The notes under the pieces: generated by a model
What the model was told of the DNA's origin: nothing
Seen by the model: the letters and a program-made list of their open reading frames with translations, nothing else
Databases searched by the model: none
Position numbers and translations under genes: made by a program
NCBI GenBank assembly: GCA_005881495.1
Contig: VBHI01000198.1
Span: 1 to 45,693 of the forward strand
Length of the DNA stretch: 45,693 bases
Origin: Chloroflexota bacterium
GTDB taxonomy: Bacteria; Chloroflexota; Ktedonobacteria; Ktedonobacterales; Ktedonobacteraceae
Reading direction: 5' to 3'
In this document: one piece after another, positions 1-45,693 of the stretch
How positions within the stretch are numbered: the stretch's first letter is position 1
Layout: every line of letters starts with the position of its first letter

Positions 1-255
1 GAGGTGAGCCGCCTTGCGCCCCGCTTCCACATCGAGCTCCGCGCCGACGCGCCCAATGAATTTCGCCCCGTGGCCTTCCGTGGGAAGCATCCCGCTCAGA
101 AAAAGCAGATTGCCCGTCTGCACCGCTTCCACATAGGTGCCGAACGGCTCAGGCGGCGCCGGGAGCTTGATGCCAAGTTCTTTCAACCGCTGCTCGGCGC
201 TGGTCGGCCCAGAGCCTTCGCCGGTTCCCATTTGCTCTTGCGAATTTGTATTCAT
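1..255 (-). CDS. RidA/YjgF-family protein, N-terminal part
   Basis: The first 85 residues of a gene that runs off the left edge. After a variable N-terminus the reading frame shows LPAPPEPFGTYVEAVQTG, then LLFLSGMLPTEG and a segment ending in ELDVEAGRKAAHL. This is the pattern of the RidA/YER057c/UK114 family, cytosolic trimers of which several hydrolyse reactive enamine/imine intermediates made by PLP enzymes. The catalytic arginine and the C-terminal half lie outside the window, so activity cannot be judged. The ATG at 253-255 begins the frame. It is the upstream-most gene of a minus-strand series, 77 bases after the redoxin gene, and could be co-transcribed with it. Confidence 0.75.
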   Translation of the reverse strand, partial: MNTNSQEQMGTGEGSGPTSAEQRLKELGIKLPAPPEPFGTYVEAVQTGNLLFLSGMLPTEGHGAKFIGRVGAELDVEAGRKAAHL

Positions 256-332
256 GTATCTCTCTCCAATTGGGAGATGAATCCAGGCCACCGCCAGGGC
301 ACAGTGATGGGGTGAAGAGCCTCTGTCGTGGA

Positions 333-1355
333 TCAGCCGAACGTGAAAGCGAAAGCCTCCACGCCCGCATCGAGAAACTCGATCTCGAACTGGCGATCAG
401 CAATGGGCTTCGGTTGTCGGATCAGTTGATACAGCCGCTGTTCGGTCACCGTGCCGTTGCCCTGCTCGTCAACGTCACTGCCATGAGCCTCGCCCGGCGC
501 CTGTCCATCGATGAACACGCGAAATCGTACGGACGTTCCTCGCGCTGCCGGTCCCATGACGAGATGTAGATCGCGGGCGTGAAAACGGTACGCGATGCGC
601 CCGTTGGCTTCGTTGAGCACCGTGGCCTCTCTCCCCACCGTCCAATCACCCGACAGGGCCCAATGATTGAGTCTCAACCGCTCGGGGGCAGCATACAGGT
701 GACGCCTGTCCAGGACTGCCCCACCGGGGGACGCAAAGTTCTCGGTACGCTCATAGCCGACATAGTTTTCTGGAGACCTCAAGCTGTCCCAATCGGCAGC
801 AGCTTCAGCACCCTGGGCATCGACCGACACCAGTTCATCATCGATGCCGCCGATGCCCGCCTCGGCCAGCACGTGTTGCATCATCATTTCCGACTGTTCG
901 TAGGCGCCCTCGCCGAAGTAATGATAGCGAATATGCCCCTGCGCATCGACGAGATAGAGGGCCGGCCAATAGTGGTTATCGAATGCATACCAGATCGCAT
1001 AGTCGTTATCGATGGCGATCGGATAGGAGACCTTCATGTCCCTGGCGGCTTGGCGCACGTTCTCGATGTCGTGTTCAAATGGGAACTCAGGCGTGTGTAC
1101 GCCGATCACCACGACGCCGTGCTCCTGGTATTTCTCGGCCCACGCGCGGACATAGGGCAGTGTGCGTAGCCAGTTGATGCAGGTGTAGGTCCAGAAGTCG
1201 ATGAGGACGACTTTTCCGCGCAGGTCGGCCGCCGAGAGCGGCGGCGAATTGAGCCACGCGGTCGCGCCACTCAGAGAAGGCAACTCACCTTCAATGGGTA
1301 AGTGAATCGCTGCGGGGTGTCTCGTCGCGAGCAAGAGCTTGTTTATTTTCATCAT
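333..1355 (-). CDS. DipZ-like thioredoxin-fold protein with C-terminal carbohydrate-binding-like domain
   Basis: 340 residues. Residues about 35-170 form a thioredoxin/TlpA-like domain with VVLIDFWTYTCINW, then GVVVIGVHTPEFPFE and the cis-proline region WPALYLVD. The rest resembles the beta-rich C-terminal domain of DipZ-type proteins. The redox motif is C-I-N-W, so only the first cysteine of the usual CxxC is present. A dithiol/disulfide cycle within the motif is therefore not possible, although some relatives may share this form. No signal peptide is evident, whereas DipZ itself is membrane-bound and extracytoplasmic, so location is uncertain. An AGAGGAAAGG ribosome site precedes the ATG pair at the start. 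Exact substrate unknown. Confidence 0.7.
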   Translation of the reverse strand: MMKINKLLLATRHPAAIHLPIEGELPSLSGATAWLNSPPLSAADLRGKVVLIDFWTYTCINWLRTLPYVRAWAEKYQEHGVVVIGVHTPEFPFEHDIENVRQAARDMKVSYPIAIDNDYAIWYAFDNHYWPALYLVDAQGHIRYHYFGEGAYEQSEMMMQHVLAEAGIGGIDDELVSVDAQGAEAAADWDSLRSPENYVGYERTENFASPGGAVLDRRHLYAAPERLRLNHWALSGDWTVGREATVLNEANGRIAYRFHARDLHLVMGPAARGTSVRFRVFIDGQAPGEAHGSDVDEQGNGTVTEQRLYQLIRQPKPIADRQFEIEFLDAGVEAFAFTFG

Positions 1356-1486
1356 GCATGCCTTTCCTCTGCTTGGATGTCTCAGCGATGCGCGTCTGCA
1401 CCATGCGGGACGCCAGCATCGATGTGCAAAAGTCGAGCCACGTGGTTCGGGAAGCGAACAGCTAACGGCGGCGGCCGCCCACCCGC

Positions 1487-2227
1487 TTAGCCGACGGCGG
1501 CGACCGCCCTCAGAATCACGTCCGTGACGGCCTGTGGCTGCGAGATCATGATCACATGGGAGCCCTCAACCTCGGTGATCGTCGCACCGGCGCGCTCGGC
1601 CATGGAACGGATGACATCGCTCCCGGCTGCCTTGTCGCCGGTAGCAACCACGGTCCAGGAAGGTAAGGTCTTCCAGGCGGGCACCCCGGACGGCTCGGAG
1701 AACGCCCCCTCGGCAACGGGACGCTGGGTGGCAGCCATCACAGCAGCCTGCTCGGCAGGCAGGTCGGCGGCGAAGGCATCATGGAATTGTGGAGGATTGA
1801 TCGCAAACTCCACAGCGGTCTCCGCGCCCTGTCCCGTCGGATACTTGAGTGGGACCAGGGCTGTGCCCAGGACGCTGTCCTTCGAGCTGCTTTCGGCATC
1901 GCCCAGGCGCTCACCTTCGTCGGGAGCGAAGGCGGCGACATAGACCAGGCCGACAACGTTCCTGGTTTTCGTGGCGGCGTTGGTAATCACCGCGCCCGCG
2001 TACGAGTGGCCGACGGCCAGGACCGGGCCGGGAATCTGGTCGAACACACTGGCGATGTAGGCGGAGTCACTGGCGAGGCCACGCAGGGGATTCGCGGGGG
2101 CAGTCACCTGCACCCCTGCTTTCTGCAGCCGCTCAATCACGCCCGTCCAGCTTGACGCATCAGCAAAAGCGCCATGCACGAGCACGACGGTGAGAGGGCC
2201 AACAGTGGTAGAAGGTGTCTGAGACAT
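1487..2227 (-). CDS. alpha/beta hydrolase (serine nucleophile)
   Basis: 246 residues, one alpha/beta-hydrolase fold domain. VVLVHGAFADASSW provides the oxyanion region, GHSYAG carries the nucleophile at about Ser75, Asp198 (in ATGDK) is a likely acid, and His224 (in EGSHVIM) completes the triad. This matches the small esterase/salicylate-esterase-like Abhydrolase_6 group, whose members have very varied substrates, so no specific reaction is assigned. No signal peptide is seen. An AAGAAAGGAA ribosome site lies just upstream of the ATG. It follows the epoxide hydrolase gene on the same strand with a 132-base gap that contains a long palindrome, so it may have its own transcript. Confidence 0.8.
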   Translation of the reverse strand: MSQTPSTTVGPLTVVLVHGAFADASSWTGVIERLQKAGVQVTAPANPLRGLASDSAYIASVFDQIPGPVLAVGHSYAGAVITNAATKTRNVVGLVYVAAFAPDEGERLGDAESSSKDSVLGTALVPLKYPTGQGAETAVEFAINPPQFHDAFAADLPAEQAAVMAATQRPVAEGAFSEPSGVPAWKTLPSWTVVATGDKAAGSDVIRSMAERAGATITEVEGSHVIMISQPQAVTDVILRAVAAVG

Positions 2228-2318
2228 GAGCGTTCCTTTCTTGGATGAATGTCGACCAACCAGTCAACGGGATCGTTGAGAGATCGGCCAACGAGTACAT
2301 CGTTTCTGCTGTGGTGCA

Positions 2319-2349
2319 GGACGACGGGCACACAGTGTGCCCGTCGTCC
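2319..2349. repeat. 15-bp perfect inverted repeat with one-base centre
   Basis: GGACGACGGGCACAC at 2319-2333 is exactly mirrored at 2335-2349. It lies just after the stop of the epoxide hydrolase gene that ends at 2360. No T-run follows on the minus strand, so it is not a classical terminator; it could be an mRNA 3' end stem or a protein-binding site. A less perfect copy sits at 3678-3703 after the paralogous gene. Confidence 0.75.
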
Positions 2350-2359
2350 CCCTCTCCAA

Positions 2360-3565
2360 CTAGCGCAGGGATCTGAAGCCCGCGCGAACCTCTTCTGAAA
2401 AGAGTTGCGGCTGCTCCCACGCGGCGAAGTGCCCGCCTTTGGGGAGCCGGTTGTAATGAATCAGTTTGGGATACGCGTGCTCTGTCCAACTCCGCGGGGC
2501 CTGATAGAGCTCGTCAGGAAAGGCGCTCACGGCAACCGGGATCGCGACACCTTTGGGGGCGAAAAAGGCAAGCTTGCTTTCCCAATACAGACGAGCCGAT
2601 GAGACCGCCGTGTTCGTCAACCAGTAGAGCGTGACGTTGTCGAGGACGTCGTCTCGCGTCAGGCCCTCGGGCTGACCGTCGAAGACGCGTGCGATGAGCG
2701 CCTGACTGCGCGCGTCGTGGTCGAGCATCCAGGCGGCTAGCCCGACAGGTGAATCCGCAAGCGCGTACAGCGTCTGCGGGCGGTTCCCCATCTCCTGGGC
2801 GTAGCCCAGGCCGTGCTTGTAGAAAAAGTCGAGCTGATCCCACGCGCCCTTCTCCTCGGCTGAGAGGCCGGATGGCGGCGGGTCGCCGAACTGGAGCGCC
2901 TTCGCAACATCGGCTGGGATGGTGGCAGGCATGTTGGTGTGGATGCCCAGCAATTCGGGAGGCGCTTGCAGAGCCATCTGCTCCGTGACAGCATTCCCCC
3001 AATCGCCGCCTTGCGCCACAAATCGCGTATATCCGAGGCGCTTCATCAGCACGGTCCAAGCGCGTGCGGTGCGAATAGGATCCCAGCCGGTCGTGGTCGG
3101 CTTGCCCGAAAAGCCATAGCCCGGCAGCGACGGAATCACGACGTCGAACGCGTCCGATGCGCTCGCGCCATGTGCCGTGGGATTGGTAAGTGGATCGATA
3201 ATCTTCAGCTGCTCGATGACCGAGCCGGGCCATCCGTGCGTGACGATGAGCGGCAACGCATGCTCATGCTTCGAGCGTACGTGGATGAAATGCATGTCGA
3301 GCCCATCGATCTCGGTCATGAATTGCGGGAGGGCGTTCAGCTTCGCCTCGCACGTCCGCCAATCGTAATCCGTCGCCCAATAGCGCGCGAGTGCCTGAGT
3401 CGTCGCCAACTGCACGCCTTGCGATGCATCCGCGACCGTTTCCCGCTCAGGCCACTTTGTCGCGTTTATGCGCCTGCGCAATTCGGTAAGTTCCGCTTCC
3501 GGCACGTTGAAGCGGAAGGGGCGAACTTCACTGGTTGATGTGGTTTCGTGGGTTTGGGATTCCAT
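2360..3565 (-). CDS. epoxide hydrolase (microsomal/juvenile-hormone type)
   Basis: 401 residues. The N-terminal EHN domain (about 15-120) is followed by the alpha/beta-hydrolase core. Visible features are HGWPGS at 110-115 (oxyanion hole), nucleophile Asp188 in QGGDWG and base His379 in [10 protein letters not shown]. The family opens epoxides to diols through an ester intermediate on the Asp; the natural substrate here is unknown. No signal peptide or membrane anchor is seen, unlike the mammalian enzyme. The start ATG is preceded by a GGAGAATTG ribosome site that is shared with the paralog upstream. It is the downstream half of a tandem pair with the gene at 3717-4979, with about 60 percent protein identity by eye. 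Confidence 0.9.
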
Positions 3566-3661
3566 GACAATTCTCCTTTGTGTTGATACATGACAGATTG
3601 GCCGCGTGATGGAGAAGCTCGAAAGCCGAGAACTGCTCCGTCACACGATAGGATGCCGACG
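3563..3661. repeat. duplicated 5' flank of the epoxide hydrolase genes, copy 1
   Basis: These 99 bases match 4977-5075 with about 88 percent identity by hand alignment. They contain the start codon, ribosome site and leader of the gene at 2360-3565. The far end corresponds to the 3' end of the hydrolase gene at 5062, so copy 1 carries a remnant of that gene's tail. This shows that the duplication unit was hydrolase tail, leader, epoxide hydrolase and palindrome. Confidence 0.8.
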
Positions 3662-3716
3662 CCTACTGTGGTGTGGAACGGTGGGCACACGTTGTGCCCG
3701 TCGTCCCCCTCTCCAA

Positions 3717-4979
3717 CTAGCGCAGTGACCTGAACGCCGCTCGGAGCTCGGTGGCGAACAGCTCCGGCTCTTCCCAGGCGGCGAAGTGACCGCCCTTGTT
3801 GACCTCGTTGAAGTAGATCAGGTTGGGATAGACCTTGTCGGCCCAGCTGCGCGGTGCCTGGACGATCTCGCCGGGGAAGACCGTGAAGGCCACCGGGAGC
3901 GAGAGCTCGGGGGACTTCGCCCCGGATGCGATCGCGGCGAAGATGGTTCGGAAGTTCTCCCAGTAGAGCCGCGCCGACGAGGTGGCGGTGTTCGTCAGCC
4001 AGTACAGCGTGATGTTGTCGACGATCCTGTCGCGTGTCAGGCCGCCCGCGGGCTGGCCGTCGAGAAACGCGTGCGAGATCTTCTCGTAGCTGTCTGCGTC
4101 GTGGTCGAGCATCCACGCTGCCAGCCCGACGGGCGTATCCGTCAACGCATAGCCGATCGTCTGCGGGTGCTCGGGCATCTCGACGAAGTAGCCCCTCCGG
4201 AAGAGGGCGGCGAGCGCATCGAGTGCCGCGGGCTCCTTCTTCTCGGCCCGGTCGGCGAGGACGGCGATCGCAACCCGCTTGAAGAGTCCGGCCGGTATGA
4301 GCCCGCCGAAGAGCGCCGCCCCCACCTCGGTCGGGAAGGCGCTGAGGAAGTTGAGGTGGACGCCGAGCAGCCCCTCGGGTGCCATGCGTCCCATCGCGTC
4401 GGTGACGTTGGCGCCGATGTCGCCGCCCTGGGCGACGTAGCGGGTGTAGCCGAGCCGGCTCATGAGCTCCACCCAGGCGCGCGCGACGCGGCCAGGGTCC
4501 CAGCCGAGGTCCGCCGGCTCACCGGAGAAGCCGTAGCCGGGCAGCGACGGGAGCACGAGGTCGAAGGCGTCGTCGGCGTCGCCGCCGTGCGCGGTCGGAT
4601 TGGTGAGCGGACCGATGACCTCGAGCATCTCGATCACCGAGCCGGGCCAGCCGTGCGTGATGATCAGCGGCAGCGCGTTCTCGTGACGCGACTTCACGTG
4701 GATGAAGTGGATGTCGAGGCCGTCGATCTTCGTCATGAACTGCGGCAGCGCGTTCAGCCTCGAATCGAGCCTCCTGAAGTCGTAGTCGGTTGCCCAGTAG
4801 CGCGCGAGCTCTTGGAGCATCGCCAGCTGCACGCCCTGCGACGCATCGGCGACGAGCTCCTTGTCGGGAAAGCGCGTGGCGGCGATGCGCCGGCGCAGGT
4901 CGGCGATCGCTTCTTCGGGCATGTCGACGCGGAAGGGACGGACTACGGTTGCTGTCGTTTGGTGGGTTTGGTTTTCCAT
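3717..4979 (-). CDS. epoxide hydrolase paralog
   Basis: 420 residues with the same layout as its neighbour: an N-terminal EHN domain and an alpha/beta core. HGWPGS lies at 109-114, nucleophile Asp187 in QGGDIG, and base His398 in [10 protein letters not shown]. It is longer than its paralog because of extra residues in the cap region (about 215-250 and 345-360). The coding sequence looks much richer in G+C, with strong GCG/GCC/CTC codon use, than the paralog or the genes beyond 10 kb. Yet the bases just outside both ends are nearly the same as those around the paralog. Substrate unknown. Confidence 0.9.
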   Translation of the reverse strand: MENQTHQTTATVVRPFRVDMPEEAIADLRRRIAATRFPDKELVADASQGVQLAMLQELARYWATDYDFRRLDSRLNALPQFMTKIDGLDIHFIHVKSRHENALPLIITHGWPGSVIEMLEVIGPLTNPTAHGGDADDAFDLVLPSLPGYGFSGEPADLGWDPGRVARAWVELMSRLGYTRYVAQGGDIGANVTDAMGRMAPEGLLGVHLNFLSAFPTEVGAALFGGLIPAGLFKRVAIAVLADRAEKKEPAALDALAALFRRGYFVEMPEHPQTIGYALTDTPVGLAAWMLDHDADSYEKISHAFLDGQPAGGLTRDRIVDNITLYWLTNTATSSARLYWENFRTIFAAIASGAKSPELSLPVAFTVFPGEIVQAPRSWADKVYPNLIYFNEVNKGGHFAAWEEPELFATELRAAFRSLR

Positions 4980-5075
4980 ACCAGTTCTCCTTTGTGTTGG
5001 TACATGACAGATTGGCCGCGTGATGGAGCAGCTCGATAGCCGAGCACGGCTCCCTCACACGCTAGGATGCCGACG
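4977..5075. repeat. duplicated 5' flank of the epoxide hydrolase genes, copy 2
   Basis: Partner of the repeat at 3563-3661. It spans the leader of the gene at 3717-4979 and overlaps the last codons and stop of the hydrolase gene at 5062. Confidence 0.8.
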
Positions 5076-5997
5076 ACGAGTACGCGTCGACATCGATGAT
5101 CGCCTGGGCAAAGTCCCCAGGTGCTTCTTGAGGCAGGTTGTGCCCGACACCGCCCGTGATGAGGCGGTGTTCATAGCGGCCCAAGAATTTCCGGGCATAG
5201 GCACTAGCCCCTGGATGCGGTGCCCCATTGGCATCGCCTTCCAACGTCATCGTGGGCATGCTGATGTTCGGAGCTTTAGCGAGCCGCTGTTCAAGCTCAT
5301 CATATTTCGCCTCGCCTTCAGCCAGCCCGAGCCGCCAGCGGTAATTGTGGATCACGATGCAGACGTGATCCGGGTTGTCGAAGGCCGCGGCGCTGCGCTC
5401 GAAGGTGGCCTCGTCGAAGTTCCATTTCGGCGAAGCGATCTGCCAGATGAGCTTCGCAAAGTTGCGCCGGTATTTGTCGTAGCCGACCCGGCCGCGTTCG
5501 GTGGCGAAGTAATACTGGTACCACCACTGCAGCTCAGCCTGTGGCGGCAACGGCACCTGGCCGGCTTGCTGGCTGCTGATCAGATACCCGCTCACCGAGA
5601 CGAGACCCTTGCAGCGTTCCGGCCACAGCGCCGCGATGATGTCGGCCGTGCGCGCGCCCCAATCAAAACCGCCGAGGATCGCCCTGCCAATTTTGAGTGC
5701 ATCCATCAGAGCGATGATATCGACAGCGACCACCGATTGCTGGCCATTGCGGGGCGTTGTGCTCGAAAGAAAGCGCGTCGAGCCATAGCCACGCAGATAG
5801 GGGACGATCACCCGGTAGCCTGCCTGCGAAAGCCTCGGGGCAACGTCGACAAAGCTGTGAATGTCATAGGGCCAGCCGTGCAGCAGCACGACCGCCGGAC
5901 CATCGCTCTTGCCAGCTTCAGCGTAGCCGACGTTCAGGACGCCGGCATCGATCTGTTTCAGCGCACTGAAGGACGTGCTCGTCCCGTTCCTCATCAT
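5062..5997 (-). CDS. alpha/beta hydrolase, epoxide hydrolase/haloalkane dehalogenase-like
   Basis: 311 residues from the chosen ATG. HGWPYD (about 40-45) and nucleophile Asp112 in GGFDWGART place it in the Asp-nucleophile group that includes soluble epoxide hydrolases and dehalogenases. The base His is in GGVGHNLPQEAP near the C-terminus. A GTG three codons upstream (6006) is also open, but AGAAAGG stands eight bases before the ATG at 5995-5997, which decides the start. No signal peptide. It is first in the run of epoxide-hydrolase-like genes and diverges from the large WD40 gene. The specific substrate cannot be told from sequence. Confidence 0.82.
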   Translation of the reverse strand: MMRNGTSTSFSALKQIDAGVLNVGYAEAGKSDGPAVVLLHGWPYDIHSFVDVAPRLSQAGYRVIVPYLRGYGSTRFLSSTTPRNGQQSVVAVDIIALMDALKIGRAILGGFDWGARTADIIAALWPERCKGLVSVSGYLISSQQAGQVPLPPQAELQWWYQYYFATERGRVGYDKYRRNFAKLIWQIASPKWNFDEATFERSAAAFDNPDHVCIVIHNYRWRLGLAEGEAKYDELEQRLAKAPNISMPTMTLEGDANGAPHPGASAYARKFLGRYEHRLITGGVGHNLPQEAPGDFAQAIIDVDAYSSSAS

Positions 5998-6257
5998 ACG
6001 TGTCACCTTTCTGCGAAGACTTCTCGCCCGAAATGTGCTATGCTACTAGGATGAAGTTACACAGGAGAGTCTGGAGCTTCACAACATTCCCCAGACCCTC
6101 CACTCAACGTGGACCCGCCTCGGGCGTATCCAACACCTACCAGTATACCGGGAGTGCTTGGGGATTACAGCCGCCACAAGGTGACATGTTGCTTCCATAT
6201 TGCTTCACATTGCTGGCTAGGTGCTGGCGGGTCACGGGGAAGGCAAAGAGGACGCCG

Positions 6258-9200
6258 ATGCCGCGGCACTCCTATCGTGAGCGTGACTATACCTTTGGGC
6301 AGGCGATGCTGACGCTGCGCACCAGCATCGGCCTGACGCAAGCCGGCCTGGCCGCGCTGCTGGGGATCTCTCGACGCGCGGTCGCCGAGTGGGAGGGAGG
6401 CAGCAACTATCCCAAAGAGGAACATCTCCAACACTTTATTGTGGTGTGTGTGCAGCAGCACGTCTTTGCGCCCGAGCGGGAGGAAGAGGAGATCCGCGAC
6501 TTATGGAAAACGGCGCATCAACGGGTCCTCCTTGATGAGGCCTGGCTCGCGGCCGTGCTCAGTACCCAGACGACACCAGTGTTCACTTCCACCACCGCGG
6601 TCCGTGCTCCCTCCGACCAGGCTCCTGCGATGCAATCAGCAGCTTTCCCGCGCATTGACTGGGTCGGAGCGCTGGATGTGAGCCGCTTCACGGGTCGTGA
6701 GGGAGAGCTGGCCGAACTGATCCACTTCATTGCGCACGAGCGTTGCCGGCTCGTGGCCATCCTGGGGATGGGCGGCATCGGCAAGAGCGCGCTGGTCTCG
6801 CTCCTGGGCAAGCTACTTGCCCCCCAGTTCGACGCCGTGCTGTGGCGCTCCCTCAGGGATGCCCCCTCCTGTGAGGAACTGGTGGCCGACTGCCTCACCT
6901 TCTTCTCGGAAACCCCACCTGCCGAGTTCCCACCCTCGCTGGAACAACGTATCAACCAGTTGATCGGGCGCCTGCAAGAGCGGCGCTGCCTGCTCGTGCT
7001 GGACAATCTGGAGACGCTCCTGGAGGAGGGAGACCCCGAGGGCAACTACCGCCCCGGCTACCAGGGCTACGGGCGCCTGATCGAGCGGCTTGGTGAATCC
7101 GCCCACCAGAGCTGTGTGGTGCTGACCAGCCGCGAGAAACCCCGCGAGATCGAGGCCCTGGAAGGGCTGCGCGGGCCAGTCCGTTCACTACGCCTGTTGG
7201 GCCTCTCTGAAGAGGCAGCGCGCTCCCTGCTGGAAGACAAGGACCTGCGCGGGGCATCCTCCGCCTGGCTGCAGCTGATCGCCACCTACGCGGGCAATCC
7301 GCTCGCGCTCAAGATCGTGGGACAGGCCATCGTCGATCTCTTTTCCGGCGAGATCGTCCCGTTCCTGGACTCGGGGGAGCTGATCTTCAATGGCATCCGC
7401 GCAGTACTGCGCCAGCAAGTGGTACGCCTGACGCTGCTGGAGCAGATGCTCCTCACCTGGCTGACGGTGGTGCGCGAGTGGACATCGCTCGATTCCTTGC
7501 TCTCCTTGCTAGTCCCCAGGCCAACGCGTGCGCGGGTGCTGGAGGCCTTGGAAGCGCTCTCGCGACGGTCCCTGATCGAGCGGGGACAGCGGGCCAGTTT
7601 TACGCTGCAATCGGTGGTGATGGAGTACGTCACCGATGCCCTGCTCGATCAACTAAGCGAGGAGATTGTCACGCAGGCGATGGACCACCTGCACCGGTAT
7701 GCGCTCGAGCAGGCGCAAGCCAAAGACTACGTGCGTCAGACCCAGGTACGTTTGCTGGTGCGTCCCCTCGTGGAGCGCCTGCGAGCCGTTCTCGGGTCGG
7801 ACACGCGCGTCGAGGAGCAGTGCCTCTCGCTGCTCAGGCACGTGCGCACGGAAGATGGCAGCAGTCAGGGCTACGGTCCGGCCAACGTGATCGCTCTGCT
7901 CAAAGCGTTGCGGGGCGACCTGCGCGGCCTGGACCTCTCACGGCTCGCCATTCGGGGGGCGTACATGCAAGGGGTCCAGATGCAAGACGCGAATCTGTCC
8001 GGGGCCGTGATGCGTGAGTGCGTCTTTACGGAGGCCTTCGATGCCATCACCGAAGTGGCCATCAGCCGTGGTGGGCAGTATTGGGCGGCCGTCAGCAGGC
8101 GGGGGGAAGTGCGGGTGTGGCGCGAGGAAGGCAAGCTCCTGCACCTGGTCTGGCAGGCCCATACCGACACGACATTTGCCTTTGCCTTGAGCCCGGATGA
8201 ACACACGCTCGCCAGTGGGAGCATGGATGGCAGCGTCAAGCTGTGGGACGTCGAAAGTGGGGCCTTGCTCTGGTCGGGCTGGCACACGCAGGGCACCACG
8301 TGCCTGGCCTTTTCCCCCGATGGAAGACTGCTCGCCAGTGGGGGACTTGATGCCACCGTCCGGCTCTGGGAGGCTTCGCTGGGCACGCCTGTGGAGGACA
8401 TACCGCATCCCGGTCCGGTCTTCTCGCTGGCCTGGAGCCCGGATGGAAGCCTGCTCGCCAGTGGCGACGTCGCGGGCACGACCAGGCTCTGGGAGATGCA
8501 GCAGACAGGACCGGCTCGCTGCGTCGAGATCCTCTCCGGGCATACCAACCTGGTGCGCGGCCTGGCCTTTGCCCCCGATGGCAGCGTTCTCGTCAGCGCG
8601 AGCTGGGATAGCACCGTCAAGCTGTGGGAACTCGCCAGTGGACGCTGTCTCGAGACGCTGGTGGGACATACCGAGCGGGTGGAAGCCCTGGCCTGGAGTC
8701 CGGATGGAGGGACGCTGGCCAGTGGTGGTCGGGATACAACTATCCGGCTGTGGGATGGCCAAGAGGGCACATTGCGGGCGGTGCTGCAGGGACATAGCGC
8801 CATTGTGTACAGCCTGGCCTTCACCCCCGATAGCAGCCACCTGCTCAGTGGTAGTGACGATGGCACCCTGCGGCTGTGGGAGGTCGAACGTGCGCTGTGC
8901 GTGCGGGTCATGCAGGGTTCCGTGGCCTCCCTCTACGACCTCGACTGGAGTCCAGACGGCACGCAGTTGGCGAGTGGCGGCACGGATACCCTGGTCACCA
9001 TCTGGGAGGTGGCCGGTGGGAGGCCACGAGGCGTGTTGCGCGGTCATCGCAGGCGTGTATACGGCGTGGCATGGAGTCCTGATGGGAGCAGGCTGGCTAG
9101 TAGCGGGTCGGATAGTGACATCCGGCTCTGGGACCCAACCCTGGGCTCCTGTTTCCAGATCATGGGGGACTCCGACTCCGCTGACACCATCTTCTATGGC

Positions 9201-9929
9201 CTGGCGTGGAGTCCAGACGGAAAGCTTCTGGCCTGCGGCACCTTTCAGCGTGGAGTGCAGGTGTGGGATGTGGCCGCACACACCCTGCGATGGGCAAATC
9301 GTGCGCACGCGACCTGGCTCCGGCGCGTGGCCTGGAGCCCGGATGGCACGCGGGTGGCCGGCGGGGGTGATGATGGCTCCGTCTCTCTGTGGGATGCGAC
9401 CGATGGCACGCAGCAGCAGCAGCTGGCGGGACATCAGGGAGTCGTGATGAGTGTGGCCTGGAGCCCCGATGGGCGGCGGCTGGCCTCTGGTGGCAGCGGG
9501 AGAGAGGGCGGAGCACTCTTCGTGTGGGAGGCGCATAGTGGGCAGCGTGTACATGCCTTTGAAGGGCATGCGGGGGTGGTCTCTGCGCTGAGCTGGGTTC
9601 CCGGTGGGGAGTTGTTGGTCAGTGGAGGCAGTGACGGCAGGCTGCGCTGGTGGGAGGTGCAGCGTGGCGAGTGTGTGCGGGTGCGAGAGGCGCATCAGGG
9701 AACGGTGCAAGCGCTCAAGGTGAGTCCCGATGGGAGCATGCTGGCCAGTTGCGGCGATGATGGGGCCATTCGGCTCTGGGACCTCGAGAGTGGCGAGCCG
9801 CTGCACACGCTGCGGCGGGATCGACTCTACGAGCGACTCACTATCACGGGCATCCGGGGTCTCACCGAGGCACAACAGGCGTCCTTGCGCGCCCTGGGAG
9901 CGTTCGAGGAAACGAGCGTTGGCAGGTAA
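6258..9929 (+). CDS. STAND protein: XRE-type HTH, NB-ARC-like NTPase, 14 WD40 repeats
   Basis: 1,223 residues. Residues 12-68 form an XRE-like helix-turn-helix (LTQAGLAALLGISRRAVAEW). Residues about 145-450 form the NTPase: P-loop GMGGIGKSA at 170-178, Walker B LLVLDN at 245-250, VVLTSREKP as a sensor and GNPLALKIVG as the GLPL-like motif. A winged-helix region and a short pentapeptide-like stretch (LDLSRLAIRGAYMQG...) follow. From about 595 to 1195 there are 14 WD40 repeats, enough for two seven-bladed propellers, and the C-terminus reads ITGIRGLTEAQQASLRALGA. Such proteins are switch ATPases in which a ligand on the propeller triggers oligomerisation; target and role are unknown. The ATG at 6258 is chosen because AGAGGA lies six bases before it and HTH homology begins right after; the frame is open back to 6000 but that part overlaps the divergent gene. 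Confidence 0.88.
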   Translation: MPRHSYRERDYTFGQAMLTLRTSIGLTQAGLAALLGISRRAVAEWEGGSNYPKEEHLQHFIVVCVQQHVFAPEREEEEIRDLWKTAHQRVLLDEAWLAAVLSTQTTPVFTSTTAVRAPSDQAPAMQSAAFPRIDWVGALDVSRFTGREGELAELIHFIAHERCRLVAILGMGGIGKSALVSLLGKLLAPQFDAVLWRSLRDAPSCEELVADCLTFFSETPPAEFPPSLEQRINQLIGRLQERRCLLVLDNLETLLEEGDPEGNYRPGYQGYGRLIERLGESAHQSCVVLTSREKPREIEALEGLRGPVRSLRLLGLSEEAARSLLEDKDLRGASSAWLQLIATYAGNPLALKIVGQAIVDLFSGEIVPFLDSGELIFNGIRAVLRQQVVRLTLLEQMLLTWLTVVREWTSLDSLLSLLVPRPTRARVLEALEALSRRSLIERGQRASFTLQSVVMEYVTDALLDQLSEEIVTQAMDHLHRYALEQAQAKDYVRQTQVRLLVRPLVERLRAVLGSDTRVEEQCLSLLRHVRTEDGSSQGYGPANVIALLKALRGDLRGLDLSRLAIRGAYMQGVQMQDANLSGAVMRECVFTEAFDAITEVAISRGGQYWAAVSRRGEVRVWREEGKLLHLVWQAHTDTTFAFALSPDEHTLASGSMDGSVKLWDVESGALLWSGWHTQGTTCLAFSPDGRLLASGGLDATVRLWEASLGTPVEDIPHPGPVFSLAWSPDGSLLASGDVAGTTRLWEMQQTGPARCVEILSGHTNLVRGLAFAPDGSVLVSASWDSTVKLWELASGRCLETLVGHTERVEALAWSPDGGTLASGGRDTTIRLWDGQEGTLRAVLQGHSAIVYSLAFTPDSSHLLSGSDDGTLRLWEVERALCVRVMQGSVASLYDLDWSPDGTQLASGGTDTLVTIWEVAGGRPRGVLRGHRRRVYGVAWSPDGSRLASSGSDSDIRLWDPTLGSCFQIMGDSDSADTIFYGLAWSPDGKLLACGTFQRGVQVWDVAAHTLRWANRAHATWLRRVAWSPDGTRVAGGGDDGSVSLWDATDGTQQQQLAGHQGVVMSVAWSPDGRRLASGGSGREGGALFVWEAHSGQRVHAFEGHAGVVSALSWVPGGELLVSGGSDGRLRWWEVQRGECVRVREAHQGTVQALKVSPDGSMLASCGDDGAIRLWDLESGEPLHTLRRDRLYERLTITGIRGLTEAQQASLRALGAFEETSVGR

Positions 9930-9944
9930 GGAAAGGACAAAACA

Positions 9945-10178
9945 ATGGAACAACAGCACGAATCAGACTTGGTCAAGCGCTTGGAGCAACTTGGAATCGA
10001 AGTAGACGTTTCGCCTACAGTAACCACCCTCACGTACGAGCAGATCTACACCAGTGGCCCCACCCTTGAAGAGACTTTAATCACGTTTCTGGGCGAGGCT
10101 TTGAGCAGGTACGAGGCATTGCGCAAATGGAAAGCTCATACGATGCCGATTGTGACCGATTGGTCGGACAAGCATTAG
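9945..10178 (+). CDS. 77-residue protein of unknown function
   Basis: Not recognised. It starts 15 bases after the stop of the STAND gene behind a good AAGGAAAGGA ribosome site and is followed by a clear terminator, so it is probably the last gene of a two-gene operon. The sequence is hydrophilic and charged, with no membrane segment, no cysteines and predicted helices near both ends (SDLVKRLEQLG and LEETLITFLGEALSRYEAL). The tight linkage suggests a partner, substrate or regulator of the WD40 protein, but this is inference only. Confidence 0.6.
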   Translation: MEQQHESDLVKRLEQLGIEVDVSPTVTTLTYEQIYTSGPTLEETLITFLGEALSRYEALRKWKAHTMPIVTDWSDKH

Positions 10179-10203
10179 ACGCCACATTTGTGAGACCCCA
10201 AGC

Positions 10204-10233
10204 GGGATGTAGCCACCAGCTGCATCCCTTTTT
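10204..10233 (+). terminator. Rho-independent terminator of the STAND operon
   Basis: Stem GGGATGTAG / CTGCATCCC (one G-U pair) with a seven-base loop, followed at once by five T. It lies 26 bases after the stop of the 77-residue gene. Confidence 0.85.
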
Positions 10234-10405
10234 GTTGGCTTCCACGCGGCAACAAGACTGTACCCAAGTCAAGAGTACCAAATAGCTTGACGGTCGCCCC
10301 TGTCGAGGCTCACAGGTATATCGAAACAGAACACAAAAAAGGAAATATAGTCATCACGGTGGAACAGAACAACCACTGTATTGGCTACTTAGCACGTCCG
10401 TTCTT

Positions 10406-10447
10406 AAAAATGAGAAGAGAACAGCGTTTTTCGATTGTTCTCTTCTC
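10406..10447 (-). terminator. Rho-independent terminator, minus strand
   Basis: A perfect 12-base stem (10412-10423 with 10436-10447) and a 12-base loop. On the minus strand it is followed after one A by TTTTT (10410-10406). It would end a leftward transcript running through the tRNA-like sequences. A weaker T-run also exists on the plus side at 10452-10456. Bases 10234-10405 and 10448-10700 show no convincing gene. Confidence 0.75.
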
Positions 10448-10707
10448 CAACTTTTTGAAGGTGTATGCGTCCATTTTTGACTTTCTGTAATGAGAAGGAT
10501 CCAATTTAATCTCGCGGATTTTGAGTGTGTGATAAGTCATGTACTGCAATTTTATGAGTCTAGCGCACTGCAAAGAATTGCGAATAATGACAATCTGGTT
10601 CCTGTCACTTTTCCTGTCAAAGAGGTATTTCCCCACACGCAAAAACGCCTCAAGCCCCTTGTAGCCTCACTTGAGCTATGGTGGGATTCGAATGAAATCT
10701 TCGGCAT

Positions 10708-10777
10708 GCCGAATGGGGGACTCGAACCCCAATCTGGTGCCTCAGAAACACCGGCCCTACCACTGAACGACACTCTA
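10708..10777 (-). tRNA. degenerate tRNA-Gln(CTG)-like sequence
   Basis: Read on the minus strand, a D-arm GTTCAGTGGTAGGGC is followed by a complete anticodon arm (GGTGT, loop TTCTGAG, GCACC) with anticodon CTG at 10743-10745. The T-loop TTCGAGT has a four-pair stem of G-C. The acceptor ends, however, pair poorly (about five of seven, one a wobble) and the outer T-stem pair is mismatched. It may be a decayed tRNA or an unusual tRNA from a tRNA array. No encoded CCA is seen. Confidence 0.5.
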
Positions 10778-10797
10778 AATGAAAACTGTATTCCCCA

Positions 10798-10868
10798 TGC
10801 TCTGTGCGAGAATCGAACTCGCTTTGTTTCCTTGAAGGGGGTTTAGCCTGCCACTAGCTAAACAGAGC
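10798..10868 (-). tRNA. tRNA-like sequence with broken anticodon stem
   Basis: The acceptor stem GCTCTGT/ACAGAGC pairs fully and the T-arm GCGAG-TTCGATT-CTCGC is perfect, with A as discriminator. The D-arm can pair through GTTTAGC/GCTAAAC. The 22 bases in between do not form a normal anticodon stem. The loop could be read as TTC (Glu) or TCA depending on register. It is tandem with the Gln-like sequence, 20 bases upstream of it on the same strand. Length is right for a tRNA, so this looks like a decayed or atypical tRNA. Confidence 0.45.
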
Positions 10869-10941
10869 GCAATCTACACCAGCAAGCATGCTTCGGACGG
10901 TAGATATGACAGCCGGATGAATGTGCCGTTACCCTGTCTGT

Positions 10942-11451
10942 CTAAGGCGTACACAACCGGTTCATATACCGCAACGTCTCCAAAATCTCCTCAATATCTA
11001 CCAGGTTCTCTTCTTTCTCCTCCACCCACTGTCTGAACAATGCCCCATACCTATCCGCCAGCACAACACTGGGCATAACCACCCTATTCGCCGCGTCCCA
11101 CCCTGCATACCCCGTATACAGTCCAATCACCTCACCCTTTGGGTCCGCCAGCAAAGGAAAAGGCACCTGCAACTCTTCCTTTGCCCGTAAATTTCCTGCT
11201 ACCGTATCCGCCGAAATCACCAGCAGCGCACACCCCTCCTCTCGAAAACTGCGATACTCCCGTGCGAAAGCCTTAAGCAACCCCCTCGCCTCGCTATTTG
11301 CAGTACTCTGTATAATAAGTAGGAGAAGATGCTCTTGTTGCTGATACATCCATGGACTATACGGCATCCCATCTGAACCAGGCAATGTAAAAGCAGGAAT
11401 AATCTCTCCAATCTCTATGAATGCCCGAAAACCATGGTCTGTATCTTCCAT
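10942..11451 (-). CDS. peroxiredoxin-like (AhpC/TSA fold) protein lacking the peroxidatic Cys
   Basis: 169 residues from the ATG at 11449-11451, chosen because GTGAGGG lies just before it; the frame is open to 11556. The fold is recognisable by IGEIIPAFTLPGSDG, then LLLLIIQSTANSEARGL, CALLVISADTV, and PFPLLADPKGEVIGLYTGY. In active enzymes a Cys stands in the T-x-x-C position; here the corresponding stretch is STANSEA and the site appears to be Ser. The two cysteines present (in EGCALL and near the C-terminus) are not at that site. It is probably not a standard peroxidase; a redox-independent or sensor role is possible. Confidence 0.68.
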   Translation of the reverse strand: MEDTDHGFRAFIEIGEIIPAFTLPGSDGMPYSPWMYQQQEHLLLLIIQSTANSEARGLLKAFAREYRSFREEGCALLVISADTVAGNLRAKEELQVPFPLLADPKGEVIGLYTGYAGWDAANRVVMPSVVLADRYGALFRQWVEEKEENLVDIEEILETLRYMNRLCTP

Positions 11452-11476
11452 AAATCCCTCACGAGGTGAAAATCTA

Positions 11477-11704
11477 ATGTCAAACGTAATCAATCGTCCC
11501 AACCAAATTGTATCGCAATATAGCCATGAGGTGGAAATTATGGCCTCCAACAGCATCCCATTTCAACCCAAAAAAATTAGCGAGCATCTTGCTCGCTATT
11601 TCCCCAAAATAGCGAGTATGACCGAAATCAAGGCTCCCAGTACGCCATGCTCTATCCAACCCAAAAAAATTAGCGAGCATTTTGCTCGCTATCTCCCCAA
11701 ATAG
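11477..11704 (+). CDS. possible 75-residue protein with an internal repeat
   Basis: Weakly supported. An open frame starts at ATG 11477 behind GAGGTG eight bases upstream. It contains the motif QPKKISEHLARYFPK twice (second copy QPKKISEHFARYLPK), but this repeat simply translates the duplicated hairpin DNA. No family is recognised. It may be coding, or an accidental frame across a repeat in the leader of the neighbouring divergent gene. Confidence 0.25.
   Translation: MSNVINRPNQIVSQYSHEVEIMASNSIPFQPKKISEHLARYFPKIASMTEIKAPSTPCSIQPKKISEHFARYLPK
11564..11616. repeat. hairpin repeat, copy 1
   Basis: CAACCC, seven A, TT, then the stem TAGCGAGCA-TCT-TGCTCGCTA and a partial third arm ATAGCGAG. On the minus strand the stem is followed by AATTTTTTT, which is the form of an intrinsic terminator. 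Copy 2 lies at 11657-11708. Confidence 0.8.
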
Positions 11705-11708
11705 CGAG
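11657..11708. repeat. hairpin repeat, copy 2
   Basis: The same element as at 11564-11616 with loop TTT and only about three base differences. Both lie between the divergent peroxiredoxin-like gene and tdh. Confidence 0.8.
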
Positions 11709-11817
11709 CATGGCCAAATTCAGAGACCCCATTTAAACCACACTCCTTGCAATCAAATAGCATAAGACGCATAATGAATGAAGAAAAACATACTCAACGC
11801 GGAGGTGTAGCAATAAC

Positions 11818-12858
11818 ATGCATGGAAAAATGAAGGCGGCCCTCAAAGCTGAGGCGGCGCCTGGAGCAAAGTTTGCTCTGCTAGAAATCCCTAAAATTGG
11901 CTTACGTGATGTACTCATACAGGTGAAAGCAGCCTCCATCTGTGGTACAGACTTGCACATCTACGAGTGGGATGCGTGGGCGCAGAGCCGCATGACCGTT
12001 CCTCGTATCTTTGGTCATGAATTCGCTGGCGAAGTCGTCGCCGTCGGCAGCGAAGTCACATCCCTCGTCCCCGGCGACTTCGTCGCCGCCGAAACCCACA
12101 TCACCTGTGGACTGTGCTACCAGTGCCGTACCGGTCAGGCCCACGTTTGCCGCAACGTACAGATACTCGGTGTCGATCGCGACGGCGCATTCGCGGAATA
12201 CATCGCCATCCCTGAGAACGTCGCCTGGAAAACAGGCAAAGAAATCGATCATACCGTTGCCTCTATTCAGGAACCCTTTGGCAATGCCGTTCACGCCACC
12301 TTCGCTGGCGAAATCACCAACAAAACCGTTGCCGTCTTCGGCTGCGGCCCCATCGGTCTCTGGGCAGTAGGTCTCTGTCGTATATCAGGTTCCAGTACCA
12401 TCTTTGCCATCGAGCCCAATGACAAGCGCCTGGACATCGCCACGACCATGGGCGCCAACTATGTGCTCAATCCTCGTAAAGTCGATCCCGTGCGGCAGGT
12501 ACTCGAAGTCACCGGTGGCCTCGGTGTCGATGTCGTCCTGGAAATGTCGGGCAATGCGCAAGCCATACGACAGAGCTTCAAGGTACTGCGCAACGGTGGC
12601 CGGGTCTCGCTACTAGGCATACCCCCGCGCACGGTCGAACTTGACCTGGCGAACGACATCATCTTCAGAGGCGCGACCGTCTTCGGCATCTCTGGCCGTC
12701 GCATCTTCGACACCTGGTATCGCACCCGTCGCATACTCGAAGCAGGCCAGCTCGATCTCAAGCAGGTAATCACTCACACCCTCTCCTTCGACCAGCTTCA
12801 TGAAGCCATGGAAATCATGAAAACTGGCGATTGTGGAAAAATAGTCATGACCATGTAG
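11818..12858 (+). CDS. tdh: L-threonine 3-dehydrogenase
   Basis: 346 residues, a zinc-dependent medium-chain dehydrogenase that oxidises L-threonine to 2-amino-3-ketobutyrate with NAD+. Catalytic zinc ligands are Cys42, His67 and Glu68 (ICGTDLHIYEW, FGHEFAGEV). Structural zinc cysteines are Cys97, 100, 103 and 111. The Rossmann motif GCGPIG is at 175-180. Length equals the family's usual 340-350. GGAGGTG stands ten bases before the ATG. The next gene encodes the second enzyme of the same pathway, which strongly supports the assignment over other MDR family members. Confidence 0.93.
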   Translation: MHGKMKAALKAEAAPGAKFALLEIPKIGLRDVLIQVKAASICGTDLHIYEWDAWAQSRMTVPRIFGHEFAGEVVAVGSEVTSLVPGDFVAAETHITCGLCYQCRTGQAHVCRNVQILGVDRDGAFAEYIAIPENVAWKTGKEIDHTVASIQEPFGNAVHATFAGEITNKTVAVFGCGPIGLWAVGLCRISGSSTIFAIEPNDKRLDIATTMGANYVLNPRKVDPVRQVLEVTGGLGVDVVLEMSGNAQAIRQSFKVLRNGGRVSLLGIPPRTVELDLANDIIFRGATVFGISGRRIFDTWYRTRRILEAGQLDLKQVITHTLSFDQLHEAMEIMKTGDCGKIVMTM

Positions 12859-12960
12859 GGGCATCCCTCGTGAGCACAGTAGGGGCATCCCTTGGGGTGC
12901 CCAGGAAGCCCGCGTACCCTATAACCCGCTGCATAGCAATTCCATGGAAAGGCAGACAAA

Positions 12961-14139
<1,179 letters not shown>

Positions 14140-14156
14140 CCAACCCGCCGTATCCC

Positions 14157-14194
14157 GCCGTATATAGTAGGGTTGACCCTTGCGGTCAACCTGG
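14157..14194. repeat. dispersed palindromic repeat, copy A
   Basis: 38 bases that match 25783-25820 at 36 positions. The core is GGTTGACC-CTTGC-GGTCAACC, a perfect eight-pair stem. A further GCGGTCAACCTG follows at 14204-14215. It sits between the converging kbl and peroxiredoxin-like genes. Confidence 0.85.
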
Positions 14195-14226
14195 GTGGGG
14201 CTAGCGGTCAACCTGCCGACCCCTTA

Positions 14227-14799
14227 TCACTGATTTGTTTCCTTATAAGGAAAGTGTAACCTCTTATCACCCTCCCAATTTTCGCGCATCCCTGGAGCCG
14301 ACAGATCCCAGTCTGGCCTGATCTTGCTCGTAACCTCACGCAAATCCAGCCAGAGTTCTGCGGTAGAAGGCCTACCCCAGAACCAATAACCATTATAGAC
14401 TTTATAAATTACCAGCCCTGGCTCAAGAACAAGCGTATGCGGGATCATCGGATTATGATATGGGTCAGTGTACTCCTGGATATCCAGGTCCTGCTGCACC
14501 TTGCGCCCCGAATCCGACAGGAAGGGCCACTGTGCCCCAACCGCGTCGCGAAACTCATTCGACTCAAGGATGTTATCCGTTGAAATCGTCACCATCTTCG
14601 TATAGGCGACCGCGATCTTTGGATAGAGCGCCGCCAATTCGAGATGCTGCTGGTGATCCTTTGGGCAGTAGTGCCCACGCGAAAGGATCAAAATCATCGG
14701 GTTATTTCCTTGAAGCTCGCTCAGCTGCCGTCGCGTTTTCGTATGATCAGTTAACTCGTAATCAGGAAATCTTGCCCCTGGGACAATATCAGATCGCAT
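14227..14799 (-). CDS. peroxiredoxin-like / AhpC-TSA family protein
   Basis: 190 residues from the ATG at 14797-14799, which has GAGGAG seven bases upstream; an earlier ATG at 14814 overlaps that site and is less likely. The fold shows VPGARFPDYELTDH, then MILILSRGHYCPKD with a Cys in the expected peroxidatic region, followed by VTISTDN and WPFLSDSGRKVQQDL. A second Cys for a disulfide is not seen, so it would act as a one-Cys type. The C-terminal part (HTLVLEPGLVIYKVYNGYWFWGRP) is like that of thioredoxin-like AhpC/TSA relatives. Likely cytosolic thiol peroxidase; substrate unknown. Confidence 0.75.
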   Translation of the reverse strand: MRSDIVPGARFPDYELTDHTKTRRQLSELQGNNPMILILSRGHYCPKDHQQHLELAALYPKIAVAYTKMVTISTDNILESNEFRDAVGAQWPFLSDSGRKVQQDLDIQEYTDPYHNPMIPHTLVLEPGLVIYKVYNGYWFWGRPSTAELWLDLREVTSKIRPDWDLSAPGMRENWEGDKRLHFPYKETNQ

Positions 14800-14943
14800 G
14801 TTTTTTCTCCTCATGAAGCTCGTAAAAATATGGTTCTCCTCTCAAGGATGAAGAACCACTAACACACTATCATGCGAATAACAACAGCGAAAAGCCCCCT
14901 CGGTATTCCTCGTTTCCTTAAAGCTCGTAAGGACAAAAAGAAC

Positions 14944-16050
14944 CTAGACAAGCAGGGTTGCCGTCACCGAATAGATAGATGGCAAGAAATCAGCAATCAT
15001 CTGCCAGCTATCACCCCTATCTCTGCTGGCAAAGAGTTGGCCTGTATTCGTCCCAACATATATTCCGCATGGATCAATAGTATCTGTACACATCGCGTGT
15101 CGCAAGATGCCCAGCATCACCCCATTCCCCTGCGGCAGCCCATTCGTAAGCGGCTCCCACCTCTCCCCTCCATCCTGCGTGCGATACACCGTAAACTGCT
15201 GCCCGACGTTATGCCGCGCTGCTGGATCCTCTACCACCACAAAAACCGTCTCGGGATGATGGACATCCAGGGCAATGGGAAAGCCAAACTGAGAAGGGAG
15301 ATTGTGTTGAATATCCATCCAATCCTCGCCTGCATTGACACTCTTGTAAATGCCACAGTGGTTCTGCTGGTACAACACATCTGGCTCTTTCGGATGCTGT
15401 ACCAGTCGGTGTATGCACTGCCCAAACTCTGGATACTTTTCCGGCGAGAAGTCGGCGCGAGTGTTCTTATTCGCAAAGACCCAACTACGTCCACCGTCAT
15501 CCGTGCGCATACAGCCCACAGCCGAGATGCCCACCCACATTCTGTTCGCATTCGTTGGATCAGCAATGATCGTATGCAGGCACAATCCGCCGGCTCCCGG
15601 TTCCCACCGCTCCCGCGTCGGATGAGTAGCAAGCCCTCTATCGATCTCCCATGTCTCGCCGTGGTCAGTGCTCATCCACAGGCTTGCCGGATCCACGCCT
15701 GCGTAAACCGTTCCAGGTTCACTGGCTCGGCCAGCTTCAACCACCCAGATATTGACAAGCTTCTCACCCCCTCCTTCCGCAAACTGGATACCCATTTTCG
15801 GCTCTTGCCACGTTTCGCCAAAGTCGTCGCTATAGCGTAAGAATGAGCCAAAGAAGTCGCCGTTATCCGCCGCGAATAGCCGGCTACCAGAACGTTGATC
15901 CAGAATGGCATAAAAGACGCGATGGCCCTTCAATGTTGGAGCCGCAATCTCCCATTTCTCTCGATCTCTGGAAGTTACCATAAATAGCCCGCGTTTCGTT
16001 CCAACCAACAACAACACAGATCCACTGGTATAGGCTCTCTGCTGGGTCAT
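14944..16050 (-). CDS. BNR/Asp-box beta-propeller (exo-sialidase/VPS10-like) protein
   Basis: 368 residues. Repeated Asp-box motifs are visible: SDDFGETWQ, STDHGETWE, TDDGGRSWV, NAGEDWM, TQDGGERWE and SRDRGDSWQ, about one per 50-60 residues, giving a six- to seven-bladed propeller. No signal peptide is seen. Catalytic residues of sialidases (the arginine triad and FRIP) are not recognised, so enzymatic sialidase function is doubtful despite the usual database name. It lies 26 bases after a MoaD/ThiS-like gene on the same strand and shares its promoter, so the two probably work together. Confidence 0.78.
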   Translation of the reverse strand: MTQQRAYTSGSVLLLVGTKRGLFMVTSRDREKWEIAAPTLKGHRVFYAILDQRSGSRLFAADNGDFFGSFLRYSDDFGETWQEPKMGIQFAEGGGEKLVNIWVVEAGRASEPGTVYAGVDPASLWMSTDHGETWEIDRGLATHPTRERWEPGAGGLCLHTIIADPTNANRMWVGISAVGCMRTDDGGRSWVFANKNTRADFSPEKYPEFGQCIHRLVQHPKEPDVLYQQNHCGIYKSVNAGEDWMDIQHNLPSQFGFPIALDVHHPETVFVVVEDPAARHNVGQQFTVYRTQDGGERWEPLTNGLPQGNGVMLGILRHAMCTDTIDPCGIYVGTNTGQLFASRDRGDSWQMIADFLPSIYSVTATLLV

Positions 16051-16076
16051 AATAGATGCCTCCTTTCAAAAGGTCA

Positions 16077-16376
16077 CTATCGGCCGCCTGCAACTGACTG
16101 TAGGATGTGAAGTGTTACTCCCGTTGTAACCGCTGTCTCCAGACCTTGTAAGTAGCGTATGTTCTCCCTTCCCACGAAGATGTTTACATAAGGGCGCAAC
16201 TCACCGGTCTCGTAGCATAGGTTGAACCGCAAGCCGGGAAAGTCACGATCAAGTACATCGATGATCTCTCGCACAGTCCGACCAGCAGCCGCCACTGTTC
16301 GGCGATTGCCAACTCTCGTTCGTAGCGCATCTGGAAAAGAAACAGTAACAATAGGCATAACATCAGGTACGTTCAT
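16077..16376 (-). CDS. MoaD/ThiS-like ubiquitin-fold protein
   Basis: 99 residues. The fold follows MoaD: IVTVSFPDALR, AAGRTVREIIDVLDRDFPGLRF, RPYVNIFVGRENIRYLQGLET and VTLHILQSVAGGR. Sulfur carriers end in Gly-Gly; here one Arg follows the pair, so the tail would need trimming before adenylation, or this protein is not a sulfur donor. No MoeB/ThiF or JAMM protease is in the window. GAGG stands five bases before the ATG and a consensus promoter is 84 bases upstream. It is the first gene of a two-gene unit with the BNR propeller. Confidence 0.75.
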   Translation of the reverse strand: MNVPDVMPIVTVSFPDALRTRVGNRRTVAAAGRTVREIIDVLDRDFPGLRFNLCYETGELRPYVNIFVGRENIRYLQGLETAVTTGVTLHILQSVAGGR

Positions 16377-16459
16377 AACGGCCTCGGCACGGTCAAATCA
16401 AGTAGTGGATACATACAAACAAGTCAAAGAATGGGAACGTTTGTTCAGCTACCATAATG

Positions 16460-16489
16460 AGTATAGTCTAACCCCCCCACCCTTGTCAA
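16460..16489 (-). promoter_or_regulatory. sigma-70 promoter for the MoaD-like/BNR unit
   Basis: On the minus strand TTGACA (16489-16484), 18 bases, TATACT (16465-16460). The spacer holds a run of seven G. It points at the MoaD-like gene. Confidence 0.75.
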
Positions 16490-16698
16490 TTATATAAACA
16501 GCGTGTCCCATGCTATTTCGTTGTGTATGCAGCGGTCAGCCGCTCTAAACACTACACTTGTAGTACCTTCTTGTGTATAACAATGAAAAAAGTGAAATTT
16601 CACCCAAAAAAGCCGTAGTAAAATGTAGCATCGTATTGCTACCTGATAACCACCTGTGGTGACTTTATATAAGATGTTTGAATAGCTACTGAGAAAGC

Positions 16699-16727
16699 TT
16701 GACAGGCAATACTGTGGTGATTATACT
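16699..16727 (+). promoter_or_regulatory. sigma-70 promoter of the ABC transporter operon
   Basis: TTGACA (16699-16704), 17 bases, TATACT (16722-16727). It is about 80 bases upstream of the ATPase gene. Bases 16500-16690 show no gene. Confidence 0.8.
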
Positions 16728-16807
16728 TGGCTGCAACATTCAGAACTGCATTTTGCAAGCGACTTCTCGTGCCAGGTTAGATACTGCAGTTAATAAAGGA
16801 GGCTCAC

Positions 16808-17641
16808 ATGGACTCCCAGCAATTCAACATGAATGACGCTCTTCCAACAACCAATTCGGGCAGTCTCTCACAGGCCACTAACGTCGTAGAGGATGAAATA
16901 ATCATCCGTACTGTCAAGTTGAACAAGTATTTTGGCAATAAGCACGTTCTCAAAGATATCGATTTTGAGGTGCGCAAAAGAGAAGTCGTTGCGGTAATAG
17001 GTCCAAGTGGCTCAGGGAAAAGCACCCTTATTCGCTGTTTGAATGCTTTGGAAAAAGCGACAAGCGGAGAAATCTACATTCACGGAGAAAGGCTAAACCC
17101 CTATTTATCCGTGAAGCAGCTCATTCCAATTCGCAGCGAGCTTGGCATGGTCTTCCAGAACTTCAATCTATTTCCTCACATGACCGTCATCGAAAACATC
17201 ATTGAGGCTCCCCGCCTCGTACGTAAAACACCAAAAGATCAGGCTATCGCTCTTGGCGAGAAATTACTGGCCAAAGTCGGTCTTGCAGAAAAACGCGATG
17301 CCTATCCCAACCGCCTCTCGGGTGGACAGAAACAGCGTGTTGCTATTGCGCGTGCCCTGGCTATGCAACCTCGCGCGCTCCTCTTCGACGAGCCAACCTC
17401 CTCGCTCGATCCAGAACTGGTGGGTGAAGTTCTCAAAGTCATGCGGGACCTGGCCTATGAAGGAAGTACGATGGTAGTAGTGACGCATGAAATGCAATTC
17501 GCGCGTGATGTTTCCGATCGTGTTGTCTTTATTTCCGATGGCGTGATTGTAGAACAAGGCGATCCCGAGGAAATATTTAAGCAACCCAAGCATGAGCGCA
17601 CAAAGCTGTTCCTGGAGCGTGTGCTCTCGGTTTTACCGTAA
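16808..17641 (+). CDS. polar amino acid ABC transporter, ATP-binding protein (GlnQ type)
   Basis: 277 residues. Walker [10 protein letters not shown] at 65-73, Q-loop [16 protein letters not shown] signature LSGGQ at 170-174, Walker B LLFDEP at 191-196 and switch His in VVTHEM. It energises import through the two permeases encoded downstream. An N-terminal extension of about 30 polar residues precedes the domain, longer than in most GlnQ proteins; a later internal start is not supported since AAAGGAGG lies just before the first ATG. Substrate class is polar amino acid; glutamine, glutamate, arginine or diamine cannot be separated by sequence alone. Confidence 0.93.
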
Positions 17642-17690
17642 GCGAAATAGGTATTGACCAGGATTACCAACAGAAAGGTAATGATGCGTT

Positions 17691-18623
17691 ATGAAACCTG
17701 AAATTGACAGGCGAACATTTCTCAAGCGTATGGGTCAGGCAGGAGGACTCATTGTTGCGGGTGGGACATTGGAATCTTTCTTAGCAGCTTGTGGCGGAAA
17801 TGTTTCTACAGGAAGCACGATTACACCAACCCCAGGGGTCACTCCGATAGGCAATGCAGGTCTGAAAACTCCTGGTCTATTGCAATGGGGGGCAACCTCT
17901 GATGGTGGGGCTCCATACGTCTTCCCAGATCCCAAAAACCCCAATCAGTTGGTTGGATTCGAGTATGAAATTGGTCAAGCCATAGCTAAGCTAATGAATG
18001 TTGTATCGAAGCAGGTAGAAAACGACTATGGGCAGATGGAGCAGGCTCTACTGGCGAACAAATTCGACATGGTGATGAATGGCTGGGAAAAGACTCCTGA
18101 CCGCGAGAAAACTGAGCTATTCTCCCAGGCTTACTATCGCTACGGACAGCAGATTGTGGTACGAGCGGATGACTCACGTTTTGCCGGCAAGACAACTTCA
18201 AGCGACCTTGGTTTGGTAGATTTAGAAGGTCTCACGGTTGGAACGGGCGCTAGCTATAAAGCAGCAGATATCTTAGGAGAAGACAAGAAGATCACCACCA
18301 AGCTCTATGATCCAGACCTTCCTTTTAATGATCTGGCAGCGCACAGGATTGATGCTGTCTTAATCGACGGGCCGATCGTGGCCTACTATGTTTTGGGTGC
18401 TGGTCCTGGTGCCACAGCTAATCCTGCATTGAAGGCAATCGGGAAGCCATTCCGTACTGATGATTACTTTATTGGCTTTAATAAGAGTAACCCCAATGCT
18501 CAAACCTTACTGGGAGAAATCGATCAAGCACTCACAGTCCTCAAAAAGGATGGGACGCTGAAAAAGATCTATATGAAATGGAACATGTGGAACGATCAGC
18601 AGGCTGAGATCAACATCATGTAG
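17691..18623 (+). CDS. amino acid ABC transporter substrate-binding lipoprotein (SBP family 3)
   Basis: 310 residues. The N-terminus has a twin-arginine-like motif RRTFLKRMG (7-15), a hydrophobic stretch and a lipobox LAAC with Cys34, suggesting Tat export and lipid anchoring outside the membrane. A Thr/Pro-rich linker follows. The mature part is a family 3 periplasmic-binding fold: GFEYEIGQAIAKLM, FDMVMNGWEKTPDRE, LTVGTGASYKAADIL, IDAVLIDGPIVAYYV and YFIGFNKSN. It captures the amino acid for the transporter; ligand not predictable. Confidence 0.92.
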   Translation: MKPEIDRRTFLKRMGQAGGLIVAGGTLESFLAACGGNVSTGSTITPTPGVTPIGNAGLKTPGLLQWGATSDGGAPYVFPDPKNPNQLVGFEYEIGQAIAKLMNVVSKQVENDYGQMEQALLANKFDMVMNGWEKTPDREKTELFSQAYYRYGQQIVVRADDSRFAGKTTSSDLGLVDLEGLTVGTGASYKAADILGEDKKITTKLYDPDLPFNDLAAHRIDAVLIDGPIVAYYVLGAGPGATANPALKAIGKPFRTDDYFIGFNKSNPNAQTLLGEIDQALTVLKKDGTLKKIYMKWNMWNDQQAEINIM

Positions 18624-18662
18624 GTTTTAGAGGTAAGCGTCCACTCATAGTGTGCTCTTCAA

Positions 18663-18725
18663 TGCAACGTAGGACTTGATGGCATCATCTTTCACTGATT
18701 GATGCTTACAAAGACCTACGTTGCA
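18663..18725. repeat. long-loop inverted repeat between binding-protein and permease genes
   Basis: TGCAACGTAGG (18663-18673) pairs exactly with CCTACGTTGCA (18715-18725) around a 41-base loop. A stem here could end or stabilise most transcripts after the binding-protein gene, so that it is made in excess over the permeases. This is inference. Confidence 0.55.
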
Positions 18726-18797
18726 ATGGTTTCAGGAAAGAGGCAATATTTTTGCCTGAATTGATATTTGCACGATTGATTACAAAGGATGTGCTTT

Positions 18798-19463
18798 ATG
18801 GACCTTATCCAACAAGCTCTTCCAGACTTTCTGGTAGGCGTAAGAAATACCATCATATATTGTGTCTCTGCTTTTCCACTGGCTCTTCTCCTTGGGCTTA
18901 TTCTTGCACTAATGAGTAGCTCTCGTATCATCTGGCTGAGAGGGCCAGCACGTATTTATATTGAGATCATACGGGGCACTCCTTTCATTGTTCAACTCTT
19001 CATTCTCTACTATGCAGTGGGCGCTATCTTGTTGACTGTCAATTTGGAGACTCTTGATAATGCCTGGACTGCAGGCATTGCCATTCTAGCAATAAACTAC
19101 TCTGCATATGAGGCGGAAGTATTTCGTGCTGGCTTTCTTTCAGTTGATCGAGGTCAGACAGAAGCTGCATTATCACTGGGTCTAACATCGTTTCAGAACT
19201 TCTTTCGCATCATCCTACCACAAGCTATTCCTCTCATGATTCCTCCATTCGTTAATGATTTTATCTATATGCTCAAAGACTCTGCTATAGTAAGTGTGAT
19301 TGCTGGCACTGAACTTACATCTGTACTGAATACCTGGGTTACGCATCATGGCAGTAATCCTATACCTCTTTACGCACTTGCTATTGTGCTCTACCTGCTT
19401 CTTAGCCTGCCGACCTCATATGCTGCTAGGTATTTTGAACGTAGAGTGCGAGCGGCACTGTAA
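18798..19463 (+). CDS. amino acid ABC transporter permease
   Basis: 221 residues. HisM/GlnP-type permease with four or five hydrophobic segments. The cytoplasmic EAA loop is YEAEVFRAGFLSVDRGQTEAALSLG. The frame opens at an ATG at 18789, but AAAGG directly abuts that codon, so the ATG at 18798 with normal spacing is preferred. It forms the membrane channel with the next gene's product. Confidence 0.9.
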   Translation: MDLIQQALPDFLVGVRNTIIYCVSAFPLALLLGLILALMSSSRIIWLRGPARIYIEIIRGTPFIVQLFILYYAVGAILLTVNLETLDNAWTAGIAILAINYSAYEAEVFRAGFLSVDRGQTEAALSLGLTSFQNFFRIILPQAIPLMIPPFVNDFIYMLKDSAIVSVIAGTELTSVLNTWVTHHGSNPIPLYALAIVLYLLLSLPTSYAARYFERRVRAAL

Positions 19464-19480
19464 GCTGGAAGGAGAAGAAC

Positions 19481-20383
19481 ATGTCATTTGTTGAACCCTC
19501 GGTAGAACGTCGCTCAGTACGTCTGTTTAAACAAAAGACTGATGGCCAGTCAGATACACCGACCTGGCTGACTCTATTGAACAGCCTCTTTTATGTGGCG
19601 GTTTTACTGGCCGTAGTTGCATTTGGCTACTACCTGTACACCTTCCAGAGAGACCAGGGTAAGCTGACCCTCTATTTGCCTGTTTTGTTAGATGGTGCCA
19701 GGGTAACCCTGATTGTCTCCATCTTGAGCATGGTGCTAGCAACTATATTTGGCTTTATTGGTGCCGTGGGGCGTCTTTCACGTTTTGCGCCTATCCGTTG
19801 GCTAGCAACTGTCTATGTTGAAGTGGTGCGTGGAACTCCTATTATTGTACAGTTACTGCTGTGGTATTATGGCGTAGGCTACGTACTTTCGACTATCGGC
19901 TTTGACCCCTATAGTATCGTTTTTCAGATTATGACAGCTCTCCAAAGCAATAGCCTTGTCCCGGACCAGTTTAATGCTTATTTCTATGGCATTATTGGAT
20001 TGAGTTTTAACTATGGTGCCTATCTGACCGAAGTCTTTCGTTCGGGTATCGAATCAGTATCGAAAGGTCAGATTGAAGCCGCATTGAGCTTAGGCTTGAA
20101 TTCCCGTCAGACAATGCGCCATATTGTGCTGCCTCAGGCGTTCCGTATTACCATTCCTCCATTTACGAATTACTTTATTACATTGATACAGGATAGTGCC
20201 TTGCTCTCGGTTCTGGCTGTAATCGAACTGGACCACCAAACATTTGCGCTTGCTTTACCACAAACTGATGCGAACGTCAAAATGTTCGTCTTCGTTCTCG
20301 GTGCCCTGCTCTACCTTGCAATGTGCTATCCGCTTTCGTTGCTGGCGAGGTTCTTAGAAGCACGTCTTGCAAGGGCTTATTAA
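19481..20383 (+). CDS. amino acid ABC transporter permease, longer form
   Basis: 300 residues. Same family as the preceding gene, with an N-terminal extension of about 40 polar residues and an insert after the second membrane segment. The EAA loop reads YLTEVFRSGIESVSKGQIEAALSLG. A GGAGAAG ribosome site lies just before the ATG, 17 bases after the previous stop. It completes a four-gene operon: ATPase, binding protein, permease, permease. Confidence 0.9.
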   Translation: MSFVEPSVERRSVRLFKQKTDGQSDTPTWLTLLNSLFYVAVLLAVVAFGYYLYTFQRDQGKLTLYLPVLLDGARVTLIVSILSMVLATIFGFIGAVGRLSRFAPIRWLATVYVEVVRGTPIIVQLLLWYYGVGYVLSTIGFDPYSIVFQIMTALQSNSLVPDQFNAYFYGIIGLSFNYGAYLTEVFRSGIESVSKGQIEAALSLGLNSRQTMRHIVLPQAFRITIPPFTNYFITLIQDSALLSVLAVIELDHQTFALALPQTDANVKMFVFVLGALLYLAMCYPLSLLARFLEARLARAY

Positions 20384-20869
20384 CCAACCTTGCTTTCTTC
20401 CCACTCCATAGGCTATACTGATGACAGAAGAGTAGTCCACTACTTCTAGTTTCATTCCGAAATGCACGGTGACCCCATGAAAGTAACAGACATACCAGGT
20501 AAAAGACGAGGACGTTACATACCGAAATTCTACGTATTTCGTGGCTACCACCTGTCAACTTGCTACCCTTGAGGTTCCCCTCTCCTTCGCTCGAACAGCA
20601 CTTGTCGGTCTTGTGAGAGCGAACTGCTTCCGCTTTCCATCGCTCATCGTTCTTCCGTCGTTCGTGAAGCTTTCTCTCGAGTAGGCAATCTATAGCCAAT
20701 AGCAAGCTTCCTTATAATTTTTCAAAAGGCTATCCCAGGGGATAGGCTTACACATACCCACTAGCATTACATCTATGGAATATCGGTACTTGCTGCCGAT
20801 AAACGCTAACCCGGTAGGCGGGCCGGAGTGGGATGTCTTTTACAGGCCGCATTACTAGAAAGGATTTTT
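20384..20869. other. long non-coding stretch before patA
   Basis: 486 bases without a supported gene. It holds TATAAT at 20713-20718 with no good -35, a hairpin TATCGG-TACTTGCTG-CCGATA around 20779-20800, and GC-rich segments near 20810-20835. A structured leader for patA is possible but I could not match it to a known riboswitch. No terminator for the transporter operon is evident. Confidence 0.4.
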
Positions 20870-22303
20870 ATGAGTACCGATGGCTTACTCAAGGCCCTCA
20901 ACGATTCCAAAAGATACCTCGACATCGTACAGAAGCAGGAATTGGGCAAGAGTGAGGCTGAGTGGTTAATCGAGACCACCGTCAGCAATTTTGCCAAGTA
21001 CTACAATAGTGGTTTTATCGAGTATCGTAAGTCAGTCGCTGAAGCAGGTGACTTTGCTGCAGTCGAATGGACAGGCCGTGGTGCAACGTTCAAAGATGTA
21101 CTTGGCCGTGAGTATATAGACTGCCTGGGTGGGTTTGGTTTGTTCAACCTCGGTTGGGCTCACCCCAAAGTCGTGGGGGCCGTTAAAGCACAGTTAGAGA
21201 AAAGTCCGCTGCCCACGCAGGAACTTCTAGATCCGCTGCGCGGCATGCTAGCCCACTTAATGGCCGAAATTACTCCTGGTGACATTCAATATAGTTTCTT
21301 TGTCGGGAGTGGCACAGAAGCTGTTGAAGGAGCCATGAAACTTGCCAAATTGTATACGCGTAAGAGCGGTTTCATTGCCTCGGTGCGCGGTTTCCACGGC
21401 AAAACGACAGGCTCTCTCGCCCTCACCGGTAAAGCCATTTTTCGTCGACCCGCTTTGCCTCTATATAACAACGTGTTTCATGTGCCCTTTGGGGATGCTG
21501 ACGCTGTCGAGCAACAGCTACGTATTGCCCGCGAGGTAGGAAACGATATCGCTGCCGTTGTTATGGAGCCTGTACAGGGTGAAGCAGGTGCTATTGTACC
21601 TCCTGATGATTTCTGGCCTCGTCTTCGACAGCTCTGTGATGAATATGAAGTTTTACTCATCGCGGACGAAGTTCAAACCGGTATGGGACGTACTGGCAAG
21701 CTCTGGGGAGTTGAGCACTGGGATGTTGCGCCCGATATTATCACCTCAGCTAAGGCCCTTGGCGGCGGTGTTATGCCTATCGGTGCCTTTATGTCCACTC
21801 CGAAAATATGGAGTGTGATGAACAGCAATCCCTTTATTCATACCTCTACCACCGGGGGTAATCCTCTTGCTTGTGCTGCCGCCATCGCTGCCATTAATGT
21901 TACTCTTGAAGAGCGCATTCCAGAACAGGCTGCTGAAAAGGGTGAATACTTTATTAAGCAGTTGAAAGAGATTGCCGCGCGCCATAGTGATGTATATACA
22001 AACATCACGGGTAAAGGCCTGTTGATTGGTCAGCACTTTGTGAATGATGATATCGGCTATGCCGTCGCTTCTGGCCTCTTCAAGCGGGGTGTTCTTATAT
22101 CCGGTACGCTCAATAACTCGCGCGTCATTCGCGTCGAGCCGCCGTTGATCATCACACGTGAAGAGATCGATACCATCTTGAGCCGTTTGGAGGATACCCT
22201 CCAGGAGCTAGATACCACCGTTTCGGCTCCCAGCCTTTCCGTTAGTAATGAGCTGGCTCCTGCCGCAATGGAAAAAGCTGATAGTAATACAGCGGTAGCA
22301 TAA
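20870..22303 (+). CDS. patA: putrescine aminotransferase
   Basis: 477 residues, class III PLP aminotransferase. It closely follows the E. coli YgjG/PatA pattern: GGFGLFNLGWAHPKVV, LPTQELLDPLRGMLA, SGTEAVEGAMKLAK, IADEVQTGMGRTGK (Asp266 to the pyridine N), SAKALGGGVMPIG (Lys295) and SGTLNNSRVIRVEPPL. The enzyme transfers an amino group from putrescine, and often cadaverine, to 2-oxoglutarate, yielding 4-aminobutanal. The start at 20870 is set by AGAAAGG six bases before the ATG; a GTG at 20828 is less likely. Followed after 19 bases by a dehydrogenase-like gene. Confidence 0.9.
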   Translation: MSTDGLLKALNDSKRYLDIVQKQELGKSEAEWLIETTVSNFAKYYNSGFIEYRKSVAEAGDFAAVEWTGRGATFKDVLGREYIDCLGGFGLFNLGWAHPKVVGAVKAQLEKSPLPTQELLDPLRGMLAHLMAEITPGDIQYSFFVGSGTEAVEGAMKLAKLYTRKSGFIASVRGFHGKTTGSLALTGKAIFRRPALPLYNNVFHVPFGDADAVEQQLRIAREVGNDIAAVVMEPVQGEAGAIVPPDDFWPRLRQLCDEYEVLLIADEVQTGMGRTGKLWGVEHWDVAPDIITSAKALGGGVMPIGAFMSTPKIWSVMNSNPFIHTSTTGGNPLACAAAIAAINVTLEERIPEQAAEKGEYFIKQLKEIAARHSDVYTNITGKGLLIGQHFVNDDIGYAVASGLFKRGVLISGTLNNSRVIRVEPPLIITREEIDTILSRLEDTLQELDTTVSAPSLSVSNELAPAAMEKADSNTAVA

Positions 22304-22322
22304 CAGACGGGGAGCGAGTTCC

Positions 22323-23492
22323 ATGCATATTATCGTTCTTGGCGGTGCTGGCGCTATGGGTCGTGTAACCGCGCGCACCCTGACCGAATATGAAGATATC
22401 GACCAGGTCACCATTGCGGATTATAACATGGAGTGTGCCCACGAGGTCGCTGCAACCCTCAACAGTAGTAAAATACAGGTCAAACAGATCGATGTCAACG
22501 ACGCTGATCGTTTAGCCTCCCTCGTGCGTGGTGCTGATGTAGTATTGAGCGCGGTTGAATATGTCTTTAACCAGCCTATTCTCAGAACATGCATTCAAGA
22601 GAAAGTCCACTATGCCGACCTCGGTGGCCTATTCCATATGACACGCAAGCTGATGGATATGGGTCCCCAGGTCGAGGCCGCCGGTATCACTGCTATCTTA
22701 GGTATGGGTGGAACACCCGGCGTCACCAACCTTCTTGCTCGGGCTGCTGTTGATAAACTAGACCGGGTGGATAGCATCAAAGTGCATCTTGGCTGTAGCG
22801 ATGATACACCCTCGACCGCGCCCCTGGTAGCTCCTTATTCTATTCGCACAATCCTGGATGAATTTACCAGGTCACCACAGGTCTTTCAGGATGGCACCTG
22901 GTATCCTCAACAGCCATTGACGGGTCAGGAAGAACTCATTTTCCCCTTGCCCGTTGGTCGTGCCACCGCAATCTATTCGCTGCATTCGGAGTGCGCTACC
23001 TTTCCTGTCTCGTTCCGCGACAAGGGTATCAGCCATGTGTCTTTTAAAATAGCCTTTCCCAGCGATTTCTTAACGAAACTCAAATTCCTGGTAGATATCG
23101 GCTTTGGCAGTGAGGAGCCAATCAGTGTACGAGGGGTGAAAGTTTCGCCTCGTGAAGTCCTGGCCCGGCTCCTCGAAATGACTCCTGTTGAAGATGTTGA
23201 GCCGCGGGATTGCGACGTATTGCGCGTCGTCGTAGCTGGTGAGGCCAACAAACAACAGGTGGAGATTACCAACCAGGTCGTTGTCTTGCCCTATCTACGT
23301 TGGGGTATCAGCGCTGGTGCTCTCGATACCGGTACGCCCCTCGCCATCGCCGGGCGCATGTTAGCAAATGGAGAGGTTACCCGCCGTGGCGCCTTCGGCC
23401 CAGAATTGTGCATCTCTGTCCAGCCGTTCTTCAAAGAACTTGCTCGCTACAATATGCACGTCACTGAGACAAGAACTGTGGCCGTTTCATAA
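22323..23492 (+). CDS. saccharopine dehydrogenase-like (NADP-binding) protein
   Basis: 389 residues. An N-terminal Rossmann fold (IIVLGGAGAMGRVTARTL) is followed by the catalytic domain typical of the saccharopine dehydrogenase / carboxynorspermidine synthase / lysine dehydrogenase superfamily, with YADLGGLFHMTRKL and GMGGTPGVTNLLAR. Position between putrescine aminotransferase and aminobutyraldehyde dehydrogenase suggests a role in diamine or lysine metabolism, but substrate cannot be set from sequence. It is co-transcribed with patA (19-base gap, GGGGAG ribosome site). Confidence 0.82.
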   Translation: MHIIVLGGAGAMGRVTARTLTEYEDIDQVTIADYNMECAHEVAATLNSSKIQVKQIDVNDADRLASLVRGADVVLSAVEYVFNQPILRTCIQEKVHYADLGGLFHMTRKLMDMGPQVEAAGITAILGMGGTPGVTNLLARAAVDKLDRVDSIKVHLGCSDDTPSTAPLVAPYSIRTILDEFTRSPQVFQDGTWYPQQPLTGQEELIFPLPVGRATAIYSLHSECATFPVSFRDKGISHVSFKIAFPSDFLTKLKFLVDIGFGSEEPISVRGVKVSPREVLARLLEMTPVEDVEPRDCDVLRVVVAGEANKQQVEITNQVVVLPYLRWGISAGALDTGTPLAIAGRMLANGEVTRRGAFGPELCISVQPFFKELARYNMHVTETRTVAVS

Positions 23493-23532
23493 TAATCACA
23501 ATCATGTACGCTCGCGCAAACCCGCGGATGTA

Positions 23533-23634
23533 CACACCTGAAACAGTGAGTCACCTCGACTCAAACTTGTGTGATACACCTGATACACCTGATACACCTG
23601 AAACAGTGAGTCACCTCGACTCAAACTTGTGTGA
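23533..23634. repeat. two 60-base direct repeats
   Basis: The 42-base stretch starting TACACACCTGAAACAGTGAG (from 23531) recurs exactly 60 bases later and differs at only a few positions; between the copies lies GATACACCT repeated in steps of nine. It is continuous with the nine-base array that follows. Confidence 0.85.
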
Positions 23635-23653
23635 AACAGGTGACACATCTGTT

Positions 23654-23715
23654 ACACCTGAAACACCTGAAACACTTGAAACACTTGAAACACTTGAAAC
23701 ACTTGAAACACTTGG
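23654..23715. repeat. nine-base tandem repeat (ACACYTGAA)
   Basis: About seven copies: ACACCTGAA twice, ACACTTGAA four times, then a partial copy. An open frame at 23504-23755 reads through it as PET/LET triplets, but it has no ribosome site and is probably not coding. Confidence 0.9.
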
Positions 23716-23892
23716 CTCGATATTTTTCAGGATGAAAGACGATGCAAATGTGTAGGGGCGCAATTTTGACCTTTGACAACATAATCTGGCCAACTGTAGG
23801 GGCCGATTTATGGCGCCCAGCTCCGATTTATCGGCCCTCACAGGATTTTCCGCCCTCCAGATGAATACGTTAAACAGCATTATTGCGCCCGC

Positions 23893-23922
23893 CTGACAAC
23901 TGGATGGTCGCTGTGGTAAAAT
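23893..23922 (+). promoter_or_regulatory. possible promoter of the aldehyde dehydrogenase gene
   Basis: CTGACA, 18 bases, TAAAAT. The predicted start of transcription is near 23929, just before a strong hairpin. Bases 23753-23842 upstream hold TGTAGGGGC twice, of dispersed-repeat look. Confidence 0.5.
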
Positions 23923-23937
23923 GACGTAAGTAGATTG

Positions 23938-23978
23938 GCCTGCCTTCGAAAAATTCGTATCTTTTTCGAAGTACAGGC
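23938..23978 (+). promoter_or_regulatory. leader hairpin before patD
   Basis: The stem CTTCGAAAAA/TTTTTCGAAG (10 pairs) is extended by GCCTG/CAGGC after a small internal bulge. It would be at the very 5' end of the transcript from the promoter above. A stability or control element is inferred. Confidence 0.5.
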
Positions 23979-24049
23979 ACGAATAACGAGTGAATGAACG
24001 CACATTCATGCGAAGTCACAGTATTTTAGACTTCTGAAAGGGCTATCAA

Positions 24050-25546
24050 ATGAGCGAATACAAACTGCTTATTAATGGTGAACTCGTCAATAGCAGTTCA
24101 GGTAAAACCGTTGATGATATTGGTCCTGCGAGTGGCCAGCCAATTGCTCAAGTTCCCGAAAGTTCTGTTGAAGATGTAAACCGCGCTGTTGCCGCGGCAC
24201 GCGAAGCTTATGATGACGGACGCTGGTCCGGTCTGACTCACGGTGCCCGCGCAGCTACGCTTGACAAATTTGCTTCACTCCTGGAAGCACACGCTGAAGA
24301 GTTTGCTGAACTGGAGTCGCAGGATGCTGGCAAACCTATTAAACTGGCGCGCGATAGCGATGTGCCATTTGCCATCGATAACCTTCACTTCTTTGCGGGT
24401 GCTGCTCGTCACCTCGCCGGTACAGCTTCCAGCGAATATACCGGCGGCCATACCAGCATCATTCGCCGCGAGCCAATCGGTGTGGTAGCATCGTTGGCCC
24501 CCTGGAACTATCCTTTTATGATGGCCGCCTGGAAGATTGGCCCGGCCCTCGCTGCCGGCAATACCGTCGTTCTAAAACCATCGGTAGAGACTCCTCTCAG
24601 CACTCTGAAACTTGGCGAACTGGCCTTGGAGGCCGGTATTCCTGCCGGCGTGCTCAATGTTATCACCAGTGGCCCTGGTGTCGCACAGGCGCTTGGTAGT
24701 CATCGCGATGTCAATATGGTCTCAGTTACAGGTAGTACCGAAAGCGGGAAACATATTATGCGAGCCGGTGCAGATGCCATCAAGCGCGTGCACCTCGAAC
24801 TCGGTGGCAAAGCTCCATTTATCGTCTATGAGGATGCCGATATCGAAGCCGCTGCCAATGGAGCCGTTGTCGGTGGTTACGTCAACTGCGGTCAGGATTG
24901 TACTGCTGCTACACGTATATACGTACAAGACGGCATCTATGATGCTTTCATGGACTCGTTCTTGAGCAAGGTCAAACAAATTCGAGTTGGCAATCCCGCC
25001 CATGAGCACACCGACATGGGGCCGTTGATCTCTGCCTCACAACGGGCAACTGTCGAAGGGTTTGTCGAGCGTGCCCTGCGCGACGGTGCCAATATCGTCA
25101 CTGGTGGCAAACGCGTTACCGTTGCTGGCCTCGAAAAAGGCTTCTTCTTCGAACCAACCGTTATCGCAGAGGACCACAACGATGCGGAGATAGTACAGTG
25201 TGAAGTCTTTGGCCCCGTCGTCGTCGTCAGCCGCTTCGATACTGAGGAAGAGGTGCTTAAGAAAGCCAACGATGTCGTATATGGTCTTGCCTCTTCCGTA
25301 TGGACGAAAGATATCTTCAAGGCCATGCGTGCGGGCAAGGAACTTCAGTTTGGGACAGTCTGGGTTAACGACCATCTACCGCTCACCTCAGAAATGCCAC
25401 ATGGCGGTTATAAAGAGAGTGGCATCGGCAAAGACATGTCCATGTACTCTTTCGAAGAGTATACCCAGATCAAACATGTCATGATTGAACTGGGCGGCGA
25501 GGCCCGTAAGGGTTGGCACTACACCATTTTTGGTGACGCTGAGTAA
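24050..25546 (+). CDS. patD: gamma-aminobutyraldehyde dehydrogenase
   Basis: 498 residues, NAD-dependent aldehyde dehydrogenase superfamily. General base Glu250 (LELGGKAP) and catalytic Cys284 (NCGQDCTAATRIYV) are present, as are PWNYPFMMAAWKIGPALAAGN and the C-terminal SEMPHGGYKESGIGKDMS. The overall pattern follows E. coli YdcW (PatD/Prr), which oxidises 4-aminobutanal to GABA. It completes the putrescine route begun by patA upstream. It may also accept betaine aldehyde or other omega-amino aldehydes. AGGGC before the ATG is a modest ribosome site. Confidence 0.9.
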   Translation: MSEYKLLINGELVNSSSGKTVDDIGPASGQPIAQVPESSVEDVNRAVAAAREAYDDGRWSGLTHGARAATLDKFASLLEAHAEEFAELESQDAGKPIKLARDSDVPFAIDNLHFFAGAARHLAGTASSEYTGGHTSIIRREPIGVVASLAPWNYPFMMAAWKIGPALAAGNTVVLKPSVETPLSTLKLGELALEAGIPAGVLNVITSGPGVAQALGSHRDVNMVSVTGSTESGKHIMRAGADAIKRVHLELGGKAPFIVYEDADIEAAANGAVVGGYVNCGQDCTAATRIYVQDGIYDAFMDSFLSKVKQIRVGNPAHEHTDMGPLISASQRATVEGFVERALRDGANIVTGGKRVTVAGLEKGFFFEPTVIAEDHNDAEIVQCEVFGPVVVVSRFDTEEEVLKKANDVVYGLASSVWTKDIFKAMRAGKELQFGTVWVNDHLPLTSEMPHGGYKESGIGKDMSMYSFEEYTQIKHVMIELGGEARKGWHYTIFGDAE

Positions 25547-25567
25547 TCCCTTCTTTGACATCTCGCG

Positions 25568-25609
25568 GACAAGTCTGCCTTTAACAAAGGGGCAGGCTTG
25601 TTCATTTTT
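25568..25609 (+). terminator. Rho-independent terminator of patD
   Basis: ACAAGTCTGCC pairs with GGCAGGCTTGT (one G-U), an eleven-base loop, then ATTTTT. It lies 22 bases after the patD stop. Confidence 0.8.
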
Positions 25610-25622
25610 CTCCCAAGAAAGT

Positions 25623-25657
25623 TGGGCCTTCACACCCGTAATACATATGAAGGCCCA
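25623..25657. repeat. perfect 10-bp inverted repeat
   Basis: TGGGCCTTCA (25623-25632) and TGAAGGCCCA (25648-25657) around a 15-base loop, just after the patD terminator. No T-run follows. Confidence 0.65.
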
Positions 25658-25782
25658 GCTAGAAAGGCACCCACCGCCTTTCTTCGCTATAAATTACGTA
25701 GTAAGGTTACAACAAGGCTTCGTTGCAGCGGTGGATACCAAACCAGCCTTGTGCGCGTGCGAAGCACCACGTCACGCCGTGT

Positions 25783-25820
25783 GCCGTGTATAGTAGGGTT
25801 GACCCTGGCGGTCAACCTGG
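25783..25820. repeat. dispersed palindromic repeat, copy B
   Basis: 36 of 38 bases match copy A at 14157-14194. The stem GGTTGACC/GGTCAACC is kept and the loop is CTGGC instead of CTTGC. Confidence 0.85.
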
Positions 25821-25855
25821 CTTCTTTTACTCTTCAATGTAGCGGGTAGAAACGC

Positions 25856-26602
25856 ATGCTTTCAGACATTATTGATATTCCTTCTGGTTCACTCATATCT
25901 CTTGTTGGGGCTGGTGGAAAAACGACCACAATGTATACACTCGCCGCTGAACTGGCAGCGAAAAATATGCGCGTCGTCACCACTACTACCACCAATCTCT
26001 ATGTTCCCAGGCAGAGTGAAACGGACACCTTAATTATTTCTGCTGAAACTCCTACGCTCCTCGAAATGGTGAATTTCGCCTGGAAGCAGTATCAACATAT
26101 CACAGTCGCTGCAAAAGCCATTGGTGAGGGGAAAATCAATGGTCTGCAGCTTGACCAGCCGTATGAGCTACTCATCAGGAGCGGGGCCGATGTTGTCATC
26201 GTCGAAGCTGACGGCGCCCGCCGCAGTATGATAAAAGCACCGGCGGAACACGAACCTGTCGTTCCACCTCAGACGAACATAGCCCTACTACTCATGAGCG
26301 CAGAAGTAATGAACCAACCACTGGGCGCAGAGATAGCCCATCGCCCCGAACGTATCGCTGCTGTACTGGCTATAAACCTGGGAGACATGCTGACACCCAG
26401 ACATGTAGCAAAGCTAATGACGAATGAACAGGGTACCATGAAGAGTATACCCGAAACTGCCAACGTCTATCTCCTACTAACACATGTTACTGAGAAAAAC
26501 ACAGCGATGACACGCGAAGTGGCAGAACTGGTACAAAGTTCGGGTAGGGGGATCAGAGTGTTGTGCTCTACCCGCCCAGGTCAGTGGTCAAAAGCGCTCT
26601 GA
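25856..26602 (+). CDS. YqeC-like selenium-dependent hydroxylase accessory protein
   Basis: 248 residues. P-loop GAGGKTTT near residues 18-25, VVTTTTTNLYVP, VIVEADGARRSMIKAPAEHEPV and LLTHVTEKN match the YqeC family, found with selenium-dependent molybdenum hydroxylases and presumed to act in cofactor loading or maturation. No hydroxylase, selD or molybdenum transport gene is in the window, so its partners are elsewhere or its role differs. A GGGTAG ribosome site precedes the ATG at 25856. Confidence 0.82.
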   Translation: MLSDIIDIPSGSLISLVGAGGKTTTMYTLAAELAAKNMRVVTTTTTNLYVPRQSETDTLIISAETPTLLEMVNFAWKQYQHITVAAKAIGEGKINGLQLDQPYELLIRSGADVVIVEADGARRSMIKAPAEHEPVVPPQTNIALLLMSAEVMNQPLGAEIAHRPERIAAVLAINLGDMLTPRHVAKLMTNEQGTMKSIPETANVYLLLTHVTEKNTAMTREVAELVQSSGRGIRVLCSTRPGQWSKAL

Positions 26603-26621
26603 TCGCACCTAACTACCCTAA

Positions 26622-26663
26622 ATATCTAGACCAATTTTGAGCTTTCTGGTAGAGTCTAGATAT
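26622..26663. promoter_or_regulatory. perfect 10-bp inverted repeat upstream of the permease gene
   Basis: ATATCTAGAC (26622-26631) and GTCTAGATAT (26654-26663), separated by 22 bases, end 72 bases before the ATG. It may be an operator for a dimeric regulator, or an RNA stem. Confidence 0.5.
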
Positions 26664-26735
26664 GACAGCAAAAGTACACTGTTCACAACAAAATATTGAA
26701 GCTTTCTAACAACTCTATTAAGGGACACTTAATCT

Positions 26736-29579
26736 ATGAGGCTTGCTCTCTACTGGTCATACTCCACCCGCTCGCTTGTACGCGGGGGACAACATACAAT
26801 CCTGGCCATTTTCTGCGTCGCCGTTGGCGTTATGGCAATTGTAGCATTACAGTTAGTTGGCCTCAGCGTCAAACAGGCCCTCATTGGCAATGTCGTTGAG
26901 GCCAACGGCGGTGATATTCGCATCGGCGCAGGTATCACACCTCTGCGTCGACAGGACGTGATTGTGCTCGACCAACTAAAGCAGCGCGGGCGTATTACCG
27001 ATTACGCAACCTCATTTGACGCCGGTGGCAGTATCTCACTTTCCTCTGGAGATGAAGTAGCCTTCAGATTCATTGCTATCTCTCAAAACTATCCGCTAGT
27101 TGGGCAGGCAAACTTCTTAGCGCCATCACATAACTTGACCATCCGGGGTATTGTCACTGGTAATAAGGTGGCCATGAGCTCGCTCGTCTTTCAGCATCTA
27201 GGGGCACACATCGGTAGTACCTACCGTGTTAAGACGGTAGATGGTCGTCTTGTAGCTATCACCGTTGCCGCGGAATTCCAGGAGGGAGATGCCTTTCTGG
27301 GACCACTGGTGATCATCTCACAAACAGCCTTGAACTCCGTGCCTGGCCCTAACGGCACTCCCCTACCCGCGCAATATGATACAGCCTATATGACCGTACC
27401 AACTGCCAATATCAATTCCGTTAAGACAGAAATAGGTCAGGCCCTACCATCAGTGCGCGTTATCACCGCGAAAGATCTACTCGCACGGCGCCAGAGTCAG
27501 GTCGACCAGATTGAACTTTTTTTAAGGATTGTTGGTTTGCTGGCACTTTTCATTGGTGGTATTGGCGTCATAAACACGATGCAAGTCCTCTTGCATCGCC
27601 GGCAGGTTGAGATCGCCATGCTCAAAACGACCGGCTATCGGCAGATCGACTTATATACATTATTTGGGTTGGAGGCGGCATTACTTGGTGTCATTGGTGG
27701 CTTTGTCGGAACGGCTGCTGGCGTGGGTGCTAGTTTTCTCGTCCGTGCTGTCGTTGAAAACGCCTTTTTCCTGCATCTTTCCATTGTTTTAGACCCGTTG
27801 ACCGTCACCTCAGGTCTGCTGGTAGGACTGTCAACCGCCCTCATATTTGGGCTGTTGCCAATCGTACAGGCCAGCCAGGTACGTCCGCTAGTAGTCTTGC
27901 GCGAGATAAACGAAAGAACAAAAACATCCTCTCGCTTGACTACCCTGGCGTTACTCCTCTTACTATCGCTACTCTTCGTCGCCTTGGCTTCAACTATCCT
28001 GGAAGATGTGATCACGGCAACTGTAGCAGTCTATGGTGGCGCTGGCATAATTTTCGCCTTGGCCCTGGGCTTCAGCCTGCTGGTACTGGCGATCTCAAAA
28101 CTACCAGTCTATGAGCGGCCTCGTCTGCGCATCATACTCTGGATTCTGCTAGCATTTGGTTTCATCGTCCTCTCCTCGCTTCTATTTGTAGGTCTGACAT
28201 ATTCAGGAGTATACGCAAATAGCATTGCGACAAGCCTTGGCTACAGCATTGTCGGCAAGTATGTACTCGTTGTCCTGGGAGGGCTTGGAATTATCCTGGT
28301 AGGCGGTTCGCTTGTCTACCTCTTAGCAACCATCGTCAACAGTTTTATTATGTTCACCCCACGTTCATGGAAAACTGCCGTTATGCTGGCATACCGCAAT
28401 ATTGGCAGACAGAGAATACGCACCACTACCACTTTGACGGCTCTCTTTGTCGGAGTATTCGCTATAGGTCTCATATTGGTCCTGGGTCAGGGGATCAAGG
28501 ATACAATCAATAATACATTGAATACGCTCTTTACCCGCAATGTATTCGTCATAGTTTCGCCAAAACAAAAAACCACGCTCACCAATCAGTTACCGTATCT
28601 GAAAGGAATCGATGCAAGTAAGACGCTCATCAATCCATTGGTGCCACAGATATACCCGCTTCTCGTCGCTGGGAAAGATGTCAACACTCTTCTCAAGAGT
28701 ATCCGTGCCACAGATAAAATCAACAAAGAGGATATTCTCAATGCTATGAGTGACCTGCAGGGTTTCAGCCTGAATGCTGGCAAGAATAACCTGCCTATTA
28801 TTGTTCTGAAAAATGGGCGCAATCTCAGTGCATCTGACTCCGGCACGAATAATGTCATCATGAGTTCTCAGCTCGAAAAAGCACCTGTTCGCTTACATGT
28901 AGGAGATAGTGTCGTCGTGCAAAGTGTAGACGGAAACGTCACAAAAGTCCTCAAGGTTGTTGGATTCTACGATGGTGATTCGCGCACAGGCAATACAAAT
29001 TTTGCGAGGATATTGGCTGACACCGCTTTGACGGAGCAACTCGGTGGGCAACTCACCCTGGAGGTCTTCTCACTGAAAGTGGACCCTAATCAATTGCCTG
29101 CGTTCAAGCAGCATCTAACTAAAACTGTGCCCACAGCCTTCATTTTCAGCGTGACCGACATCGATGCGCTCATCAACCAGGTGCTCAACAACCTCATCAT
29201 CATGTTGACAACTGTTGCCTCGCTTGCTATGATCGCCGGCCTGATCATTATTGCAAACGCGGTCGCCCTGGCCATGTTGGAGCGGAGACGTGAAATAGGC
29301 ATTTTGAAATCTGTTGGTCATACCAGTGCTTCAATACTTGCAACCGTCCTTATTGAAAATGGTCTGGTTGGGGTGCTTGGTTCACTGGTGGCTATGCTGC
29401 TTGTGGCGGGAGCGATTGCTGCCCTTAGCTCGTTTGTGTTTCACATTACTATTGGATTGGGTCCAGGCCTCATAGGGTTGATTGTTGGTTCAACTGTGCT
29501 GATTTCAATGTTTGTTGCCGCTGTAGTTGCATGGGGAGCTGTGCGTGTAAGGCCGTTAGATGTTTTACGGTACGAGTAG
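26736..29579 (+). CDS. MacB/FtsX-type ABC permease with two FtsX domains
   Basis: 947 residues. An N-terminal membrane segment (ILAIFCVAVGVMAIVALQL) and a periplasmic/extracytoplasmic domain are followed by an FtsX core (LFLRIVGLLALFIGGIGVIN, RRQVEIAMLKTTGYRQID). The layout repeats in the second half, ending with LERRREIGILKSVGHTSA and VRPLDVLRYE. About eight to ten membrane segments are visible. Such proteins normally work with a separate LolD/MacB-like ATPase, which is not encoded next to it. Likely substrate class is lipid, lipoprotein or peptide, or mechanotransmission to an extracytoplasmic partner. ATG chosen with AAGGGA ten bases upstream. Confidence 0.87.
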   Translation: MRLALYWSYSTRSLVRGGQHTILAIFCVAVGVMAIVALQLVGLSVKQALIGNVVEANGGDIRIGAGITPLRRQDVIVLDQLKQRGRITDYATSFDAGGSISLSSGDEVAFRFIAISQNYPLVGQANFLAPSHNLTIRGIVTGNKVAMSSLVFQHLGAHIGSTYRVKTVDGRLVAITVAAEFQEGDAFLGPLVIISQTALNSVPGPNGTPLPAQYDTAYMTVPTANINSVKTEIGQALPSVRVITAKDLLARRQSQVDQIELFLRIVGLLALFIGGIGVINTMQVLLHRRQVEIAMLKTTGYRQIDLYTLFGLEAALLGVIGGFVGTAAGVGASFLVRAVVENAFFLHLSIVLDPLTVTSGLLVGLSTALIFGLLPIVQASQVRPLVVLREINERTKTSSRLTTLALLLLLSLLFVALASTILEDVITATVAVYGGAGIIFALALGFSLLVLAISKLPVYERPRLRIILWILLAFGFIVLSSLLFVGLTYSGVYANSIATSLGYSIVGKYVLVVLGGLGIILVGGSLVYLLATIVNSFIMFTPRSWKTAVMLAYRNIGRQRIRTTTTLTALFVGVFAIGLILVLGQGIKDTINNTLNTLFTRNVFVIVSPKQKTTLTNQLPYLKGIDASKTLINPLVPQIYPLLVAGKDVNTLLKSIRATDKINKEDILNAMSDLQGFSLNAGKNNLPIIVLKNGRNLSASDSGTNNVIMSSQLEKAPVRLHVGDSVVVQSVDGNVTKVLKVVGFYDGDSRTGNTNFARILADTALTEQLGGQLTLEVFSLKVDPNQLPAFKQHLTKTVPTAFIFSVTDIDALINQVLNNLIIMLTTVASLAMIAGLIIIANAVALAMLERRREIGILKSVGHTSASILATVLIENGLVGVLGSLVAMLLVAGAIAALSSFVFHITIGLGPGLIGLIVGSTVLISMFVAAVVAWGAVRVRPLDVLRYE

Positions 29580-29617
29580 TAATAAAGTAGAGGAAGCGGC
29601 AAGTAAATGAACTCTTG

Positions 29618-29648
29618 AAAAAAGCTGCTTTCCTAAAAGGAAAACAGC
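29618..29648 (-). terminator. terminator of the UroD-like gene
   Basis: On the minus strand GCTGTTTTCCT pairs with AGGAAAGCAGC (one U-G pair), loop TTT, followed at once by six T (29623-29618). It is 48 bases after the stop of the minus-strand gene, and also lies just after the permease gene. Confidence 0.8.
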
Positions 29649-29696
29649 ATGGCTTGCTTACTACAGTAGTGGTCAGAATATATCTTTCGCAATTGG

Positions 29697-30647
29697 TTAG
29701 GATAAATTCTCAACCAGCCTCCGCGCGATATGTAACCACTCCTCCGGCGTATCATCGGGGACAGAACAGCCATTTGCCAAAATTAGCCGTAGTCCCTTGG
29801 TTTGGCTGATCGCTGACAGAATTTCGTTCTCTAGTTCAGTCTCGCTGCCGTGTGTGAGGGAGCCACGCTCCCAAAGACCACCCATGAGGCATTTATCAGT
29901 CAGGGTCAGAGCTTCGCTCAAGCTTGGGCCGGTGATGCGGTCGCTCCAACTCATCACTGCGACGGGGTAGTCGGTGAAGTCCTCGAAGTAGATCTCATCA
30001 CCCTCTTGCGTAGGGTCGGCGTGCACATGCACAATATTTAACCAGCCTGCTTGCGCTCCCTCTAAAACATGCAGATCATAGGGACGAGCAATTTCGGCGT
30101 ACTCTTCCCGTGTCAAGTCAGTATTGGTAGCACCCATACAGGAGAAAAATATCCCATTTGCTCCGGCTTCAATGGCCGCGCTCACAAACTCACGCAAGTT
30201 CGCAGCAATAATAGCCAGTCCTTGTTTGAAGTCTTCAGGGTTTTTGCGCGCCTGTTCAATGGCCTCCGTCCTCCCTATAAACCGCGATATACTAGTAAAT
30301 GGGCTGAACAATGTGAGTATGAGCGGAAAGTCACTGTCGAGTTGCGAGCGTAACTTGCGAATACAGATAAGCTGTTCCCGAAAGCTCGGAGTGTCCAACC
30401 CCAATCGTGGTAGTGTGCTCCACTGAGTCGTCTGAGGCTCGGGATAAGGCAAATCGGGCATGATTTTCACAATATCCAGGTCGAACTTCTTACGAAAAAA
30501 CTCCATCGTTAGCTCGGCCATTCGCTCTCCGGAGCCTTCTGGTTTAAAGTGGTGCCAGAAACAGAAAGGTACGCGATCTACGTGCTCTCCCGCAATTGCA
30601 GCCTGCACACGTTCACTGGCAGTCATCGGTTTTGGTGGCGTGGTCAT
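29697..30647 (-). CDS. uroporphyrinogen decarboxylase-family protein
   Basis: 316 residues. The UroD fold shows ASERVQAAIAGEHVDRVPF at the N-terminus, a typical opening of UroD and of MtaA/CmuA methyltransferases, and AGANGIFFSCMGATN, EEYAEIARPYDLHVLE and GLRLILANGCSVPDDTP. The last stretch (ANGCSVP) resembles the zinc-binding C-terminal Cys motif of methyltransferase-type members better than true HemE. A methyltransferase or related role is thus more likely than heme synthesis. TTGAGGAA precedes the ATG by five bases. Confidence 0.8.
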   Translation of the reverse strand: MTTPPKPMTASERVQAAIAGEHVDRVPFCFWHHFKPEGSGERMAELTMEFFRKKFDLDIVKIMPDLPYPEPQTTQWSTLPRLGLDTPSFREQLICIRKLRSQLDSDFPLILTLFSPFTSISRFIGRTEAIEQARKNPEDFKQGLAIIAANLREFVSAAIEAGANGIFFSCMGATNTDLTREEYAEIARPYDLHVLEGAQAGWLNIVHVHADPTQEGDEIYFEDFTDYPVAVMSWSDRITGPSLSEALTLTDKCLMGGLWERGSLTHGSETELENEILSAISQTKGLRLILANGCSVPDDTPEEWLHIARRLVENLS

Positions 30648-30767
30648 CTTGTTTCCTCAATATTCTCTTTGTTCTGACTTTCCTGCTAGCAAATATCAGG
30701 ACTTCCCAAAAGCTGCTTAGAGAGGAGTTCCTAAAAACCCCCTCTAAGAATGGATACAAACAGTATA

Positions 30768-30783
30768 CGGCATTTCGATGCCG
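30768..30783. promoter_or_regulatory. UUCG tetraloop hairpin
   Basis: CGGCAT-TTCG-ATGCCG, a perfect six-pair stem with a TTCG loop, between the divergent UroD-like gene and cysteine desulfurase. No T-run follows in either direction. On the plus strand it would be in or before the desulfurase leader. Confidence 0.5.
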
Positions 30784-30874
30784 GTAATGAAGGCACATAT
30801 GATAAAATAGGGTAGCAAAAAAGATTCAACATCCATAAAAACGACACAATACAGCGTACTTAGAGGAACCGTAA

Positions 30875-32026
30875 ATGCAAGATCACACAATATATCTTGA
30901 CCACGCTGCAACCACTGCTCTAGATGCACGAGTGCTGGACGCTATGTTGCCTTACTTCACAACTGAATATGGCAACGCCAGCAGCATCTACACCCTTGGG
31001 CGTCACGCCATGCAAGCCATTGATAGTGCTCGTGAGCAGGTAGCTGATTTCCTGAATTGCCGCCCAACAGAAATCTCTTTCACAGGCTGTGGCTCTGAGA
31101 GTGATAACCTGGCTATCAAAGGGATCGCTTTTGCCTCGCAGAAAAAAGGCAATCATATTATTACCACGCCAATTGAGCATCACGCTGTATTGCACACCTG
31201 CCAGTACCTTGAGCGTTTTGGTTTCAAAACCACCTATGTACCTGTCGATAGCTATGCAAGTGTAGATCCGGATGATGTGGTGCGAGCAATTACCGACCAG
31301 ACAATCCTCGTCTCTGTTATGTATGCCAATAACGAAGTCGGTACCATTGAACCTGTCGCGGAGATTGGTCGTATCTGTCGAGCCAAAAAAATACCCTTTC
31401 ATATTGATGCCGTACAAGCAGGAGGCTCTCTGCCGATAGATGTTGCAGCTCTCAATGCTGACCTGCTCTCTCTCTCTGCTCACAAATTTTACGGACCTAA
31501 AGGGGTAGGAATACTCTATGTGCGCCAGGGGATGCGCCTATTGCCGCAGTTACAGGGTGGTTCGCAAGAACGCGGGCGCCGCGCTGGCACCGAAAATGTG
31601 GCGGGAATCGTAGGAGCAGCCACTGCGCTACGCCTTGCTTATGAAGAATTACCCCTGGTGCAGCCTCGCATCGTTGCCCTGCGGGATCGTCTGATCGATG
31701 GCCTTTTGCCTATTCCGGGCAGCCAACTGACCGGACATCCCACCAGCCGTCTAGCAAATAATGCAAGCTTCTGCTTTGAGGGCGTTGAAGGGGAATCGAT
31801 ACTCCTCAATCTCGACTTGCTTGGTGTAGCTGCCTCCACCGGCTCTGCTTGTACTTCCGGTTCGGTTGATCCATCACATGTCCTGCTTGCGATGGGACTT
31901 CCAGCGGAAGTTGCTCACGGCAGTCTACGGCTCACACTTGGTAAGGAGAATACCGCTGCTGATGTAAATGTCCTACTCACCGCGGTACCGACTATCATTG
32001 AGAAGCTACGAGGTTTGCGCGCGTGA
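30875..32026 (+). CDS. cysteine desulfurase (NifS/IscS family)
   Basis: 383 residues. PLP-binding Lys204 in SAHKFYGPKG, the His-rich EHHAVLHTC near residue 101, and catalytic Cys326 in the loop STGSACTSGS. It moves sulfur from cysteine to a carrier for iron-sulfur clusters or tRNA thiolation. The short active loop with CTSGS is of the NifS/IscS type, not SufS. No iscU or mnmA is adjacent, so the acceptor is unknown. GAGGAA five bases before the ATG. Confidence 0.9.
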   Translation: MQDHTIYLDHAATTALDARVLDAMLPYFTTEYGNASSIYTLGRHAMQAIDSAREQVADFLNCRPTEISFTGCGSESDNLAIKGIAFASQKKGNHIITTPIEHHAVLHTCQYLERFGFKTTYVPVDSYASVDPDDVVRAITDQTILVSVMYANNEVGTIEPVAEIGRICRAKKIPFHIDAVQAGGSLPIDVAALNADLLSLSAHKFYGPKGVGILYVRQGMRLLPQLQGGSQERGRRAGTENVAGIVGAATALRLAYEELPLVQPRIVALRDRLIDGLLPIPGSQLTGHPTSRLANNASFCFEGVEGESILLNLDLLGVAASTGSACTSGSVDPSHVLLAMGLPAEVAHGSLRLTLGKENTAADVNVLLTAVPTIIEKLRGLRA

Positions 32027-32962
32027 TGGTGACAGCAATCTCTCCATCACCCATTCCCTCGTTGCTTCAGCATTTATTCTTACGGCTGCCTGAATTAATG
32101 GGCCATCCATTATGCGCGAAACCATGAATCCTTTGAATGGCCCACGCCCAAATACTCTGGCTGTCATTTCTTGGAACTCTAGCAACTCCGGGGCGCACAA
32201 TGCCACAACCCCCACAGCATCGTGGAGATAGGGAAGATCAGGCTGCCAACGTGAGTGATGCCTTTTCCAAACTTCCAACAGATGGCTGAGAAACTGGGTT
32301 TGGCGAGAGTGACTATTGTGTAACCTGGTAATATCACCCTCTCGAAGCTGGCAGCGCATCGTAATATCCCAGCCTAGCATCGTCACTGGAATACCCGTCC
32401 CCAGGGCAATTTGTGCTGCCCGTGCATCACTGCGTATATTCCAATCGGGGAAAGGAAAACTACTTGTACCCCCAACTATGACAATGCCTCTTATAGCCAT
32501 GAATAAAGCCGGTTCGAGCCTGAGAGCCGTAGCAATATTCGTCAGTGGCCCGAAACAAAGTATCGTTAGACGACCACGTTGAGCCAATGCAGTCTCTATA
32601 ATCAATTCCGGTCCAGAAAGTGTACTGATTGTTGGTAGAACGACTCGTTGATCAATAACGGCTGCCTGGGGTACGCCAGAGGGTCGGTGACGAGGTTGTA
32701 TAGGCGTTTCTATTCCTGCTGCCACTCGGACATCTTCACATCCAAAAATGTGGAGCAAGTATTGTGCTAAACGTGCCCTCTGTCGGGTATCTCCGTAAAC
32801 AGTGGTGATTCCCTGCAAATCAATTTCTGGTGACTGTAAAATGAGAGCAAGCGCAATCGCGTCATCGATGTCGTCACCGATATCGGTATCGACGAGTACG
32901 CTATGTTTTTCTGAAATAGATTGGCTTCTTTCAGCATTGTGTTGAAAGGGTAATTGGCGCAT
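32006..32962 (-). CDS. inosine/uridine-preferring nucleoside hydrolase family protein
   Basis: 318 residues from the ATG at 32960-32962; the frame is open to 33040, but that would add about 26 residues beyond the usual N-terminus. The calcium-binding Asp cluster DTDIGDDIDDAIALAL, FGPLTNIATALRL, VIVGGTSSFP and the C-terminal PYLHDAVGVVAL are family marks. It would split N-glycosidic bonds of nucleosides for salvage. Its last 21 bases overlap the convergent cysteine desulfurase gene, an unusual 3'-3' overlap. Substrate preference unknown. Confidence 0.82.
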   Translation of the reverse strand: MRQLPFQHNAERSQSISEKHSVLVDTDIGDDIDDAIALALILQSPEIDLQGITTVYGDTRQRARLAQYLLHIFGCEDVRVAAGIETPIQPRHRPSGVPQAAVIDQRVVLPTISTLSGPELIIETALAQRGRLTILCFGPLTNIATALRLEPALFMAIRGIVIVGGTSSFPFPDWNIRSDARAAQIALGTGIPVTMLGWDITMRCQLREGDITRLHNSHSRQTQFLSHLLEVWKRHHSRWQPDLPYLHDAVGVVALCAPELLEFQEMTARVFGRGPFKGFMVSRIMDGPLIQAAVRINAEATREWVMERLLSPSRAQTS

Positions 32963-33143
32963 TGTCAACAAGTCCTCTTTTATGTTACAGTGGATAAGTA
33001 AGAGGTTAGAGAATAGAGGCAAACCTACGCCTACTATCACACTCTATTAAAAGACTACCATAGTAGGATAGCAATAGGCAACGACCAATGCGGACGTATG
33101 CTGTTTCCTGCCTCCGTTCAGAAAAGAAGGGAAGTGTGCTTCT

Positions 33144-34316
33144 ATGGATACGCTCAGACGAGAAGTGTTGTCACAGCGTGTGCGTCAGGTAAAGCCCTCT
33201 GGAATACGTAAATTCTTTGATATTATTAACACCATGCCAGAAGTCATTTCTCTTGGCGTCGGCGAACCAGATTTTGTCACCCCGGTACACATCCGTCAAG
33301 CCGGCGTTCGCTCTATCGAGTTAGGCCATACGAAATATACCTCGAATTACGGTATACTCGAATTACGCGAAGAGCTGGCAGCTATGCTGCAACGTCGCTA
33401 CAGTTTGACCTATGACCCCAAGCAAGAAATACTAGTTACTGTTGGTGTCAGTGAGGGTGTAGACCTGGCAATGCGCACGATCATCGATCCAGGTGATGAG
33501 GTGATCTCCCTCGATCCAGGGTATGTTGCTTATGAAGCTGATATTATCTTCGCGGGCGGAGTCCCTGTAGCTGTCCCCACCTTTGCCAGGTACGATTTTG
33601 GTGTCCGTGCTGCTGCAATTGCAGCAGCGATTACTCCCCGCACAAAGATGATTTTGATCGGTAACCCAAATAACCCCACTGGTGCTGTTGTACCTGAAGT
33701 AGAACTTGAGGGTATTGCCAAGCTGGCTATGAAACACGATCTCATTGTTGCTACTGACGAGGTCTATAGCCGCCTTGTATATGGGCAAAAACATATTTGC
33801 ATCGCTTCGCTCCCTGGAATGCGTGAGCGTACCATCTTGCTCGATGGCTTTTCCAAGGCGTATGCCATGACAGGTTGGCGTGTTGGCTATGTTGCTGCTC
33901 CAGCACTCATTTTGGAGGCAATGCTAAAGGTTCACCAATATGCAATTATGTGCGCTGGTACCGCTCCCCAGGAAGCAGCATTAGAAGCACTGCGTCACGG
34001 GGAGGATGATGTACAGATGATGCATCAAGATTACGCTCGTCGGCGTCGTATGTTTGTCGATGGTCTTAATCGTATCGGCCTGGCTTGCTGTGAACCGCGA
34101 GGAGCCTTTTATACCTTTCCTTACATAGGGAATACAGGTTTAACTGATGAGGAGTTCGCAGAGAAACTTCTTTTCGAGGAGAAGGTTGCTGTTGTTCCTG
34201 GCAGTTCATTTGGCGCTGCGGGTAAAGGCTATGTGCGCTGTGCTTATTGTACCGCCTTTGAGCAGCTTGAAGAGGCCTTGATACGTATGGAACGCTTCTT
34301 GAAGAAGTATTCATAG
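33144..34316 (+). CDS. class I/II aminotransferase
   Basis: 390 residues. NPNNPTG at 174-180, PLP lysine Lys238 in DGFSKAYAMTGWRVGY, and Tyr in TDEVYSRLVYG. It resembles the aspartate/aromatic aminotransferase (AraT/PatA of Bacillus) group. In a window with lysine and polyamine genes it might act on aromatic amino acids, N-acetyldiaminopimelate or related substrates, but this cannot be decided. GAAGGGAAG before the ATG. It is followed by an amino-acid permease that has its own promoter. Confidence 0.87.
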   Translation: MDTLRREVLSQRVRQVKPSGIRKFFDIINTMPEVISLGVGEPDFVTPVHIRQAGVRSIELGHTKYTSNYGILELREELAAMLQRRYSLTYDPKQEILVTVGVSEGVDLAMRTIIDPGDEVISLDPGYVAYEADIIFAGGVPVAVPTFARYDFGVRAAAIAAAITPRTKMILIGNPNNPTGAVVPEVELEGIAKLAMKHDLIVATDEVYSRLVYGQKHICIASLPGMRERTILLDGFSKAYAMTGWRVGYVAAPALILEAMLKVHQYAIMCAGTAPQEAALEALRHGEDDVQMMHQDYARRRRMFVDGLNRIGLACCEPRGAFYTFPYIGNTGLTDEEFAEKLLFEEKVAVVPGSSFGAAGKGYVRCAYCTAFEQLEEALIRMERFLKKYS

Positions 34317-34336
34317 ACCTGGCAACCTCCAAATCA

Positions 34337-34366
34337 TTGAAAATATGGCATATGAGCGGGTATACT
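34337..34366 (+). promoter_or_regulatory. sigma-70 promoter of the APC permease gene
   Basis: TTGAAA, 18 bases, TATACT. It leaves a long leader of about 195 bases that has no clear known riboswitch. Confidence 0.65.
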
Positions 34367-34566
34367 CGTAACAAGTTCATATACCATATTTTGACTAATC
34401 TCTATCATCACTACAGAAAGGAGGTAACCTCTCCCCCTCGCGTGAGGCTTCTCATCTTCTGTTCCCCTTCACCATGCCTCACTATGTAGATCACAGTCAA
34501 TTAGCTCTTTGTCAGTTCCAACACATCGAGTATGCCTCCACGGGCTAGATTGAAAGGAGCACATTT

Positions 34567-36081
34567 ATGTCGCTCGCTGATAACTCGCAAGAATTTTCCG
34601 AGGAACAAACCTTACAAAGGTACGGCTATCAACAGGAATATAAGCGCGAACTGAGACGTTTTGCCTCGTTCGCAATCGGATTCTCATTCATCTCCATCAC
34701 CACCGGTATCTTTACTACGTATGGTTTTGTACTGGTCAATAGTGGACCACTTGGCATCTGGACCTGGCCACTGGTGATCGTTGGCCAGTTGTTCGTTTCG
34801 CTGGTCTTTGCCGCGCTGGCGTCACGTATACCACTAGCAGGTTACTCCTATCAATGGACATCACGGTTGGCGAATCCCAAAGTTGGCTGGCTGATTGGTT
34901 GGATTTCATTTGTCTTCCTGATTGTAGACGTGGTGGCAGTCGATTATGCTGTGGCCGCGACAGTCCTGCCCAGCCTCTTCAGATATACCGAAACTCCCCA
35001 AAATGCGTGGCTGGCTACGGCAATAGTGATAGGCGTTCAGATGGCGCTCATCGTTTCTTCCACCTTCTGGTCAACCCGTATTAATAACGCTGCGGTCGGC
35101 ACTGAGATAGTCGGCATTGTAGGACTGACTTTACTGTTAGTGATAGTTGGTGCTGTGCGAGGAATGTTGCAACCAGGTCATCTTTTCAGTACAGGTAGCG
35201 CACCTTCTCCGTGGTTGACACTCGGTACGCTTACAAGCGCTGGCCCATTCATGCTCTCGTTTCTGCTTGGAGCATTTACCATTGTAGGATTCGAAGCGGC
35301 AGCCAACCTCGCAGAGGAGACACAGGACGCCCATCGAACCGTTCCCACAGCCATGTGGTTTTCAGTGTTCTTGAGTGGTGTTGTAGGCTTCGCATTCCTT
35401 ATCGCGCTCAACCTGGCGTCGCAAAACATCGCGGCGCTCACTGCCTCGACAACGCCAGTTGCAGACATTATTACCCAGATGTTGGGTACAGTGGTTGGCG
35501 ATATCTTCCTGGTATTCGTCACCTTCTCGATATTTGCGTGTGGTCTGGTAATCTTTATTACCGTTTCGCGTTTGACCTGGGCAATGTCACGCGATGAGCG
35601 CTTCCCCGGTCATTTGCTGTTAAGACGAGTAGGCGAACAGACTGGCACTCCTGTAGCAGCGACTTTACTCTGTGGAATACTGATCGAGGTAGTGCTGGCT
35701 GGCTTTGCTTTGCTGGGCATTCTCGTACCTAGCCAGAGCAATACACTGACTTACCTGTTTAGCGCGGCAACCCTGCTGCCCGCTATCATTTACCTGGCGA
35801 CGGTCGTTCTTTATATCTATGCTCGGCGCAAGTTACCAGAGACGCACGGATTCAGCCTGGGGGCCTGGGAGTGGCCGATCATCATTTTATCCATAATCTG
35901 GCTTCTCTTTGAACTCTCCATTTTCCGGGACGCTCAATTTGCTGCACCATGGCTCTATTCCCTGGTGATGTTTGGCCTTGGTCTGATCTACTTTGTGTGG
36001 TTGCTAGTGACACGTCCTCATGTGTTGAGTAAACCTCCACAAAAAGAAGGAGAACCTGGTAGCGTTAGCACTCGTGGCTAA
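34567..36081 (+). CDS. APC-superfamily amino acid permease
   Basis: 504 residues with about twelve hydrophobic segments. The first is preceded by a polar 35-residue N-terminus. It has the signatures of the amino acid/choline transporter (ACT) group: IGFSFISITTGIFTTYGF in segment 1, FEAAANLAEETQDAHRTVP in the loop after segment 6, and SRLTWAMSRDERFPG. Members include GABA and choline permeases. With patA-patD nearby GABA or a related amine is possible, but not shown. AAAGGAG seven bases before the ATG. Confidence 0.88.
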   Translation: MSLADNSQEFSEEQTLQRYGYQQEYKRELRRFASFAIGFSFISITTGIFTTYGFVLVNSGPLGIWTWPLVIVGQLFVSLVFAALASRIPLAGYSYQWTSRLANPKVGWLIGWISFVFLIVDVVAVDYAVAATVLPSLFRYTETPQNAWLATAIVIGVQMALIVSSTFWSTRINNAAVGTEIVGIVGLTLLLVIVGAVRGMLQPGHLFSTGSAPSPWLTLGTLTSAGPFMLSFLLGAFTIVGFEAAANLAEETQDAHRTVPTAMWFSVFLSGVVGFAFLIALNLASQNIAALTASTTPVADIITQMLGTVVGDIFLVFVTFSIFACGLVIFITVSRLTWAMSRDERFPGHLLLRRVGEQTGTPVAATLLCGILIEVVLAGFALLGILVPSQSNTLTYLFSAATLLPAIIYLATVVLYIYARRKLPETHGFSLGAWEWPIIILSIIWLLFELSIFRDAQFAAPWLYSLVMFGLGLIYFVWLLVTRPHVLSKPPQKEGEPGSVSTRG

Positions 36082-36136
36082 CTGATGAACTGATTGTCGC
36101 CAGGAGTACGCCTACACAAAAACTCTTTTCTTTAAG

Positions 36137-36182
36137 GTGGCACCCTACACGCCATTTAGGGCAGTAGGGTGCAGGGTGCCAC
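36137..36182. repeat. inverted repeat with alternative stems
   Basis: GTGGCACCCT (36137-36146) pairs with AGGGTGCCAC (36173-36182). CACCCTAC inside it can instead pair with GTAGGGTG (36164-36171). The two forms exclude each other. It lies 55 bases after the permease stop; no T-run follows, so a REP-like element is as likely as a terminator. Confidence 0.55.
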
Positions 36183-36296
36183 AATATTTCCCGTTTTTTC
36201 TACATGGATGGAAGAACTTCTTTCCTTCTATCTTCTCCCTTGTCTTGCAACAGGTAGTATAATTTATTTGTAAAATGGGAAGTAAGGAGAAGACAA

Positions 36297-37424
36297 ATGG
36301 CAAAAGTGGCATCAACAAAATTAACCTCAAGCGGTAAATGTAATTTCTGCCTGAGTGAATTTGATAAAAGCAAAATGACCCAGCACCTGAAATACTGTAA
36401 GCAAAGATCTACCATTATTAAAACGGAGAACTCAGCAGAAGCGCAGAAAACCAGGTTGTTTCACATCGTCGTCGAAGGACGATATCTTCCGGTGTACTGG
36501 ATGCATCTCGAAATGCCTGCGAATAACACTCTGTATGATCTGGACGCGTTTTTGCGAGCTATCTGGCTCGAGTGTTGCAATCACCTCAGTGCCTTTAACA
36601 TTGGCAAAGCATCTTACTCATCACAAACAGAGGATATGCTGTGGGGTTTGGCAGATCCAACGGCTATCGAAGCTGCTGATGTTGAAGAGGAAGATATTGA
36701 CGAAGATGAGGAGGAACCAGACATCACCGAACTTTCTCAAGCCGAGATTCAAAACCTTTCGCCAGTCGAGGTTGCTATGAGGCTAAGTGAACTTTTACAG
36801 CAGGAATTTCAGGCTAATATTGCTGATCTTTCTCCGGCTGAATTTCAAGCCAAATTTACTGAACTCATGGCCGTACGCATGGGTGACTCTCTAACCCCTG
36901 AAATGCAAATACAACTGAGTAACCTGTCCGTTCTTATACAGCCCCTTCTCGTCGATTTTGTTAATGATGATTATGAACATGATATGGACGTTGAACTGAG
37001 CAAGGTACTCAAAGTGGGGCAAAAATTTTTCCACGAATATGACTTTGGCTCCACTACCAAACTGGCGTTGAAAGTAGTCGCTGAGCGCGAAGGAACTGCG
37101 CCGAAGGATGATGACAAGTATAGTGGTGAGTTCGGCGAGGATGAAACTATTAAGATCATGGCACGTAATAACCCGCCTCAAATATCCTGCCGCGAGTGTG
37201 GAAAACCCGCTACTAAGGTCGCTGCGGGATATTATTACTTTGAAGATGGTGCATTGTGTGATGTATGTGCCAGGACCAGTTTGAAAGAGTACGAAGATAT
37301 GTTCTTGCCTATCGTCAACTCCCCACGAGTGGGCGTGTGCGGCTATACCGGAGATGCTAATGTGGAAGAATTTGATTGGGATGATGAAGAAGAAGATGAA
37401 GCAGAGGAAGATGAAGAACAATGA
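36297..37424 (+). CDS. zinc-finger protein with pRiA4b ORF-3-like domain
   Basis: 375 residues. The N-terminus has a C2HC finger: CNFC at 15-18 and a His-Cys pair in HLKYC. It is followed by a domain like plasmid pRiA4b ORF-3 (FHIVVEGRYLPVYW, LYDLDAFLRAIWLECCNHLS, FFHEYDFGSTTKLALKVV), then a second treble-clef-like finger CRECGKPATKV...LCDVC, and ends in a strongly acidic tail. A 100-residue acidic, helical insert splits the pRiA4b domain. Such proteins are found on plasmids and in mobile-element contexts, with unknown role. AAGGAG seven bases before the ATG; TATAAT at 36258-36263 suggests a promoter without a clear -35. Confidence 0.72.
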   Translation: MAKVASTKLTSSGKCNFCLSEFDKSKMTQHLKYCKQRSTIIKTENSAEAQKTRLFHIVVEGRYLPVYWMHLEMPANNTLYDLDAFLRAIWLECCNHLSAFNIGKASYSSQTEDMLWGLADPTAIEAADVEEEDIDEDEEEPDITELSQAEIQNLSPVEVAMRLSELLQQEFQANIADLSPAEFQAKFTELMAVRMGDSLTPEMQIQLSNLSVLIQPLLVDFVNDDYEHDMDVELSKVLKVGQKFFHEYDFGSTTKLALKVVAEREGTAPKDDDKYSGEFGEDETIKIMARNNPPQISCRECGKPATKVAAGYYYFEDGALCDVCARTSLKEYEDMFLPIVNSPRVGVCGYTGDANVEEFDWDDEEEDEAEEDEEQ

Positions 37425-37433
37425 TCAAGAAGA

Positions 37434-38384
37434 ATGATGATCAATAGGTACTGGTTGATCGCGTTGATACTTGTTCTTGTGCTTTCGGCAACCCTATTGA
37501 CCGTAGGGTATTATGTATATAGATCTTCAACGACTACGATTCATAGCGGTTGCAATGGACAACAGGCCAGTACTGGCGGAAGTGCATCGTCGACGATCAG
37601 TCCATGCCGGCGTCTACTCGTATTTTCGAAAACAGCCGGATTTCGCCATGCCTCCATTAAAGATGGAAAGATAGCTCTTCAAAAGCTAGCTGCTGGACAT
37701 AACTTTGCGATTGATTTTACCGAAGATTCAACAGCCTTTACTGATGCCAATCTGGCACACTATGGTGTTGTTGTCTTCCTCCTGACTACTGGTGAGATTT
37801 TCAATGACAATCAGCAAGCAGCGTTTGAACGCTATATTCGTTCAGGCGGTGGGTATGTAGGTATTCATTCTGCCAGCGATACAGAGTACGACTGGCCCTG
37901 GTACGGCCAACTACTGGGCGCATTTCTCAATATTGCTCACAAGCACTCGAGAGTCCTCCAAACGACCATACATGTTGTCGATAGAACACATCCATCGACC
38001 GTTATGCTGCCGCCCCTTTGGGTGCGTACCGATGAATGGTATAACTTTGCCACAAATCCCCGTGGTAAAGTCCATGTGCTCATGATTCTCGATGAAAGTA
38101 CATACATTGGTGGTACAATGGGTGCTGACCATCCTATTGCCTGGTGGCACGATTATGACGGTGGGCGATCATGGTATACTGCTCTGGGTCATACCTCAGA
38201 GAGTTATTACGAACCTCTATTTCTAGCTCACCTCTGGGGTGGTATCACCTATGCAGTTGGAGCCGGACAAAAACAAGTAGCAATTTCTACCCGACCTGAT
38301 CATATATTACCTCAGCAGTTATTTGAAATAGTGAATTTCGCGGATGTAACAATGGTTAAATACCTTGTTCTCCCTCAAAATTGA
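37434..38384 (+). CDS. membrane-anchored ThuA-like protein
   Basis: 316 residues. A single N-terminal membrane segment (YWLIALILVLVLSATLLTVG) and a short Ser/Thr linker are followed by a ThuA-like glutamine-amidotransferase fold (about 58-280): LLVFSKTAGFRHASI, VVFLLTTGEIFNDNQQ, GGGYVGIHSASDTEYDWPWY, HPIAWWHDYDGGRSWY and LGHTSESY. The family is tied to trehalose/sugar utilisation and is also common in secreted sugar-active proteins. Probably anchored outside the membrane. Starts nine bases after the stop of the preceding gene. Confidence 0.82.
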   Translation: MMINRYWLIALILVLVLSATLLTVGYYVYRSSTTTIHSGCNGQQASTGGSASSTISPCRRLLVFSKTAGFRHASIKDGKIALQKLAAGHNFAIDFTEDSTAFTDANLAHYGVVVFLLTTGEIFNDNQQAAFERYIRSGGGYVGIHSASDTEYDWPWYGQLLGAFLNIAHKHSRVLQTTIHVVDRTHPSTVMLPPLWVRTDEWYNFATNPRGKVHVLMILDESTYIGGTMGADHPIAWWHDYDGGRSWYTALGHTSESYYEPLFLAHLWGGITYAVGAGQKQVAISTRPDHILPQQLFEIVNFADVTMVKYLVLPQN

Positions 38385-38650
38385 ATCACAGCCGTTACTC
38401 TACTATATACACCTTCGCAATAAGTCCTCTTGCTGGTCAGACAACCCCACTTTATACAATTTTGGCAAGAATTTACTGAAATCTTACAAATTTTTTATTG
38501 GTCTCTGACAATATCCAGCTACAATGACCTACATAATCGGATTCATGAACGGTATGCAAACATACTGTTTACAACTAGGTATGCATATATTGTAGGAGGC
38601 GTTTACTCATATCCAATCCTGATGCAAATAATCCTTATAAGCAACCAACT

Positions 38651-39139
38651 TTGCCATTTCAATCATATCAAGGATATATGAATCCACCGCGCTCTCAACA
38701 GCAGGAATTCGTGCACCCGTCTACTACTGCGCGTGCAAGCGCATCACATAGTAGTTCTGCTGCACCTCTCCGCTCCACGCAAATTAGGTCGGCCCCGCCA
38801 CGTCAGCACATAGTTAAGTCGGCCTCGCCACGCCTATCTAAAGCGGAGGCACTAGCATTGGTGGATACGTGCAAAAAATGGCTGATAGCAGGCTCTTTTG
38901 TAGCCTTTGGGATACTAAGCGGTCTGGTTGCCGGGCATGTGGTCGGAAGTACCTCTACTACCTCTACCCAGTCACCAACACCAGCATCTAACCCGCCCGC
39001 GACCTCACCAAATTCACCAACCTCACCAAATGCGCCATCACCTAACGGAGGTTCTTTCCAGCAACAACAGCAAGGAGGCTTTGGCTTTGGAAACGGCAAT
39101 CCCGCACAACCACCCGTATCCGGCTCTCACACCTCCTGA
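38651..39139 (+). CDS. low-complexity single-span membrane protein, start unclear
   Basis: 162 residues from a TTG; the frame is open from 38579. A Ser/Pro-rich N-terminus is followed by LVDTCKKWLIAGSFVAFGIL (one membrane segment near residues 78-100), then a Ser/Thr/Pro/Asn-rich tail with a Gln/Gly stretch. A strong GGAGG site at 38595-38599 has no ATG, GTG or TTG in frame at normal distance; ATA at 38609 is the only near-start. Upstream codons in frame read SNPDANNPYKQPTLPFQ, which looks like real coding sequence. No known domain. It is four bases from apbE, so it should belong to the same operon. Confidence 0.55.
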   Translation: MPFQSYQGYMNPPRSQQQEFVHPSTTARASASHSSSAAPLRSTQIRSAPPRQHIVKSASPRLSKAEALALVDTCKKWLIAGSFVAFGILSGLVAGHVVGSTSTTSTQSPTPASNPPATSPNSPTSPNAPSPNGGSFQQQQQGGFGFGNGNPAQPPVSGSHTS

Positions 39140-39143
39140 GCTT

Positions 39144-40091
39144 ATGCACGTCCCATCCGGCATGGCTCGCTCCCAGTTCCGTGCGATGGGAACGACTATC
39201 TCTTTACTCTTGCCAGCGGAACATCTACAGCGTGGAGAAGAGATTGTAAGAACACTCTTTGCCGAGTGGGAGGAAACATTGAGCCGCTTTTTACCGGAGA
39301 GTGAGCTTTCCCAACTCAATCGGCAAGCAGGAACCAATTTCTTGGCGAGTGAATTGCTCTTCACAGTAATGAGTAGCGCCCTTGCCGCGGCCCAGGCAAC
39401 AGAGGGACTTTATGACCCTACCCTTCTCAACCAGTTGGTGCAATTAGGGTACGACCGCACCTTCGAAGAGCTACCGGCAGAGCTACCAGCTGCGGAGCGT
39501 CCCACCTTCCCAGGCGGGCGGTGGCGCGATATTCATGTAAACCGGGCACTGCGATTGGTGACACTACCACCTGGAGTCAGTGTAGATTTTGGGGGCATTG
39601 CGAAGGGGATGACTGTCGATGCCGCTCTGGAGCAACTTCGTCTGGAAGGTATTTATCCTGCGCTAGTCAATGCGGGTGGTGATCTTGCAGTACTGGGCGT
39701 ACCTCCTCTTGAGAAGCAGTGGCCTATTGAAGTGCAAGGGAAATCTCGTTCGTGGGTAATCCCCTTACATCATGGAGCTTTTGCCACTTCCGGCGTGGCT
39801 CGCCGCCATTGGCTGCAAGGAACGCATATGCGCCATCATCTTATCGATCCTCGTACGAGATTGCCTGCTCAGAGTGGTCTCTGGTCCGTCACTGTGGTAG
39901 CGGCCCGCTGTGAGCAGGCAGAGGTAGCGGCAAAGGTAGCCTTTCTCCTGGGCGTAGAACGGGGCAGCGAGTTTTTGCATAAGCTGGCATTCGCAGGCCT
40001 GCTTGTACGGGAAGATGGTACCTGGACGACAGTAGGCTCCTGGCCTCGGAATGCTATGTTGCATTCGGGTAGGAAAGAGGTGACAAAATGA
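39144..40091 (+). CDS. apbE: FAD:protein FMN transferase
   Basis: 315 residues. ApbE fold: FRAMGTTISLLLP, FAEWEETLSRFLPESELS, SVDFGGIAKGMTVDAAL, LVNAGGDLAVLG, and the magnesium-binding HHLIDPRTRLPAQSG. It attaches FMN from FAD to a Thr in target proteins with an S/T-G-A-T/S-like motif. No Tat or Sec signal is seen, while many ApbE are lipoproteins. The open frame continues upstream to 38928, but that part is out of frame with the preceding gene, and the ATG at 39144 lies four bases after that gene's stop. The ATGA overlap with the next gene supports an operon. Confidence 0.88.
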   Translation: MHVPSGMARSQFRAMGTTISLLLPAEHLQRGEEIVRTLFAEWEETLSRFLPESELSQLNRQAGTNFLASELLFTVMSSALAAAQATEGLYDPTLLNQLVQLGYDRTFEELPAELPAAERPTFPGGRWRDIHVNRALRLVTLPPGVSVDFGGIAKGMTVDAALEQLRLEGIYPALVNAGGDLAVLGVPPLEKQWPIEVQGKSRSWVIPLHHGAFATSGVARRHWLQGTHMRHHLIDPRTRLPAQSGLWSVTVVAARCEQAEVAAKVAFLLGVERGSEFLHKLAFAGLLVREDGTWTTVGSWPRNAMLHSGRKEVTK

Positions 40092-40882
40092 GCATATGGC
40101 AAACGGTAACCTGGGATGTTGCTCGAGCAGGTGGCTTCACCGCCTTTGGTCTGCTGACATTGTCGGTTGCAATAGGGCTGGCGCTCACGCTCCACTTACA
40201 GTCACCGCGCTGGCCGCGCATCATTAATAGCGAACTGCATAACTTTCTCACTTTGCTCGCGCTCATCTTCACAGGTATACATATACTGGCGGTCTGGGTT
40301 GACCCATTCACCAGATTTGGTTTGAACGAGGTGTTTATCCCCTTTGTGAGCTATTACCGTCCTCTGTGGATGGCACTTGGCATTATCGCCTTCTACATCG
40401 GCATTGCCATCGGCATTAGCACATGGCTACGACCTCGCATTGGTTACAAATTGTGGCGAAACTTGCACATGCTAACTTTGCTTCTGTTTGTGCTGGTTGT
40501 TGTGCATGGGATTGCGACAGGAAGCGATACTCGTACCTGGTGGGGGGCCGCAATTTACGCGTTCAGTGTTTTGCTGGTTGGAACACTGCTCTTTATTCGC
40601 CTGATGAAACCTGCAAATGCCCAAAGCCGTGCTCACCCCAGACTTGCCGTTGCGTTAGTACTAGCACTGGCGGTTGGTACGTTTTGGGCGCTGCTCGGTC
40701 CATTTCAACCTGGATGGTATGCCCATGCCAACAATGTAAATGTAAATGTACAAGCTTCGCGGTCTGCATCAACTTCGCACGCAGTACCATCACCACAAGT
40801 GGCTTTTCCCCAATCCTTTACGGGAACAATCATGGCAGGGAGCTCAATTCCTAGTGGAAATCCTGCTGGAAGTGATGCCTGA
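40088..40882 (+). CDS. ferric reductase-like transmembrane heme protein
   Basis: 264 residues. Five to six hydrophobic segments with candidate heme ligands His51 (SELHNFL), His64 (GIHILAV) and two later His (NLHMLTL, VVHGIAT), as in the ferric-reductase/MsrQ (YedZ) fold. A polar Ser-rich C-terminal tail of about 50 residues follows, with FTGTIMAGSS but no complete FMN-binding domain. It overlaps apbE by four bases. It likely passes electrons across the membrane; a target for ApbE is not evident. Confidence 0.8.
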   Translation: MSIWQTVTWDVARAGGFTAFGLLTLSVAIGLALTLHLQSPRWPRIINSELHNFLTLLALIFTGIHILAVWVDPFTRFGLNEVFIPFVSYYRPLWMALGIIAFYIGIAIGISTWLRPRIGYKLWRNLHMLTLLLFVLVVVHGIATGSDTRTWWGAAIYAFSVLLVGTLLFIRLMKPANAQSRAHPRLAVALVLALAVGTFWALLGPFQPGWYAHANNVNVNVQASRSASTSHAVPSPQVAFPQSFTGTIMAGSSIPSGNPAGSDA

Positions 40883-40904
40883 CATGAGATGACTCCCGAA
40901 AATG

Positions 40905-40918
40905 CATCTCGCGAGATG
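40905..40918. repeat. 14-bp perfect palindrome
   Basis: CATCTCGCGAGATG, 22 bases after the stop of the ferric-reductase-like gene. No T-run follows. Confidence 0.5.
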
Positions 40919-41010
40919 TGATTGTTTGGAGTCTTAGTTTACCCGATGTGCGCGTCTTTTACCAAGCTTGTTGCCTGCACAGGAGGATCGAAAGAGCTCA
41001 TTCTTCTTTT

Positions 41011-41046
41011 TGTCGCACTTGTCGCACTTGTCGCACTTGTCGCGCA
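41011..41046. repeat. nine-base tandem repeat (TGTCGCACT)
   Basis: Three exact copies and one variant (TGTCGCGCA). The unit shares CACTTG across its joints with the array at 23654-23715. The stretch 40883-41306 holds no supported gene. Confidence 0.85.
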
Positions 41047-41306
41047 TGTAACAGGTGTCTATGGATTACTCACATCGTGATCCTAACTCAGTCAGGACAT
41101 CGTACCCTTTCAACGTGCGTCATACTACCTCTTCTTTCGCCGCAGGCGGCATATATCTACCAAAAATCATTACGAAGAGTGCAGCGATGAGGCCCCAGGA
41201 AAATATGCACAACGGTTTAGTTAACAATTGTCAGGCTTGCTTATATAGGGTTGCAGTGTTTTGATTTAGTTTTCCATACTACCGGGAGCATTTTTGAGCT
41301 TCTGGG

Positions 41307-41936
41307 TTACCGTGTGAGAACCTTGAAGGCCAGGTGACGCCCCTTGCCTTGACCGAAAACCAACGCGAACCACAGCCCTCCAACTGCATCTACCAGGCCA
41401 ACCTGCTCGACACCCCCGAGGTATATTGGACGCAGCCCAATATCTGTAATCAACTGTTCGACCGCCGGGCGAGCATCGCCATCGGGACCGCAGTAGAAAA
41501 GGTCTGCTGGTCCCTCAGCAAACTCTGGATTGGCAAAGTTTTCCCATCCGAGCGTATTAAAGGCCCGGAAGATGCGAGCGTGGGGGGTGCGTTGCTGAAA
41601 GGTGGAAAAGCTGTTTATCGGCCCACCACCCATGCGATTCGCCGTGTCGATAATGATCAAGCCGTCAAGCTGATCGGCATATTCCGTAATTGTTGCATCC
41701 ATTGCTGCGCCGGGCAAGGCCATCACTACCACATCCGGATTAGAGCTCAGTGCCTGGGCGACCGAACCGATGGTCACCTTGTCGCCTAAATCACTACGAA
41801 GAGCCTGGGCATGTTTGCCATTTGGATCTTGCACGCCAAAGGCAACCTGGTGTCCAGCTCCGGCCCACTTGCGTCCAAGTGTACCGCCAATATTGCCAGC
41901 ACCGAGAACAACTATCGTCAATTTTCCTGTCGTCAT
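41307..41936 (-). CDS. NADPH-dependent F420 reductase-like protein
   Basis: 209 residues. Rossmann motif VVLGAGNIGGTLGRKWAGAGH at the N-terminus, VVVMALPGAAM, and IIDTANRMGGG follow the F420H2:NADP oxidoreductase/NADP-binding family. It lacks a clear F420-specific signature, so it may simply be an NADP-binding oxidoreductase. AAGGAG lies eight bases before the ATG. It is divergent from the lysine operon. Confidence 0.78.
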   Translation of the reverse strand: MTTGKLTIVVLGAGNIGGTLGRKWAGAGHQVAFGVQDPNGKHAQALRSDLGDKVTIGSVAQALSSNPDVVVMALPGAAMDATITEYADQLDGLIIIDTANRMGGGPINSFSTFQQRTPHARIFRAFNTLGWENFANPEFAEGPADLFYCGPDGDARPAVEQLITDIGLRPIYLGGVEQVGLVDAVGGLWFALVFGQGKGRHLAFKVLTR

Positions 41937-42067
41937 TCTTTTTCTCCTTCAATAAATACTGTGTGGGACGTGGGAGCGCCTTCGATGCGAGATGTCGTCC
42001 CATTTCCATACTAATACCACGCCCGCTCTAATGGAGGCAATAGAGCTCCATCGCTCTTATCTTCATA

Positions 42068-42101
42068 TAAATGTTTGAATTCAAACGTTTACAAACATTT
42101 A
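42068..42101. promoter_or_regulatory. nested palindrome, possible operator
   Basis: GTTTGAATTCAAAC (42073-42086) is a perfect 14-base palindrome, inside the larger inverted repeat TAAATGTTTG/CAAACATTTA (42068-42077, 42092-42101). It lies 20 bases before the lysine promoter and upstream of the divergent reductase gene; the shape suits a TetR-like dimer. Confidence 0.6.
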
Positions 42102-42121
42102 TAGGAAATTTGGAAAAATCC

Positions 42122-42151
42122 TTGACAATGCAGGTAGATACATGCTATAAG
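42122..42151 (+). promoter_or_regulatory. sigma-70 promoter of the lysine operon
   Basis: TTGACA (42122-42127), 18 bases, TATAAG (42146-42151). Transcription would begin just before the first T-box leader. Confidence 0.8.
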
Positions 42152-42182
42152 TTAACTATCAGATTTACAACTTCATAAAATA

Positions 42183-42464
42183 GAAGCGTCGAAGGGTCGA
42201 GTAACAGTTGCCTGTTGCGTCCAGAGAGTGGGCGGTTGGTGGAAAGCCCATATGTCAATGCGCTGTGAAAAAAAGCCTGGAGCTGCGAGAAGAAATCGCG
42301 TCATGCGAGAGTAGAACTTGGCCGGATGCCCCCGTTACCGGGCTGGAGTATGTCAGTACTCGGCGAGGTTGCTGCCGTGAGGCAGCAACGAATGAAGGTG
42401 GTACCACGAGAGCAGTGTTTCACGCTCTTTGTCCTTCTCTGAACGAAGGATGAAGGGCTTTTTT
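42183..42464 (+). promoter_or_regulatory. T-box leader 1, lysine specifier
   Basis: Stem I features: the 5' loop CGAGTA, CCAGAGAG, then TGGGC-GGTTGGTGGAAA-GCCCA. The specifier side reads GAAAAAAA (42267-42274), so the codon is AAA, Lys. The T-box proper is GAATGAAGGTGGTACCACG near 42390-42409, with TGGT to pair with the uncharged tRNA end (discriminator A). It is followed by an intrinsic terminator. Uncharged tRNA-Lys should favour the antiterminator and read-through. Confidence 0.88.
42424..42464 (+). terminator. T-box 1 attenuator terminator
   Basis: GCTCTTTGTCCTTC pairs with GAAGGATGAAGGGC (several wobble pairs), followed by six T. Part of the left arm overlaps the antiterminator region. 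Confidence 0.85.
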
Positions 42465-42513
42465 ATTTGCCCTTCGTAGCTTCGCACTAGCGCAACGAAA
42501 AACTTCATAGCAC

Positions 42514-42796
42514 AAAAGCATCGAAAGGACGAGTAGCGGTTCCTGGTTACATCCAGAGAGCGGGCGATTGGTGGAAAGCTCGTATGTTAACCAACCGCGA
42601 AAAAAATCCTGGAGCTGCGAGAAGAAATCGCGTCATGCGAGAGTAGAACTTGGCCGGATGCCCCCGTTACCGGGCTGGAGTATGTCAGTACTCGACGAGG
42701 TTGCTGTCGTGAGGCAGCAACGAATGAAGGTGGTACCACGAGAGCAGTGTTTCACGCTCATCGTCCTTCCCTGAGCGAAGGACGATGAGCGTTTTT
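42514..42796 (+). promoter_or_regulatory. T-box leader 2, lysine specifier
   Basis: A second leader 332 bases downstream of the first. Stem I pairs AGGA/TCCT, GCGGTT/AACCGC, TGGTTA/TAACCA and CGGGC/GCTCG; the specifier side again reads GAAAAAAA (42599-42606), codon AAA. The T-box GAATGAAGGTGGTACCACG lies near 42721-42740. Stem III and antiterminator are almost identical to copy 1, while stem I differs with compensating changes. Confidence 0.88.
42755..42796 (+). terminator. T-box 2 attenuator terminator
   Basis: CGCTCATCGTCCTTC pairs perfectly with GAAGGACGATGAGCG, seven-base loop, then five T. It is stronger than terminator 1. Confidence 0.88.
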
Positions 42797-42838
42797 GTTT
42801 GTCAAGCATCATGTAGTCGAAAAGGAGGAACCCAACAA

Positions 42839-43000
42839 ATGACACACTGTCCAGAATGTGAAGCCGAGATTACCGTGCGAGATCTCCTGGTTGGGGAGAT
42901 CACCTACTGTCCTGATTGTAACGCGGAACTGGAAGTACTACGCCTGGAACCGCCCAGCGTGGCGCTGGCACCGCAGATTGAAGAAGATTGGGGAGAGTGA
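42839..43000 (+). CDS. lysW: LysW amino-group carrier protein
   Basis: 53 residues, too short for many gene finders. Two zinc-binding pairs, CPEC at 4-7 and CPDC at 24-27, and the C-terminal EDWGE whose last Glu takes the amino-acid substrate through its gamma-carboxyl. In the LysW pathway the carrier protects the alpha-amino group of alpha-aminoadipate during lysine synthesis. AAGGAGG is ten bases before the ATG. It is the first gene after the T-box leaders and ends four bases before lysX. Confidence 0.93.
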
Positions 43001-43004
43001 CACG

Positions 43005-43868
43005 ATGCGCCTGGCTATTCTTACATCACGCATCCGCGTGGAAGAGAAACTATTGATCGATGCTCTAAGACAGAGGGCAATTGCATTTGACATCGTCGAT
43101 GATGGAGAATTGCTATTTGATCTGTCAAACCCTGATGAGCGATGGCGTGAATATGATGCCGTCCTCTGCCGCAGCCTGAGCCAATCGCGTGGGTTAGCAG
43201 TGCTCAATATATTGGAGCATTGGGGCATACGTGTGTATAACCCGGCGGCGGTGACTGCACTGTGTAACGATAAGTTGCTCACGACACTGGCGCTGTTCCG
43301 TGCAGGCATCCCGACTCCGCATACATTGTTAGCCTTTGATTCCCAGGTAGCCATTCGCGGTATGGAGATGCTGAGTTATCCGGTCGTCCTTAAGCCAACG
43401 ACCGGGTCGTGGGGACGCTTGGTGGCGCGCATTAATGACCGTGATGCAGCAGAAGCGGTGCTCGAACACCGGGAGACGCTTGGCTCCTATCAGCAGCATA
43501 TCCACTACATACAGGAGCATATCGCCAAGCCGCAGCGTGATATTCGCGCTTTTGTCGTCGGTGAGCGTACCATATGTGCGATCTACCGCACCAGCGAACA
43601 CTGGGTCACGAACACCGCTCGTGGCGCGGTTGCTAGCAATTGTCCGGTCACTCCTGAGCTTGATAGCTTGTGTGTGCGTGCTGCGCAGGCAGTTGGCGGG
43701 GGCATCCTGGCAATCGACGTGCTGGAAGACGCACAACGCGGCCTGCTGGTCAATGAAATCAATGCCACGATGGAGTTCCGCAATAGCATTGCTCCAACAG
43801 GCGTTGATATACCCAGTGTGATGCTTGATTACGTACTGAGTGCCATGAAGGAGGAGGCTGTAAGATGA
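43005..43868 (+). CDS. lysX: LysW--alpha-aminoadipate ligase
   Basis: 287 residues, ATP-grasp fold of the RimK/LysX family. Visible are [19 protein letters not shown] in the central domain, [10 protein letters not shown], and [12 protein letters not shown] near the C-terminus. It joins alpha-aminoadipate (and in some species glutamate) to the LysW tail. The lysine T-boxes and EDWGE LysW favour aminoadipate, but dual use for arginine cannot be excluded. The ATG at 43005 lies after GGGAGAG; the frame upstream overlaps lysW and is not used. Overlaps lysY by four bases (ATGA). Confidence 0.92.
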
Positions 43869-44876
43869 ATCGCCTGCGTGTTGCTATCATCGGCAGCTCT
43901 GGCTATACAGGCGGGGAACTGGTGCGGCTCCTACTCTTCCACCCGCGGGTTGAGTTGACGCAGGTTGCGTCCAGCAGTCATGCCGGGCATTACTTGCATG
44001 GCGTGCATCCGAATTTGCGCAAACTCAGTTCACTGCGCTTCTGCCATCCCAATGACCTGACGTCATGTGACGTACTCTTTCTTTGCCAGCCCCACGGTGT
44101 ATCCTCCAGGGAGATTGAACACTACTGGGCAATTGCGCCACGCGTCATCGACCTTTCAGCCGATTTCAGATTGCGCTCTGCTGGACTGTACGAACGATGG
44201 TATGGTGAGCCTCATTGTGCGTCCCATCTTCTGGAGGATGCTGTCTATGGCCTGCCTGAACTTCACCGCGCGGAACTGCCGGACGCGACTCTTGTAAGTG
44301 GCACCGGGTGTATGGCAACCGCGGCCATCCTGGGATTGGCTCCACTCTACCGGGCAGGTCTCGTGGATGGTGCACTTCCTCTCGTGGTATACTGCCGAAC
44401 TCATACAGGAGCTTGGTCGAGTCTCTGGTGGGGAGCTTCATCAGCATGTCGCTTTCTCTGCAACGGCAGTCGATATCGTGCGCGGTGTGCTTGTTACTGC
44501 TCATTCCTTTTTGAATGAGCGTGTGGATGAGCGAACATTGTGGCGGCTCTATCGTGAAGCCTATCAACACGAGCCTTTCATCCGGCTGATCAAAGAACGC
44601 AGTGGTGTTTACCGGTATCCCGAACCGAAGATTTTGGCGGGAAGCAACTATTGCGATATCGGCTTTGAACTCGACCCTATTCAGCAGAGGGTAGGGGCGG
44701 ATGGAGGGAAGCGTCTGGGAGACACTTCGAGGGAGGAAGGGAGGCGCGTAGTGATCATCGCTGCCCTGGACAACCTGCTGAAAGGCGCAGCCGGAAATGC
44801 TGTACAAGCTCTCAATTGCGTGTACGGTTGGGACGAGTCGTTGGGATTGACCTTTCCTGGTTTGCATCCCGTATAG
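43865..44876 (+). pseudogene. lysY: LysY (ArgC-type reductase), interrupted by deletion and frameshift
   Basis: The N-terminal part, frame of 43865, reads VAIIGSSGYTGGELVRLLL (NADP-binding), VIDLSADFRL, and SGTGCMATA with the active-site Cys, as far as VDGALPLVV near 44390. The C-terminal part then continues in another frame as TAELIQELGRV through FIRLIKERSGVYRYPEP, SNYCDIGFEL and DNLLKGAAGNAVQALN to FPGLHPV. About 35 residues expected between them (the ArgC/LysY stretch with SAGG..SPASHHPE..PTGHRH) are absent. Both parts otherwise look intact, so the break is recent or a sequence error. The intact enzyme would reduce LysW-aminoadipyl phosphate to the semialdehyde. Confidence 0.8.
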
Positions 44877-45014
44877 TTGTTTGCAGTATCCTCAAGGCGG
44901 ATCGTAAAAGAGAGCAAGCCCTGACCTCGCGCTGCGCCTCTATATGAAGAAGAGTATACATGAGCAAGCCTAAAGGGTCAATTGATTATACATTAGGAAG
45001 GATGGAGCTTTGCT

Positions 45015-45693
45015 ATGACGCTTGTCGTAAAGATTGGCGGTAGCCCAGGGGCCACCACTGCGAACATCGTGTGTGAGATAGCGAAGTGCGTTGCTCAGGG
45101 AGAGCGTATCGTCGTACTGCATGGAGGATCTGATCTCACGAACGCGCTCTCTGAGCGTTTGGGGCACCCGGCACGTATGGTTACCTCACCAGGTGGGATG
45201 GTCAGCCGCTACACGGATAGCGAAACCCTGCACATCTATGCTATGGCTGTGGCCGGACAGATCAATACCGAGCTGGTGGCCTGCTTGCAGCAACAGGGTA
45301 TCAATGCCCTCGGGCTAGCTGGAGTAGATGGGAGACTGCTGCTGGCGAGACGCAAGTCAATTGTACGCTCGCTCACTCCCGAGGGACGCCTACAAATACT
45401 GCGCGACGACTACACCGGACAGGTCGAGCGGGTGAATGATAGACTGCTCCGGCAGTTACTTGATGCTGGCTATACCCCCGTCATCGCGCCGCTGGCATTA
45501 AGCCGGGAGGGAGAACGCCTGAATGTGGATGGAGACCGTGCAGCTGCTGCAGTTGCCGTCGCGCTGCAGGCCGAGGCCCTGGTCATCATGACGAACGTTC
45601 CCGGTTTGTTGGCCGACCCAGGGGACGACACTACGCTCATCCGTAATATCCCTGCCGAACGCATTGCAGACTTCGCTGAATATGCCCAGGGCC
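45015..45693 (+). CDS. lysZ: LysW-aminoadipate kinase, N-terminal part
   Basis: 226 residues, cut by the window end. Amino-acid kinase fold of the ArgB/LysZ type: VVKIGGSPG at the N-terminus, VVLHGGSDLTNALSERLG, GINALGLAGVDGRLL, VNDRLLRQLLDAGYTPVIAP, LNVDGDRAAAAVAVAL and MTNVPGLL. It phosphorylates LysW-bound aminoadipate, upstream of LysY in the route. GGAG stands seven bases before the ATG. The 138-base gap after lysY (44877-45014) shows no gene or terminator. Confidence 0.9.
   Translation, partial: MTLVVKIGGSPGATTANIVCEIAKCVAQGERIVVLHGGSDLTNALSERLGHPARMVTSPGGMVSRYTDSETLHIYAMAVAGQINTELVACLQQQGINALGLAGVDGRLLLARRKSIVRSLTPEGRLQILRDDYTGQVERVNDRLLRQLLDAGYTPVIAPLALSREGERLNVDGDRAAAAVAVALQAEALVIMTNVPGLLADPGDDTTLIRNIPAERIADFAEYAQG

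What the first reader, a model, noticed from the sequence alone, without database searches (positions are those of the whole stretch)
42183..42796. Two tandem T-box leaders with AAA (Lys) specifiers control a LysW-type lysine operon
Both leaders carry their own T-box, antiterminator and strong terminator, and both have seven A in the specifier side, so any in-frame reading is AAA except at the edges. They are 332 bases apart; stem III and antiterminator are almost identical, while stem I differs by paired changes. The genes below make lysine through the LysW carrier. Two serial switches should give lower leak and a steeper response. Lysine T-boxes are known for other lysine genes; control of lysW-lysX by a tandem pair seems little described. 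I cannot search literature here.
Basis: partly seen in the sequence, partly recalled or inferred. Interest (0 to 1): 0.85.

Follow-up and report, generated by a model that had tools for sequence, protein, structure and literature searches.

The report
Paired lysine tRNA switches in series
In front of a soil-type bacterium's lysine-making genes sit two complete RNA switches, one after the other, each shaped to read empty lysine tRNA; most of its relatives with these genes carry the same pair, which makes it a good natural case for asking what doubling such a switch achieves.

Summary
Confirmed. Two complete T-box leaders (RF00230; 86.9 and 102.9 bits) lie 332 nt apart at 42180-42439 and 42512-42771. 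Each has its own antiterminator and intrinsic terminator. They precede lysW-lysX-lysY-lysZ in a contig whose nearest relatives are Ktedonobacterales (Chloroflexota). In the frame GAAN|NNN|R, supported by other T-boxes of relatives, both copies read AAA (Lys), and both bulges (UGGU) match A73, found in all 33 tRNA-Lys strings recovered from relatives. Of 47 genomes of the order 28 have LysX; 24 of these have enough upstream sequence, 22 carry the pair (two RF00230 hits each), and the two most distant carry one. Of 58 LysX loci elsewhere in the phylum 8 have one T-box and none two. Stem I sorts mainly by position, so the duplication looks old; the switching body was homogenised by gene conversion in at least two lineages, this one included. 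In 7 of 23 pairs the upstream copy carries UGGC, which mismatches A73; the downstream copy never does. Tandem T-boxes and lysine T-boxes are known kinds. I found no description of the pair at a LysW operon in the papers searched; two key T-box surveys were not held. Steeper response and lower leak remain inference.

The parts
42122..42151 (+). candidate sigma-70-type promoter, TTGACA - 18 nt - TATAAG, upstream of copy 1
   Evidence: read by eye, letters checked; the consensus scan did not list it and listed instead one site at 42152-42181, against 0.8 expected in shuffles
42180..42439 (+). T-box leader copy 1 (upstream)
   Evidence: RF00230, 86.9 bits, E 2.4e-19, model 1-219; below the gathering score of 93
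42271..42273 (+). specifier AAA (Lys) of copy 1, in frame GAAA|AAA|A
   Evidence: frame supported by other T-boxes of relatives
42399..42405 (+). T-box bulge UGGUACC of copy 1
   Evidence: U can pair with A73 of tRNA-Lys
42424..42464 (+). intrinsic terminator of copy 1 with T run
   Evidence: 14 pairs, computed -22.0 kcal/mol
42276..42427 (+). gene-conversion tract in copy 1 (152 nt, 2 differences from copy 2 at 42608-42759)
   Evidence: alignment, count; tree
42512..42771 (+). T-box leader copy 2 (downstream)
   Evidence: RF00230, 102.9 bits, E 1.8e-23, model 1-219
42603..42605 (+). specifier AAA (Lys) of copy 2, in frame GAAA|AAA|A
42731..42737 (+). T-box bulge UGGUACC of copy 2
42754..42796 (+). 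intrinsic terminator of copy 2 with T run
   Evidence: 16 pairs, computed -30.4 kcal/mol
42839..43000 (+). lysW, amino-group carrier protein
   Evidence: TIGR01206 56 bits, cut-off 53.2; PF21344
43005..43868 (+). lysX, LysW-aminoadipate ligase
   Evidence: TIGR02144 338.5 bits
43865..44876 (+). lysY (argC-like), interrupted: a 107-nt stretch present in two relatives is absent near 44388 and the frame shifts
   Evidence: TIGR01850 on both pieces; comparison with L001 and L002
45015..45693 (+). lysZ, LysW-aminoadipate kinase (runs off the window)
   Evidence: NF010659 286.9 bits

Best explanation
The leader holds two complete transcription-terminating T-box riboswitches in series, both specific for tRNA-Lys, in one transcript that starts upstream of copy 1 and runs into lysWXYZ. 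When tRNA-Lys is charged, each terminator folds and RNA polymerase stops at copy 1 or, if it leaks through, at copy 2. When tRNA-Lys is uncharged, its anticodon pairs with the AAA specifier and its ACCA end with the UGGU bulge of each copy, the antiterminator forms, and polymerase passes both. Shown by sequence: structure, specifiers, bulges, terminators, gene content, and conservation in relatives. Inferred: tRNA binding, one transcript, series (AND-like) behaviour, and the resulting lower leak and steeper response. The duplication is probably old in the order; gene conversion keeps the two bodies alike in some lineages while stem I stays mostly distinct.
For: RF00230 full-length hits for both copies. 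A terminator for each. Specifier frame supported by candidates such as ATC, printed in 7 of 30 other T-box loci of relatives, and by relatives' GAATAAGACC, where AAG is the Lys reading. A73 in 33 of 33 ARAGORN tRNA-Lys strings, matching UGGU. In 28 genomes the pattern searches show one tRNA-Lys(UUU) and one tRNA-Lys(CUU) in 26; CUU was not found in G001 nor UUU in G007, and one 3-mismatch match in G013 was not examined. LysW-pathway genes downstream. The pair is present in 22 of 24 eligible genomes of the order, each with two RF00230 hits (8, 14), with stem I covariation. Read by eye in the cut listing, T-boxes lie under 600 nt apart only at lysW.
Against: No expression, binding or read-through data. 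Copy 1 is below Rfam's gathering score. The terminator and promoter scans do not exceed shuffles clearly, and the single-sequence minimum-energy folds show the terminators but not a canonical stem I. Of four pairs taken for the lower stem I helix one is mostly not a standard pair. The window's lysY is interrupted, so this operon may be impaired or misassembled. The pair is not universal in the order: 2 of 24 eligible genomes have one T-box and 19 of 47 have no LysX match. G001's only visible copy has a copy-1-like stem I and a copy-2-like terminator at the contig start: a collapsed repeat or a real single hybrid. In 7 of 23 pairs the upstream bulge is UGGC, so equal sensing by both copies cannot be general.
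Confidence: 0.86

Rival explanations
1. Only one copy does the regulating. The other is a passenger of an old duplication, kept alike by gene conversion, with little effect of its own.
For: Duplicates with high body identity can persist through conversion alone. The upstream copy in 7 of 23 pairs has a bulge mismatched to A73. G016 and G017 do with one copy. G001 shows one hybrid copy at a contig start. In G009 the downstream terminator loop carries an insert of about 110 nt.
Against: Stem I pairing covaries across both copies, and every copy of the 22 related pairs has a specifier that I could read as Lys and a terminator stem with a T run.
Confidence: 0.12
2. The copies have different set points. 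One (often the upstream copy, with UGGC) responds weakly to uncharged tRNA-Lys and acts mainly as a fixed attenuator or high-threshold gate, the other as the fine sensor.
For: UGGC in 7 of 23 upstream and 0 of 23 downstream copies, against A73 in all tRNA-Lys strings seen. Among 30 other T-box loci of these genomes, the strongest matches, 29 have UGGU and one UGGC, beside a TCC (Ser) candidate specifier. Stem I stays position-specific in 22 of 22 pairs compared.
Against: In the window itself both bulges are UGGU and both specifiers AAA, so nothing here predicts different set points except stem I sequence and terminator strength (-22.0 against -30.4 kcal/mol). How much one mismatch at N matters was not tested.
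Confidence: 0.2
3. The leaders respond to tRNA-Asn as well as tRNA-Lys, as the Bacillus cereus lysK T-box was reported to do.
For: Asn and Lys share a codon box; Foy et al. 2010 (PMC2916919, passages) report induction by uncharged tRNA-Asn. tRNA-Asn has G73 in 5 of 7 strings where it could be read, which would pair with the UGGC bulges of seven relatives. At the far edge of copy 2's run of seven A lies AAT.
Against: In the frame used no copy reads AAC or AAU; relatives read AAG or AAA. The window's bulges are UGGU, not UGGC.
Confidence: 0.05

Closest known systems
Tandem T-boxes of Bacillota (trp, ilv-leu, thrS, hom-thr, his transporter operons)
   Same: Two complete T-boxes in series before amino-acid genes; reported in PMC12452182, PMC9413887 and PMC4342826 (passages read); PMC9413887 cites a possible cooperative, sharper response.
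   Different: Phylum and target (LysW pathway) differ. PMC12452182 does say that aspartate-family synthesis, lysine included, is enriched for contiguous riboswitches in its survey; the parts of its table that I saw name hom-thrC-thrB, not a lysW operon. Body conversion was not described in the passages read.
Bacillus cereus lysK T-box (Foy et al. 2010, PMC2916919)
   Same: tRNA-Lys T-box, shown functional there.
   Different: Controls a class I lysyl-tRNA synthetase, also induced by uncharged tRNA-Asn; no tandem arrangement is mentioned (0 occurrences of the word).
Pseudo-cooperative tandem homologous riboswitches (PMC9481103)
   Same: Two switches for the same ligand, each with its own expression platform; predicted to give a more digital response.
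   Different: The passages read treat metabolite riboswitches and pairs of a T-box with another switch; no tRNA-Lys pair was named in them.
Single lysW T-boxes of other Chloroflexota (this study)
   Same: Readable as Lys, upstream of lysX.
   Different: One T-box only: 8 of 58 loci outside the order, plus G016 and G017 within it.

Membership tests
T-box leader (RF00230) | covariance-model match over the full leader | tested here: met
   both copies 1-219, 86.9 and 102.9 bits; copy 1 below the gathering score
T-box leader (RF00230) | stem I with specifier codon matching a cognate tRNA | tested here: met
   AAA in both; tRNA-Lys(UUU) present in relatives; the window's own genome is not held
T-box leader (RF00230) | UGGN bulge complementary to the tRNA 3' end, N matching the discriminator base | tested here: met
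   UGGU in both, A73 in 33 of 33 tRNA-Lys strings of relatives; not met by the upstream copy of 7 relatives
T-box leader (RF00230) | antiterminator exclusive with an intrinsic terminator | tested here: met
   terminators; antiterminator folds of copy 2 (-15.1) and copy 1 (-13.8 kcal/mol); they share the GUCCUUC strand
T-box leader (RF00230) | read-through raised by uncharged cognate tRNA | not testable with these tools
   needs in vitro transcription or a reporter
Tandem T-box | two complete leaders, each with its own terminator, before one operon | tested here: met
   also 22 of 24 eligible relatives
Tandem T-box | both leaders lie on one transcript | not testable with these tools
   a candidate promoter lies upstream of copy 1 only by eye and by a weak scan match
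Lysine riboswitch (L-box, RF00168) | RF00168 match in the leader | tested here: not met
   only RF00230 matches at E up to 0.1 in 42050-42900
LysW-type lysine operon | lysW, lysX and lysZ together | tested here: met
LysW-type lysine operon | homocitrate synthase and the later LysJ/LysK steps in the operon | tested here: inconclusive
   seen in relative L001; the window ends within lysZ

The most novel reading that the evidence does not exclude
A pair of tRNA-Lys switches kept across most of an order, in which the two copies are held apart at the tRNA-reading stem I while their switching bodies are repeatedly copied onto each other, and in which the upstream copy has in part of the order lost the match to the discriminator base: a two-threshold gate on lysine synthesis rather than a simple doubled switch.
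Probability: 0.22. Interest if true: 0.68.

Novelty: new member of a known kind. Interest (0 to 1): 0.45.

Why it matters
A 2020 review states that the mode of action of tandem T-boxes is unknown (PMC7583486, passage). This pair offers natural variants for a direct test: same amino acid, same operon, some pairs with 98-99% identical bodies, some with an upstream bulge mismatched to the tRNA, and relatives with one T-box. It also shows that T-boxes for lysine, listed with Glu and Gln as the least common in TBDB (PMC7778990, passage), are regular at lysW in one bacterial order, mostly with an AAG specifier, whereas TBDB reports the 3'-A specifier as favoured for two-codon amino acids.

Tried and rejected
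Idea that the two copies read different tRNA-Lys isoacceptors: rejected for the window (both AAA) and not seen in relatives; G009 copy 2 is ambiguous.

Idea that the AAG-to-AAA specifier change in the window's clade follows a change of tRNA-Lys(UUU) type: dropped, because other genomes with a tRNA-Lys(UUU) unlike the common type keep AAG.

Idea that UGGC in the upstream copy means tRNA-Asn sensing: not supported, as no copy reads AAC or AAU in the frame used.

Idea that G009 copy 2 has lost its terminator (one search found no T run within the 140 nt searched): withdrawn; a stem partner and a T run lie beyond an insert of about 110 nt, whose core is single-copy in that genome.

Stem IA covariation: the first count paired the wrong segment; the recount gives standard pairs in 45, 38 and 32 of 45 sequences for three pairs and 19 of 45 for the fourth. 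Not used as support.

A strict single origin of stem I by position: the tree needs 4 label changes and a single copy-1 clade has p-AU 0.023, so the old-duplication reading needs some conversion in stem I too (G011/G012, G041-G046) or extra duplications.

A claim that the pair is fixed in the order was withdrawn on checking: the 47-genome set is the order itself, and it includes the two single-copy genomes and 19 without a LysX match. I lowered the interest score from 0.47 to 0.45 for this.

Full report
WHAT IS THERE. Two T-box leaders lie head to tail upstream of lysW. A relaxed Rfam scan gives RF00230 over the full model for both: 42180-42439 (86.9 bits, E 2.4e-19) and 42512-42771 (102.9 bits, E 1.8e-23). 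At the gathering score of 93 only copy 2 appears. Each has a terminator-like hairpin, 42424-42458 and 42754-42792, computed at -22.0 and -30.4 kcal/mol; two such sites were found against 0.9 (sd 1.1) in shuffles. The alternative antiterminators fold at -13.8 (copy 1) and -15.1 (copy 2). Whole leaders fold with z -2.23 and -3.34; the minimum-energy folds show the terminators but not a canonical stem I. A promoter-like TTGACA-18-TATAAG at 42122-42151 precedes copy 1; I read it by eye and the scan did not list it. No other Rfam family matched 42050-42900 at E up to 0.1, so a lysine riboswitch is not indicated.

THE GENES. lysW (TIGR01206), lysX (TIGR02144), an argC-like lysY in two pieces, and lysZ (NF010659) follow. 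Compared with L001 and L002, the window's lysY lacks 107 nt near 44388 and shifts frame; whether this is real or an assembly fault cannot be told here. In L001 the operon goes on with an 816-aa reading frame holding LysJ-like and LysK-like domains, then a homocitrate synthase, so there it is the LysW lysine route. No whole genome is held for the window. Its LysX is 91% identical to L001 and L002; L002 is labelled Ktedonobacteraceae, L001 only Chloroflexi. Ktedonosporobacter (G009's genus), Dictyobacter and Thermosporothrix lie in Ktedonobacterales.

SPECIFIER AND DISCRIMINATOR. Among 30 other T-box loci of these relatives a regular expression printed a specifier candidate in 16, seven of them ATC, in the frame GAAN|NNN|R; the downstream genes were not checked. 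In that frame both window copies read AAA. Relatives read AAG in most copies and AAA in the window's clade (G001, G002, G035); G009 copy 2 is ambiguous (my reading). All are Lys. All 33 tRNA-Lys strings printed by ARAGORN (some differ only at the printed end) have A73; tRNA-Asn has G73 in 5 of 7 strings, two being unread. UGGU in both window copies fits A73.

HOW WIDESPREAD. The class set and the order set around G009 are the same 47 genomes, 28 of them with LysX at E up to 1e-40. Four lie too near a contig start (491, 1, 515 and 362 nt upstream). Of the other 24, 22 carry two T-boxes by motif, all confirmed by two RF00230 matches: 8, 14. Their LysX is 77-91% identical to the window's. The two others, G016 and G017 (64% and 61%), have one. 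G001, one of the four set aside, shows one copy at the contig start with a stem I like copy 1 of L002 (95% against 80%) and a 3' end like copy 2 (96% against 88%): a collapsed repeat or a real single hybrid. Elsewhere in the phylum 148 of 400 genomes drawn have LysX, the order's own included. I fetched 60 upstream stretches chosen mostly from the top of that ranking, G016 and G017 among them, one only 470 nt long: 10 of 60 (8 of the 58 outside the order) have one RF00230 match and none has two. I could read all 10 as Lys. In the 15 genomes the listed T-boxes lie under 600 nt apart only at lysW, by eye; that listing was cut, so weaker pairs elsewhere are not excluded.

EVOLUTION OF THE PAIR. 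In 22 of 22 genomes compared (21 relatives and the window; G036 dropped) stem I of each copy is closer to a same-position copy of another genome than to its own partner. The body (stem II to bulge) behaves otherwise: in the window, G002 and G014 the two copies of one genome are closer to each other (0.98, 0.98, 0.99) than to any same-position copy elsewhere (at best 0.90, 0.90, 0.87); G038 and G039 are mixed and the other 17 do not show it. In the body tree the window's copies are sisters (98/93) and so are G014's (100/100), G002's are not; copy 1 held as one clade is rejected (p-AU 6.5e-6). In the window the converted tract is 42276-42427, with 2 differences in 152 nt. Against a simple story, the stem I tree also needs 4 label changes and mildly rejects one copy-1 clade (p-AU 0.023).

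A DIFFERENCE BETWEEN COPIES. Seven of 23 upstream copies (G003, G004, G005, G006, G008, G010, G036) carry UGGC; 0 of 23 downstream copies do. UGGC does not pair with A73. Of the 30 other T-box loci only one has UGGC, beside a TCC candidate; that tRNA-Ser has G73 is recalled, not checked. This suggests, but does not show, another set point of the upstream switch in those species. The window has UGGU in both.

LITERATURE. I read passages, not whole texts. Tandem T-boxes at trp, ilv-leu, thrS, hom-thr and his-transporter genes are reported in PMC12452182, PMC9413887 and PMC4342826; PMC2873960 notes one in Staphylococcus aureus. PMC12452182 also says that aspartate-family synthesis, lysine included, is enriched for contiguous riboswitches, without naming lysA or lysC in its main text. 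PMC2916919 describes a functional tRNA-Lys T-box at lysK, PMC9481103 the pseudo-cooperative logic of tandem switches. PMC7583486 calls the action of tandem T-boxes unknown; PMC7778990 lists Lys among the least common specifiers. In PMC5584792 'lysW' is an NhaC-type antiporter, another gene; PMC3766115 held no lysW. Searches pairing T-box with LysW, aminoadipate, Ktedonobacter, Chloroflexi, Roseiflexus, tRNA-Lys, or tandem with lysine, and two neighbouring searches listed no title on this pair; for I saw 20 of 51 rows, for 20 of 94. Vitreschak et al. 2008 and Gutierrez-Preciado et al. 2009, the likeliest places for an earlier mention, are not held.

VERDICT. It is a new member of a known kind, notable for its spread in one order, for conversion of the switching body, and for the mismatch of some upstream copies.

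Noticed in passing
window 43865-44876: lysY (argC-like) is interrupted: 107 nt present in L001 and L002 are absent near 44388 and the frame shifts; real or an assembly fault is open.
   Followed up: partly
L001 1-258: The only visible T-box of G001, at the contig start, has a copy-1-like stem I and a copy-2-like 3' end: a collapsed repeat or a real deletion between the two copies.
   Followed up: partly
L001 3436-5886: A single 816-aa reading frame holds both a LysJ-type aminotransferase and a LysK-type hydrolase domain, followed by homocitrate synthase.
   Followed up: partly
L112 (G009), upstream of lysX: The terminator loop of the downstream T-box carries an insert of about 110 nt with an inverted repeat; its core is single-copy in that genome.
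   Followed up: partly
window 10798-10868, minus strand: Rfam calls a tRNA (34.2 bits) next to tRNA-Gln at 10708-10777, but ARAGORN does not.
   Followed up: no
L130, L142, L150, L153, L164, L167, L176, L178: Single T-boxes upstream of lysX in other Chloroflexota, all readable as Lys, mostly AAG.
   Followed up: partly
G001-G015: These 15 genomes carry 7 to 21 RF00230 matches each at E up to 0.001, so T-boxes are common in these Ktedonobacteria.
   Followed up: no
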